This document shows positions 1 through 43,565 of a stretch of DNA of 43,565 nucleotides, piece after piece. The notes under the pieces were generated by a model. It saw only the letters and a program-made list of their open reading frames with translations, ran no database searches and was not told the DNA's origin. The stretch comes from Gammaproteobacteria bacterium (GTDB taxonomy: Bacteria > Pseudomonadota > Gammaproteobacteria > Methylococcales > Methylomonadaceae). The stretch is from positions 1 to 43,565 of the forward strand of contig JAHJSQ010000079.1 of NCBI GenBank assembly GCA_018830325.1. The letters are read 5' to 3'. Numbering within the stretch: position 1 is the first letter of the stretch; the number at the start of each line of letters is the position of its first letter. Made by a program: the position numbers and the translations under genes.

Positions 1-132
1 ATTCTGGCAACTTGAACACCGATTCTGGAAAATCCAGAAAAGTGTTCAGCTTGAAACCAGAATCAGTGTTCAACTTGAATCAGAATGGGTGTTCAGATTG
101 CTCCAGAATGGGTGTTCAGGTTGGGCCAGAAT
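1..132 (+). repeat. IS-like terminal repeat array (23-bp period)
   Basis: A unit CCAGAATnnGTGTTCAnnTTG begins at 34, 57, 80 and 103, with a final CCAGAAT at 126, so the spacing is exactly 23 bases. One further copy at 1-28 lies in the opposite orientation, making a head-to-head pair. Multiple imperfect terminal repeats of this kind are typical of IS21-family ends, so I infer a solo or internally deleted IS end. No transposase gene is in the window. The array runs directly into the SIMPL reading frame that follows. Confidence 0.6.
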
Positions 133-801
133 ATGCAATTGTTCTCGTTGGGATACTTACTGAGCCATGCCGCGATTAAATTCAAAGAATTTGAACGTAG
201 CGTCACTGTTAAAGGATTGTCGGAACGAGAATTTCCTGCTGATATCGTGATATGGCCGATTCAATTTACGGTTGCGGATAACGAGCTTAGCTTACTTTAC
301 GAGGCTCTTGAAAAAAACACAGAAACGATCAAAGCTTTTCTGAAAAAAACCGGTGTTGCTGAAGTTGAAGTCTCTGTCTCAACTCCCTCCATTACCGATA
401 AGTCTGCGCAAAGTTATCAAAATAGCGGAAAAGTCGAATTCAGATACAGTGCGATACAAACCGTCACAGTTTACTCTACCAATGTGGATCAGGTACGTTC
501 CGCTATGAACGGTTTACTGGAATTGGGTAAAAAAGGCATTGTCTTTACGGCGCAGGATTACCAAAATCGAACCGAGTTCTTATTTACGCAACTCAATCAA
601 ATAAAACCTGAGATGATTGAAGAGGCGACCACCAAAGCCCGTGAAGTCGCAGAAAAATTTGCCGAAGACTCCAGCAGCAAACTCGGCAAGATTAAACGAG
701 CGTCACAAGGACAATTTTCTATCGAACCTCGCGATACGAACAATCCGCATATAAAAAAAATACGAGTCGTTTCAACGATTGAATATTATTTATCGGACTA
801 A
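85..801 (+). pseudogene. SIMPL-domain (DUF541) protein, 5' end replaced by repeat
   Basis: The frame encodes a SIMPL-domain protein, a family of periplasmic or membrane-anchored proteins often linked to oxidative-stress tolerance. Residues from about 37 (ERSVTVKGLSERE) to the end look like a complete SIMPL domain. The family normally starts with a short membrane anchor. Here only its tail (LGYLLSHAAIKFKEF) remains, and the first 16 codons are read straight from the 23-bp repeat array. The native start and ribosome binding site are therefore gone. The frame is still open, so a fusion product from the ATG at 85 or 133 is possible, but export would probably be lost. I call it a truncated gene. 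Confidence 0.7.
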
Positions 802-859
802 ATTTTTTGCTTTATGCCTTCGTGCGATGTTCAATAAATGACTCTTAACAAAATATCCT

Positions 860-983
860 TCGTAGATCAAAATTCGGCACTGGGGCCCGCCAAAGGACGC
901 CGTGAATACGTCCATGTAGACTCTTTGCCAGCCCCCTGCGCCTCTCCTTAGGCACTGCCGAAATTTGAAGTGCGAAAGGTATA
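860..983 (+). repeat. Dispersed repeat family A, full copy
   Basis: This 124-base copy starts TCGTAGATCAAAATTCGGCA and ends in TGCCGAAATTTGAAGTGCGA followed by AAGGTAT. The inner parts of the ends are near inverted repeats (ATCAAAATTCGGCA against TTCAAATTTCGGCA). Another full copy is at 30993-31123, with fragments at 9731-9765, 12738-12770 and 39131-39188. It carries no coding potential and is MITE-like. It fills most of the 802-1053 gap. Confidence 0.75.
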
Positions 984-1110
984 ATCAGAGCCAGATGGAT
1001 GCGTATTAAGGCATTTTCTAGCGTGTCGCGCCGAAGTTCGACTCAAAAAGGGTATGAACTTTCATCATCGCCATAATATGGCGTCATCATCACTCACGGT
1101 AAATACAGGA

Positions 1111-1824
1111 ATGTTAAAAAAATATTATTTAGGTTTATCTAGTTTATTATTAGTATTCTGTTTCTTTCATGGCAATGATCTGATTGCCGGCCCTAAGGAA
1201 GATTTTCAAACTTGGGGCACTGTTACGGCTATTGGAAGCCTAGATGCAATCGATCCCGATCTTTCAAAGTACCGATATTGGCTGGAGGGCCAGGGTCGAT
1301 TCGGCAACGACACGTCGCAAGTTTCGCAAGGTATGCTGCGAACCGGTTTAGGCTATGCGCTCAGTGAAACACTGACTATGTGGCTTGGTTATGCGTTTAT
1401 ACCGACCGAAGAACCCTTTGTAAGTGAGCCCTTCGATGAACATCGCATTTGGCAGCAACTGTTATGGAATCAACCGTTTTCTTTCGGAACATTCAGCAGT
1501 CGTAGCCGATTAGAACAACGGTTTATGCAAATCGGTAACGATGTCGGATGGCGTTATCGTCAATTGTTTAAAATATCACTGCCTTTGACTTTTGCACCTA
1601 ACTTTAGCTTGGTCGCGACTAACGAAGTTTTTATCGACATTAATAAAACTGATTGGAAATCTGTGAACGGTTTCGATCAAAACCGAGCCTTCGCCGGCAT
1701 TGGGTATAATTTTGATGAGCACATCAGAACCGAAATCGGCTATATGAATCAATATATCTATAAAGCCACTGCTCAAGATTTTATGAGTCACATCATTTCA
1801 ATCAATTGGTATCTTAATTTCTAG
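1111..1824 (+). CDS. DUF2490 outer-membrane beta-barrel protein
   Basis: The product has a signal peptide (MLKKYYLGLSSLLLVFCFF, then a cleavage region near LIAGPKED) followed by alternating aromatic/hydrophobic strands and a C-terminal aromatic residue (WYLNF), as in outer-membrane barrels. The strand pattern and motifs such as SRLEQRF and NEVF match the DUF2490 family, whose function is unknown. An in-frame ATG at 1054 exists, but the 1111 start puts the signal peptide at the N terminus and has AGGA just upstream, so I prefer it. It is monocistronic, between a repeat and a convergent minus-strand operon. Confidence 0.72.
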   Translation: MLKKYYLGLSSLLLVFCFFHGNDLIAGPKEDFQTWGTVTAIGSLDAIDPDLSKYRYWLEGQGRFGNDTSQVSQGMLRTGLGYALSETLTMWLGYAFIPTEEPFVSEPFDEHRIWQQLLWNQPFSFGTFSSRSRLEQRFMQIGNDVGWRYRQLFKISLPLTFAPNFSLVATNEVFIDINKTDWKSVNGFDQNRAFAGIGYNFDEHIRTEIGYMNQYIYKATAQDFMSHIISINWYLNF

Positions 1825-1945
1825 CTTGATACCGATATTAACGTATATATGAGGAGTTGGTGGTGCTGGATTTCTCGACGAACCTACTTCTCATCCTCTA
1901 AATACGGGGAAGAATGATCAAAATGGGTGAATTAACCGACGGGTA

Positions 1946-3268
1946 TCAATCGAAAAAAGTCAGTAGATTAGTAAAAATAGTGTTTTCTTGAGATGCCTGA
2001 GGAATTTCGACCATTTTACCGGGCTCCATGAGTTGCGAGGTAATCGAAAACTCCGATAGCAAGCGTTTTTTTGCCGAAGCCGCATCTTGAGAGCTAGAGA
2101 AAGGCCCTGCAATCACGTTTGTAGCAAAGGCATGCGCTGGAATTGGAGGACCTTGATGATTCAGCATGGCTGCGAATTGACGAGCTTGCTTCTCATTTGG
2201 CAATGTTGCCACGCTCAGTTTCCATGCATCGGCATCGATTGCCTTGGGAATCGGCCGATTAAACTTGATCGAGGGACGCGATATGGTCAAATAAAAATCA
2301 TCTGTATCGTCATTTAAAATAGGTGTTAAAACGCCATCGGAACGATCGATTGCCGCCTGAACTTTATCCCAATCGATCGGTTGACCGGATTCTTGTTCAA
2401 TTTTTTGCAAGCGCGCCATCAAGTCCTGAACAAGTCGATTGACTTGTTTCGGATCTTTATCCGTAGGCGGATAAGCTTGCAAAAAAAGCGTGTCGCCATC
2501 CCATGCGGTTAAGAAAGGCTGATTAACAATCCTGACCTGTGAGCCGACAGTGACATGCCGAAATAGCTTTGCAATATCTTCAGGATATAGCCGAACACAA
2601 CCATGACTTACTTCCATGCCGACGCCATAGGGTTTATTGGTGCCATGGATCAGATAACCGGGAAAACCTAATCGTAAAGCATAGTCCCCAAGCGGATTGT
2701 TCGGGCCAGCGGGGACAACTCTAGGCAAAGGATCGCCTTTTTTGGCATGCTCGCGTCGAATCGATTCGGGAACCGTCCAACTAGGCTTCGCAGTTTTCGC
2801 AGTAATTCGGGTCAAGCCTTGTGGCGTTTCCCATCCTTCCCGGCCGATACCGACTGGGTAGGTCAGCACTTTATGACCGTTTTTTTTGTTGTATAAAAAA
2901 AGTCGCTTAGCCGCTAAATTCAACACAACACCTTTTCGAGGCGCTTTGGGAATAATGAATCTCAATGGCAAACGTACTCTACTGCCCGGCTCCGGTAACC
3001 ATGGGTCTAGGTTAGAATTGGCTCGGGTTATTTCATCATACCCCAAACCGAAATGCCGACCGATTACCAGCAAAGAATCTTGTTCATCAGTTTCTATTTG
3101 CGCAGCAACACCAATAATTGTTTGACCATCGAATAAAGGAAATTCCCTAATCGGTGAAAATTCGAGTGAGGATATCGTATCCGGCCCGCGCAAAAGCTGA
3201 CAAGAACACAATAAACAGAATGACATGCCTATAAAAAGGCGCTTGAATACGTTAATGTTTATCGACAT
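1946..3268 (-). CDS. L,D-transpeptidase lipoprotein (YkuD) with LysM-like and SPOR-like regions
   Basis: This is a YkuD-fold L,D-transpeptidase, which crosslinks peptidoglycan or attaches lipoprotein to it in the periplasm. The catalytic signature is visible as HGTNKPYGVG followed by SHGCVRLYPEDI, with the catalytic His near residue 208 and Cys near 224. A lipobox (LLCSC) lies near residue 23, so it is probably lipid-anchored. Residues about 50-105 resemble a LysM-type glycan-binding segment, and the last 90 residues (KLSVATLPNEKQARQF to LLSEF) look SPOR-like. The extended frame begins at a TTG two codons earlier; I chose the ATG at 3268. It lies 21 bases after pbpG, forming a likely cell-wall pair. 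Confidence 0.88.
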   Translation of the reverse strand: MSININVFKRLFIGMSFCLLCSCQLLRGPDTISSLEFSPIREFPLFDGQTIIGVAAQIETDEQDSLLVIGRHFGLGYDEITRANSNLDPWLPEPGSRVRLPLRFIIPKAPRKGVVLNLAAKRLFLYNKKNGHKVLTYPVGIGREGWETPQGLTRITAKTAKPSWTVPESIRREHAKKGDPLPRVVPAGPNNPLGDYALRLGFPGYLIHGTNKPYGVGMEVSHGCVRLYPEDIAKLFRHVTVGSQVRIVNQPFLTAWDGDTLFLQAYPPTDKDPKQVNRLVQDLMARLQKIEQESGQPIDWDKVQAAIDRSDGVLTPILNDDTDDFYLTISRPSIKFNRPIPKAIDADAWKLSVATLPNEKQARQFAAMLNHQGPPIPAHAFATNVIAGPFSSSQDAASAKKRLLSEFSITSQLMEPGKMVEIPQASQENTIFTNLLTFFD

Positions 3269-3289
3269 ATACAATTAGAAGCGGATGAA

Positions 3290-4138
3290 TCACCCTCTTT
3301 TTTGTAACTCGGCCACCGAAATACCGCTCATCCATTCTTTGATTCGATTAGAATCGCCAACCGGCGTCAATTGACCCCATGAATTGAGTAATACAACGAT
3401 CGTTGGCCTGTTATTTATCCAGGTTTGCATGACGAGGCACTTGCCGGACTCATTGATAAAACCGGTTTTCGATAGACCGATTTTCCAATTAGGATTTTTA
3501 GTCAGAATGTTGGTATTATTATATTTAAGCAATTGCTTGCCGACTTTTTGAGTATGACTTTCTGTGGTCGTCATCGTTCTAATCAATGGGTATTTAGTCG
3601 CGTAGGCGACAAGCTTGGCTAAATCCCTCGCTGTTGACTTATTCTCAGTATACAAACCGGTAGGATCGCGAAAACGAGTTTTTTTTAATCCGAGAGCTCG
3701 CGCCTTACGATTCATGGCCTTGACGAAAGCGGGTTTACCGCCGGGATAGGACCGGGATAAAGCGGAAGCCGCACGGTTATCGGACGACATCAGCGCCAAC
3801 CTCATCATTTCCTTTAGTGTTAATTTTGTTCCCACAGGTAAACGCGAACGACTGTGACGTAATGTGTCGATATCCTGTTTCGAAATCGTAATGGATTTAT
3901 TTAAGTTAGGCTTGGAATCAAGCAACACCATTGCCGTCATCAATTTGGTAATGGAAGCGATAGGCATGACATTTTGCGATTTTTTTTCGTAAAGAATCAT
4001 TCCCGTTTCTTGATCCATGACAATCGCTGCCGATGACTTTAGAGATAAGTTTTTTCCTGACGCGTTTACGGAAAATACCGTGAACATTAACGTAACCATG
4101 GCGATTACAGCGAACAAATTTTTAAACATTTTTTTCAT
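3290..4138 (-). CDS. pbpG: D-alanyl-D-alanine endopeptidase (PBP7 type)
   Basis: This is a low-molecular-weight penicillin-binding protein of the S11 family that cuts peptidoglycan cross-links in the periplasm. All three active-site motifs are present: S-x-x-K in ASITKLM (about residues 62-65), S-x-N in SSDNRAA (about 119-121) and KTG in LSKTGFINESG (about 224). An N-terminal signal peptide precedes the domain. The length (about 282 residues) and the absence of the C-terminal domain found in DacA-type enzymes favour PbpG. The ATG at 4138 is preferred over a TTG two codons upstream. The gene leads the L,D-transpeptidase gene, and the 270 bases upstream show no other gene. Confidence 0.87.
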   Translation of the reverse strand: MKKMFKNLFAVIAMVTLMFTVFSVNASGKNLSLKSSAAIVMDQETGMILYEKKSQNVMPIASITKLMTAMVLLDSKPNLNKSITISKQDIDTLRHSRSRLPVGTKLTLKEMMRLALMSSDNRAASALSRSYPGGKPAFVKAMNRKARALGLKKTRFRDPTGLYTENKSTARDLAKLVAYATKYPLIRTMTTTESHTQKVGKQLLKYNNTNILTKNPNWKIGLSKTGFINESGKCLVMQTWINNRPTIVVLLNSWGQLTPVGDSNRIKEWMSGISVAELQKRG

Positions 4139-4411
4139 GTGCAAGCGATAATTAATCAGGAGAATAAATCGGTACGATTTAATTATAGGTATTATTCGTA
4201 ATGATTAAAGTCAATAAATTAAATCCTTAACTTTACCTTAACTATCACAATAATTTTAGAAGGGCTATTCTAACGCTGTATCAAGCTCAGTTAAAGCCCG
4301 ATTGCTAACGAAATATGATCTGCGGCTCTATGATCCTGCGATTATCGCTAGAAGGAATGTTGATTCCTTTACAATTTTCTATGGTAGAAGCAGGGGGCTA
4401 AAGCGCTTTTT

Positions 4412-5434
4412 TCAATTAAAAACACAGCTGTTATTGACCTTGATGGCAAAGTCAGGATGCGTTTTCTGCCATCGGTCGCGGATGATAATCAAATTGTCTT
4501 CGTATTCCTGTTTGATATGAATATGAGCGTAAATTCGTTGAGCTTTTTTATAGCGAGGTTTAATTAAAGCGTCCAGATTTTTGGTTGCCAATTGTTTTTT
4601 ATAAGTCTCCGCTCTAATTTCGCTAGAAAAAACACCTAATGAAATATCTCCTTTAACTTCGCCTTTCCGGAACAGCCAATAATCGGTAATTCCTTTTTGT
4701 TTCAAAAGTTCAACATTTGCCAATGATTGTTCATAAGTTTCACCGGCCGGCAAGTACACCATGTAATCGCTAATCTTTTGCTCTTCCCTTCTCACAGATT
4801 TGATCGAAGCGGAATTGATGCCCGTCTGTTTTCGCCAGCTGTAAAATTGCTGCATCGTATCAAACGGCCCGGCCTCATAACACATACTAGAGTCGACCTT
4901 ATTTTTTTTGGGCAGAATTTCTTGTTTTTTAACAAGCAGACCGTTTGCGGCGTCAATTTCTGTTCGCTCAATCACTTGGCTGGCATGACGATTAGTTTCA
5001 TCCGAAATATTGGTTTTTGGGGGTGTTGGAGTTTCCTTAGTCAAGGCTATCGAGGCATCGTTGGAAGCGATAATGGAGGGTGATTCTTTTGGCCGCGTTG
5101 GAGACATTTGATGTGAAACGAAATGCACATCGAGCCATTCGGCTAGAAGCAAATCGGATCTTGCCCCCGAAGAAGGCGCTAAACTAAAATCTGAAACGAA
5201 TATAGCACTGCGAATCGATTGTTCAATCGCCGTACCGGCAGCACACCATAATAACCCGGATCGCGCTTGCTTAAGGCTCGATGAGTCGTTTAGTTCCGAA
5301 ATTAAGGTAATTTGCTGTCCTGTGTCCGCTGTATCGATGAGAACATCACGCTCCAATGAAATAGCGCCGGAATGATATTGCCATAAAAAAAAAGTGATAT
5401 TGAGTATTATTAGCAATAAGGCCAATAGTTTCAT
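4412..5434 (-). CDS. Single-pass membrane protein with SPOR-like C-terminal domain
   Basis: The N terminus has one membrane segment (LLALLLIILNITFFLW), then a low-complexity Ser/Thr/Pro-rich stretch. The C-terminal part contains a SPOR-type pattern (ISLGVFSSEIRAETYKKQL), which in the family binds denuded septal peptidoglycan. The gene starts 3 bases after coaX. The order birA-coaX-SPOR protein is known in other gammaproteobacteria, which supports the assignment. It probably acts at the cell envelope rather than in cofactor metabolism. Residues about 80-150 are not recognised. Confidence 0.7.
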   Translation of the reverse strand: MKLLALLLIILNITFFLWQYHSGAISLERDVLIDTADTGQQITLISELNDSSSLKQARSGLLWCAAGTAIEQSIRSAIFVSDFSLAPSSGARSDLLLAEWLDVHFVSHQMSPTRPKESPSIIASNDASIALTKETPTPPKTNISDETNRHASQVIERTEIDAANGLLVKKQEILPKKNKVDSSMCYEAGPFDTMQQFYSWRKQTGINSASIKSVRREEQKISDYMVYLPAGETYEQSLANVELLKQKGITDYWLFRKGEVKGDISLGVFSSEIRAETYKKQLATKNLDALIKPRYKKAQRIYAHIHIKQEYEDNLIIIRDRWQKTHPDFAIKVNNSCVFN

Positions 5435-5437
5435 AGC

Positions 5438-6349
5438 TTATTCCGCGAGAATCAATGACAAGCCTTTTAAGACCAAGTCCGGTACAACACAAGATACATT
5501 ATCAAGATGAGGGGCAATATCGCCCGCGTCTCCACCGGTTAAAACTAACTTAGGATTTTGTGATAAATAACACCCTGGAACTATGACCTTTTTTGAGGGT
5601 TCGGCAACTCGCTTAACAGGACGCCGTGAATACGTTCGTGTAGGCTTGGCGACAGCTTTCTCTGCCGCCGACACCAGCCAATCAAGCAACCGATCTCTCT
5701 GTAAAATGGGGGAGTTATTTACGGCTACATCCTTAACAGGCTTGTTTAAATCTGCTATCACGCTCTTGATCAAACCGATAACGGCATAAAGGGCGCCATT
5801 ATCAATAGCATCGCTCGTATTTCGAGCCAAGTTCGGCAAACCGCTTTGTGCGGAAAACTGTAAATTGGCCGTGCCATTTGACAGAGATTGCTTCATAAGG
5901 ATTAAACCCGGACAGATAAGCCCTCCCAAATGACAACCGTTTCGGTCCATCGCATCAATGGTAATGGCTGTCCCGCAATCGACGATACATACCGGTTCCG
6001 ACCAATAATGCCTAGCCGCTATCAGGCACAACCAACGATCCACGCCCAGTTTTTCCGGAAATTCATAAGCATTTCGAACACCATACGCTTCGGCTACGGA
6101 ATGAGCTTGGATTATGGACAACGAGGGCCACAAGTCTAGAGCAATTGTCTTAACCTGATCTAGAACGGTCTTCGAAGCCACGCAGGAAATAGCCATACGT
6201 TGCGGCGATTTCGGCAAGGTTCGCCAAATCGAAAACAACCGGACTTCAAAATCACTATCTTGATGAATAACAGGCACTCCCGGTTCTAAACGAATATCGT
6301 TATATCCCCACTTTACACGAGAGTTACCTATATCGACCAATAAGTCCAT
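5438..6349 (-). CDS. coaX: Type III pantothenate kinase with a repeat-derived insertion
   Basis: CoaX phosphorylates pantothenate, the first step of coenzyme A synthesis, in the cytoplasm. The ASKHA-fold motifs are present: VDIGNSRVKWG at residues 5-15, KLGVDRW at 100-106, IVDCGTAITIDAM at 122-134 and TGGDAGDIAPHL near the C terminus. The protein is 303 residues, against roughly 245-260 for most family members. The excess lies between about residues 201 and 265, just before the final TGGDA segment. DNA 5598-5695 inside this stretch is a copy of dispersed repeat D, read in frame, giving a basic segment (TRTYSRRPVKRV). The gene lies 4 bases after birA and 3 before the SPOR gene, so it is co-transcribed. 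The core catalytic motifs are intact, so it is probably functional. Confidence 0.9.
   Translation of the reverse strand: MDLLVDIGNSRVKWGYNDIRLEPGVPVIHQDSDFEVRLFSIWRTLPKSPQRMAISCVASKTVLDQVKTIALDLWPSLSIIQAHSVAEAYGVRNAYEFPEKLGVDRWLCLIAARHYWSEPVCIVDCGTAITIDAMDRNGCHLGGLICPGLILMKQSLSNGTANLQFSAQSGLPNLARNTSDAIDNGALYAVIGLIKSVIADLNKPVKDVAVNNSPILQRDRLLDWLVSAAEKAVAKPTRTYSRRPVKRVAEPSKKVIVPGCYLSQNPKLVLTGGDAGDIAPHLDNVSCVVPDLVLKGLSLILAE
5559..5695 (-). repeat. Dispersed repeat family D copy lying inside coaX
   Basis: The core, 5598-5695 (98 bases), aligns end to end with the reverse complement of 32440-32538. Both begin like GGTTCGGCnACTCGCTTnACAGG-type ends, contain GACGCCGTGAATAC and the TGCCGCCGAC block, and close in an inverted version of the start. 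The flank 5559-5597 (GATAAATAACACCCTGGAAC and following) also matches flanks of the copies at 12522, 14149 and 42371. In coaX this adds about 45 codons without breaking the frame. Confidence 0.8.
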
Positions 6350-6353
6350 TCGG

Positions 6354-7343
6354 TCAATTCTTGCTAAAACTTACTTCGCCGGATGCAAAACAACAGGCTT
6401 TGCCGTCGGCAGTCATTAAACAAAACAAGCCATTATTGTCGATTCCTCCAGCATTGCCTGTTATTGCAGAATCGCCATGATAGATAACGACAGGACGCCC
6501 TTCCAGGCAATCATAAGTTCGCCATTCATCTAAGTAAGGTGTTAAGCCATGGTTTTCATAATCGGCAAGTACCGGCAATAATTCATTCAACAGCGTTCCG
6601 GCTAAACGATTTCTCGAAATGGATATCCCTCCCATAATCCGAGTTAAATCAATCCAAGCTTGATCGATCATTGCCGCTTCACGATCCGGTATATAAATAT
6701 TCAACCCAATACCGATCACAGCCGCGCAAGGCCCATGAGTCTCTCCGGTCACTTCGATGAGTATCCCGCCTAATTTATGTTCCTGCCAATAAATATCGTT
6801 CGGCCATTTTAAACCGATACCGGATAAACCTAAGGATGCCAAGGCCCTGATCACGGAAACGCCGACAGCAAGACTCAAGCCTGAAATAGCAGAGGGGCCG
6901 TTGTGAAAGTGCCACAAGAGCGATAGGTAAATATTTGAACCGAACGGCGATACCCAAGACCTGCCTCGCCGGCCTTTACCTGCAGTTTGAAACTCAGCCA
7001 AACAAACCGTTCCGGACCGGGCTGCGCTTTTAGCAAGGTTGATCAAATGGTTATTCGTTGAGTCAAGCCGGTCATGGATGTTTAAATCCGAAATGTTTAA
7101 ACGAACATTATCCATTAACACGGATTCGATTTTTTCACTGCTTAAAAATTCGATCGGCCGTTTCAGGCGGTAGCCCTTGCCGCTTACTGCGATGGGCTCC
7201 AAGCCTAGTTCGGTTAAGTTGTGTAACTGTTTCCAAACCGCCGATCTGCTAACACCGAGAATATCGGCTAAAACGGGGCCTGAATGAAATTCGCCATCGG
7301 CAAGAAGCTCCAGGATTTTTTTTTGTTGATCGGTAATTGTCAC
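6354..7343 (-). CDS. birA: Biotin-[acetyl-CoA-carboxylase] ligase / biotin operon repressor
   Basis: BirA activates biotin with ATP and transfers it to the biotin carboxyl carrier protein; the N-terminal helix-turn-helix lets it also repress biotin genes. Residues 1-65 form a winged helix (LGVSRSAVWKQLHNL). The ligase core shows AGKGRRGRSW (biotinyl-5'-AMP loop), GLKWPNDIYW and KLGGILIE. The C-terminal SH3-like domain is present. The length of 329 is normal for the two-domain type. The start is GTG with no obvious Shine-Dalgarno sequence. It heads birA-coaX-SPOR and follows the PilZ gene by 75 bases. Confidence 0.93.
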   Translation of the reverse strand: MTITDQQKKILELLADGEFHSGPVLADILGVSRSAVWKQLHNLTELGLEPIAVSGKGYRLKRPIEFLSSEKIESVLMDNVRLNISDLNIHDRLDSTNNHLINLAKSAARSGTVCLAEFQTAGKGRRGRSWVSPFGSNIYLSLLWHFHNGPSAISGLSLAVGVSVIRALASLGLSGIGLKWPNDIYWQEHKLGGILIEVTGETHGPCAAVIGIGLNIYIPDREAAMIDQAWIDLTRIMGGISISRNRLAGTLLNELLPVLADYENHGLTPYLDEWRTYDCLEGRPVVIYHGDSAITGNAGGIDNNGLFCLMTADGKACCFASGEVSFSKN

Positions 7344-7418
7344 TGCACAGTAAAAATAGAATTATCGTTTTATCCGCCAAAATAATTAAGGACTTTGTGA
7401 AAGTCCCTAAAGTCAATA

Positions 7419-8000
7419 CTAAGGCTCTTTATTTTCGCGAAGTTTTTGCATTTGTCTTTTAACGACATGCCTAATCAACAGCTCCCGATCTTGCTCCTTC
7501 ATATTGATATAATCGACACCGATAATATGAGAATAAATGCCTTCAGGATTTTTTTTGGGTTTGCAATAAATAACTCTTCCATAAGTGACAATGACAGCCA
7601 TACATGAAACCAATAGCATTTTAATTTCCAGATAATCGCCGACCGCTAAGACCTCCGCACATTCGAAAGCCAATCCGGATGCGCTTAAATTAGCATTGCG
7701 AGTATCCTTCTCTTTAAAATCGGTGCCTTGCATCATGATCGCCTGAGAAATCAAATCAATTTTACTTTCAATTAATTTCAAATAATCGGCCACATCCGGC
7801 ATAGTCCGATCGAGCCGATGCATCATGATACGAGATTCTTGTGAAATCAATTCCAAAGCGGCGGACAACGAACAGTTGCCCAATACGTTATCGCTCATAT
7901 GACTAGCTGGCGTGGCAGTCGCTTCATCTACTTTTTTATAGTAAAGATTAACCTGATCATCAATGCGAAAAAAACGCCGTCTATCTTTATCCCGATTCAT
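7419..8000 (-). CDS. PilZ-domain protein downstream of the stator genes
   Basis: The protein has an N-terminal RRRFFRIDD motif (RxxxR-type c-di-GMP contact) and a later NLSASGLAFE motif corresponding to D/NxSxxG. Together they mark a PilZ-like domain, split by a helical stretch (residues about 40-95). It starts with ATG preceded by CAGGAA and lies 59 bases after pomB, so it is probably transcribed with pomA-pomB. By analogy with YcgR it could tune motor function in response to c-di-GMP; this role is inferred from position. Confidence 0.75.
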   Translation of the reverse strand: MNRDKDRRRFFRIDDQVNLYYKKVDEATATPASHMSDNVLGNCSLSAALELISQESRIMMHRLDRTMPDVADYLKLIESKIDLISQAIMMQGTDFKEKDTRNANLSASGLAFECAEVLAVGDYLEIKMLLVSCMAVIVTYGRVIYCKPKKNPEGIYSHIIGVDYINMKEQDRELLIRHVVKRQMQKLRENKEP

Positions 8001-8059
8001 TTAAATTTCCTGGAAATGAAATATATTTTTTGGATGCATCGCCTTCGCCACCCCCAATA

Positions 8060-8890
8060 TTACTCGACAAACTCTTGGCCTGCTTCTTCGGCGCCTGGTT
8101 CTACTTGCACGATAACGATCTCGACTCTTCGATTAAGCGCCCGGTTTGCAGGAGAATCGTTAGGCACTAACGGACGGGTATCGGCATAACCTTGAATGAC
8201 GAATCGTGACGGTTCTGTTCTCGGTTGGTCTAGCATGAAATGAGAAACGGTTACGGCACGAGAAGCAGACAATTCCCAATTCGATCGATACATCTGCGTT
8301 CTAATCGGCCTGTCGTCAGAATGCCCCGACACCAGAACTTTCCCGGGCGACTCGTTAACCGATGCGGTAATTTTAGTCAATACGGGCTCAAATCCGGTAT
8401 TGAGCACCGCACTACCGGATGGAAACGATCCTTTTTCGCTAATGCGAATAATGATTTTCAGATTTTCCGTTTCCACCGAAACCAAACCCATCTTGATTTC
8501 CTCTTTTAAATCTTCTCTGATTTTTTCTGCCTGCTCCTCAATTTCAGCCTGTGTCAATTCCATTAACTGTTTTTTTGCCGCTTCCAAGTTCGGCGAGTCT
8601 TGCATAGTCGTCTGCTTGACTTCCTCTAGCGGAGTGGGCTCGGTCGGTGCCGGCGAAAAATGCTGGGCGATAATACTGGTCCCCATTGGAATATCGTATG
8701 CCGGAACATCCTTCTGTACGCCAAAAGCATTGATCATCGAATCGGCCATTTTTTTAAACTTGATGGTATCCATGGTCGCAAATGATAACAACAACACAAA
8801 GAAACACATCAGCAGCGACATTAAGTCGGCAAAGGTCGCCAACCATGCGGGTGCTCCGACCGGGGGGCATTTAGGGCATTCGTCAGCCAT
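8060..8890 (-). CDS. pomB: Flagellar stator protein, PomB/MotB type
   Basis: This is a stator subunit that anchors the ion channel to peptidoglycan. The start MADECPKCPPVGAPAWLATF followed by ADLMSLLMCFFVLLLSF is the PomB-type single transmembrane segment, with the ion-binding Asp at residue 22. A plug-like segment follows. Residues about 150-265 are an OmpA-like domain (VSGHSDDRPI and NRALNRRVEIVI). The PomB-like N terminus suggests a sodium-driven motor, although the sequence alone cannot prove ion choice. The start has AGGTG upstream and sits 7 bases after the pomA stop. Confidence 0.9.
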   Translation of the reverse strand: MADECPKCPPVGAPAWLATFADLMSLLMCFFVLLLSFATMDTIKFKKMADSMINAFGVQKDVPAYDIPMGTSIIAQHFSPAPTEPTPLEEVKQTTMQDSPNLEAAKKQLMELTQAEIEEQAEKIREDLKEEIKMGLVSVETENLKIIIRISEKGSFPSGSAVLNTGFEPVLTKITASVNESPGKVLVSGHSDDRPIRTQMYRSNWELSASRAVTVSHFMLDQPRTEPSRFVIQGYADTRPLVPNDSPANRALNRRVEIVIVQVEPGAEEAGQEFVE

Positions 8891-8897
8891 TTTTCAC

Positions 8898-9656
8898 CTA
8901 TTCATTATCGGTTTTTCGCTTTTTATCGGATATATAGGAATTCAACAAAGACTCGAGAACCTTAGGGTTCATACCCTCTTGAATACCGGAAATCGTTTCT
9001 AAAATAAGCTCTTTGTTGGTTTTTTCATAAAGCATGACCTTAGATAGTTTGTCGACGATCGGAAGTGCAAAACAGTTTGCTACTAATGCACCATAAAGTG
9101 TCGTCAGCAAGGCAACGGCCATCGCAGGACCGATACTCGACGGATCAGACATATTTGCAAGCATTTGCACTAAACCGACCAATGTTCCGATCATACCCAT
9201 TGCCGGCGCTAAATCGCCGACCCCTTTCCACATATCTTGCCCTACTTCGTTACGCGATATCATTTGGTTAATTTCTTGAGACAGCATTTTTTTTACGAAA
9301 GCAGGATCATGCCCGTCGACACATAGATTGATACCCTTTCTCATAAATTCGTTCTCAATAGCCTCATTTTCCAAGGCTAGTAGACCGTTTTTTCGAGCGA
9401 CATCGGAAAGCCTTACGGCTTCTTCGATCAACACAGCAGGGTCTTCCCTTTTATTTAAAAAAGCTTTCCCTAAAACACCGAAGGACCTTAAAAAATCGGA
9501 TATCGGGATACGCATCAACGATACGCCGAAAGTACCGCCTATGACGATTAATATGGAGGGCAGATTTACAAACAACATAACATCGCCGCCGGTAGCAATG
9601 GCGGCCGTAATAATCCCTATGCCCAATAAAAAGCCGATTAACGACGCTATATCCAC
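8898..9656 (-). CDS. pomA: Flagellar stator protein, PomA/MotA type
   Basis: This four-helix membrane protein forms the ion channel with PomB and touches the rotor protein FliG through its cytoplasmic loop. MDIASLIGFLLGIGIITAAI, the GDLAPAMGMIGTLVGLVQML segment and GPAMAVALLTTLYGALVANC match the MotA/TolQ/ExbB fold and especially PomA. The length of 252 is typical. It starts with GTG preceded by GAAGAGG. No other flagellar genes are in the window, so the stator pair stands apart from them, as is common. Confidence 0.9.
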   Translation of the reverse strand: MDIASLIGFLLGIGIITAAIATGGDVMLFVNLPSILIVIGGTFGVSLMRIPISDFLRSFGVLGKAFLNKREDPAVLIEEAVRLSDVARKNGLLALENEAIENEFMRKGINLCVDGHDPAFVKKMLSQEINQMISRNEVGQDMWKGVGDLAPAMGMIGTLVGLVQMLANMSDPSSIGPAMAVALLTTLYGALVANCFALPIVDKLSKVMLYEKTNKELILETISGIQEGMNPKVLESLLNSYISDKKRKTDNE

Positions 9657-9730
9657 ATTTAACCTCTTCGTAATAATGGATAATCAATCAGAACATTGAG
9701 CAAACTCATTTGAGTCGCCCGCTTTTATAC

Positions 9731-9765
9731 CATCGCAGATCAAAATTCGACGCTGGGGTATCCGC
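9731..9765 (+). repeat. Family A repeat fragment (left end)
   Basis: CGCAGATCAAAATTCGACGC and the following bases match the left end of family A, then diverge. It lies between ssb and pomA and appears to be a decayed remnant. Confidence 0.5.
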
Positions 9766-9806
9766 GAAAGTCACGAGATTGAATACAAAAATTTGCCCTC
9801 AATGAT

Positions 9807-10277
9807 TCAAAACGGGATATCGTCATCAAAATCGTCGTAAGGCGGTGGCGCTGAGTTTGAGGGTGTAGATTGAGGTCTAGATTGTGCTGGAGCTGTGCTC
9901 TGTGACGAATAAGCACCTTGATTATCGGAATAATTGGCGGTGCCGCCGCTTCGGCTTCCCAGCATGTGCATTTCGTTAGCAACGATTTCTGTCGTGTAAC
10001 GGTCTTGTCCGTCTTGACCTTGCCATTTTCGCGTTTGCAAGCGGCCTTCAACATAGACCTGACTGCCTTTTTTTAAATATTCGCCGGCAACTTCGGCGAG
10101 TCTTCTAAAAAAAACCACGCGATGCCATTCGGTAGACTCTTTCCGCTCGCCGGTTTGTCTATCTTTCCAGCGCATCGTCGTGGCTAGACTGATATTTGTT
10201 ACCGCTTCGCCACTAGGCATATAGCGAACTTCGGGGTCGGCCCCGAGGTTGCCGATTAATGTTACTTTGTTTAGCAT
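9807..10277 (-). CDS. ssb: Single-stranded DNA-binding protein
   Basis: SSB coats single-stranded DNA in replication, recombination and repair. Residues 1-110 are the OB fold, with the familiar start [20 protein letters not shown] and the [10 protein letters not shown] strand. A flexible Gln/Ser/Pro-rich linker follows, then the acidic tip DDFDDDIPF that binds partner proteins. The length of 156 is ordinary. GGAGAAAAC precedes the ATG. The next gene upstream, after a repeat-filled gap, is an MFS transporter, a common neighbour of ssb in gammaproteobacteria. Confidence 0.96.
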
Positions 10278-10318
10278 GTTTTCTCCGAAAAACGATTGAT
10301 CAAAAAATATAAAACTCT

Positions 10319-10612
10319 AGGCTGTCGAAAAAAGCTGCTTTTAGCTAATTGCCGTATTCCCGCTTTTTAAACTCAAAATATTTTTGAAAGATGCGCGATG
10401 CGCACCCAACGGCGCTCAAGCTATCTTGGAATTTGTGTAATTATTCACATCCCGCTATCGTTCCCACGCTCCAGCGTGAGAACGATAATTGCCGGGGGCT
10501 GAATAGTTACGAATTTGTTGATAATCATAGGCTATAAAGTCCTAGTTATTTTCTCAAAATCCATAAAGCAGTCATTCTATCCGACATGAGAATCGGTAAA
10601 TTTCAACACCCT
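10319..10612 (+). repeat. Dispersed repeat family B, copy 1 (with family C palindrome)
   Basis: This 294-base element has ends AGGCTGTCGAAA and TTTCAACACCCT, inverted with two mismatches. It matches 30731-31229 in opposite orientation over its whole length. The inner part contains a palindrome around CGTTCCCACGCTCCAGCGTG (family C). Near-direct repeats ATAAAACT and ATAAACT lie at the two flanks, as expected of a target duplication. It occupies most of the 10278-10829 gap; no gene is seen there. Confidence 0.75.
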
Positions 10613-10829
10613 ATATAAACTCTCAAGGGTAGCTTTCCATGAGTAACCCCGATAAATCAACCTAACGGCTCATCAGGAAGCATTTAGTACCGGAATATTT
10701 CTGTGTGATGGATTTTCCGACAAAGCCCATAGCTTGAGGAAATCATTGATCGCGAGATCCTTAAGCGAATCCGTGACCCATTTAAAAATTTAGGATACGT
10801 CATAAAATAGCAAAAAATCGTTTACATTA

Positions 10830-12218
10830 TCAGGAATCGAACTGAGTTATCGAATACTGTAAACGTTCCTTATCCAATAACCGATTATCGACTTTTAGAT
10901 AAACAACCCCTTCGCCGAAATGCAGCTTAACTTCCTCAACTCCGGTAACCCTGAGGATCTCTTCAGTGAGTTGCTCGGCTTGAATTCGGGTAAGATTGCT
11001 AATGGAAATCAGCATATTGGCAAGATAACGCGGCGGTTTCATTGTAAAAGATACTACCAACCAACTCGCTCCCGCTACAGCACTCATGATAAAAACAGCG
11101 CTACCTCCGAATTCGCCATAACTCCAGCCTCCAAGCGCACCACCTAAAAAAGCCCCTAAAAATTGAGAAGTTGAATAAAAACCCATAGCCGTTCCTTTCA
11201 TGTCACCCGGTGCGGTTTTGGAAACCAATGAAGGTAACGTGGCTTCGAGCAAATTGAAACCGCAAAAAAACAACCAAAGAAAAACAATGATCCCGGTCAA
11301 ACTTTGATGAAAGTACTGTAAACCTAATTCAGATACAACGATAACAGCAATCGCACCGATAAAAACGGGTTTCATTTTACGCTTTTTTTCAGCCAAAATA
11401 ATAAAAGGTACTGCGGCCAATAAAGAAACGATAAACACAGGCAAATAGACTTGTCCATGTTGACTGCCGCCTAATCCGGCATCCCTCATCAATAGTGGAA
11501 TGGCAATAAAACTGGCCGTTAATATCAAATGCAGAATAAAGATACCGTAATTGAATCTTAGCAGCTCGGCATTTTTTAACACATGCTTTATCTGGCCCGG
11601 AATCAGTTCGGCATCGCGGTGAACTTTTGATTGTATCGGGTTCGGAACGATATAAACGATGACGACTATTGCCGCTAACGAGAGCAGCGCCGTCAACCAG
11701 AAGATACCCTCAACACCGACATAACCGGCAAGGACAGGTCCAATAGAGATCGCGATGCCGAACGAAACGCCGATACTGATACCAATCAAGGCCATCGCTT
11801 TCGTCCTATGGACCTCCTGGGTCAAATCGGCGACCAAGGCCATAATGACTGCTGCGATGGCTCCTGAACCTTGCAACGCCCTGCCGAATAACACGCCGTA
11901 AATCGTCGTCGACATCGCCGAAAGCACGCTGCCGGCTGCAAACAACAATAAGCCCAGGATAATTAATTTTTTTCGCCCAAAGCGGTCGGACATTAGCCCG
12001 AAAGGGATTTGCAATAATGCCTGACTTAATCCATAAATACTAACCGATAATCCGATTAAAAGCGGCGTGGATCCTTCCAAATGCTCGGCAAACAACGGTA
12101 ACACCGGCATAATCATAAACAATCCTAACATCCTTAATGCGTAAATGCCCGCCAATGAACCGGTTGCTCGTTTTTCCAGCAATGTCATTGGGCTGGTAAT
12201 ATCCTGCATTTGTGCCAA
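10830..12218 (-). CDS. MFS transporter, YajR-like, with C-terminal YAM-type domain
   Basis: This is a 12-helix major facilitator protein of the inner membrane. The MFS motif A loop is seen as GLMSDRFGRKKLI, and ten or more further hydrophobic helices follow. After the last helix (to about residue 400), the C-terminal 60 residues (LISISNLTRIQAEQLTEEIL to YLKVDNRLL) form a ferredoxin-like domain as in E. coli YajR. The substrate is unknown. The TTG at 12218 is used because CAGGAG sits 9 bases upstream; an ATG three codons later is an alternative. Confidence 0.82.
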   Translation of the reverse strand: MAQMQDITSPMTLLEKRATGSLAGIYALRMLGLFMIMPVLPLFAEHLEGSTPLLIGLSVSIYGLSQALLQIPFGLMSDRFGRKKLIILGLLLFAAGSVLSAMSTTIYGVLFGRALQGSGAIAAVIMALVADLTQEVHRTKAMALIGISIGVSFGIAISIGPVLAGYVGVEGIFWLTALLSLAAIVVIVYIVPNPIQSKVHRDAELIPGQIKHVLKNAELLRFNYGIFILHLILTASFIAIPLLMRDAGLGGSQHGQVYLPVFIVSLLAAVPFIILAEKKRKMKPVFIGAIAVIVVSELGLQYFHQSLTGIIVFLWLFFCGFNLLEATLPSLVSKTAPGDMKGTAMGFYSTSQFLGAFLGGALGGWSYGEFGGSAVFIMSAVAGASWLVVSFTMKPPRYLANMLISISNLTRIQAEQLTEEILRVTGVEEVKLHFGEGVVYLKVDNRLLDKERLQYSITQFDS

Positions 12219-12521
12219 AACACTTATCTCCTGAATAAAGTACGCTATCGAAACTATAAAGAATGGCTAATCGAAATTTAACAGCCTTACACTGCGAAGT
12301 ACCGATCAACATCTTTGACCGACACACAATGCCGGCTATTATAACAACGGTTGCTTGAGCAGTCTGTTTGAAATTAGCCTTGAGAAACCAAAGCTAAGGA
12401 AGGGATGCGCTAAAGCGCGTCTTAATAATATGGGATAAAAGGAATAGACGATTCCAAGACAATCGTAAAGCAGGGGGTTTGGAGCTATACGCCTCAAGCT
12501 TTAGTACAGGTCCCCGCTGCT

Positions 12522-12592
12522 AAGGATTTCGTGATAAATAACGCCCTGGAACTATGAGCTTTGCTGAGGAGTCGGGAACTCGCTTGGTAGGC
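12522..12592 (+). repeat. Family D repeat, partial copy
   Basis: AAGGATTTCGTGATAAATAA followed by CGCCCTGGAACTATGAGCTT and an ACTCGCTTGG tail match the flank and left part of the coaX copy. It stops where the inverted-repeat element at 12593 begins. The rest of the 12219-12521 gap holds nothing I recognise beyond a short GCGCTAAAGCGC palindrome. Confidence 0.6.
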
Positions 12593-12711
12593 CCAGCACC
12601 TAAATTCCATTGCCCATTGTCTATGGTTAATTATCTTGGATAATTCATCCAGCAACTAAATAAGCCATGATTTTGAATCATTGCCAAAGACCTATGGAAT
12701 TTAGGTGCTGG
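12593..12711. repeat. 119-bp element with perfect 18-bp inverted ends
   Basis: The ends are CCAGCACCTAAATTCCAT (12593-12610) and ATGGAATTTAGGTGCTGG (12694-12711), exact reverse complements. The AT-rich middle has no coding potential. The structure is MITE-like. Fragments with the ATTTAGG-GCTGGA ending are also seen near 20040. Confidence 0.7.
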
Positions 12712-12737
12712 ATTTAGGTGCCGGGCCTTTGATGGTC

Positions 12738-12770
12738 ACCCAGGTGCCGAATTTTGATCTACGATGAGCA
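12738..12770 (-). repeat. Family A repeat fragment (reverse)
   Basis: CAGGTGCCGAATTTTGATCT and the bases after it are the reverse complement of the left end of family A. It directly follows the 119-bp inverted-repeat element and may have been cut by it. Confidence 0.55.
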
Positions 12771-12854
12771 TACCTAATCGGAACCCCAAGTTCGGATATG
12801 CCACGATAGGCACTTCCGTATGCCGCAATCTCGGTAGACGTTACTCGACGAAAC

Positions 12855-14030
12855 TTATTCTAGGTTCGCATGTCTCGATCTCATTTCTTCCTCCGGAATG
12901 CCTTTTTCGTGGATGACATGAGAGATGGTCGCTTCCAAAAATGCCAAAGTTGAAAGTTCGAAAACCGTACCCATCGGCATACCGACAACCTTGCCATACT
13001 GTTCCGGGCTACCGACTCTAAACACGGCATCGGCCATGTCGCCGATTGTCGACTCGTTTTTCGCTGAAATCAGCACAATTTGTGCGCCGATATCCCGTGC
13101 CCGCTTAGTAAAGGCAACGAGTTGTTCGGTTTCGCCGGAGCCGGAAATAATAATCAGCAAATCGCCTTGCTTGATGCTGGGGGTAACGATTTCGCCGACC
13201 ACACTGGTATCGTAACCGCTATGCATCAACCGCATGGCAAAAAAGCGGCCAATCAAGCCCGACCGTCCCGCACCTGAAACAAAAATTCGGCGCGCCTGAT
13301 CGAGCATGCTCGTTAGTTTTCTATCATAAGAATCATCGGTTACATATAAGACATCCGAAATCTTATCGACGACAAATTCACGATGCGTGCCCTTGCTATT
13401 GACCAAGCGTTGAATTTTTCTAGCGGCATTGGCTGGAGATGGCGCGCCTGTAATTGCGCCGCCTACGACAATTATGTCAACTCCGGCTTTAACAACATCG
13501 CGTACAGTTTCGGGCTTGATACCGCCGGCAACAGATACTCGAGTATTGAGCCCTAAGCGCAATAAATCTTGTAAATCCGTAAAGGGTGTATGACCGGCCG
13601 CCTGGGCATCGATGCCGGTATGAATGCCGATAATTTGCACACCGGCCGCCACGGCTTCCGCAGCACAACTCGCTTTATCCTCGACATTAATCAAATCGAC
13701 TTGAACTTCGGCATTATATTTTTTTGCCGCGTTAATAACGCCTTTAATAGTTGAAATTCCCGATGTTCCAAGTACCGTGCAGATATCCGCACCGGCTTCA
13801 TAGAATGGACTGGCTTCGTATTCACCGGCATCCATCGTTTTAAGATCGACCAGTAACAACTTATCGGGGAATCTGCGTTTAATTTCCTTGACCAATTCAA
13901 GCCCGTTGAACTTGATACAGGGTGTACCGATTTCAATGATATCGACATAAGGTGCCGCTTGCGAAGCAAGTTCAAGGGTTTTGTCGAAATCCAAAGAATC
14001 TAGTGCCAATTGAATCAATGGTTTTGCCAT
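12855..14030 (-). CDS. hps-phi: Fused 3-hexulose-6-phosphate synthase / 6-phospho-3-hexuloisomerase
   Basis: This bifunctional RuMP-cycle enzyme condenses formaldehyde with ribulose 5-phosphate and isomerises the product to fructose 6-phosphate, in the cytoplasm. Residues 1-about 210 are the synthase, an OMP-decarboxylase-type barrel with the D-x-K-x-x-D motif (VDLKTMDAGE, D62/K64/D67). Residues about 215-391 are the isomerase, a SIS domain (FVSGAGRSGLIGRFFAMRL) ending in EEMRSRHANLE. Fused forms are known in type I methanotrophs alongside separate genes. AGGAG precedes the ATG at good spacing. The gene appears to be transcribed alone; both flanks carry dispersed repeats. Confidence 0.95.
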   Translation of the reverse strand: MAKPLIQLALDSLDFDKTLELASQAAPYVDIIEIGTPCIKFNGLELVKEIKRRFPDKLLLVDLKTMDAGEYEASPFYEAGADICTVLGTSGISTIKGVINAAKKYNAEVQVDLINVEDKASCAAEAVAAGVQIIGIHTGIDAQAAGHTPFTDLQDLLRLGLNTRVSVAGGIKPETVRDVVKAGVDIIVVGGAITGAPSPANAARKIQRLVNSKGTHREFVVDKISDVLYVTDDSYDRKLTSMLDQARRIFVSGAGRSGLIGRFFAMRLMHSGYDTSVVGEIVTPSIKQGDLLIIISGSGETEQLVAFTKRARDIGAQIVLISAKNESTIGDMADAVFRVGSPEQYGKVVGMPMGTVFELSTLAFLEATISHVIHEKGIPEEEMRSRHANLE

Positions 14031-14148
14031 TTTATGCGCTCCTGATTAGTTATATTATTTATCACACAATAGCATTCGGTCAGAGCGGCACTCTAAAGCA
14101 GAAAAAGGATATCTGTCAATTTCCGAAAGGCTCCGCCATCGAAGCCCT

Positions 14149-14208
14149 AAGGGTTTCGTTATAAATAACGTCTTGGAGCTATTAACTTTGCTGGGGGGTT
14201 CAGTTGCG
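14149..14208 (+). repeat. Family D repeat, partial copy
   Basis: AAGGGTTTCGTTATAAATAA followed by CGTCTTGGAGCTATTAACTT matches the flank of the other D copies and breaks off after GGGGTTCAGTTGCG. It overlaps the stop codon of the small zinc-ribbon gene, so the last codons of that gene may derive from the repeat. Confidence 0.55.
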
Positions 14209-14388
14209 ATGATTAAGCAAGATTAAGTGAGGGGAACGCTTTCTTTTGGTTTTTTGATGAATTTCGCTTGCTTCCATCATCATATGCCGGCACCAAGGAC
14301 AAATGCAATCGTCGGGCCGGCTTTGTTCCGATGGCAAAATCTCATCGCCACAGCGTTCGCAAATGATCGGTCTCGGTAAAAATTTCAT
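14200..14388 (-). CDS. Small zinc-ribbon protein
   Basis: This 62-residue frame has four cysteines in C-x2-C and C-x2-C pairs (CERCGDEI and CPWCRHMM), a probable zinc ribbon, followed by a basic tail (KTKRKRS). It resembles the zinc-finger end of DksA/TraR-type proteins but lacks the coiled coil, so I give no function. AAGGATGAG lies at suitable spacing before the ATG, which supports translation. The 3' end runs into a family D repeat. It lies between proS and hps-phi on the same strand. Confidence 0.55.
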   Translation of the reverse strand: MKFLPRPIICERCGDEILPSEQSRPDDCICPWCRHMMMEASEIHQKTKRKRSPHLILLNHRN

Positions 14389-14618
14389 TTGAACTCATCC
14401 TTAAAAAATGTTCAGCACAGACTAACCTGAGTCCATGCTGCTTTTTTGTGACGAATTCACACTTTGGATTCGATATTTACCAAAACCTTTAATTTATGTT
14501 AGTTATTTCACATTTTGATCATTAGTACTGGGCGAAGATTTTTGCATTTAGTACGCCGCACGCTCTAAATGCAGCGATAATGCTCAATTTCAGAATCACC
14601 GCTATTCGTAGCGAATCA

Positions 14619-16328
14619 TCAACTCAATTGTTGCAACAAAAAAGGTATTAATTCAGTCATCGGCAATTCTTGGCTTTCACTCGCAGTCCGAGCCCGGTAT
14701 TCGATCATGCCGGAGTCGAGACTGCGGTCGCCGATTACGACACGATGCGGAATACCGATCAATTCCATATCGGAAAACATGAAGCCGGCTCGGACTTTTC
14801 GATCGTCAAATAACACCTCGATTCCGGCGTCGAGCAGTTCTCGATACAATTTTTCGACTGCCGTACGCAAACGTTCCGATTTATGCATATTCATCGGACA
14901 CAAGGCCACTTGGAACGGAGCCAATTGAGCCGGCCAGATGATGCCATTATCGTCATGGTTCTGCTCGATCGCCGCCGCAACAATCCGCGAAATACCGATG
15001 CCGTAACACCCCATGATCATTGTCTGATTCTTACCGCCTTCGTTGATGATGTCGGCTTTCATCGCCGAACTGTATTTCGTACCCAGTTGAAAAATATGAC
15101 CTACCTCGATACCTCGAGCAATCGTAATCGTGCCCTGTCCGTCCGGGCTCGGATCGCCTTCGACCACGAGGCGTAAATCCTCGATTTGTTCAGGCAAAGG
15201 AATATCCCGCTGCCAATTCACGCCGCGGTAATGCTTGCCGTCTTGATTGGCTCCGCATACAAAATCGGACATCGAGACGACACTACGATCCGCAATGATT
15301 TTAATTTTCAGACCGAAAGGACCGACCGAGCCGGGCTTTGCATTACAAACAGACAGCACTTGCTCTTCGTCGGCTAATTGCAAGGGAGCTGCGATACCGG
15401 AAATTTTTTCGGCCTTGATCGCATTCAATTCATGATCGCCTCGTAATAACAAAGCGACTAACTCGTCTTCTTCGCCTTTGACGATCAAAGTTTTTAGGCA
15501 GCAGGATTTGGCAATCCCGAAAAAAGCACTGACTTCTTCTATCGAATGTTGATCCGGAGTGTCCACTAGATTGAGAGATTCGGTAGCCGGCCCCCTGTCG
15601 CCTGCGGGCATTAACGCCTCGGCTTTTTCGATGTTTGCGGCATAATCGCTTTTAGTCGAAAAGGCAATCGCATCCTCTCCGGATTCGGCCAATACATGAA
15701 ATTCGTGCGATACCGCACCGCCGATCGATCCGGAGTCGGCAATCACAGCCCTATATTGCAAACCGAAGCGGTTGAAGATATTGCTGTAGGCCTGATACAT
15801 GACTTGATAGGTCTCTTGAAGGGATTCCTGATCGAGATGGAAAGAGTAAGCATCCTTCATGACGAATTCGCGCGAACGCATCACGCCGAATCGTGGCCGT
15901 ATTTCGTCCCGGAATTTGGTTTGGATTTGATAATAGGTAATCGGCAACTGCTTATAACTTTTAATCTCATGCCTCGCCAAATCGGTAATGATTTCCTCAT
16001 GCGTCGGCCCCAGACAAAAATCGCGTTGGTGGCGGTCTTGTAAGCGGGCCAGTTCGGGTCCATACTGTTCCCAACGACCTGTCTCCTGCCACAACTCGGC
16101 GGGTTGCAGGGCCGGCATCAAGACTTCTAATGCGCCGGCTTTTTCCATCTCCTCGCGGGTAATTTTTTCGACTTTTCGCATGACTCTAAGCCCTAGCGGT
16201 AACCAGGTATAAAGACCGGCGGCTAATTTGCGAATTAAGCCTGCTCGAATCATGAGCTTATGACTGGCGATTTCGGCATCCGAAGGCGTTTCTTTGACGG
16301 TATTGAGGGGGAATTGAGAGGTGCGCAT
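14619..16328 (-). CDS. proS: Prolyl-tRNA synthetase (bacterial type)
   Basis: This class II synthetase charges tRNA-Pro in the cytoplasm. The N terminus [20 protein letters not shown] and the motif blocks [46 protein letters not shown] and [13 protein letters not shown] are characteristic. An editing (YbaK-like) insertion lies at about residues 230-390, so it is the long bacterial form; 569 residues is close to the usual 570. The anticodon-binding domain is at the C terminus. No good Shine-Dalgarno sequence is seen before the ATG. Confidence 0.97.
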
Positions 16329-16367
16329 TGTCTATGATTAAAATGTTAAAATGCCTATTTTACCGAT

Positions 16368-16530
16368 TATACTTCGCGCGGTCATGTTTGCGGATTTTAT
16401 GGCAAGGCTATTTTGTTCGAGAGCAAGGCGCGAAAACAGGCGCATAGCAAGCTATGTAACTGTTTTTGCCACGCCGCTATCGGACAAAAGAGCGCGTCAG
16501 AAAGCCGCAAATGTGGCCGCACGAAGTATA
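16368..16530. repeat. 163-bp imperfect palindrome (foldback)
   Basis: The left end TATACTTCGCGCGGTCA and the right end, read on the other strand as TATACTTCGTGCGGCCA, start two arms of about 80 bases that pair along most of their length, including TTTGCGG, GCT-TTTTGT-CGA and AAAACAG blocks. They meet at CATAGCAAGCTATG (16443-16456). This fills the proS to MASE1 gap and would form a long hairpin. Short open frames across it are by-products of the palindrome. Confidence 0.75.
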
Positions 16531-16635
16531 AACACCGCCAAAGTCATCACATCATCGACATCCGGTTTTCTGATAACATTCAGCATAGATTGTTTACCGA
16601 CGATCGAATCACAATAAAGCGAAGGACAACTCACC

Positions 16636-19600
16636 TTGAATCATAGAACCTCCGTTAACTCGACTTTGAGTCGGATTGCATTAACGGCTTTACTGTTTTA
16701 TTTTGCGGGACAATTGGCATTACCGCTGTCCTTGCCGCCCAGTTACGCAACAGCAATCTGGCCACCGGCCGGTATCGGCTTTGCGTCAACTTTACTCTGG
16801 GGAAACAAAGTATTACCGGCTATTTTTTTGGCTGAATTAGCCATCCATTATGAAGTCTACGATTTCATGACTTTATGGCAATCCCCCGGCCAACTCTTGA
16901 TTTTTCTCAGTTCACCGGTAAACAGCGTGCTTAGGGCTTGGACCGGAGCCTTTTTAGTAAAAAAAATCGTAGGCTACCCGAACCCTTTGATTTCCGCCAA
17001 AGAAATCATGCTGTTTTTTCTCTTATCCGGTCCGGTAGCCACATTGATACCGGCGTTACTAAGCGTTTATGCATTGATTGAAACCGGTGTCATCGTCGAA
17101 TCGGATTTCGGGTTCGGATTCTTAACCTGGTGGCTCGGAGATTGCATCGGTATCGTGGTTTTCACGCCTTTATTCTTGACGATTTTTGAACCTTCCTTAC
17201 AAAGCCGTACGAAACGCTGGTTACCGTTATGCACAGCCTTGATAGTAGGTTTAGCCCTTGTCGCAATTTCTTACTTATTGGCTCATCAACGAGAAGGCTT
17301 ACGCCTACAGGAAATCATCGAAAGCAAGGCGGAAACGATACAATACGCTTTAGAAGACAATTACAAGACCCATGCAAATACCTTGTCGCTTTACCACTCA
17401 TTAATCGGTTCGAACGATACGATTGATTACCAATCGTTACAAATTTTTTCGGATTGGGTTTTCAACACTTATCCAGGCGTTCCTTATATTGAATGGCTAG
17501 AAGCTTCAAAAGCAAATCAAGATAAAACGGCATGGACGATCAAGTATTCGACTAAAAAGTATTTCGATGACATCCATCCTATCTCGGAAAAACGCCACCA
17601 AGAAATCGTGTTAGCGCTGGAGCCTCAAGCAACAACCGATCGAAGCTCTAAAATATTGTCATTTGGTAACAGTTCCAAGCAGTTTTTTATCTATACGCCT
17701 TTTTTCGAGACCGATCAGACCTTAAAAGGCTATATTATCGAGGCTTTCGATATCGAGCGTTTTATTGAAGACGCCTTACTTCGAAAAAGCGTTGAATATA
17801 TCGATATTAGGCTTTTCGAAAAAACATCCGACGGTCAACAACAATGGTTGTTTCCGTTAGAGCCTAAGCGCGCCATTCCGGATCCGTTTGCCATCACCAC
17901 GTTAAAACCGCTCAATATCGGCGGGCAATCCTGGTTCATTCAAGTTTCGCCCGATTTAGGTTTTCTTGGAAATTATTATTCCTGGCCGGTTTGGGGTATT
18001 TTAGCCGGCGGTATGCTGCTGACCAGCTTAATGGGTATCGGTTTTTTGATTGTCACAGGACAAACCGAGTTAATCCTGGTCGAAGTCGAAAGGCGTACGC
18101 ACGATCTAAACCAAAGCAATCGAAAACTACGACTCAACGAAGAACAATTACGCTTAGCCGCAACCGCCTTCCAAACCCAGGAAGGCATCATGATTACCGA
18201 TAACAAAGGCAGGATTTTAAGGGTCAATAACGCGTACACTGAAATCACCGGTTATTCCAGCGAAGAAGTCATTGGTAAAATTCCCTCGGTTTTAAGATCC
18301 AGACACCATAATCGCGATTGTTTCGATGAGTTTTGGAAGCAATTAGCTTGCCAAGGACAGTACGAAGGCGAGATCTGGAATCGTCGAAAGAATGGAGAAG
18401 TTTATCCGGAATGGCAGACAGTTACCGCCGTTAAAAACGAAGCTGGCGAAATTAGCCATTTCGTGTCAATTTTTTCCGATATCACCGAAAAAAAAGAAAA
18501 TGAATCACGCATCCACAATCTGGCCTTCTACGATCCCTTAACCAACTTGCCGAATCGTCGCTTGTTGATCAATCGTCTCGATAAAGAAATCGCTGTCGCC
18601 AAACGACATGGCCATTTCGGCGCAGTGATATTCATGGATCTGGACCATTTTAAATTTTTGAATGACTCGCTAGGCCATCATGTCGGCGACGAATTACTTA
18701 TTCAAGTAGCCAACCGCTTGGAATCGGTTGTGCGAGATGAAGATACCGCCGCCCGCTTAGGCGGCGACGAATTTATCGTTCTGATCAACTGCAATGCTAA
18801 AAACTTATCGGAAGCAGCCGATCACGCACTAACGGTCGCCGAAAAAATTAATGCCAAAATAAACGAACCGTTTCTACTCGATGCATTCCAACATCAACTC
18901 TCGCCCAGCATCGGTATAACCTTGTTTCCGGATAATGACGATAATCCCGACCGGATTCTGCAACAAGCCGATACGGCGATGTATCGATCGAAAGCTTCCG
19001 GCCGTAACAGCATCAGCTTTTTTCATCCGAGCATGCAAGAAGCTGCCGATCTGCGCATTAAGATGGAAAACGAGCTTTTAGAAGCGATCGATCAAGGTCA
19101 ATTTGTTTTGAATTACCAAGCCCAGTTTAATGACAAAAACGAGATAATAGGAGCCGAAGCATTAATCAGATGGCAACATCCCCAAAAAGGCTTGATCTCA
19201 CCCGTTGAGTTCATCAAAATTGCCGAAGAATCTCGCTTAATTTTACAGTTAGGGCGTTGGGTGATCATGGAAGCGTGCCTGCAAATCCAATCATGGCAAC
19301 AAAAGGGTTTAATTGTGCCGCGTATTGCAATTAATGTTAGCTCGAATCAATTCAGGCAAAGCGACTTTGTCGATCAAATAGAACATTCACTGAGCGTTAG
19401 CGGCATTACTCCCGATTGCTTAGAGATAGAATTAACCGAACACGTTGTTATCGTTAACATCGAAGATACCATTGAAAAAATGAAAGCCTTGAAAGCGCTG
19501 GGCCTATCGATTTCGATTGACGACTTCGGCACCGGCTATTCCTCGCTTGCTTACTTGAAACAACTTCCGCTGAATCAATTGAAGATAGACAAAAGTTTTG

Positions 19601-19830
19601 TTCGCGACATTTCCACCGACCCGAACGATGCGATCATCGTCGAAACAATGATCGACATGGCTAAACATTTAGGCTTGACGATGATTGCCGAAGGTGTGGA
19701 AACGGCCGAGCAATTGGCATTTCTGAAGAGTAAGGGCTGTACAGGGTTTCAAGGCTACTACTTCCGTCATCCGGTAACGGCAGGCCAATTTGCCGAACTC
19801 TTGTCGCAACAATCTACGCAAGTACTATGA
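16636..19830 (+). CDS. MASE1-CHASE-PAS-GGDEF-EAL c-di-GMP enzyme
   Basis: This inner-membrane signalling protein can in principle make and degrade c-di-GMP. Residues about 1-215 are the MASE1 multi-helix sensor; about 225-445 a periplasmic CHASE-like domain; a transmembrane helix follows to about 475; PAS lies at about 505-610; GGDEF from about 625; EAL from about 820 to the end. The cyclase motif is intact (GGDEF 709-713), with an inhibitory-site RxxD (RDED) upstream. The phosphodiesterase motifs EALIRW (841), DDFGTGYSSL and AEGVET are also intact. The start is TTG with GAAGGA upstream. The nearby histidine kinase has the same MASE1-CHASE front end. Confidence 0.93.
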   Translation: MNHRTSVNSTLSRIALTALLFYFAGQLALPLSLPPSYATAIWPPAGIGFASTLLWGNKVLPAIFLAELAIHYEVYDFMTLWQSPGQLLIFLSSPVNSVLRAWTGAFLVKKIVGYPNPLISAKEIMLFFLLSGPVATLIPALLSVYALIETGVIVESDFGFGFLTWWLGDCIGIVVFTPLFLTIFEPSLQSRTKRWLPLCTALIVGLALVAISYLLAHQREGLRLQEIIESKAETIQYALEDNYKTHANTLSLYHSLIGSNDTIDYQSLQIFSDWVFNTYPGVPYIEWLEASKANQDKTAWTIKYSTKKYFDDIHPISEKRHQEIVLALEPQATTDRSSKILSFGNSSKQFFIYTPFFETDQTLKGYIIEAFDIERFIEDALLRKSVEYIDIRLFEKTSDGQQQWLFPLEPKRAIPDPFAITTLKPLNIGGQSWFIQVSPDLGFLGNYYSWPVWGILAGGMLLTSLMGIGFLIVTGQTELILVEVERRTHDLNQSNRKLRLNEEQLRLAATAFQTQEGIMITDNKGRILRVNNAYTEITGYSSEEVIGKIPSVLRSRHHNRDCFDEFWKQLACQGQYEGEIWNRRKNGEVYPEWQTVTAVKNEAGEISHFVSIFSDITEKKENESRIHNLAFYDPLTNLPNRRLLINRLDKEIAVAKRHGHFGAVIFMDLDHFKFLNDSLGHHVGDELLIQVANRLESVVRDEDTAARLGGDEFIVLINCNAKNLSEAADHALTVAEKINAKINEPFLLDAFQHQLSPSIGITLFPDNDDNPDRILQQADTAMYRSKASGRNSISFFHPSMQEAADLRIKMENELLEAIDQGQFVLNYQAQFNDKNEIIGAEALIRWQHPQKGLISPVEFIKIAEESRLILQLGRWVIMEACLQIQSWQQKGLIVPRIAINVSSNQFRQSDFVDQIEHSLSVSGITPDCLEIELTEHVVIVNIEDTIEKMKALKALGLSISIDDFGTGYSSLAYLKQLPLNQLKIDKSFVRDISTDPNDAIIVETMIDMAKHLGLTMIAEGVETAEQLAFLKSKGCTGFQGYYFRHPVTAGQFAELLSQQSTQVL

Positions 19831-20192
19831 TAAAAAATTGGGCAATAAATTTGCCTTTTATTACTCCCTTTATATTCAAAAAATGGATAACTTTACGAAG
19901 CTATGGGGGTGGCTCGCAGGGCAAACGCATTAAAACACGACAGAAAAAATAATATTCCTTAATAAGGTTTTGTGTCGCTATCGCGATGCTTATGTGGAAT
20001 CGGTTCGTGGACCTTTTAGTGCTGGATCGAATTTCGATAATTTAGGGGCTGGAGTTCTCGATAGACACATTTCATACCTTTTATTCTTAGACGGTTTTTC
20101 AATCAAAAGGAAATAGATGCTTAGTCAAATAGGGAAAACTATAAACAATGCTTTTTTCCATGAAAATTGTGGTAAATAAATTTACCTATGAC
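19831..20192. other. Intergenic region between convergent genes
   Basis: This stretch of 362 bases separates the convergent c-di-GMP gene and cytochrome gene. I see no gene. A piece near 20040 (ATTTAGGGGCTGGAGTTCTC) resembles an end of the 12593-12711 element, so it is probably a repeat remnant. No clear rho-independent terminator is visible. Confidence 0.4.
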
Positions 20193-20987
20193 TCATTTTG
20201 TATCGGATTTTTCATTTTTCATATGTTTTAGATAAGTAACGATCGCCTTTGCTTGTTGCCGATCAAGAATCTTTTCAAAAGACGGCATTTTAGTACCCGA
20301 CCGGTAAGCTGGCGCATTAAGAATAAAACCGGCCAACTCCGCCTCGATAAAATATTCGGTAATATTTTTCGGAATATTGAGTTCCGGCCCGACTTGACCG
20401 CCGGACAAATTAACCGAATGGCAACGAATGCAATAAGTCGAAAACAAATTGAACCCGGTACGAATATCATCTGTTATTTTGGCCGGCGCCGCTGCACCAA
20501 AATAAGTCGATGTCGGCTGCAACGAAATCGATGCCAATTGGAACGGCCATGGAAAGCGCCATTTGTCTAGCCCTTGCTTAGGCCAAACTAAATAAAACGG
20601 CGCCGGCGTTGTGGTTTCTTTGCCGAATTTGAAAGTCAGCCATTTTTGCCCCGAAGGCGCTTCGCTATCTTCAAACGCAATAAAGCCTTGCTCCGACATT
20701 GCGTCCGCCAACGCCATAGAAACGCTGTATCCATCTTTGGCTGTAAACACGACCACCCTATCCTTAGCTGCTCGATCGGCTTCAGGAAAACGACTCAAAA
20801 CTTGCGCTAATGGAATCGCTTCGTATTCTTTAGAGGTTTTATAAACCGGATCTTCCTTGATTTGAATGCGTTTTACTGTAGTCAGATCGATACCGGAGAG
20901 CTCAATTGTCGGCCACTCCTCCGCATATACCGAATGCGACTTAAAAATTGCGATCAGTAAAAATAAAAAAAACTTTAATCTAGTCAT
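20193..20987 (-). CDS. Exported c-type cytochrome with N-terminal molybdopterin-oxidoreductase-like domain
   Basis: A signal peptide (FFLFLLIAIFKSHSVYAEEW) directs the protein to the periplasm. Residues about 25-160 resemble the substrate or cofactor-binding fold of molybdopterin oxidoreductases (IPLAQVLSRFP, FTAKDGYSVSMALADAM) without obvious cofactor ligands. Residues about 175-264 are a class I cytochrome c with one CIRCH haem site and a distal Met candidate in GTKMPSF. The electron partner is unknown. Its start overlaps the end of the histidine kinase gene by 8 bases, so the two are probably translated together. Confidence 0.78.
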   Translation of the reverse strand: MTRLKFFLFLLIAIFKSHSVYAEEWPTIELSGIDLTTVKRIQIKEDPVYKTSKEYEAIPLAQVLSRFPEADRAAKDRVVVFTAKDGYSVSMALADAMSEQGFIAFEDSEAPSGQKWLTFKFGKETTTPAPFYLVWPKQGLDKWRFPWPFQLASISLQPTSTYFGAAAPAKITDDIRTGFNLFSTYCIRCHSVNLSGGQVGPELNIPKNITEYFIEAELAGFILNAPAYRSGTKMPSFEKILDRQQAKAIVTYLKHMKNEKSDTK

Positions 20988-23562
20988 AATCGAAACAGTG
21001 GATTAGTTGGTTTAATTGGTTGGTATCGATAGGCTTCGTTAGATAATGATCGAAACCGGCATCGATTGCTTCTCTGATTGTCCGTCGATCGGCATAGGCA
21101 CTAATTGCGATCAGTTGAATATCATTGTTTTCTTGTCTGAGCAATCTTACCAGTTCAATTCCGTTCATAACAGGCATATTCAGATCAATAAAAGCGACTT
21201 TGTAATGATATTTGTGGATCATATTCAAGGCGTCGACTCCGTTGTCTACGCAGTCGACTGCACAATCTTGCTTCAACAGTAACTGTTTCAGCAGTATTAA
21301 ATTAATTTCATTATCATCCGCGATTAAAATCTGTAATTTACCGAAGTGCTTATTGTAAGGAACGACTAAACCGGAAGTTTTAGAAGCCTTTATAGAATCG
21401 GTTTTCAGCGGTAGATTCACTGTAAAAACACTGCCGCTCCCCTGCTCGCTTTGCACAGAAATACTGCCTTGCATGAGCTTGATCAACTCCTTGCATATAG
21501 CCAACCCAATGCCAATTCCTTCCTTGTAAAGCCCCTTTCCTCTTAATTGAATAAAAGGGGAAAAAATCAAGTTGAGATGCTCGTTAGCTATGCCGCATCC
21601 GGTATCCGATACCGTAATAATCAATTGATCGCTCTGATATTCCGTTGTCAATGTAACGCACCCACGATCGGTGTATTTAATTGCGTTATCCAATAAATTA
21701 GCAATTATTTGACGCAAGCGTTTTTGATCGCCCTGAAGAAATTGCGGCAAATTATGTTGATTATGAACAAACGCTAATTGTTTTTCAGCGGCCTTTAACC
21801 TAAACAACTCAACAATGTCATTAATAAGACTTACAAAATCGAAGCGCTCTATTACAAACTTAGTTTTATTACTTTCAATTGCGGCAATATCAAGAATATC
21901 GTTAATCAGCGTTAATAAATCTTCACTACAATGACTGATGATATTGACTTGCTGTTTTTGTGCTTCAGGAATTTCCGGCGATTTTTGTAATAATTGTGCG
22001 AATCCCATGATTCCATTCAGCGGCGTGCGCAGTTCATGACTAATTTTTGCCAAAAACTGACTCTTAGCTTCATTAGCGGTTTCTGCAGCCTGTTTAGCAC
22101 TCAACAATTCCGCAGTCCTTTCACTGACGACCAATTCTGTTTTGACATGCCGACCGGTTAGCATTAACAATCCAACTCCAAGCAAACTGGTAAATAACAG
22201 ACCGCTTATCAAAAACCACCACATCGGCCAATGAAAATGGGCGTAAACCGAGCTATGGTCTTGATAAAAATAAAACTGCCATTCCTGGTTACCCAATAAC
22301 AACGAATATTTACGAAAGTTATTATGCAAATGATCATTGGTATTGCTATAAATAATGCTGTAACCGGATTCGGAATCGGAACCTGTAATCGCGAGGTAAA
22401 CTCCTTCTGTATTGAGCCCTTTAAATGCCTGTCGGATCATGCTTTCGGTAGAAACCGTGCTTGACAAAATACCTATAGGAGTTTGTGAGTTTTCTTTCGT
22501 TGACCGATAAATCGGTAACAGGAAATGAATATGTCCCTTAGCGGGTTCAATAATCGCTTTTACTAATGAATCGGAACTTTGAACACGAACAAATTGATCA
22601 AGCCGCCGCTCCGACAACTCTAGCGGCACCGAAATTGACTCATCACGATGCTCGCTATAGACTGGAAGCAATTTGAAGTGCGCCTTCTCTTTTATGCGGT
22701 AACGCTGCCAACGGATGGATAGTATTTCAGGAAATTCATCAAAACCATGCCGAGCCGCCAATTTAAAATCATCAGGCCTCAGAGAATTGTCGGCGATAAA
22801 AAGATTGCCGGTTGCATAAACAATGCGCTGGTGCTGCTTGATTCTATGCTTAAGAGCCTCAGCTAACATTAGCGATTGGTTTTCGAAATCCTGATCGTGC
22901 TGTTTGCTATCGAGTTTTTGCACATAAAAGAAAAAACCGATAATCAGCATAAAACTTAACAATAAAGGAATTCCGACAGGAAAGAAGCGTTTACGCCAAA
23001 CCGACTTAGGGCTGGCAAAAACAATCAGTAGCAATGGCGTAAACACAAAAACGCCGATACTATCGCCAACCCATTTGATAAACCAATTGATGGGGATTTC
23101 CGAAGGCCCGAGGACTCCGCACAGCGTGAGCGCTGCAACATCCAATGTTGCAGGAATCGAACAACTAACCGGCCCGCCGAATAACAAAAAGAGAATGATA
23201 TGTTTGTCTTCCAGCAAAACGCTGGGAAACCCAACAATACGACCGATTAAATAACGACCGGTTAAAGCGCTAACCGAAGCGCCACTTGCCGAGACAAAGG
23301 AAACGGCCAACATATTGTTGTCGAAACCGAATGCCAGAACGGAAATAAAAAAATTGCCGATAAAGATTCCCGGCCAAACCCGATAACCAAGAAGTAAAAG
23401 TAAACCTAGCGCAACGCCTGCAGAAGGCCATACGGCGCTGGCTTTACTGGGAGATAGAGCCAATTCGAGGCCAAGTAGTCCAAACACAAAATAAAGAAGG
23501 CCAACCAGTATCATCAGTGAAAAAGACTGCCCTAAGTCGGCAATAGATAAACGTAGTCTCAT
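20980..23562 (-). CDS. MASE1-CHASE hybrid histidine kinase
   Basis: This is a membrane-bound sensor kinase with its own receiver. MASE1 covers about residues 10-220, a CHASE-like periplasmic domain about 230-440, then a transmembrane helix (FLISGLLFTSLLGVGLLML). The kinase has the H box SHELRTPLNG with phospho-acceptor His509, N box NLLDNAIKYTD, and G boxes DTGCGI and GIGLAICKEL. The receiver domain at the C terminus has acidic residues near LIADDNE, Asp793 in FIDLNMPVMNG and Lys in LTKPID. No DNA-binding output is attached, so a separate partner is needed. The downstream cytochrome gene overlaps it by 8 bases. Confidence 0.92.
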   Translation of the reverse strand: MRLRLSIADLGQSFSLMILVGLLYFVFGLLGLELALSPSKASAVWPSAGVALGLLLLLGYRVWPGIFIGNFFISVLAFGFDNNMLAVSFVSASGASVSALTGRYLIGRIVGFPSVLLEDKHIILFLLFGGPVSCSIPATLDVAALTLCGVLGPSEIPINWFIKWVGDSIGVFVFTPLLLIVFASPKSVWRKRFFPVGIPLLLSFMLIIGFFFYVQKLDSKQHDQDFENQSLMLAEALKHRIKQHQRIVYATGNLFIADNSLRPDDFKLAARHGFDEFPEILSIRWQRYRIKEKAHFKLLPVYSEHRDESISVPLELSERRLDQFVRVQSSDSLVKAIIEPAKGHIHFLLPIYRSTKENSQTPIGILSSTVSTESMIRQAFKGLNTEGVYLAITGSDSESGYSIIYSNTNDHLHNNFRKYSLLLGNQEWQFYFYQDHSSVYAHFHWPMWWFLISGLLFTSLLGVGLLMLTGRHVKTELVVSERTAELLSAKQAAETANEAKSQFLAKISHELRTPLNGIMGFAQLLQKSPEIPEAQKQQVNIISHCSEDLLTLINDILDIAAIESNKTKFVIERFDFVSLINDIVELFRLKAAEKQLAFVHNQHNLPQFLQGDQKRLRQIIANLLDNAIKYTDRGCVTLTTEYQSDQLIITVSDTGCGIANEHLNLIFSPFIQLRGKGLYKEGIGIGLAICKELIKLMQGSISVQSEQGSGSVFTVNLPLKTDSIKASKTSGLVVPYNKHFGKLQILIADDNEINLILLKQLLLKQDCAVDCVDNGVDALNMIHKYHYKVAFIDLNMPVMNGIELVRLLRQENNDIQLIAISAYADRRTIREAIDAGFDHYLTKPIDTNQLNQLIHCFDYD

Positions 23563-23664
23563 TTTTATGTTTACAGGACTTGATTATTTTGTGTTTAATT
23601 AAAAGAAAGATATGACTCGAGCCTAACTATTCACGGCGTCTCTTGTAATATGGTATCTAAAGGC

Positions 23665-23739
23665 TTGTAACTATTCATTCCCCGCAATTACCGTTCCCAC
23701 GCTCTGCGTGGGAACGATAGGGAGGATGAATAATTACAA
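23665..23739. repeat. Family C palindrome (REP-like)
   Basis: A 75-base palindrome runs from TTGTAACTATTCAT to ATGAATAATTACAA, centred on CGTTCCCACGC / GCGTGGGAACG. The same centre occurs inside both family B copies and at 35115-35143. A decayed core fragment related to families A and D (CGAGCCTAACTATTCACGGC) lies just before it, near 23618-23645. Confidence 0.75.
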
Positions 23740-23798
23740 AGGGTTCGATAGTTATAGCTTTGACCGCGAAAAATATAAGCGTTAATGTACGGATTCAA

Positions 23799-23951
23799 TT
23801 AACCCAGCTTTAACATTATCAGAACATAAGCTTTTGAATATTAAAATTAATTTAATATTATGGCACTACAAATCCATTTTTGGCATGTTTTTTAATCCAT
23901 ATGATTTAATGATATAGACCGTAGGAACTATATTTGTTAAGGCTGGGTTAA
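23799..23951. repeat. 153-bp AT-rich element with 16-bp inverted ends
   Basis: The ends TTAACCCAGCTTTAAC (23799-23814) and GTTAAGGCTGGGTTAA (23936-23951) are inverted with one mismatch. The middle is very AT-rich, with an ATTAAAATTAATTTAAT stretch. It ends 70 bases before the YihY start and could supply or disturb its promoter. There is no coding potential. Confidence 0.65.
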
Positions 23952-24021
23952 GGATTTCGCCTAACAAATACCGTTGCTCTTTTAATTTTAACTCATATCA
24001 TAATTATCACCCCCTAATCCC

Positions 24022-25329
24022 TTGAACATCATAAAATTTATCAACGAAGACGTCTGGAGAATTCAAGAGCATTCATTGAATCACTATGAAGCATTCGGAT
24101 TGCACTCCTTGAAAATCTTATTGCTATCAGCAAAAGGTTTCATCCGCGACCTTTGTATACTTCGTTCCACGGCTTTAGCTCTTTATACGTTGCTATCGAT
24201 TGTTCCGGTTTTTGCAATGCTGTTCGGCGTCGCCAAAGGCTTCGGTTTTGAAAGAATTTTGAAAGAAAAATTGTTAGAGCAAGTCCCGGAACACGATACG
24301 ATGATCGTGCAATTGATCGGTTTTGCCGAGAACATGCTGGAGAATGCCAAGGGCGGCGTTGTGGCGGGAATCGGGGTGATTTTTTTGTTCTGGACGGTCA
24401 TCAAGGTTATCGGATTCATTGAAGCATCGTTCAATGCCATCTGGCAAATCGATAGCGACCGGTCGTTGAATCGTAAGCTCAGCGACTACCTGTCCTTGAT
24501 GTTTCTCGCACCGATACTACTGATAATTTCCAGTAGCATTACGGTTTTTTTGAAAACGCATGTCGGCTGGTTATTAGAGATCATGCATTTACCCGATTTC
24601 GGCGCCAATCTGGTATTGCAACTATTAGGATTGTCTCCCCTGGTTATCATGTCGGCGTTATTATCGTTCATATACATCTATATTCCGAATCATAAAGTCA
24701 AGCTAAAACCTGGATTAATAGCTGGTATTTTGACCGCTATTGCCTATCAGACTTTTCAATGGGCCTATCTCACCTTGCAAATCGGCGTCTCGGAATACAA
24801 TGCGATATACGGCAGTTTTGCGGCCTTGCCGCTATTTATTCTGTCGTTACAGATCGGCTGGATGATTGTACTATTTGGTTGCGAAATTGCTTTTTATTTA
24901 CAAAATTTCACCGAGTTCAAGGAAGATAAAAAATACAGCGAACCAAGCCTAATCATACAAAAAGCCTCAGCATTAAAAATGATGCAATTGATGATTCATG
25001 CATTTACCGAAGAAGCACCGCCTTTGACAGAAGGCGAAATCAGTAAACGGCTCAGGCTTCCGGTTTCAGTTGTTAGAACTGTTCTAAAGAAGTTGAAAAA
25101 TGGCGGTATCATTATCGAGCTAAACCGAGAGGAAGACGAAGAGACGGTATTTCTCCCAGCAGTCGACAGTCATCGGCTTGATGTAGCCCGAGTCATCAAA
25201 ACGCTAGAGGAATATGGCCAGCATAAACTGCCGGATATTCAAGGTATCGCAGATAGCTTAAAGCTGATCGAGGAATCCGAAAAGCTAGTTGAATCCAGCA
25301 AAATCAATACATTAGTTAAGGATATTTAA
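24022..25329 (+). CDS. YihY/BrkB-family membrane protein with C-terminal winged helix
   Basis: Residues about 35-300 are the YihY/BrkB (UPF0761) inner-membrane core with six hydrophobic segments; the motifs STALALYTLLSIVPVFAML and YNAIYGSFAALPLFILSLQI are characteristic. The family was once mislabelled ribonuclease BN; its true function is unknown. Residues about 310-435 add a cytoplasmic tail with a winged-helix pattern (LTEGEISKRLRLPVSVVRTV, then LKKLKNGGIII). The start appears to be TTG, with no strong Shine-Dalgarno sequence, and no better start lies close by. The next gene, a PilZ protein, follows at 86 bases. Confidence 0.83.
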   Translation: MNIIKFINEDVWRIQEHSLNHYEAFGLHSLKILLLSAKGFIRDLCILRSTALALYTLLSIVPVFAMLFGVAKGFGFERILKEKLLEQVPEHDTMIVQLIGFAENMLENAKGGVVAGIGVIFLFWTVIKVIGFIEASFNAIWQIDSDRSLNRKLSDYLSLMFLAPILLIISSSITVFLKTHVGWLLEIMHLPDFGANLVLQLLGLSPLVIMSALLSFIYIYIPNHKVKLKPGLIAGILTAIAYQTFQWAYLTLQIGVSEYNAIYGSFAALPLFILSLQIGWMIVLFGCEIAFYLQNFTEFKEDKKYSEPSLIIQKASALKMMQLMIHAFTEEAPPLTEGEISKRLRLPVSVVRTVLKKLKNGGIIIELNREEDEETVFLPAVDSHRLDVARVIKTLEEYGQHKLPDIQGIADSLKLIEESEKLVESSKINTLVKDI

Positions 25330-25414
25330 GTAGAAAATACCTTTTCCTAGCAATCTTTCGGCCTTTTGACTATGATTTCCAAAACTCATCCATATTCTGC
25401 TAGGAAGTAAAACC

Positions 25415-25684
25415 TTGTCTACATCTAACGATAAGAGAATTCATCCACGATTAATCCATCGAGCTCCCGTGCTGGTCATTATTCCCGCTTCAGGCAAAAC
25501 CGAGCGATTACAAATGCAGGATTTTTCGGCCGGTGGCGTGTTTATCAATTGCCTCAACGAGACATTACCGCAAATCGGCGACGAAATACAAATCCAAACC
25601 TTGGAAATCGACGATGCTCCGGTTTTAGACGTCAAAGTCGTAAGAGTCATACCTCAAAAGGGTTTTGCGGTTGAGTTTATATGA
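25415..25684 (+). CDS. Small PilZ-domain protein
   Basis: This 89-residue protein is essentially one PilZ domain. RIHPRLIHRAP supplies the RxxxR-type motif and DFSAGGVFI the D/NxSxxG motif, both c-di-GMP contacts in the family. The last strand is FAVEFI. It starts with TTG after GGAAGT. It could be a single-domain c-di-GMP receptor; the target is unknown. It lies downstream of the YihY gene on the same strand and converges on the nucleotidyltransferase gene. Confidence 0.8.
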   Translation: MSTSNDKRIHPRLIHRAPVLVIIPASGKTERLQMQDFSAGGVFINCLNETLPQIGDEIQIQTLEIDDAPVLDVKVVRVIPQKGFAVEFI

Positions 25685-25724
25685 AGTCGGACCTAACGAC
25701 TTTTTGAATCCGACCAGATAAGAA

Positions 25725-26855
25725 TTAGTGATTATCCTTACCGGTCAAGCGCATCCAGCTTTTTCTGAATAAATGAGGAATCAGTAAATGCACCGGCATT
25801 CTGAGCCAATGGGAACGGATGTAAAGTAACCAGCACGCTAAACCATAACCCTTGACTCGACAACTGGAATGACTCGGCGCCAAAGCTCTAAGAAATAAAG
25901 CGTCCATCCACCTTCTTTGCATCGGATTTAAACGCGCCAATCGACCCGCTTCGGTAATCGTCGATTTGGAAATAGGCGTATGCAAAATTTGCGCAGCATA
26001 ATTCAACGCATAAAAAAGCGGCCGCTCTAAGTTAAGCTCGATAGACCGCCTCAATAACGAAGACCAATCATCGTTGGCGACGATATATTGTCTTAACAAT
26101 AAATCCAAATCGGAAATATCGCGAAGCCCCTGACCGAATTCGCCTTCATGAAAAAGATGCGTCGCGCTATGCAAAATCATATCGATCGGAGACAAAGTGA
26201 ACAAACCCGGCATTTGTTCAACCGGAACCGCGCTATCCCAAAGCTGCATCGGCTTTGGCTTGAGTCTCGAAGTAGGAGGTAAAATCGTATGATGCACATC
26301 CAGCGTCGTTTGTCTTTGTATATGTCGCAACGGCGGAATTTCGTGCATCCATTTCCGATAATAACGCTGCTTATAGCGATCGTAACTATCCCCGAACCAA
26401 GCCTTTCGAGCCAATGAACGCTCAGCCAATTCCAAATGTACTTTCTCAACCATAATATCGGTATCGGAAAACAAGCGCCCTTTCGCAGCGTCGTTCTGCA
26501 ACCAGATATAGGCCGCGCCTTTCAAGAGGAGAAATTCAATATCGGCCGTATGAAGCGCATCATAGACTTGACGGACTTCCCAATTCGAAGAACGCGCATT
26601 GGCTTCGGCCAAACGCATAGCATTACAAAAGTGCAAACGCGGCTTTTCGGGAAGCCGATTCAACAAATCGCTTTCCTGTAATAAAACAGCGACTCTACTC
26701 AGTAAATTGGCATGACGCGCCTGGCGAATCAATAATTCCCAAGGATAATTCGACACATCCAGGCGATGAAGCGCTTGCTTACCGTACAGCCGTAAAAATT
26801 GAATTAGAACGATACGGTCAAACATACCATTGAAGGCTTCAGAGCCACGCTGCAC
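25725..26855 (-). CDS. Nucleotidyltransferase-family protein (NTP_transf_5 type)
   Basis: The protein has the nucleotidyltransferase signature LLLKGAAYIW (about residues 109-118) and SDTDIMV (130-136), with acidic residues for metal binding, and a long alpha-helical remainder. Family members occur next to HprK-related kinases in exosortase-A loci and in some lasso-peptide clusters; no substrate is established here. The GTG at 26855 lies 12 bases after the HprK-like stop; an ATG at 26825 is an alternative start. It is the last gene of the minus-strand module. Confidence 0.78.
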   Translation of the reverse strand: MQRGSEAFNGMFDRIVLIQFLRLYGKQALHRLDVSNYPWELLIRQARHANLLSRVAVLLQESDLLNRLPEKPRLHFCNAMRLAEANARSSNWEVRQVYDALHTADIEFLLLKGAAYIWLQNDAAKGRLFSDTDIMVEKVHLELAERSLARKAWFGDSYDRYKQRYYRKWMHEIPPLRHIQRQTTLDVHHTILPPTSRLKPKPMQLWDSAVPVEQMPGLFTLSPIDMILHSATHLFHEGEFGQGLRDISDLDLLLRQYIVANDDWSSLLRRSIELNLERPLFYALNYAAQILHTPISKSTITEAGRLARLNPMQRRWMDALFLRALAPSHSSCRVKGYGLACWLLYIRSHWLRMPVHLLIPHLFRKSWMRLTGKDNH

Positions 26856-26867
26856 TGGAAAAGTTTT

Positions 26868-27773
26868 TCAACGAACAAGGCCATCGATTCCTGCCAATGC
26901 GCTCGCTAAACTCGGATAACTGAAATCGAAGCATTCGACACGATCGATCAAATGCGCCATTGTATCAAAACCTTCGCGCCCAAGAATATTGAAATTGAAA
27001 GCATTTTTAGCCAGCGTCATAAATGCGAGCCCTTTGCTCAACATTTTCAATTCGGATTCACCCTCGCTTCGATAATGCGGAAACACTAAAAAAGCCGGTT
27101 CTGCCGTCTCTGATTGCGACAATACCGAAGCTCTCGGGGGACGCAAGTGCGCAATGTCGCCCTTTGCCGTGTCCGTTACGATCCGCCCGAAATCGGCATC
27201 TGGCGCAAATTCCCGGATGATTTGAATCGATTGATTTTTTAGACTGACCGGACGAGGTACCGGATAAATCAAACCGTCGGCAAGCGATAAAAGCGCCATT
27301 TCATCGGATAGCAATCGCCAGCCTTGGCAAGCTAAGGCCGCGCATAATGTGCTTTTACCGCTACCCGGCGACCCCGGCAAAATCAAGGCCCGACCATTTT
27401 TTTCCACGACCGCGGCATGAAGAATCAAGAAATGATGAGCATTATTGGCAATACACCAATTCAGCCCCCATTCGAACATCGCGCTGGCTTGACTAAGAGG
27501 AAGCGGTAAAAAAGGAATATGATCGTCAAACGAAAAAACGACTTGAGGCCGATAGCAGCGTCTGATTGCCGGACTGGTCAAGGAGACATGAAAGTCGACA
27601 AGCTCCGTTTTCGGTAACGGCTCGAAATCGGCATAGGCAAAATGCAAATGCTCGACCACTTTGTCTATAGAGGATATCAAAGCAATAGTGAAAGCGCCCA
27701 ATCTAAACCGGAAGCCCTCTTTCGAATGCAGTTGTTTTGATAATTTTGGAAGCGATATTTCAGCGACTTTCAA
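26868..27773 (-). CDS. HprK-related kinase (HPr-rel-A type)
   Basis: The P-loop GSPGSGKST (134-142) and the following GWRLLSDEMALL resemble the HPr Ser kinase/phosphorylase core, which phosphorylates protein serine with ATP. The N-terminal 100 residues are unlike HprK itself, matching the so-called HprK-related kinase A group. The TTG start overlaps the stop of the PqqD-like gene (TTGA), implying coupled translation. No HPr or PTS genes are nearby, so a role in sugar-transport control is unlikely. The substrate may be the Tat-signal protein upstream, which is an inference. Confidence 0.8.
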   Translation of the reverse strand: MKVAEISLPKLSKQLHSKEGFRFRLGAFTIALISSIDKVVEHLHFAYADFEPLPKTELVDFHVSLTSPAIRRCYRPQVVFSFDDHIPFLPLPLSQASAMFEWGLNWCIANNAHHFLILHAAVVEKNGRALILPGSPGSGKSTLCAALACQGWRLLSDEMALLSLADGLIYPVPRPVSLKNQSIQIIREFAPDADFGRIVTDTAKGDIAHLRPPRASVLSQSETAEPAFLVFPHYRSEGESELKMLSKGLAFMTLAKNAFNFNILGREGFDTMAHLIDRVECFDFSYPSLASALAGIDGLVR

Positions 27774-28072
27774 GAGTTCTTGCTTCCTATCACTTCCAAT
27801 AGACTCAGTTTTTGGTAATGATCTATCATGCTCTTAACATGATCGTGCAGATTTGGGTCGATTTCGCAATCATATTCGTCGGCAAAATACGACACGATCT
27901 CGAGATAACTCATCGGTTGCATTGACAAAATATTCAAAAAGCGCGCGTTCGATCCTTCAATTAAATGTATATCGCCTGAAAGTCCACAATATGTAACGCA
28001 CTCATCATTCGTAAAATAAAAACTCGTTTGTATGTTTTTTTTATATAAACCGGCATTTTCGCAATCGACCAT
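27770..28072 (-). CDS. PqqD-like peptide-binding protein
   Basis: At 100 residues this resembles the PqqD fold, the recognition element that presents peptides to modifying enzymes. Features include an N-terminal beta segment (TYCGLSGDIHLIEGSNARFL) and the helical C-terminal half (SYLEIVSYFADEYDCEIDP). PqqD-like proteins paired with HprK-like kinases are known from exosortase-A loci. It lies 2 bases after the Tat-signal gene and overlaps the kinase start, so the three are tightly linked. Confidence 0.72.
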   Translation of the reverse strand: MVDCENAGLYKKNIQTSFYFTNDECVTYCGLSGDIHLIEGSNARFLNILSMQPMSYLEIVSYFADEYDCEIDPNLHDHVKSMIDHYQKLSLLEVIGSKNS

Positions 28073-28074
28073 TT

Positions 28075-28707
28075 TTACTCAAAACTACCTACAATTACAT
28101 TAATAAGATAGCCGCGATCCGTTTCATAAAGACTAATGAACTGCGCCTCGTTTAGAACATAAGACAATGAGGTGTTTTTTGCTAATTGTACATTTAACCA
28201 ACCAGCAATTAAATTTCCTCGGTTGTCATATAAACCTGCACCGAGCGCATTGGGAAGCATATCCCTAATCGGGGTAGTATCAAGATTTTCTGTAAATTCA
28301 CCGTGCAGAAAATCAGGAAGGTCAATTAAACATGAACCACCACAATAAGTGGATGATTGGTTATCATTCTTCCTACGTTTACTTTTGCTTTCAGGGCAAG
28401 GCTCACTATAGTTAAACCCAGCCATTTCCCATGCTTTTACAGTTGACCAAGAAGCGTCTAAACTACCAATTTGCCCACCCGGATTACCCCACCCTCCCGG
28501 AGAGTTCCCTCCCCAGCAACTTCCTGCACCTGGATTTGATAAATTACCTGATAAAATGTTGGATAAACATTGCGCGCCAAACGCAGGTCTGTTAGCTAAT
28601 GTCATAATCACAGGAGCCGTGATCCCGGCTTTCGTAAAGGACCGTCTTTTCTTGTCGACCGGAGACGTTGGTTTCACTTCCTTCGTTGATTGATTTTCTG
28701 GATTCAT
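28075..28707 (-). CDS. Tat-signal protein of unknown function, possible substrate of the module
   Basis: The 210-residue product begins with a charged leader and a twin-arginine motif (KKRRSFTKAG, RR at 21-22), a weakly hydrophobic stretch and an AFGA cleavage-like site near 45. The mature part starts Cys-rich and Gly-rich (CLSNILSGNLSNP; then WGGNSPGGWGNPGG) and holds another C-x3-C pair (YCGGSC). The C-terminal half looks globular. I do not recognise a catalytic domain. TGAGG precedes the ATG. DNA here looks more AT-rich than in neighbouring genes. Its position directly before the PqqD-like and kinase genes makes it the best candidate substrate; this is inference. Confidence 0.62.
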   Translation of the reverse strand: MNPENQSTKEVKPTSPVDKKRRSFTKAGITAPVIMTLANRPAFGAQCLSNILSGNLSNPGAGSCWGGNSPGGWGNPGGQIGSLDASWSTVKAWEMAGFNYSEPCPESKSKRRKNDNQSSTYCGGSCLIDLPDFLHGEFTENLDTTPIRDMLPNALGAGLYDNRGNLIAGWLNVQLAKNTSLSYVLNEAQFISLYETDRGYLINVIVGSFE

Positions 28708-28793
28708 TTGGAAGCCTCACTCAATAAATTTAAATTGTCAAAACATTAACAACAAGAACCGCTTTTGTCCATTGCACATTCGTACAATATGTC

Positions 28794-30686
28794 TTATGAG
28801 GTTTCATTACGAAAAAACGCCTCAAACATTAATAAAGACCAAATCGATGTGCTGTAATCCCTGATTCCGCTTTGATGCTGATCGACTATTTTCTTGATGA
28901 AAGCCTGATCGAAATAGCCGCTGTCGCGCATCGTCTCGCCCAATAACGATTCTCGCACGCGATCTTTTAGCGGACCTCTAAACCAATTTGCCAACGGTAC
29001 CGCAAACCCCATCTTAGAGCGATACAAAATATCGTCCGGCAAATAATTTTCTAAAGACTTTTTGAAAATATATTTGCCTTCGCGGCCTTTCAGCTTCAAA
29101 TCCGGTTGAAGACTTGCAAACCATTCGACCATCTTATGATCGAGCAACGGCACGCGCACTTCGAGCGCATGAGCCATGCTGGCGCGGTCGACTTTTGTCA
29201 AGATATCGCCCGGCAGGTACGTTTTGATGTCGAGATATTGTACTAGCGACTGAGCATCATAGCTAGCGGCATTTTTTGCGTGTTGCCTGAACACCTCAAC
29301 GGCTTGGTAACCTTGCAATTCTTGTTTTAAACGTTGACTAAACAATGCATTACGAATTTCGTTCGAATTAACCGAAACACTGTGAAAATAGCCCTCGAGC
29401 GAATCGCGCGCGATCGATTCGAACGTCGACTTGGCCCTGAAGATTTTTGGCGCCCAGTCGGCTTTCGGATAAGTCCTGCCCAACATGCCGAACAGCGGCT
29501 TACGCAATCCATCAGGCAGAATATGCCGCATGCGGTCTTCGTAAGTATGCCAACGGTAACGCCGGTAACCGGCCAGATTTTCGTCGCCGCCATCGCCCGA
29601 TAGTACGACGGTCACTTGCTTCTTAGCCAATTCGCAGACCCGGTAAGTCGGTAGCGCGGAACTGTCGGCATAGGGTTCGTCATAAAGTCCGGCCAGACGA
29701 TCGATCAAATGAAAATCGTCCGGATCGACCTGTTCGACGCGGTGCGCTGTATGATAGCGTTCGGCAACCAACTGCGCATATTTCGACTCGTTAAAGGCCG
29801 GATCGCCGAACGAGATCGAGCAGGTATTGACCGGCTGTTCGGAAAGACCGGCCATCATCGCAACGACGCCGCTCGAGTCGACGCCGCCCGACAAAAATGC
29901 GCCGAGCGGCACATCGGCAACCATTCTAATGTCGACCGCTTCACGAAAACGTTCGATCAGTTCTTCGGCGATTTCCTGTTCGCTCTTGACTTGCCTCACG
30001 CCGAATTCGACATTCCAATATTGCATGGGGCGGTATTCTTGTTGACCCCGACGGATCGTCAGTTTGAATCCGGGTTCTAGTTTGTGAACGTTTTTGTAGA
30101 TCGTTTTCGGATCGGGGATATAGCCGAAACCGAAATAATCTTCGATCGCCGTAGCATCGAGCTCTCTCGGTAATTGCGGGTGGACTTTCAGCGCTTTCAG
30201 TTCCGAACCGAATATAAACTGTCCGTTCGGCACTTCAGCGTAATATAAAGGCTTTATGCCCAAGCGGTCGCGCGCTAGGAACAAAGTTTCTTTCGCCCTA
30301 TCCCAAATCGCGAATGCAAACATACCGCGCAAGCGGTCGACGCAGACCTCCCCCCACGCCTGCCAACCGACCAGAATCACTTCGGTATCGCAATGCGTCT
30401 TGAAGGTATAACCCAAGGCTTCGAGTTCTTTGCGTAATTCGGGAAAATTGTAGACTTCGCCGTTGTAAGTCAACACGACATTGCCGTCTTGGCTGTGCAT
30501 CGGTTGCTGTCCGCTCGACAGATCGATGATCGACAAGCGCCGATGACCGAATCCCAAACCGGGTTCGGTATGCAAGCCACCTTCATCGGGTCCCCGATGA
30601 AATTGCACCTCATTCATGCGACCGAGCAACTCGCGGTCGATTTCGCGTTTTTCCTTTAGATCAAATATACCGACGATTCCACACAT
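28794..30686 (-). CDS. Asparagine-synthase-like amidotransferase, exosortase-A associated
   Basis: The protein has an N-terminal glutamine amidotransferase domain with catalytic Cys2 (MCGIVGIFD) and a C-terminal ATP-pyrophosphatase domain with the SGGVDSS loop (266-272). Length (630) and sequence fit the amidotransferase-1 group found in exosortase-A/exopolysaccharide loci rather than housekeeping AsnB. A likely role is amidation of a sugar acid in the polymer, which agrees with the sugar dehydrogenase and epimerase genes upstream. CAGGA precedes the ATG. It is separated from the glycosyltransferase gene by a 549-base repeat region. Confidence 0.85.
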   Translation of the reverse strand: MCGIVGIFDLKEKREIDRELLGRMNEVQFHRGPDEGGLHTEPGLGFGHRRLSIIDLSSGQQPMHSQDGNVVLTYNGEVYNFPELRKELEALGYTFKTHCDTEVILVGWQAWGEVCVDRLRGMFAFAIWDRAKETLFLARDRLGIKPLYYAEVPNGQFIFGSELKALKVHPQLPRELDATAIEDYFGFGYIPDPKTIYKNVHKLEPGFKLTIRRGQQEYRPMQYWNVEFGVRQVKSEQEIAEELIERFREAVDIRMVADVPLGAFLSGGVDSSGVVAMMAGLSEQPVNTCSISFGDPAFNESKYAQLVAERYHTAHRVEQVDPDDFHLIDRLAGLYDEPYADSSALPTYRVCELAKKQVTVVLSGDGGDENLAGYRRYRWHTYEDRMRHILPDGLRKPLFGMLGRTYPKADWAPKIFRAKSTFESIARDSLEGYFHSVSVNSNEIRNALFSQRLKQELQGYQAVEVFRQHAKNAASYDAQSLVQYLDIKTYLPGDILTKVDRASMAHALEVRVPLLDHKMVEWFASLQPDLKLKGREGKYIFKKSLENYLPDDILYRSKMGFAVPLANWFRGPLKDRVRESLLGETMRDSGYFDQAFIKKIVDQHQSGIRDYSTSIWSLLMFEAFFRNETS

Positions 30687-30730
30687 GGTTTTTCCTGGAA
30701 AATAAAAATTTTTGAATTGAGCGTGTTACT

Positions 30731-31229
30731 AGGGTGTCGAAATTTACCGATTTCCAAATTGGATAGAATGACTGCTTTATGGATTTTGAGAAAACAACTA
30801 GGACTTTATAGCCTATGATCATCAACAAATTCGTAACGATTCAGTCCCCCGGCAATTATCGTTCCCATGCTCTACGTGGGAATGCTTGAGTACCGCTCCA
30901 GCGGTACGAGACGCTAGAGCGTCTCGGGCTGCATTCCCACGTAGAGCATGGGAACGATAGCGGGATGTGAATAATTACACAAATTCCAAGATATACCTTT
31001 CGCACTTCAAATTTCGGCAGTGCCTAAGGAGGCGCCGGGGTGCTCGGCATAGAGCCTACAAGGATGTATTCACGGCGTCCTTTGACGGGCCCCTGGTGCC
31101 GAATTTTGATCTACGATGAGTACAGCTTGAACGCCGCTGGGTGCGCATCGGGCGCCTTATCAAAAAAATTTTGAGTTTAAAAAGCGGGTACACGCAATTA
31201 GCGCTAAATGCGGCATTTTTCGACAGCCT
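30731..31229 (-). repeat. Dispersed repeat family B, copy 2, with nested insertion
   Basis: This is the inverted partner of 10319-10612, with ends AGGGTGTCGAAA and TTTCGACAGCCT. It is longer (499 bases) because of two changes: a family A element at 30993-31123, and an enlarged palindrome at 30863-30959. There, 25-base arms around TCCCATGCTCTACGTGGGAA enclose two further small hairpins (TACCGCTCCAGCGGTA and GAGACGCTAGAGCGTCTC). TGTTACT flanks both sides. No gene is present. Confidence 0.78.
30993..31123 (-). repeat. Family A element nested in family B copy 2
   Basis: Copy 1 of family B reads CAAGCTATCTTGG. In copy 2 the same site (read on this strand as CCAAGAT and AGCTTG) is split by 131 bases running from ATACCTTTCGCACTTCAAAT to CTACGATGAGTAC. 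The match to 860-983 is full length. This gives a precise empty-site/filled-site comparison and thus the element boundaries. Confidence 0.82.
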
Positions 31230-31235
31230 AGCTTG

Positions 31236-32378
31236 TTACTGTAATGAATCGTACACGCTCAGATAATTTTTAACCATCGCATCGATAGAAAAAGCTTGCA
31301 AGGCCCGTTCGCGACCTTTGTTGCCGTGCTCGATGCACAGCTTCGGATCGCCGATATAGTCGCTTAGCCTACCCGCTAACTCGGACGGATTTTGTTTTTC
31401 GACCAAAAAACCGGTTTTAGCGTGCTCGACCAGTTCGGGATTACCGCCGACACGCGTTGCAATCACCGGCAAGCCGCTCGCCATCGCTTCGAGTATCGTA
31501 TTCGAAATGCCTTCGGCCTGGGACGGCAAGACGAAAATATCGAAACCGCGCATCAGTTCGGCAACGTCGCTTCGTTCGCCCGGCAGCCAGGCTTGATCGA
31601 GCAAATCGTTTTCATCCAGCAATTGCTTAACTTCCTCACGCAACGGCCCGTCGCCGATCATGACCAATCCGACCGCATTTTTAGATTCGGGATGTCGCTT
31701 CAGCAATTCGACAAAAGCCCGCGCCAACGTCATTTGGTCCTTGACGCCGTGCATGCGGCCTACCGTACCGATGATCAACCTTTTTTCAGCATCGGGCCAC
31801 GGACAATCGCCGACAACGACTTTTGGGCGTGCGGGCTGAAATCGCTCGGTATCGACACCATTACAGATGCGCCGGATTCTCGAGTCGGAAATGCCGACTT
31901 TTTCGCGCAGATAATTGTCGAGATGATCGGAAAGCGGAATGAAGCGATCGATGATCAGTCCCAGCAGGCGCCGCAATAATCGATATTTTTTGTTGCTGCC
32001 GTCCGGGTCGAACACATCCCAGCCGTGCTCGCCATGCACTCTATGTTTGACGCCGGCCAACAACGCCGGAACCTGATATTCGATCGCGGCGAGATTGCGC
32101 GTATGAACGATCGCCGGCTTGATTTGTTTGAGCAAACGATACATTTTCACGAATGACTGCCAGTCCTGCCCTTCCGGTTTGTTCAATTCGTAAATTTCGA
32201 TGTCTTTCCGCTGCAAGCGATTTTTGAAATCAGTGCTGTTTTTCAGGCAAATAATCGCATGCCGGTAGCGATCGGCCGGCATGCGATTAATCAAATTCAC
32301 CAAACCATTCTCCAATCCGCCGACACCGAGGCTGAAGATGATGTGGGCGATTAGGGGGGGCGTTTGATTTAAAGGCAT
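31236..32378 (-). CDS. Glycosyltransferase family 4, exosortase-A/EPS type
   Basis: This is a GT-B retaining glycosyltransferase that adds a sugar during exopolysaccharide assembly at the cytoplasmic face. The N-terminal LGVGGLENGLVNLINRM is the acceptor-side glycine-rich loop; HGEHGWDVFDPDG and the C-terminal FVLPSQAEGISNTILEAMASG (E-x7-E pattern) are donor-site features. It matches the TIGR03088-type sugar transferases of exosortase-A loci. A run of seven C (coding strand) lies in codons 7-9 (32354-32360), where slippage would shift the frame. Upstream lie tandem heptamers and a family D repeat. Confidence 0.87.
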   Translation of the reverse strand: MPLNQTPPLIAHIIFSLGVGGLENGLVNLINRMPADRYRHAIICLKNSTDFKNRLQRKDIEIYELNKPEGQDWQSFVKMYRLLKQIKPAIVHTRNLAAIEYQVPALLAGVKHRVHGEHGWDVFDPDGSNKKYRLLRRLLGLIIDRFIPLSDHLDNYLREKVGISDSRIRRICNGVDTERFQPARPKVVVGDCPWPDAEKRLIIGTVGRMHGVKDQMTLARAFVELLKRHPESKNAVGLVMIGDGPLREEVKQLLDENDLLDQAWLPGERSDVAELMRGFDIFVLPSQAEGISNTILEAMASGLPVIATRVGGNPELVEHAKTGFLVEKQNPSELAGRLSDYIGDPKLCIEHGNKGRERALQAFSIDAMVKNYLSVYDSLQ

Positions 32379-32439
32379 GAGGCGTTTAGGGTTAGCAGTT
32401 AAGAACGAGCATGAAATAACTTCGATAAATGCTGAAAGG

Positions 32440-32538
32440 GGTTCGGTGACTCGATTGACAGGCGTCGGCGGCAGGGATAGCCGCCGTCGAGCCTACATGG
32501 ATGTATTCACGGCGTCCTGTCAAGCGAGTCGCCGAACC
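32440..32538 (-). repeat. Dispersed repeat family D, full copy
   Basis: A 99-base element starts GGTTCGGTGACTCGATTGAC and ends with the inverted version CTGTCAAGCGAGTCGCCGAA-CC. Its reverse complement aligns over the full length with 5598-5695 in coaX. It contains the core TATTCACGGCGTCC shared with family A. It lies 60 bases upstream of the glycosyltransferase start. Confidence 0.78.
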
Positions 32539-32634
32539 ACCACAATGTGCCTAAAACTTGTAGAAGTAAATTTGTGCATATTACTTAGCAGTTAGCAAAA
32601 TCAAGCCGCATTTAAAGCATTTGTCAAGTCCTGA

Positions 32635-32753
32635 TTTCATCTTTCATCTTTCATCTTTCATCTTTCATCTTTCATCTTTCATCTTTCATCTTTCATCTTT
32701 CATCTTTCATCTTCCATCTTTCATCTTTCATCGCTCACTGCTCACTGCTCACT
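32635..32753. repeat. Tandem heptamers: (TTTCATC)14 then (GCTCACT)3
   Basis: TTTCATC is repeated 14 times (32635-32732, 98 bases, one copy reading TTCCATC), followed at once by three copies of GCTCACT. The second block touches the stop codon of the epimerase gene (CTA at 32752-32754). The array lies about 260 bases upstream of the glycosyltransferase start, in a 373-base gap without a gene. Such arrays change copy number by slippage. Confidence 0.92.
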
Positions 32754-33759
32754 AAAAATTATAGTAACTCCCATACCACTCCACAAACCGCGCTATTCCA
32801 ACTTCTATCGGCGTTCCGGGCTTATAGCCGACATCTTGCACCAGCGCTTCGACATCGGCATAGGTGTCGGGGACGTCGCCGGGTTGCAGCGGCAGTAATT
32901 CTTTCTCGGCGGTCTTACCGAGGCATTGCTCGAGCACTTCGATATATTTCATCAACTCGACAGGACTTTGATTACCGATGTTGTAAACCCGCCAAGGGGC
33001 TCGGCTAGTTCCGGGGTCGGGTTTCGCGCCGGTCCAATCCGGGTTAGGTTGAGCAATATTATCAAGTGTCCGGATCACGCCTTCGACAATGTCGTCGATG
33101 TAGGTGAAATCGCGGCGATGCTTACCGTAATTGAAAACTTGGATTTTTTCGCCATTTAGTATGGCTTTGGTAAACAAAAACAAAGCCATATCAGGCCGCC
33201 CCCAAGGACCGTATACGGTAAAGAATCGTAATCCGGTCGTCGGCAGGTTATAGAGATTGCTATAGGTGTGCGCCATCAGTTCGTTGGCTTTTTTCGAAGC
33301 CGCGTAAAGACTCAGCGGGTGATCGACATTGTCGTGTACCGAAAATGGCATGCTTTCGTTGGCGCCGTAGACCGAACTGCTCGATGCATAGACCAAATGT
33401 TCGACACCGTAATGCCGGCAGCCTTCCAAAATGTTAATGAAACCGACGATATTGCTGTCGATGTAGGCATGCGGATTTTCGATCGAATAGCGTACGCCGG
33501 CTTGAGCGGCCAAATTGACGACGCGTTCCGGACGATGCTCTTTGAATACCTGTTCAATGCTATCTCGGTCGGCCAAGTCGGCTCGGATATCGGTATAGCA
33601 ATTATGATCGAGTATCCTCGCCAAGCGTGCTTTTTTCAGATTGACATCGTAATAGTCGTTCAGATTGTCGATTCCGATGACTTCATCGCCTCTTTCGAGC
33701 AGACGCAAAGCCAAATGATTGCCGATAAAACCGGCGGTTCCAGTTACCAGTATTTTCAT
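32752..33759 (-). CDS. NAD-dependent epimerase, UDP-glucuronate 4-epimerase type
   Basis: This is an extended short-chain dehydrogenase that interconverts nucleotide sugars, probably UDP-glucuronate and UDP-galacturonate, for polysaccharide synthesis. The NAD loop is [11 protein letters not shown] (7-17). The catalytic Y-x3-K is YAASK (152-156), with Ser/Thr in [24 protein letters not shown] and [16 protein letters not shown] are typical of this epimerase group. Length 335 is normal. It starts 3 bases after the dehydrogenase stop, so the two form one unit. Its stop codon lies in the heptamer region. Confidence 0.88.
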
Positions 33760-33762
33760 AAA

Positions 33763-35034
33763 TTACAAACGTGCGTCAGTCAGTTCGGTCGGAAAAACGT
33801 ATTTCAAATCGTAAATTACCGAGTCTTTTTTACCCATCGCCTTGATTGAAGCGATATCCATTCGCTTGAATTGCTCATGCGCTACGGCCAAGAGCATCGC
33901 ATCGTAACGCCCGTCTTCCGGCTTGTCGATGGTTGTTATGCCGTATTCCTCAAACGCTTCGGCCGGATCGATCCAAGGATCGTAAACATGCACGTTAACG
34001 CCGTAACTTTGCAGTTCTTTGACGATATCGACGACGCGGGTATTGCGTAAATCTGGGCAATTTTCCTTGAAAGTCAAGCCCATGATCAACACATCGGAAT
34101 CTTTGATATGGATGCGTTTTTGGAGCATCAATTTGATTAATTGAGATACGACATATTCGCCCATGCCGTCATTGATACGGCGTCCCGATAAGATGACTTC
34201 GGGATTGTAGCCGATCGCTTGGGCCTTATGAGTCAAGTAGTAAGGGTCGACACCAATACAATGTCCGCCGACCAATCCGGGCCGGAACGGTAAAAAATTC
34301 CATTTGGTACCGGCAGCCAACAACACTTCTTCGGTATCGATGCCGAGTTTATTGAAAATGATCGCTAATTCATTGATCAATGCGATGTTCAGGTCGCGTT
34401 GCGTATTCTCGATGACTTTGGCCGCTTCAGCGACTTTGATACTACTAGCCTTGTGCGTGCCGGCCGTGATGATGCTTTGATAAAGCCGATCGATGCGGTC
34501 GGCGATTTCGGGCGTTGAACCGGATGTGACTTTTAGAATATTGGTGACTCGGTGTTCTTTGTCGCCGGGATTAATACGTTCCGGGCTGTAGCCGACAAAG
34601 AAATCTTGGTTGAATGTCAACCCCGATATTTTTTCTAGAATCGGCACGCAAACTTCCTCGGTCGCGCCGGGGTAAACAGTCGATTCATAAATGACGATAT
34701 CATTGGATTTGATCAGTCCGCCCAGCAAAGTGCTGGCTTTTTCCAATGGACTCAAGTCGGGCTGTTTATATTCATTGATCGGCGTCGGCACCGTAACGAT
34801 GTAAATATTGCAGGCTTTGATTTCCTCGACCGATGAGGTGTAGGTCAAATAAACGGCTTCTTTTAATTCTTCCTCGTCGACTTCAAGCGTGTGATCGCTC
34901 CCGTTTTGCAATTCTTTGATACGCTCTGCATTGATATCGAAACCGATTGTCGGGTATTTCTTGCCGAATTCGACGGCTAAAGGCAGACCGACATAACCGA
35001 GACCGATCATTCCCAACTTGACATTTTCTAACAT
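33763..35034 (-). CDS. tviB: Nucleotide-sugar dehydrogenase, TviB/VipA type
   Basis: This UDP-sugar 6-dehydrogenase makes an uronic acid, probably UDP-N-acetyl-hexosaminuronate, using NAD. The NAD loop is [12 protein letters not shown]; the [11 protein letters not shown] and [20 protein letters not shown] blocks are characteristic; the catalytic Cys259 lies in [12 protein letters not shown]. Length 423 is normal. It supplies the acidic sugar for the exopolysaccharide genes downstream. AAGGA lies upstream of the ATG. It appears to be the first gene of the locus in this window; the 378 bases upstream hold no gene apart from a palindrome. Confidence 0.87.
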
Positions 35035-35114
35035 AGATTTTTATTCCTTTTGTCTAAAAGTCGAATATTAAATATTTTACTAAGGATTTCGAACAAACAA
35101 CCTCACGACTTATC

Positions 35115-35143
35115 ATCGTTCCTATGCTCTGCATGGGAGCGAT
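35115..35143. repeat. Family C hairpin remnant
   Basis: ATCGTTCCTATGCTCTGCAT followed by GGGAGCGAT is a near-perfect hairpin matching the family C centre. The rest of the 35035-35412 gap is AT-rich and presumably holds the divergent promoters; I see no gene in it. Confidence 0.6.
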
Positions 35144-35412
35144 AAACTTGCGTGGGATGCGTATAAAGCGTGAGATCCATTTAGGGAAGTTATTTTTTAG
35201 CGTATTCTAAGCGGTAAAAGACTCACTTTACTAATTGTTGATAAAGCTTAGCAGAGCGTAATTTAATTTTAAGCGCGATTTATTACAGTTTCGTAATTTT
35301 TTTTGACTATTAAAATAATCGAGACGGCATCTGTTATTCATTGAATTCGCTAGAGGAACTTACAATCAATTTATGAACTCATAATATTCGACACTATGTA
35401 AGGAGATACCTT

Positions 35413-35787
35413 GTGAATAGTAATGAAACCGATAATAATAAAAGTAACGCCGAAAAAATGGAAAAGCTTAAAAACCTGACCGGCATCGTCTATTTATGTC
35501 AAGTCCTGGCATTCGGTTTTGCGGGCTTGCCTATTTTCATCGGTGTCGCGATTAACTTAATCAAGCGAAACGATGTTCGGGGCACTTGGTTGGAATCCCA
35601 TTTCGATTGGCAAATCAAAACTGCTTGGGTCGCTGTCGCATTGTTAGCGGCAAGCGGTTTAACCTTTGCGATGGGCTTAGGTTGGTTTTTATTGCTATTT
35701 GCCGTGTTGTGGCTGGTTTACCGAATAGCCTTGGGCTGGCATACCCTATTCGATAATAAACCAATGATTCCCAAAGATTTCAAATAA
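35413..35787 (+). CDS. DUF4870-like small membrane protein
   Basis: The 124-residue product has three hydrophobic segments (VYLCQVLAFGFAGLPIFIGV, TAWVAVALLAASGLTFAMGL and GWFLLLFAVLWLVYRIAL) separated by a short charged loop with GTWLESHFDWQIKT. This pattern fits the DUF4870/Tic20-like membrane proteins of unknown function. The GTG start is well supported by AAGGAG 7 bases upstream. It stands alone and converges on nudF. Confidence 0.7.
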   Translation: MNSNETDNNKSNAEKMEKLKNLTGIVYLCQVLAFGFAGLPIFIGVAINLIKRNDVRGTWLESHFDWQIKTAWVAVALLAASGLTFAMGLGWFLLLFAVLWLVYRIALGWHTLFDNKPMIPKDFK

Positions 35788-35817
35788 ACCAGAGCGCATT
35801 CGCCTAAACAGTAACAC

Positions 35818-36414
35818 TCAAGTCCATTGACTTCTGAGTTTATCGCGATTCAATGCCAACCATTGAATCGCGACGATCGGAATGCCCGAGTTAATTTTAC
35901 CCTGCTCCATGAGCCGATAAGCCTCATCGAAGCTCACGACCGAAACCCGAATATCCTCTTGCTCATGATCCAAACCATGAATTCCGCCGACGCCGGTACT
36001 ATCGATCCTACCGCAATACAGGCTAAGCCACTCCGACGAACCGCCGGGAGTCGTATAAAACGCATTGATCGGCAGTAATTCCAGAATTTCGCAGCCGGCT
36101 TCCTCGACTGCCTCTCGGTAAGCGACTTCCTCCGGCGATTCGCCCTCCTCGACCGCTCCTGCGACGATTTCCAGTAACCAAGGGGCTTCCGGTCTTAAAA
36201 TCGCGCCGACCCTGAATTGTTCGATCAAAACCACAGTATCTTTGATCGGGTCGTATAACAAGACCGCGACACAAGAACCGCGTCTGAATAGTTCGCGTTC
36301 GACTTCCGGGCTCCATCCGCCGGCAAATAATCGATGTTTAAGCCGGTATTTTTCCAACAGAAAAAAACCGTGATAAACCTCATGCTTATCGAGAACTTCA
36401 AAATCCTTATCCAT
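35818..36414 (-). CDS. nudF: ADP-ribose pyrophosphatase (Nudix)
   Basis: This Nudix hydrolase probably splits ADP-ribose into AMP and ribose 5-phosphate in the cytoplasm. The Nudix box is complete: G-x5-E-x7-REAVEEAG, seen from GAVEEGES through REAVEEAGCEI. The TTPGGSSEWLSLYCGRID segment downstream is typical of the ADP-ribose branch. The length of 198 is near that of E. coli NudF. It begins one base after the stop of the PQQ-type sugar dehydrogenase gene, so they are co-transcribed. Confidence 0.88.
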   Translation of the reverse strand: MDKDFEVLDKHEVYHGFFLLEKYRLKHRLFAGGWSPEVERELFRRGSCVAVLLYDPIKDTVVLIEQFRVGAILRPEAPWLLEIVAGAVEEGESPEEVAYREAVEEAGCEILELLPINAFYTTPGGSSEWLSLYCGRIDSTGVGGIHGLDHEQEDIRVSVVSFDEAYRLMEQGKINSGIPIVAIQWLALNRDKLRSQWT

Positions 36415-36415
36415 A

Positions 36416-37522
36416 TTATTTTTGATAGGTTACTTTATAAATAGCGCCTAAGTTATCGTCGGAAATCAACAAACTACCGTCCGGCATTTCCAGGATATCG
36501 ACCGGACGCCCCAAAACCTCATCGGACGACGTTAGCCAACCGGAAATGAAAGAATGTTCGGATACAGGCCGGCCGTTTTTAAATTTGACCAAGGCGATGC
36601 GATAACCGTGAGGTTGACTCCGGTTCCATGAACCGTGTTGGGCAACGAATAGCTGTTGTTTAAAGCGTTCGGGAAATTGCTCGCCTCGATAAAAACGCAT
36701 ACCCAATGGCGCTTTATGAGCCTTGAATTGCCATGCAGGAGCGACGAATTCGTCGCAGCTTCGTTGCTTGCCGAATTCCGGGTCGGCAATAGTGCCGCTG
36801 TGGCAATAAGGAAAGCCGAAGTGCTGGCTGGGCTCCATCCATTGATTCAATTCATCGGGCGGAATATCGTCCCCCATTAGATCGCGGCCGTTTTCTGTAA
36901 AGAACAGCGTATTCGTTCCGGGCTGCCAATCGAAACCAACGGTATTTCTTATCCCATGCGCTAAAATTTCAAGATCGGAACCGTCTGGGTTCAAGCGAAT
37001 CAACGTTGCATAGATTTCTTTATCAGGCTCGCAAACATTGCAGGGCGCACCGACCGCGGTATAGAGTTTGCCGTCCGAGCCAAAACGTAAATATTTCCAG
37101 CCGTGGTGCCGATCGGAAGGTAAACCGTCTAATACAACGACCGGCTTAGGCGGGTTCGCCAAATTGTCGATAATATTGTCGAAACGGATAATCCGGTTAA
37201 CTTCTGCAACATACAGCGAACCGTTTTGAAACGCCACGCCGTTAGGCATGTATAAATCGGTCGCGATGACATAGCGTTTGTCGGCCTTACCGTCGCCATT
37301 AGTATCCTGAACGGCATAAACAGCGCCCTGCTGGCGGGTGCCGACAAAAATCACACCCTTTTCGCCTCGGGCTAACGACCGGGCATTCGGAAGATCCTCG
37401 GCAAATAATGAAATGGAAAAACCGACCGGTAACTGTAATTGTTTTAAAACTTCATCGACGCTTGCGGCTTGGATCGGACACGATACAATTAGCGATAGTA
37501 TTAAAAAGATTTTGGCTTTCAT
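36416..37522 (-). CDS. Periplasmic PQQ-type sugar (sorbosone) dehydrogenase family protein
   Basis: This is a six-bladed beta-propeller of the sorbosone / aldose sugar dehydrogenase family with a cleavable signal peptide (FLILSLIVSCPIQAAS). Blade motifs include GVIFVGTRQQGAVYAV, DRHHGWKYLRFGSDGKLY and WNRSQPHGYRIALV; His residues in DRHHGWK and QHGSWNR fit PQQ-binding positions. Catalysis is not proved, as many members are uncharacterised. GGAGG precedes the ATG. It heads a two-gene unit with nudF. Confidence 0.82.
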   Translation of the reverse strand: MKAKIFLILSLIVSCPIQAASVDEVLKQLQLPVGFSISLFAEDLPNARSLARGEKGVIFVGTRQQGAVYAVQDTNGDGKADKRYVIATDLYMPNGVAFQNGSLYVAEVNRIIRFDNIIDNLANPPKPVVVLDGLPSDRHHGWKYLRFGSDGKLYTAVGAPCNVCEPDKEIYATLIRLNPDGSDLEILAHGIRNTVGFDWQPGTNTLFFTENGRDLMGDDIPPDELNQWMEPSQHFGFPYCHSGTIADPEFGKQRSCDEFVAPAWQFKAHKAPLGMRFYRGEQFPERFKQQLFVAQHGSWNRSQPHGYRIALVKFKNGRPVSEHSFISGWLTSSDEVLGRPVDILEMPDGSLLISDDNLGAIYKVTYQK

Positions 37523-37639
37523 ACAGAGGCCTCCAACAAATAAACTTTTCGGTATGGTAACACTCTAAAAAGCGCTTGAAATAAAAAAATTATCCCTTAT
37601 ATCTTTATCAACTCTCAATAAACTCAAGGTAATACACTT

Positions 37640-38515
37640 ATGATGCGTATACTTCTTTTTTTAGCAACCAATGCCGCTATATTGGTCGTTATCAGCGTTA
37701 TTTTTAATATATTCGGCATCAGCGGCGTATTGGATGCCCAAGGTGTCGATCTTAATCTGAACGCCTTACTGCTGATGTCGGCTATCATCGGCGTCACCGG
37801 CTCGGCAATCTCGTTGGCGATATCCAAATGGTCGGCTAAAAGCGCGATGGGCGTGCATGTCATCGAACATCCGCAAAATCAAACCGAAAAATGGTTAGTC
37901 GATGTTGTCGCCCGTCAAGCGAGAGCGGCCGGTATCGGCATGCCGGAAGTCGGCATTTTCCAAACACCGGACCCGAATGCATTTGCGACCGGCATGAATA
38001 AAAACAACGCTTTGGTTGCAGTCAGCACGGGTTTGCTACAAAACATGAGCGCCGAAGAAGTTGAAGCGGTTCTCGGCCACGAAATCAGTCACGTCGCCAA
38101 CGGAGACATGGTCACGATGGCTTTGATGCAAGGTGTGGTTAATACCTTCGTGTATTTCTTCGCGACAGTAATCGGCCATACGGTCGACCGAGTCGTGTTC
38201 AAAACCGAACGCGGTTACGGTCCGGCTTATTACATCACGCAGATAGTGATGCAAATAGTCTTATCGATTCTGGCATCGATGCTGGTCATGTGGTTCTCGC
38301 GTTACCGCGAATACCGTGCCGATGCGGGTGGAGCTAAATTGGCCGGGCGCGACAAAATGATCAATGCATTACGCGCCTTGCAACGGGCTCATGAGCCCGA
38401 AGAACTGCCGGGTCAATTGGCCGCATTCGGTATTCACGGCAGCCGCATGCACCGTTTGTTCATGAGCCATCCGCCTTTGGAAGAACGTATCGCGGCTTTG
38501 CAAAACAGCCGTTAA
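37640..38515 (+). CDS. htpX: Membrane protease HtpX
   Basis: HtpX is a zinc metalloprotease of the inner membrane that degrades damaged membrane proteins, together with FtsH. The N terminus has two membrane helices. The zinc motif HEISH lies at 147-151, with more hydrophobic helices after it and the third ligand Glu in RYREYRADAGGA. The C-terminal LFMSHPPLEERIAAL is diagnostic. Length 291 matches E. coli (293). AAGG lies 10 bases upstream of the first of two tandem ATG codons. Confidence 0.95.
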   Translation: MMRILLFLATNAAILVVISVIFNIFGISGVLDAQGVDLNLNALLLMSAIIGVTGSAISLAISKWSAKSAMGVHVIEHPQNQTEKWLVDVVARQARAAGIGMPEVGIFQTPDPNAFATGMNKNNALVAVSTGLLQNMSAEEVEAVLGHEISHVANGDMVTMALMQGVVNTFVYFFATVIGHTVDRVVFKTERGYGPAYYITQIVMQIVLSILASMLVMWFSRYREYRADAGGAKLAGRDKMINALRALQRAHEPEELPGQLAAFGIHGSRMHRLFMSHPPLEERIAALQNSR

Positions 38516-38530
38516 TTTTTAGAAACAATG

Positions 38531-38552
38531 CCGGACTAGTCTGCTGGTCCGG
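38531..38552. terminator. Short hairpin between htpX and the DUF2835 gene
   Basis: CCGGACTAG pairs with CTGGTCCGG with one mismatch and a four-base loop. The following bases are only mildly T-rich (TACTTCTT), so it is a weak terminator or attenuator at most. Confidence 0.35.
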
Positions 38553-38561
38553 TACTTCTTC

Positions 38562-38795
38562 ATGACCCAATCGATTTTCATACGCTTCAGGCTCAACCTG
38601 AGCTACGATCAATATCTCGGCGTCTATCAAGGCCTGGCCAAAACTATATCGGTCATCGCCGACGACGGACGGCGCATTGAATTTCCTGCCGGAAACATAC
38701 AGTCTTTTTTGACTAGACAAGGTATTCACGGACATTTCGAAATGGAACTGACGCCGCAAAACAAATTTGTCGGGATCAAGAAGTTATTGAATTAA
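38562..38795 (+). CDS. DUF2835 family small protein
   Basis: This 77-residue cytoplasmic protein contains the DUF2835 pattern: LSYDQYLGVYQGLAKTISVI, then GRRIEFPAGNIQSFL and GIHGHFEMEL. The family is widespread in gammaproteobacteria and has no known role. It starts 46 bases after htpX on the same strand and is followed by a long repeat cluster. Confidence 0.8.
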   Translation: MTQSIFIRFRLNLSYDQYLGVYQGLAKTISVIADDGRRIEFPAGNIQSFLTRQGIHGHFEMELTPQNKFVGIKKLLN

Positions 38796-38812
38796 CTTAT
38801 TAATTCTGCAAG

Positions 38813-39188
38813 CATTCAGTCCCCCGGCAATTATCGTTCCCACGCTCTGCGCTCATCGTTATACATAAATTGTAGGGTACGCTGCGCGTACCAAAGCCGT
38901 GCCCTGACGGTTCGATTGGCACATGAACATCGCGGGGTTACCATGGTACGCACAGCGTACCCTACGCGGATCACCTAGCGTTAGGTGTCACTGCCATTAA
39001 GTTAAGGGAAGCCCGTCATTCCGCCATGGACTGGCGGAATCCAGTGCCATGGATGGCAAGCTTTGGAGGCAAAGTAGATCCTGGATACAAGCATTACTTA
39101 ATTCTGTGATGGCTTAACTTAATGGCAGTGTCGGACACCCCGGCGCCTCCTCGGGCACTGCCGAAATTTGAAGTGCGAAAGGTATAAT
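38813..39188. repeat. Composite repeat cluster
   Basis: The 441-base gap is stacked with repeats. 38813-38851 is a family B/C fragment. 38872-38965 is an element with inverted ends GTAGGGTACGCTGCGCGTAC and GTACGCACAGCGTACCCTAC. 38989-39130 is a 142-base element with perfect 18-base inverted ends CACTGCCATTAAGTTAAG. 39131-39188 is the right half of family A. The last element begins exactly where the 142-base element stops, suggesting that insertion cut it. No gene is present. Confidence 0.75.
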
Positions 39189-39236
39189 TCCTTATTCTTC
39201 ATGACTTCCATGAAATAATGCTTTTTCTAGGTTAAA

Positions 39237-40088
39237 TCACCCCTCTTCTAAACTTCTCCGACGACGCTCGGGTATCGCGTCGAACTCAATGTTTTCACTG
39301 CCGTTCAACACTAAAAAGTGTTTGCCTTTTGCCCTTGAAATCATCGTAACGCCGGCTTGCCTAGCCATTTCGAGGCCCATTTGGGTCGCTCCGGAACGCG
39401 ACAATAATATCGGTATACCCATTTGGGTGACTTTAATCACCATTTCCGAGGTTAAGCGTCCGGTCGTGTAAAAAACTTTGTCGGCGCCGGATAAATCATT
39501 CAGCCACATGAAACCGGCAATCGCATCGACCGCATTGTGCCGCCCGACATCTTCGACAAAAAAATCGATCCGGTCGCCGGTACATAGCGCGCAACCGTGG
39601 ACCGCGCCGGCTTTTTTGTAAACTTCGTTATAATTTTTTAACGCATCGAGCATTGCGTAAAGCATCGATTGATTGATCGACACATCCGGCACTCGGATTT
39701 GCGTGAGTTTTTCCATCAATCGGCCGAATACCGTACCTTGCCCGCAACCGGTCGTCACCGTGCGCTGCGCCATTCGTTCGGAAAAATCGCTGCCACCTTG
39801 CCGAGTTACAACAGCAACCGCCTCGGTTTCCCAGTCGACTTGAACGATTTTGATTTCAACGATATCGTCGAAAAACCCCTGATTTTTTAAATACCCGAGC
39901 GTCAATAATTCGGGATGCGCGCCAATCGTCATCAAGGTTACGATTTCCTGCTTGTCCACGTAAATGGTTAATGCTCTTTCACCGACCAGTTCGATAGCTT
40001 GAGCTTCTCCTCGCTCGTCAATCGCGACGGACGGCATTGAAAAGCCTAAACCGGCATTAGTCATATCAGGCCGATAGAGGTTATTCAT
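39237..40088 (-). CDS. fdhD: Formate dehydrogenase accessory sulfurtransferase
   Basis: FdhD passes sulfur from IscS to the molybdenum cofactor so that formate dehydrogenase becomes active. The C-terminal blocks HGCALCTGDRI, FVEDVGRHNAVDAIAGFML-like, FYTTGRLTSEMVIK and ILLSRSGAT are typical. The usual C-x-x-C sulfur-relay motif reads C115-G-Q-G (TTGCGQGTVFG), so the second Cys is missing. Length 283 is normal. Its start overlaps the end of mobA by 8 bases. The pair would serve formate oxidation, the last step of C1 oxidation. Confidence 0.9.
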   Translation of the reverse strand: MNNLYRPDMTNAGLGFSMPSVAIDERGEAQAIELVGERALTIYVDKQEIVTLMTIGAHPELLTLGYLKNQGFFDDIVEIKIVQVDWETEAVAVVTRQGGSDFSERMAQRTVTTGCGQGTVFGRLMEKLTQIRVPDVSINQSMLYAMLDALKNYNEVYKKAGAVHGCALCTGDRIDFFVEDVGRHNAVDAIAGFMWLNDLSGADKVFYTTGRLTSEMVIKVTQMGIPILLSRSGATQMGLEMARQAGVTMISRAKGKHFLVLNGSENIEFDAIPERRRRSLEEG

Positions 40089-40677
40089 TGCTCTGCTCCT
40101 CCAACTCGGATAATTCAGCTAAGGTATTCACGTTGACAAAAACCTCGGGGTCGTCGCTAAAATCGACCTGAGTCATTCGATGTTTCATCAACCAACGGTC
40201 GATCTTACGCTCACCGCTGCCTAGATAATTTTTCAAGCTGGATTCGAGCGTTGTCTTGATAGCCAAAAACACCGGGTGTAAGCGCTCGCCATCGAACGCA
40301 ACCGCCACATCGATTTTGGGGTTTAAACCTGCTTTTAACAATCGTTGCAAATGATCGGTCGTAATCAACGGCGAATCGCAAGGCAATACCAACAATAGTT
40401 CGGTATCGGTATATGTCATCGCGGAAAGAATGCCGGCCAAAGGCCCTTCAAAATTACCGTTTTGATCGGAAACGACCGGCAAACCGAAGTGTCGATAGGC
40501 GTCGAGATTGCGATTGGCATTGATAATGACTTGGTCGACCAGCGGCTTAATTGAATCGATCGCATAGGAGACCATTGGCCTTCGATGAAACAACACCAGA
40601 CCCTTATCTTGGTTATTCATGCGTCGGGCCAGTCCGCCGGCCAAAATAACGCCGGTCACTTTTGTTGGATTGCTCAT
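40081..40677 (-). CDS. mobA: Molybdenum cofactor guanylyltransferase
   Basis: MobA joins GMP from GTP to molybdopterin, making the bis-MGD cofactor needed by formate dehydrogenase. The N-terminal nucleotide loop is GVILAGGLARRMNNQDKGLV. LLVLPCDSPLITTDHL is the metal-binding Asp region, and GNFEGPLAGILSAM and NVNTLAELSELE complete the family pattern. Length 198 is normal. It leads fdhD and is divergent from a lipoprotein gene 38 bases away. Confidence 0.93.
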   Translation of the reverse strand: MSNPTKVTGVILAGGLARRMNNQDKGLVLFHRRPMVSYAIDSIKPLVDQVIINANRNLDAYRHFGLPVVSDQNGNFEGPLAGILSAMTYTDTELLLVLPCDSPLITTDHLQRLLKAGLNPKIDVAVAFDGERLHPVFLAIKTTLESSLKNYLGSGERKIDRWLMKHRMTQVDFSDDPEVFVNVNTLAELSELEEQSNE

Positions 40678-40715
40678 GATGTTAAGCTGTTAATAGTGAA
40701 TGGGAATAAAACTGT

Positions 40716-41174
40716 ATGACAAGATTGATCGTTATTTTCGCAAGCCTGATGATTATTGCAAGCTGCGACACCGTGCATAAAAACGGTGAATTCATCGAAT
40801 ATTACCGGGTCGAAACGCTCAAACCTTACGATGATGTGCTGGCGGAGATCAAAATTGCCATTGCAGAACACAATTTACGAATTACCGCACATAGTCGTAT
40901 CGGAAAAGTGATCAGAGATCGAGGAACGGCAAATTTTCCGGATTACGATACGATACAATTTTGTAATCTGACTCACGCCGAAACGCTATTGACACTTTCG
41001 CCCCACGCGGTCAAGCATATGCCTTGCAATGTTGTACTCTATGCATTTGAGGGTAAAACCGTCGTCAGTACACATTTATTGCCTACGGACACAGGTAATC
41101 CTGAACTCGATGCATTCTCTGATAAAATGAACGATATGCTCAAACAAATTGTCGATTTTGCCGTCGAAGAATAG
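40716..41174 (+). CDS. DUF302-domain lipoprotein
   Basis: The first 17 residues form a lipoprotein signal with lipobox IASC (MTRLIVIFASLMIIASC). The rest fits DUF302: an alpha/beta domain ending in IQFCNLTHAETLLTLSP, MPCNVVLYAFEGKTVVST and a C-terminal helix. The function of the family is unknown. It starts 38 bases from the divergent mobA start, so the two share a short promoter region. Confidence 0.75.
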   Translation: MTRLIVIFASLMIIASCDTVHKNGEFIEYYRVETLKPYDDVLAEIKIAIAEHNLRITAHSRIGKVIRDRGTANFPDYDTIQFCNLTHAETLLTLSPHAVKHMPCNVVLYAFEGKTVVSTHLLPTDTGNPELDAFSDKMNDMLKQIVDFAVEE

Positions 41175-41314
41175 TTTTCCGGTCGATATCCGATATTGCA
41201 CCTCAATAGAACATCAATATTTCACGCACTTTACGTAAATCAATAAATTGAACATGCTTTTGTTTTATTAGCATATTTTTTCACTTAATCAAAACAGGAA
41301 CTAGAGACCTTCGC

Positions 41315-41692
41315 ATGAAAATCAAACTTCTAATCGGTTCAGTCTTTCTCTCCGCTCTTGCCGGCTGTAGCGCAACTCAAGAAAAACTTGATGAAGACGC
41401 GCCTTTCGTCAGCGATTTTCCGACTCAGGAACGCGTCGATTATGTACTGAGCTGTATCGCTCAAAAAGGCGGATTGACTTACATTACCCAATACGGCTGC
41501 GGATGCAAAATAGACAAAATCGCTGAAAAAATGAGTTTTGCCGATTACGATCAAGCCAGAACCTTCGGTTTTATGCGTAAAACGCCAGGCGAGGCCGGCG
41601 GCGTATTCCGCGACCCGCCGGAAGCCAAACGATTGAGGAAGCTGATGGAAGAAGCCGAGGCTTATGCCGAAAAAAGTTGTTTCGTGAAATAA
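41315..41692 (+). CDS. Small Cys-containing lipoprotein
   Basis: A lipobox LAGC lies at the end of a signal peptide (MKIKLLIGSVFLSALAGC). The mature part has Cys residues in YVLSCIAQKGG, YGCGCKIDKIAEKM and KSCFVK, and the segment KTPGEAGGVFRDPPEAKRLR. Similar short proteins occur near methanol-dehydrogenase-type genes in methylotrophs, which fits the SoxYZ-like carrier about 900 bases away; I recall this from general knowledge and cannot verify it here. Function is unknown. Confidence 0.65.
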   Translation: MKIKLLIGSVFLSALAGCSATQEKLDEDAPFVSDFPTQERVDYVLSCIAQKGGLTYITQYGCGCKIDKIAEKMSFADYDQARTFGFMRKTPGEAGGVFRDPPEAKRLRKLMEEAEAYAEKSCFVK

Positions 41693-41762
41693 CACCCTCA
41701 AGATTCGCTTTTGAAAAGAGGCTTTTGACGAATCGTATGAGCTCAGACAAAGGAGGCTATTT

Positions 41763-42341
41763 ATGTCTGCTGTACTCAATAAAACGTATTACACTCAAGA
41801 AGAATATTTAGCGATCGAACGCCAAGCGCGAATCAAAAGCGAATACGTTGACGGCGAAATGTTCGCGATGACCGGAGCGAGTCGCGAACATAACCTGATT
41901 AATATCAATATTGCTCGAGAAATCAGCAATCAACTCAAAAACCGCCTCTGCGAGGCTTACATGCGGGTCAAGGCTAAAAAGGCGCGCAGCTATCATTATC
42001 CGGATATCGCGGTAGCTTGCGGCACGCCGCAATTCGAAGACAACCATGTCGACACATTGATCAATCCGTCGCTTATTATCGAGGTATTATCGCTTTCTAC
42101 CGAAGCCTACGATAGAGGCGCTAAATTCTCGCACTACCGCAAGATCGAATCGCTTCGCGAATATCTGTTGGTCGCTCAAGACCAGCCGATGGTCGAGCGC
42201 TATGTCCGGCAAGGCGACGCTTGGCTTTTGACCGAAACCGCCGGCCTTGATGCAAGCGTTCGCCTGGAAAGCATCGACTGCGTATTAAGGCTGAACGAAA
42301 TTTACGACAAAGTTGCTTTCGAATCCGATCCAAGCTGCTAG
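41763..42341 (+). CDS. Uma2-family (DUF820) putative nuclease
   Basis: The 192-residue protein matches the Uma2/DUF820 family, with a restriction-endonuclease-like fold. Key parts are EYVDGEMFAMTGASREHNLI, YHYPDIAVAC (active-site Asp), NPSLIIEVLSLSTEAYDRGA (Glu) and KFSHYRKIESLREYLLV (Lys). Activity is rarely shown for such proteins. A strong AAGGAGG sits 8 bases before the ATG. A family D repeat follows directly downstream. Confidence 0.85.
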   Translation: MSAVLNKTYYTQEEYLAIERQARIKSEYVDGEMFAMTGASREHNLININIAREISNQLKNRLCEAYMRVKAKKARSYHYPDIAVACGTPQFEDNHVDTLINPSLIIEVLSLSTEAYDRGAKFSHYRKIESLREYLLVAQDQPMVERYVRQGDAWLLTETAGLDASVRLESIDCVLRLNEIYDKVAFESDPSC

Positions 42342-42370
42342 ACCAAACCAAGCCTTGTCGGCTTTGGTTT

Positions 42371-42480
42371 GGGATTTCGTAAAAAATAACTTCCTGGAGC
42401 TATGAGTTTTGTATCGGGTTCGGTTACTCGCTTGACAGGACGCCGTGAATGCATCCGTGTAGGCTTGACGGCGTTCCTCG
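42371..42480 (+). repeat. Family D repeat with extended left flank
   Basis: GGGATTTCGTAAAAAATAAC followed by TTCCTGGAGCTATGAG, then the GGTTCGGTTACTCGCTTGAC start and GACGCCGTGAATGC core, match the coaX copy and its flank. The right inverted end is not clear. It occupies much of the 42342-42566 gap; no gene is seen there. Confidence 0.7.
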
Positions 42481-42566
42481 ACATGCATACCCCGCACCCT
42501 GAACACGGAGAAATTTCTCAAACTGAGAATTGCTGAATCCTTAGTCAATGCTGGCCATATACTTTT

Positions 42567-43394
42567 TTACGGTTTTATAGCCAAAGTTTCGGTAAAACTT
42601 TGACCGGCTTTACAGTTCGCACGACTGGTCGGACTTTGACAAGATATATCGGTAAATTCCGCTTTCAAAATGCCGTTCTTTTCCGGTATGAAATAAAACC
42701 GGAAATTCGGATCGGCACTAATCGCGATATCGGTTTTCGCCGTCAAGATCGGCTTGTCGTTGAACGACACATTAACTCGATTGACGAAATGCGATTTTTT
42801 GACGAAACGCGTCACTTGATCCATCTGCATGCCGGTGATGTTGGGATGGCTAATGAATAATTGCGCCTCATTCGCCTCGCCTGGCTTGATATTATCGGAC
42901 AACCGGAATTTGGCCTTGCCGAGACGCTTCATCGCTGCGTCCAAATCGGCTCCTATCGGCGCCGAACAGCCGCCACTGGCTTTAACAAACTTTTTGCTCA
43001 TATAGAGTTTACCATCGTTCGTTTCGGCAATCGCGCGAACAAAGCTATAAGTATTGACACGAACTCTCATCGCTAAATCCGCTTTACCGCTATCGGGCGT
43101 GAATTCGAATTCGCCGACATAGGGAAAAGGATTCTTGTCGACCAGCACCAAAATCTTTTTGATGTATTTGTCGTTGGTTTGTGGGATTTTACTAATGATT
43201 TTCAACGGAACCAAAGCGGGATCTTCGGCTCGATAAGGCGCATCAAGTTCAATCACGGCATCGGATTCGGTAATCGTGCGTCCGGCGAAAAATTGATCTT
43301 TCAATTGCGAAGTCCAAGTCGACTCGTCTTCGGCAGCCAAAGCTCCATTTGCGATCAAAGCCAAGCAGAGGCCCCCAATTATTTTATTTATCAT
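42567..43394 (-). CDS. SoxYZ-like carrier protein linked to quinoprotein dehydrogenases
   Basis: A signal peptide (MINKIIGGLCLALIANGALA) leads to a periplasmic protein with a SoxY-like half (residues about 30-150) and a SoxZ-like half (about 175-270, with HPNITGMQMDQVTRF and ISADPNFRFYFIPEKNG). In sulfur oxidisers SoxYZ carries intermediates on a swinging Cys; here the only comparable motif is SGGCSAPIG in the middle of the fusion. Such fusions are known beside PQQ methanol-type dehydrogenases. The ATG at 43394 has CAGGAG 8 bases upstream; a TTG 21 bases earlier is less likely. The remaining bases to 43565 show no gene. Confidence 0.83.
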   Translation of the reverse strand: MINKIIGGLCLALIANGALAAEDESTWTSQLKDQFFAGRTITESDAVIELDAPYRAEDPALVPLKIISKIPQTNDKYIKKILVLVDKNPFPYVGEFEFTPDSGKADLAMRVRVNTYSFVRAIAETNDGKLYMSKKFVKASGGCSAPIGADLDAAMKRLGKAKFRLSDNIKPGEANEAQLFISHPNITGMQMDQVTRFVKKSHFVNRVNVSFNDKPILTAKTDIAISADPNFRFYFIPEKNGILKAEFTDISCQSPTSRANCKAGQSFTETLAIKP

Positions 43395-43565
43395 TTTGTT
43401 TCTCCTGTTAGGCAAATTAAAGAGTTATACCCATATATGGACTCCTCGTTTATTGCAAGCCAAGTTTTCAAAAATTGATGTCAAAACAGAGATCAAGATT
43501 GCAGCCATATATCCGGTCTCTCAACAGAGGCTTTATTGCCTCAGGACTCCTGATGAATCTATCCG

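Follow-up and report, generated by a model that had tools for sequence, protein, structure and literature searches.

A Tat-signal protein as the probable substrate of an HprK-related kinase in a four-gene bacterial locus

A small gene set, apparently present in many bacteria of soil and water, seems to tag a single exported protein with phosphate, and probably with more, while the protein is still inside the cell; its export signal would be the handle by which the tagging enzymes hold it. We analyzed one example within a stretch of 43,565 nucleotides (contig JAHJSQ010000079.1 of a gammaproteobacterium of the Methylomonadaceae; here, the window), in which the leading gene encodes a Tat-type secreted protein that is, judged by sequence, the probable substrate of the products of the other three. 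Our main reading, to which we give a probability of about 0.6, is that the genes form an operon for protein modification and export. The Tat signal would act both as an export signal and as a leader for an RRE, and a conserved serine would be phosphorylated and then given a further group. No description of a substrate was found for the HprK-related kinase A (HprK-A) family in literature searched by family names. The family is widespread, with at least 588 confirmed stretches in a scan of 84,980 genomes, and a candidate substrate family can now be named for it, together with the serine residues and the part of the signal concerned. If true, the reading joins RRE-based peptide modification with Tat export.

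Results

Four ORFs are present on the minus strand: the Tat-type secreted protein and proposed substrate, whose family adjoins HprK-A (210 amino acids, 28075..28707); a PqqD-like protein that is a predicted RRE (100 amino acids, 27770..28072); HprK-related kinase A (301 amino acids, 26868..27773); and an NTP_transf_5 nucleotidyltransferase-like protein (376 amino acids, 25725..26855). The packing given by the original prediction, with a 2-base gap, a 4-base overlap, and a 12-base gap, agreed exactly with the ORF coordinates. The same gene order recurred in samples drawn from the family, from the class, and from named genomes, and thus the arrangement is not due to chance.

The Tat-type protein was linked to the kinase in each of three samples. 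In the class sample, it was found upstream of HprK-A in 40 of 41 kinase-positive genomes (36 by profile at an E value of ≤0.01, some of them weak matches, and 4 by eye), and in the last genome the contig ended. The proposed tie between the protein and the kinase/RRE pair was thereby upheld. The converse, that the Tat-signal family might occur mostly without these genes, did not hold, as 30 of the 32 strong profile matches adjoined HprK-A, with one of the others elsewhere in an HprK-A genome and one near a divergent HprK-like kinase. In the family sample, the protein was present in 31 of 121 genomes, all 31 of which were among the 41 with an HprK-A score over the cut-off, and a second type of Tat protein occupied the same place in all 8 genomes examined of the other 10 (in one, L027, only the end of the protein is visible at a contig edge). 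In the locus sample, which leaves out L078 for want of an intact kinase ORF, the protein was found at 103 of 109 loci by profile and at 1 more by eye; 4 loci met contig ends, and 1 was a real miss. The missing case, L086, retained the kinase and the transferase and had neither an RRE nor a Tat-type protein within 5 kb, which counts against our reading.

The kinase matched the HprK_rel_A model TIGR04352 at 392 bits (cut-off, 200) and scored only 15.9 bits against TIGR00679 (cut-off, 240). The His, the P-loop GxxGxGK[ST], and the Asp of HprK are all present, and a profile comparison with the HprK structures 1jb1 and 2qmh gave a weak match over the same motifs (E values of 0.07 to 0.08). Moreover, H119, the P-loop residues G137, G139, K140, and T142, D157, and E158 were invariant in 22 of 22 sequences. 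On the basis of its sequence, the kinase is related to HPr kinase/phosphatase and is not a member of that family. In the kinase tree, the kinases found with type 1 Tat proteins, the window's type (106 rows), and with type 2 (14 rows) were split by a single change with a support of 100. We conclude that the kinase covaries with the substrate type.

The transferase matched PF14907 at 175 bits (cut-off, 31.2), and its residues K112, G113, R127, D131, and D133 were found in 59 of 59 sequences, the window's included. One alternative is that the Tat protein receives a different mark, for instance AMP or UMP that NTP_transf_5 attaches directly while the HprK-type enzyme plays another role, or polyphosphate alone, as in the linear polyphosphorylated peptides (LPPs) of Bacillota, in which serine is polyphosphorylated (Popov et al. 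2026, PMC13381572). In its favor, deletion of LppN in the LPP system is reported to have caused no detectable change (PMC13381572), and loci L066 and L071 lacked the transferase while retaining the kinase, the RRE, and the substrate. Against this alternative, which we consider rather unlikely, the HprK-like enzymes of the LPP system (PMC13381572) and of the pseudomycoidin system (PMC9266682) are described as kinases, and 77 of the 79 named loci have an adjacent transferase gene (58 under a strict rule and 19 more with overlapping ORF starts).

The leading protein matched no NCBIfam family at E values up to 0.01 and no Pfam family at E values up to 0.1, and none of 11 scanned HprK-A-linked Tat-type proteins matched an NCBIfam model. 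Its first 44 residues (28576..28707, minus strand) form a predicted Tat signal peptide with an SRRxFxK motif (RR at residues 21 and 22), a hydrophobic stretch, and an AxA-like site with predicted cleavage after G44; the Tat type was judged from these motifs, and the cleavage site was predicted by the AxA rule alone. In an alignment of the window with 35 loci picked for diversity, RR was present in 35 of 36 rows and KR in 1, and the predicted −1 residue was Gly or Ala in all 36. Mean pairwise identity among 22 proteins (L150, L151, L153, L164, and L166 left out) was 41% in the signal and 21% in the mature domain. The Tat protein NosZ, taken as a control, gave the reverse pattern, with 38% in the signal and 61% in the mature part (24 proteins, from the 24 of 26 loci kept under a stricter RR-site rule).

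Two serines followed shortly after the predicted cleavage site in 36 of 36 aligned proteins (Sx3S, usually SGNxS). In the window, the candidate acceptor segment is C47..S49-x3-S53-G-N-x-S57 (28537..28569, minus strand), in which S49 and S53 are invariant across the 36 rows. Among 86 nonredundant type 1 proteins, counted after type 2 rows and duplicates were removed, S...S was present in 86 and S...SGN.S in 73. In all 14 type 2 proteins, too, residue +2 or +3 counted from the predicted mature end is a serine, which is the place of the phosphosite Ser3 of LppA in the LPP system. The stretch just past the signal was conserved at 43%, no better than the 40.5% in NosZ, and so only its serines stand out. 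The original prediction had named serine or threonine as the acceptor; serine was found at both invariant columns in the 36 proteins and threonine at neither. The cysteine near the mature start did not fit a lipoprotein, as inspection by eye revealed no lipobox and a Gln before the Cys. No PEP-CTERM anchor was seen by eye at the C terminus (YLINVIVGSFE), and none was matched in NCBIfam.

The PqqD-like protein scored 29.8 bits against TIGR04353, below the curated cut-off of 35, and was modeled with an RRE fold at a pLDDT of 88. The best PDB match of the model was the lasso RRE TbiB1 with its leader (5v1v; E value, 3.4e-4; TM scores, 0.74 and 0.83), and we predict from this model that the protein is a lasso-type RRE. 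In LPP leaders, the relevant positions are Y-16, P-13, V-11, and L-10; for RRE binding, Y-16 and P-13 matter, and neither V-11A nor L-10A had a noticeable effect (PMC13381572). Residues 29 to 35 of the Tat-type protein (ITAPVIM; 28603..28623, minus strand) occupy positions −16 to −10 and fall in the register of the LPP motif YxxPxVL, although −16 is here Ile instead of Tyr. No gap separated the −13 and cleavage columns in 36 of 36 type 1 rows. The signal retains the spacing seen in lasso and LPP leaders. Pro was found at −13 in 17 of the 36, and position −16 was never Tyr or Trp (Ala in 16, Val in 8, Ile in 4, Leu in 4, Gly in 3, and Met in 1); a loose hydrophobic..P.hydrophobic pattern was present in only 41 of the 86 type 1 proteins. 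P-13 occurred in 14 of 14 type 2 proteins and Y-16 in 1 of 14, and type 3 peptides had both Y-16 and P-13 in 9 of 10 cases, L202 having another spacing. Because type 1 never has Tyr or Trp at −16 and has Pro-13 in only 17 of 36 rows, any RRE contact would have to differ from that of LPPs.

The original prediction had called the gene set a neighbor of exosortase A. The statistical link stood, with XrtA-type systems in 34 of 41 HprK-A genomes compared with 72 among all 369 (P = 3e-21 by Fisher test, ignoring kinship); in the window's own genome, no exosortase scored above the XrtA cut-off. A strict dependence on XrtA was rejected, as 7 of the 41 HprK-A genomes, the window's among them, lacked it. 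The association favors a second alternative, in which the enzymes modify some other target of the exopolysaccharide pathway (a lipid, sugar, or protein), and the Tat protein is a coregulated surface protein; the conserved serines could then be structural. In the AlphaFold2 model, residues 65 to 210 (28078..28515, minus strand) form a mature helical domain, predicted with high confidence over most of its length and with no PDB match under an E value of 1e-3 by Foldseek. The serine stretch, by contrast with a structural role, was modeled at low confidence, as if flexible. Five matches to the mature domain lay outside HprK-A loci. One, in G415, is a second copy with both a Tat signal and SGNxS; the remaining four are other secreted proteins, which had neither in the parts examined (two were examined in part). 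In a minimal case, G177 carries an upstream Tat-type ORF of 74 amino acids, which ends 12 residues past the predicted cleavage site. The other-target alternative is also at odds with the match between kinase tree and substrate type and with the constancy of the Tat protein as a neighbor, and we regard it as improbable.

The asparagine-synthase-like gene is not such a constant neighbor. In the window, it lies upstream (28794..30686, minus strand) and encodes an XrtA/PEP-CTERM amidotransferase (TIGR03108, 1,081 bits), with a TIGR03088 protein farther upstream (31236..32378, 519 bits). Of the 67 named loci with 3.5 kb of upstream sequence, only 4 had a homologue, such that the gene was rejected as a fixed partner and the link originally drawn to it is not general. 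A third alternative would make this gene the macrolactam cyclase of a lasso-like peptide cluster, as suggested by its position, by an RRE nearest to lasso B1 proteins, and by accessory enzymes of the paeninodin type. The gene product scored 270 bits against the lasso cyclase model NF033535 (cut-off, 525), however, and given its rarity at other loci the lasso reading was rejected. Moreover, no B2 peptidase was present among nine proteins scanned at 25.4 to 35 kb, and the product bears a folded domain instead of a short core. We give the lasso alternative almost no credence.

Discussion

We favor a modification and export operon. Computation supports the linkage of the genes, the conservation of the signal and of the serines, the RRE fold, the kinase motifs, and the covariation of kinase and substrate, and we infer the chemical steps, their order, the binding of the signal by the RRE, and any tie to exopolysaccharide. 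The RRE would bind the signal at its hydrophobic part, positions −16 to −10; this binding should at the same time hold the precursor off the Tat translocon. The RRE would also present the flexible postcleavage stretch to the HprK-type kinase. The kinase would phosphorylate a conserved serine (Ser49 or Ser53), perhaps several times, and the NTP_transf_5 protein would then put a further group on the phosphate, most likely a sugar or a nucleotide. The folded product would exit by Tat, signal peptidase would remove the leader, and the modified N terminus would end outside the inner membrane.

More tentatively, and with some doubt, we suggest that the Tat signal is a RiPP-type leader and the RRE a quality gate, such that only capped, Ser-(poly)phosphorylated proteins of several kinds would reach the Tat translocon. 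If true, such a gate would span the full-size secreted domains of HprK-A types 1 and 2, the 74-amino-acid minimal substrate, and short Tat peptides, in some cases multicopy, that lie near divergent HprK-like kinases; it would also provide a phosphate-linked attachment point for exopolysaccharide outside.

TorD and DmsD are Tat proofreading chaperones, small proteins that hold a Tat signal until the cargo is finished. Here too a small protein would bind a Tat signal, but its fold is not known to be related to theirs, and the finishing step would be phosphorylation instead of cofactor insertion. With respect to the HPr-rel-A system of NCBIfam (TIGR04352 and TIGR04353), the kinase is a member and the RRE agrees with the PqqD partner in position and fold; the library names the kinase and a "peptide chaperone," whereas none of the 11 scanned Tat-type proteins matched a model.

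In the lasso peptides paeninodin and pseudomycoidin, as reviewed elsewhere, an HprK-type kinase and an NTP-transferase-like enzyme modify serine, and there is an RRE (B1) (PMC9266682). The likeness to paeninodin-type enzymes first noted was borne out by the RRE, HprK-type kinase, and NTP transferase at the locus; unlike those systems, the locus has no lasso cyclase and, among the nine scanned proteins, no B2 protease, and its product is an exported protein and not a lasso peptide. LPP systems likewise have a discrete RRE, an HprK-like kinase, and an NTP transferase, are frequent at polysaccharide loci, modify a serine near the leader cleavage site, where the candidate serines lie here, and have a leader register (P-13, V-11, and L-10) that the Tat signals share, though with Pro at −13 in only part of type 1; their precursors, of 35 to 200 amino acids with a conserved N terminus and a variable C terminus, resemble the Tat-type proteins (PMC13381572). 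LPPs are restricted to Bacillota according to their authors (PMC13381572), whereas the hosts here are mostly Proteobacteria, the leader is a Tat signal, and the product has a folded domain; neither an SpI-like leader peptidase nor an MsbA-like exporter was among the nine scanned proteins. By analogy, the gene set is best read as a putative proteobacterial relative of the LPP systems, in which the Tat signal would double as the RRE-bound leader.

Results

The minus-strand cassette of the window encodes a Tat-type protein (28075-28707), a PqqD-like protein (27770-28072), an HprK-related kinase (26868-27773), and an NTP_transf_5 transferase (25725-26855), and the four ORFs, their order, and their spacings exactly matched the original prediction. 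Family profiles unambiguously assigned the kinase to TIGR04352 (HprK-A) and the transferase to PF14907; the PqqD-like protein scored below the TIGR04353 cutoff. A small PilZ-domain protein (PF07238, 30.6 bits; 25415-25684, plus strand) is encoded convergently with the cassette. The content of the window, which includes what we take to be a hexulose-phosphate synthase fusion (12855-14030), and the nearest named relatives among the matches listed (Methylomonas, Methylobacter, and Methylococcaceae MAGs) point to a methanotroph-type gammaproteobacterium as the host.

Among 121 genomes of the same family, HprK-A exceeded its cutoff in 41 and the Tat-type protein was matched in 31, all of which fell within the 41, with the two matches about 1 kb apart except for a contig break in G083 and an extra weak match in G043. 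Eight of the remaining 10 HprK-A genomes were read (G033 and G061 being left out), and all eight loci (L002, L010, L017, L019, L023, L026, L027, showing only the end at a contig edge, and L029) had a different Tat-type protein in the same place. Among 369 genomes of the class, HprK-A again exceeded the cutoff in 41, and in 36 of these it was adjoined by a match to A2, an N-terminal profile of the Tat-type protein built from the window and 35 loci picked for diversity. Five of the 36 matches were weak (G442, G405, G227, G211, and G333; E of 1.6e-4 to 0.009), and the match in G177 ran across stop codons, yet a 74-residue Tat-type ORF was present there. A type 2 protein (see below) was recognized by eye in four more genomes (G254, G135, G433, and G422), and the locus of the last, G378, lies at a contig end.

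At an E of ≤0.01, A2 matched 56 of the 369 class genomes; the other 20 gave weaker matches (E of 5e-9 to 0.008), and in six of these (G304, G404, G221, G479, G287, and G437) a divergent HprK-like kinase lay near the match on the same contig, in the part read. Among the 32 matches at an E of 1e-8 or better, 30 adjoined HprK-A, and the other two were the G304 match near its divergent kinase and an additional copy (G415:C20) carried by a genome with HprK-A. That second copy (L196, about 4379-4567, minus strand) carries SGNxS and is distant from the kinase locus. Finally, a locus sample combined 30 family loci with 80 named ones (the best 80 of at least 588, biased to close kin), 10 loci being duplicated between the sets. 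A kinase ORF was present in 109 of the 110 loci, and a Tat ORF was found in 103 of the 109 by profile and in L029 by eye; four loci were cut by contig edges, and L086 was the only true miss. L086, from a Nitrosospira MAG, encodes HprK-A and the transferase, and the 5 kb read there contained neither an RRE (the leader-binding fold) nor a Tat-type protein. The literature searched, limited in scope, named neither these families nor the pairing of Tat-type protein and kinase. With all 31 family genomes and 30 of 32 strong class matches in agreement, the Tat-type family is tied to the kinase, as originally predicted, rather than occurring mostly without it. We conclude that the Tat-type protein is very probably (about 0.85) the substrate of the cassette enzymes.

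In type 1 proteins, including that of the window, the signal SRRxFxK...VxLTLASRPVxG is in most cases followed by C..S...SGNxS; a Cys/Gly segment containing [ST]PG[YWG]W comes next, and the domain behind it is variable. All 86 nonredundant type 1 proteins had S...S, and 73 of them had S...SGN.S; both serines were invariant in all 36 A2 rows. Type 2 proteins have a like signal without the SGN motif; all 14 carry a Ser at +2 or +3 relative to the predicted mature end, and many have a C-terminal Ser-containing motif (e.g., GSCWTS or SCLTSF), such that the acceptor could lie at either the N- or the C-terminal end. In a kinase tree (FastTree), in which seven of 127 rows were unlabeled, several labels were given by eye, and the program warned of long branches (three type 2 rows), the 106 type 1 rows were split from the 14 type 2 rows by a single change with support of 100. 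Type 3 comprises divergent HprK-like kinases (49 to 69 bits to TIGR04352 in the three tested) with short Tat peptides of 57 to 149 residues (L190 to L195 and L202), three copies being present in L191 and two in L192. In most of these peptides, the signal contains YxxPx[VIL] and a Ser lies soon after the predicted cleavage site. Because an RRE-like ORF was found in five of the seven type 3 loci (none in L192 or L195) and a transferase-like ORF in two (L193 and L194; E of 2e-6 and 6e-5), the full gene set is inconstant there. The G177 peptide (L164, 787-1011), encoded upstream of an HprK-A cassette, ends 12 residues past the predicted cleavage site and is a possible minimal substrate.

Searching the 369 class genomes with a mature-domain profile (A5) yielded 30 matches spread over 29 genomes, 25 matches lying within HprK-A loci and five outside. 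One outside match was the second copy in G415, with a Tat signal and SGNxS; the other four (G135, G200, G219, and G335) were other secreted proteins, with no Tat signal or SGNxS in the portions read, which for L227 and L233 stop short of a sure N terminus. The serine motif thus seems, in this small sample, to go with the kinase rather than with the mature domain. An extracellular [ST]PGYW...LNA domain is shared with other secreted proteins (L225, L227, L233, and L235), and no Pfam or NCBIfam model matched it in the Tat-type proteins that carry it. We estimate that the Tat-type protein is probably phosphorylated on serine.

Cleavage sites were predicted from the AxA rule, and some type 3 peptides have alternative AxA-like sites. 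No gap separated the -13 column from the predicted cleavage column in any of the 36 A2 rows, and type 1 residues were P at -13 in 17, I/L/V at -11 in 33, and L/M at -10 in 29. P occupied -13 in 14 of 14 type 2 proteins, and Y at -16 with P at -13 was found in 9 of 10 type 3 peptides, L202 being spaced differently. Mean identity among 22 type 1 proteins was 41% in the signal versus 21% in the mature part, and the direction was reversed in 24 NosZ proteins of the same class (38% versus 61%), a slow-evolving enzyme used as the single control for typical Tat signals; the stretch directly after the signal was similar in the two (43% and 40.5%).

The structure model of the PqqD-like protein (pLDDT of 88) best matched lasso RREs, 5v1v (the sole match under an E of 1e-3) and then 5v1u, with PbtF, 6jx3, and PqqD ranked lower. 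The HprK His, P-loop, and Asp/Glu were kept in 22 of 22 kinase sequences, and the kinase profile aligned weakly to HprK structures (E of 0.07 to 0.08). The transferase was adjacent in 77 of 79 named loci from the best 80 of at least 588, in 58 of them by a strict criterion and in 19 with ORF starts that overlap, whereas L066 and L071 had none; its KG and DxD residues were present in 59 of 59 aligned sequences.

XrtA exceeded its cutoff in 34 of 41 HprK-A genomes versus 72 of the 369 class genomes (Fisher p of 3e-21, counting genomes as independent despite kinship). The window's own genome has XrtA-type polysaccharide genes in the window, with no exosortase above the XrtA cutoff genome-wide (best, 187 bits; cutoff, 208). 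The asparagine-synthase-like neighbor (TIGR03108-like), common in family loci, did not hold up as a general partner, occurring in only 4 of the 67 named loci that extend 3.5 kb upstream (from the best 80 of at least 588). Given the XrtA association and this rarity, a polymer tie is possible but weakly backed, and the proposed attachment to polysaccharide appears unlikely.

Discussion

For pseudomycoidin, the review PMC9266682 describes phosphorylation by PsmK and addition of a hexose onto the phosphate by PsmN, with a host glycosyltransferase possible instead. In the linear polyphosphorylated peptides (LPP) of Bacillota (PMC13381572), Ser3 of the precursor LppA receives one to four phosphates from the kinase LppK, the S3T and S3Y variants are unphosphorylated, and deletion of the NTP transferase LppN had no visible effect. 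That the cassette transferase acts on the phosphate is proposed here at roughly even odds. PMC13381572 also reports a crystal structure in which the RRE grips Y-16, P-13, and V-11, and binding that is weakened by alanine at Y-16 or P-13 and not at V-11 or L-10. Type 1 retains the spacing of the LPP leader without conserving the two residues on which LPP binding depends, the main weakness of reading the Tat signal as a leader. We lean slightly toward the prediction that the PqqD-like RRE acts on the Tat signal.
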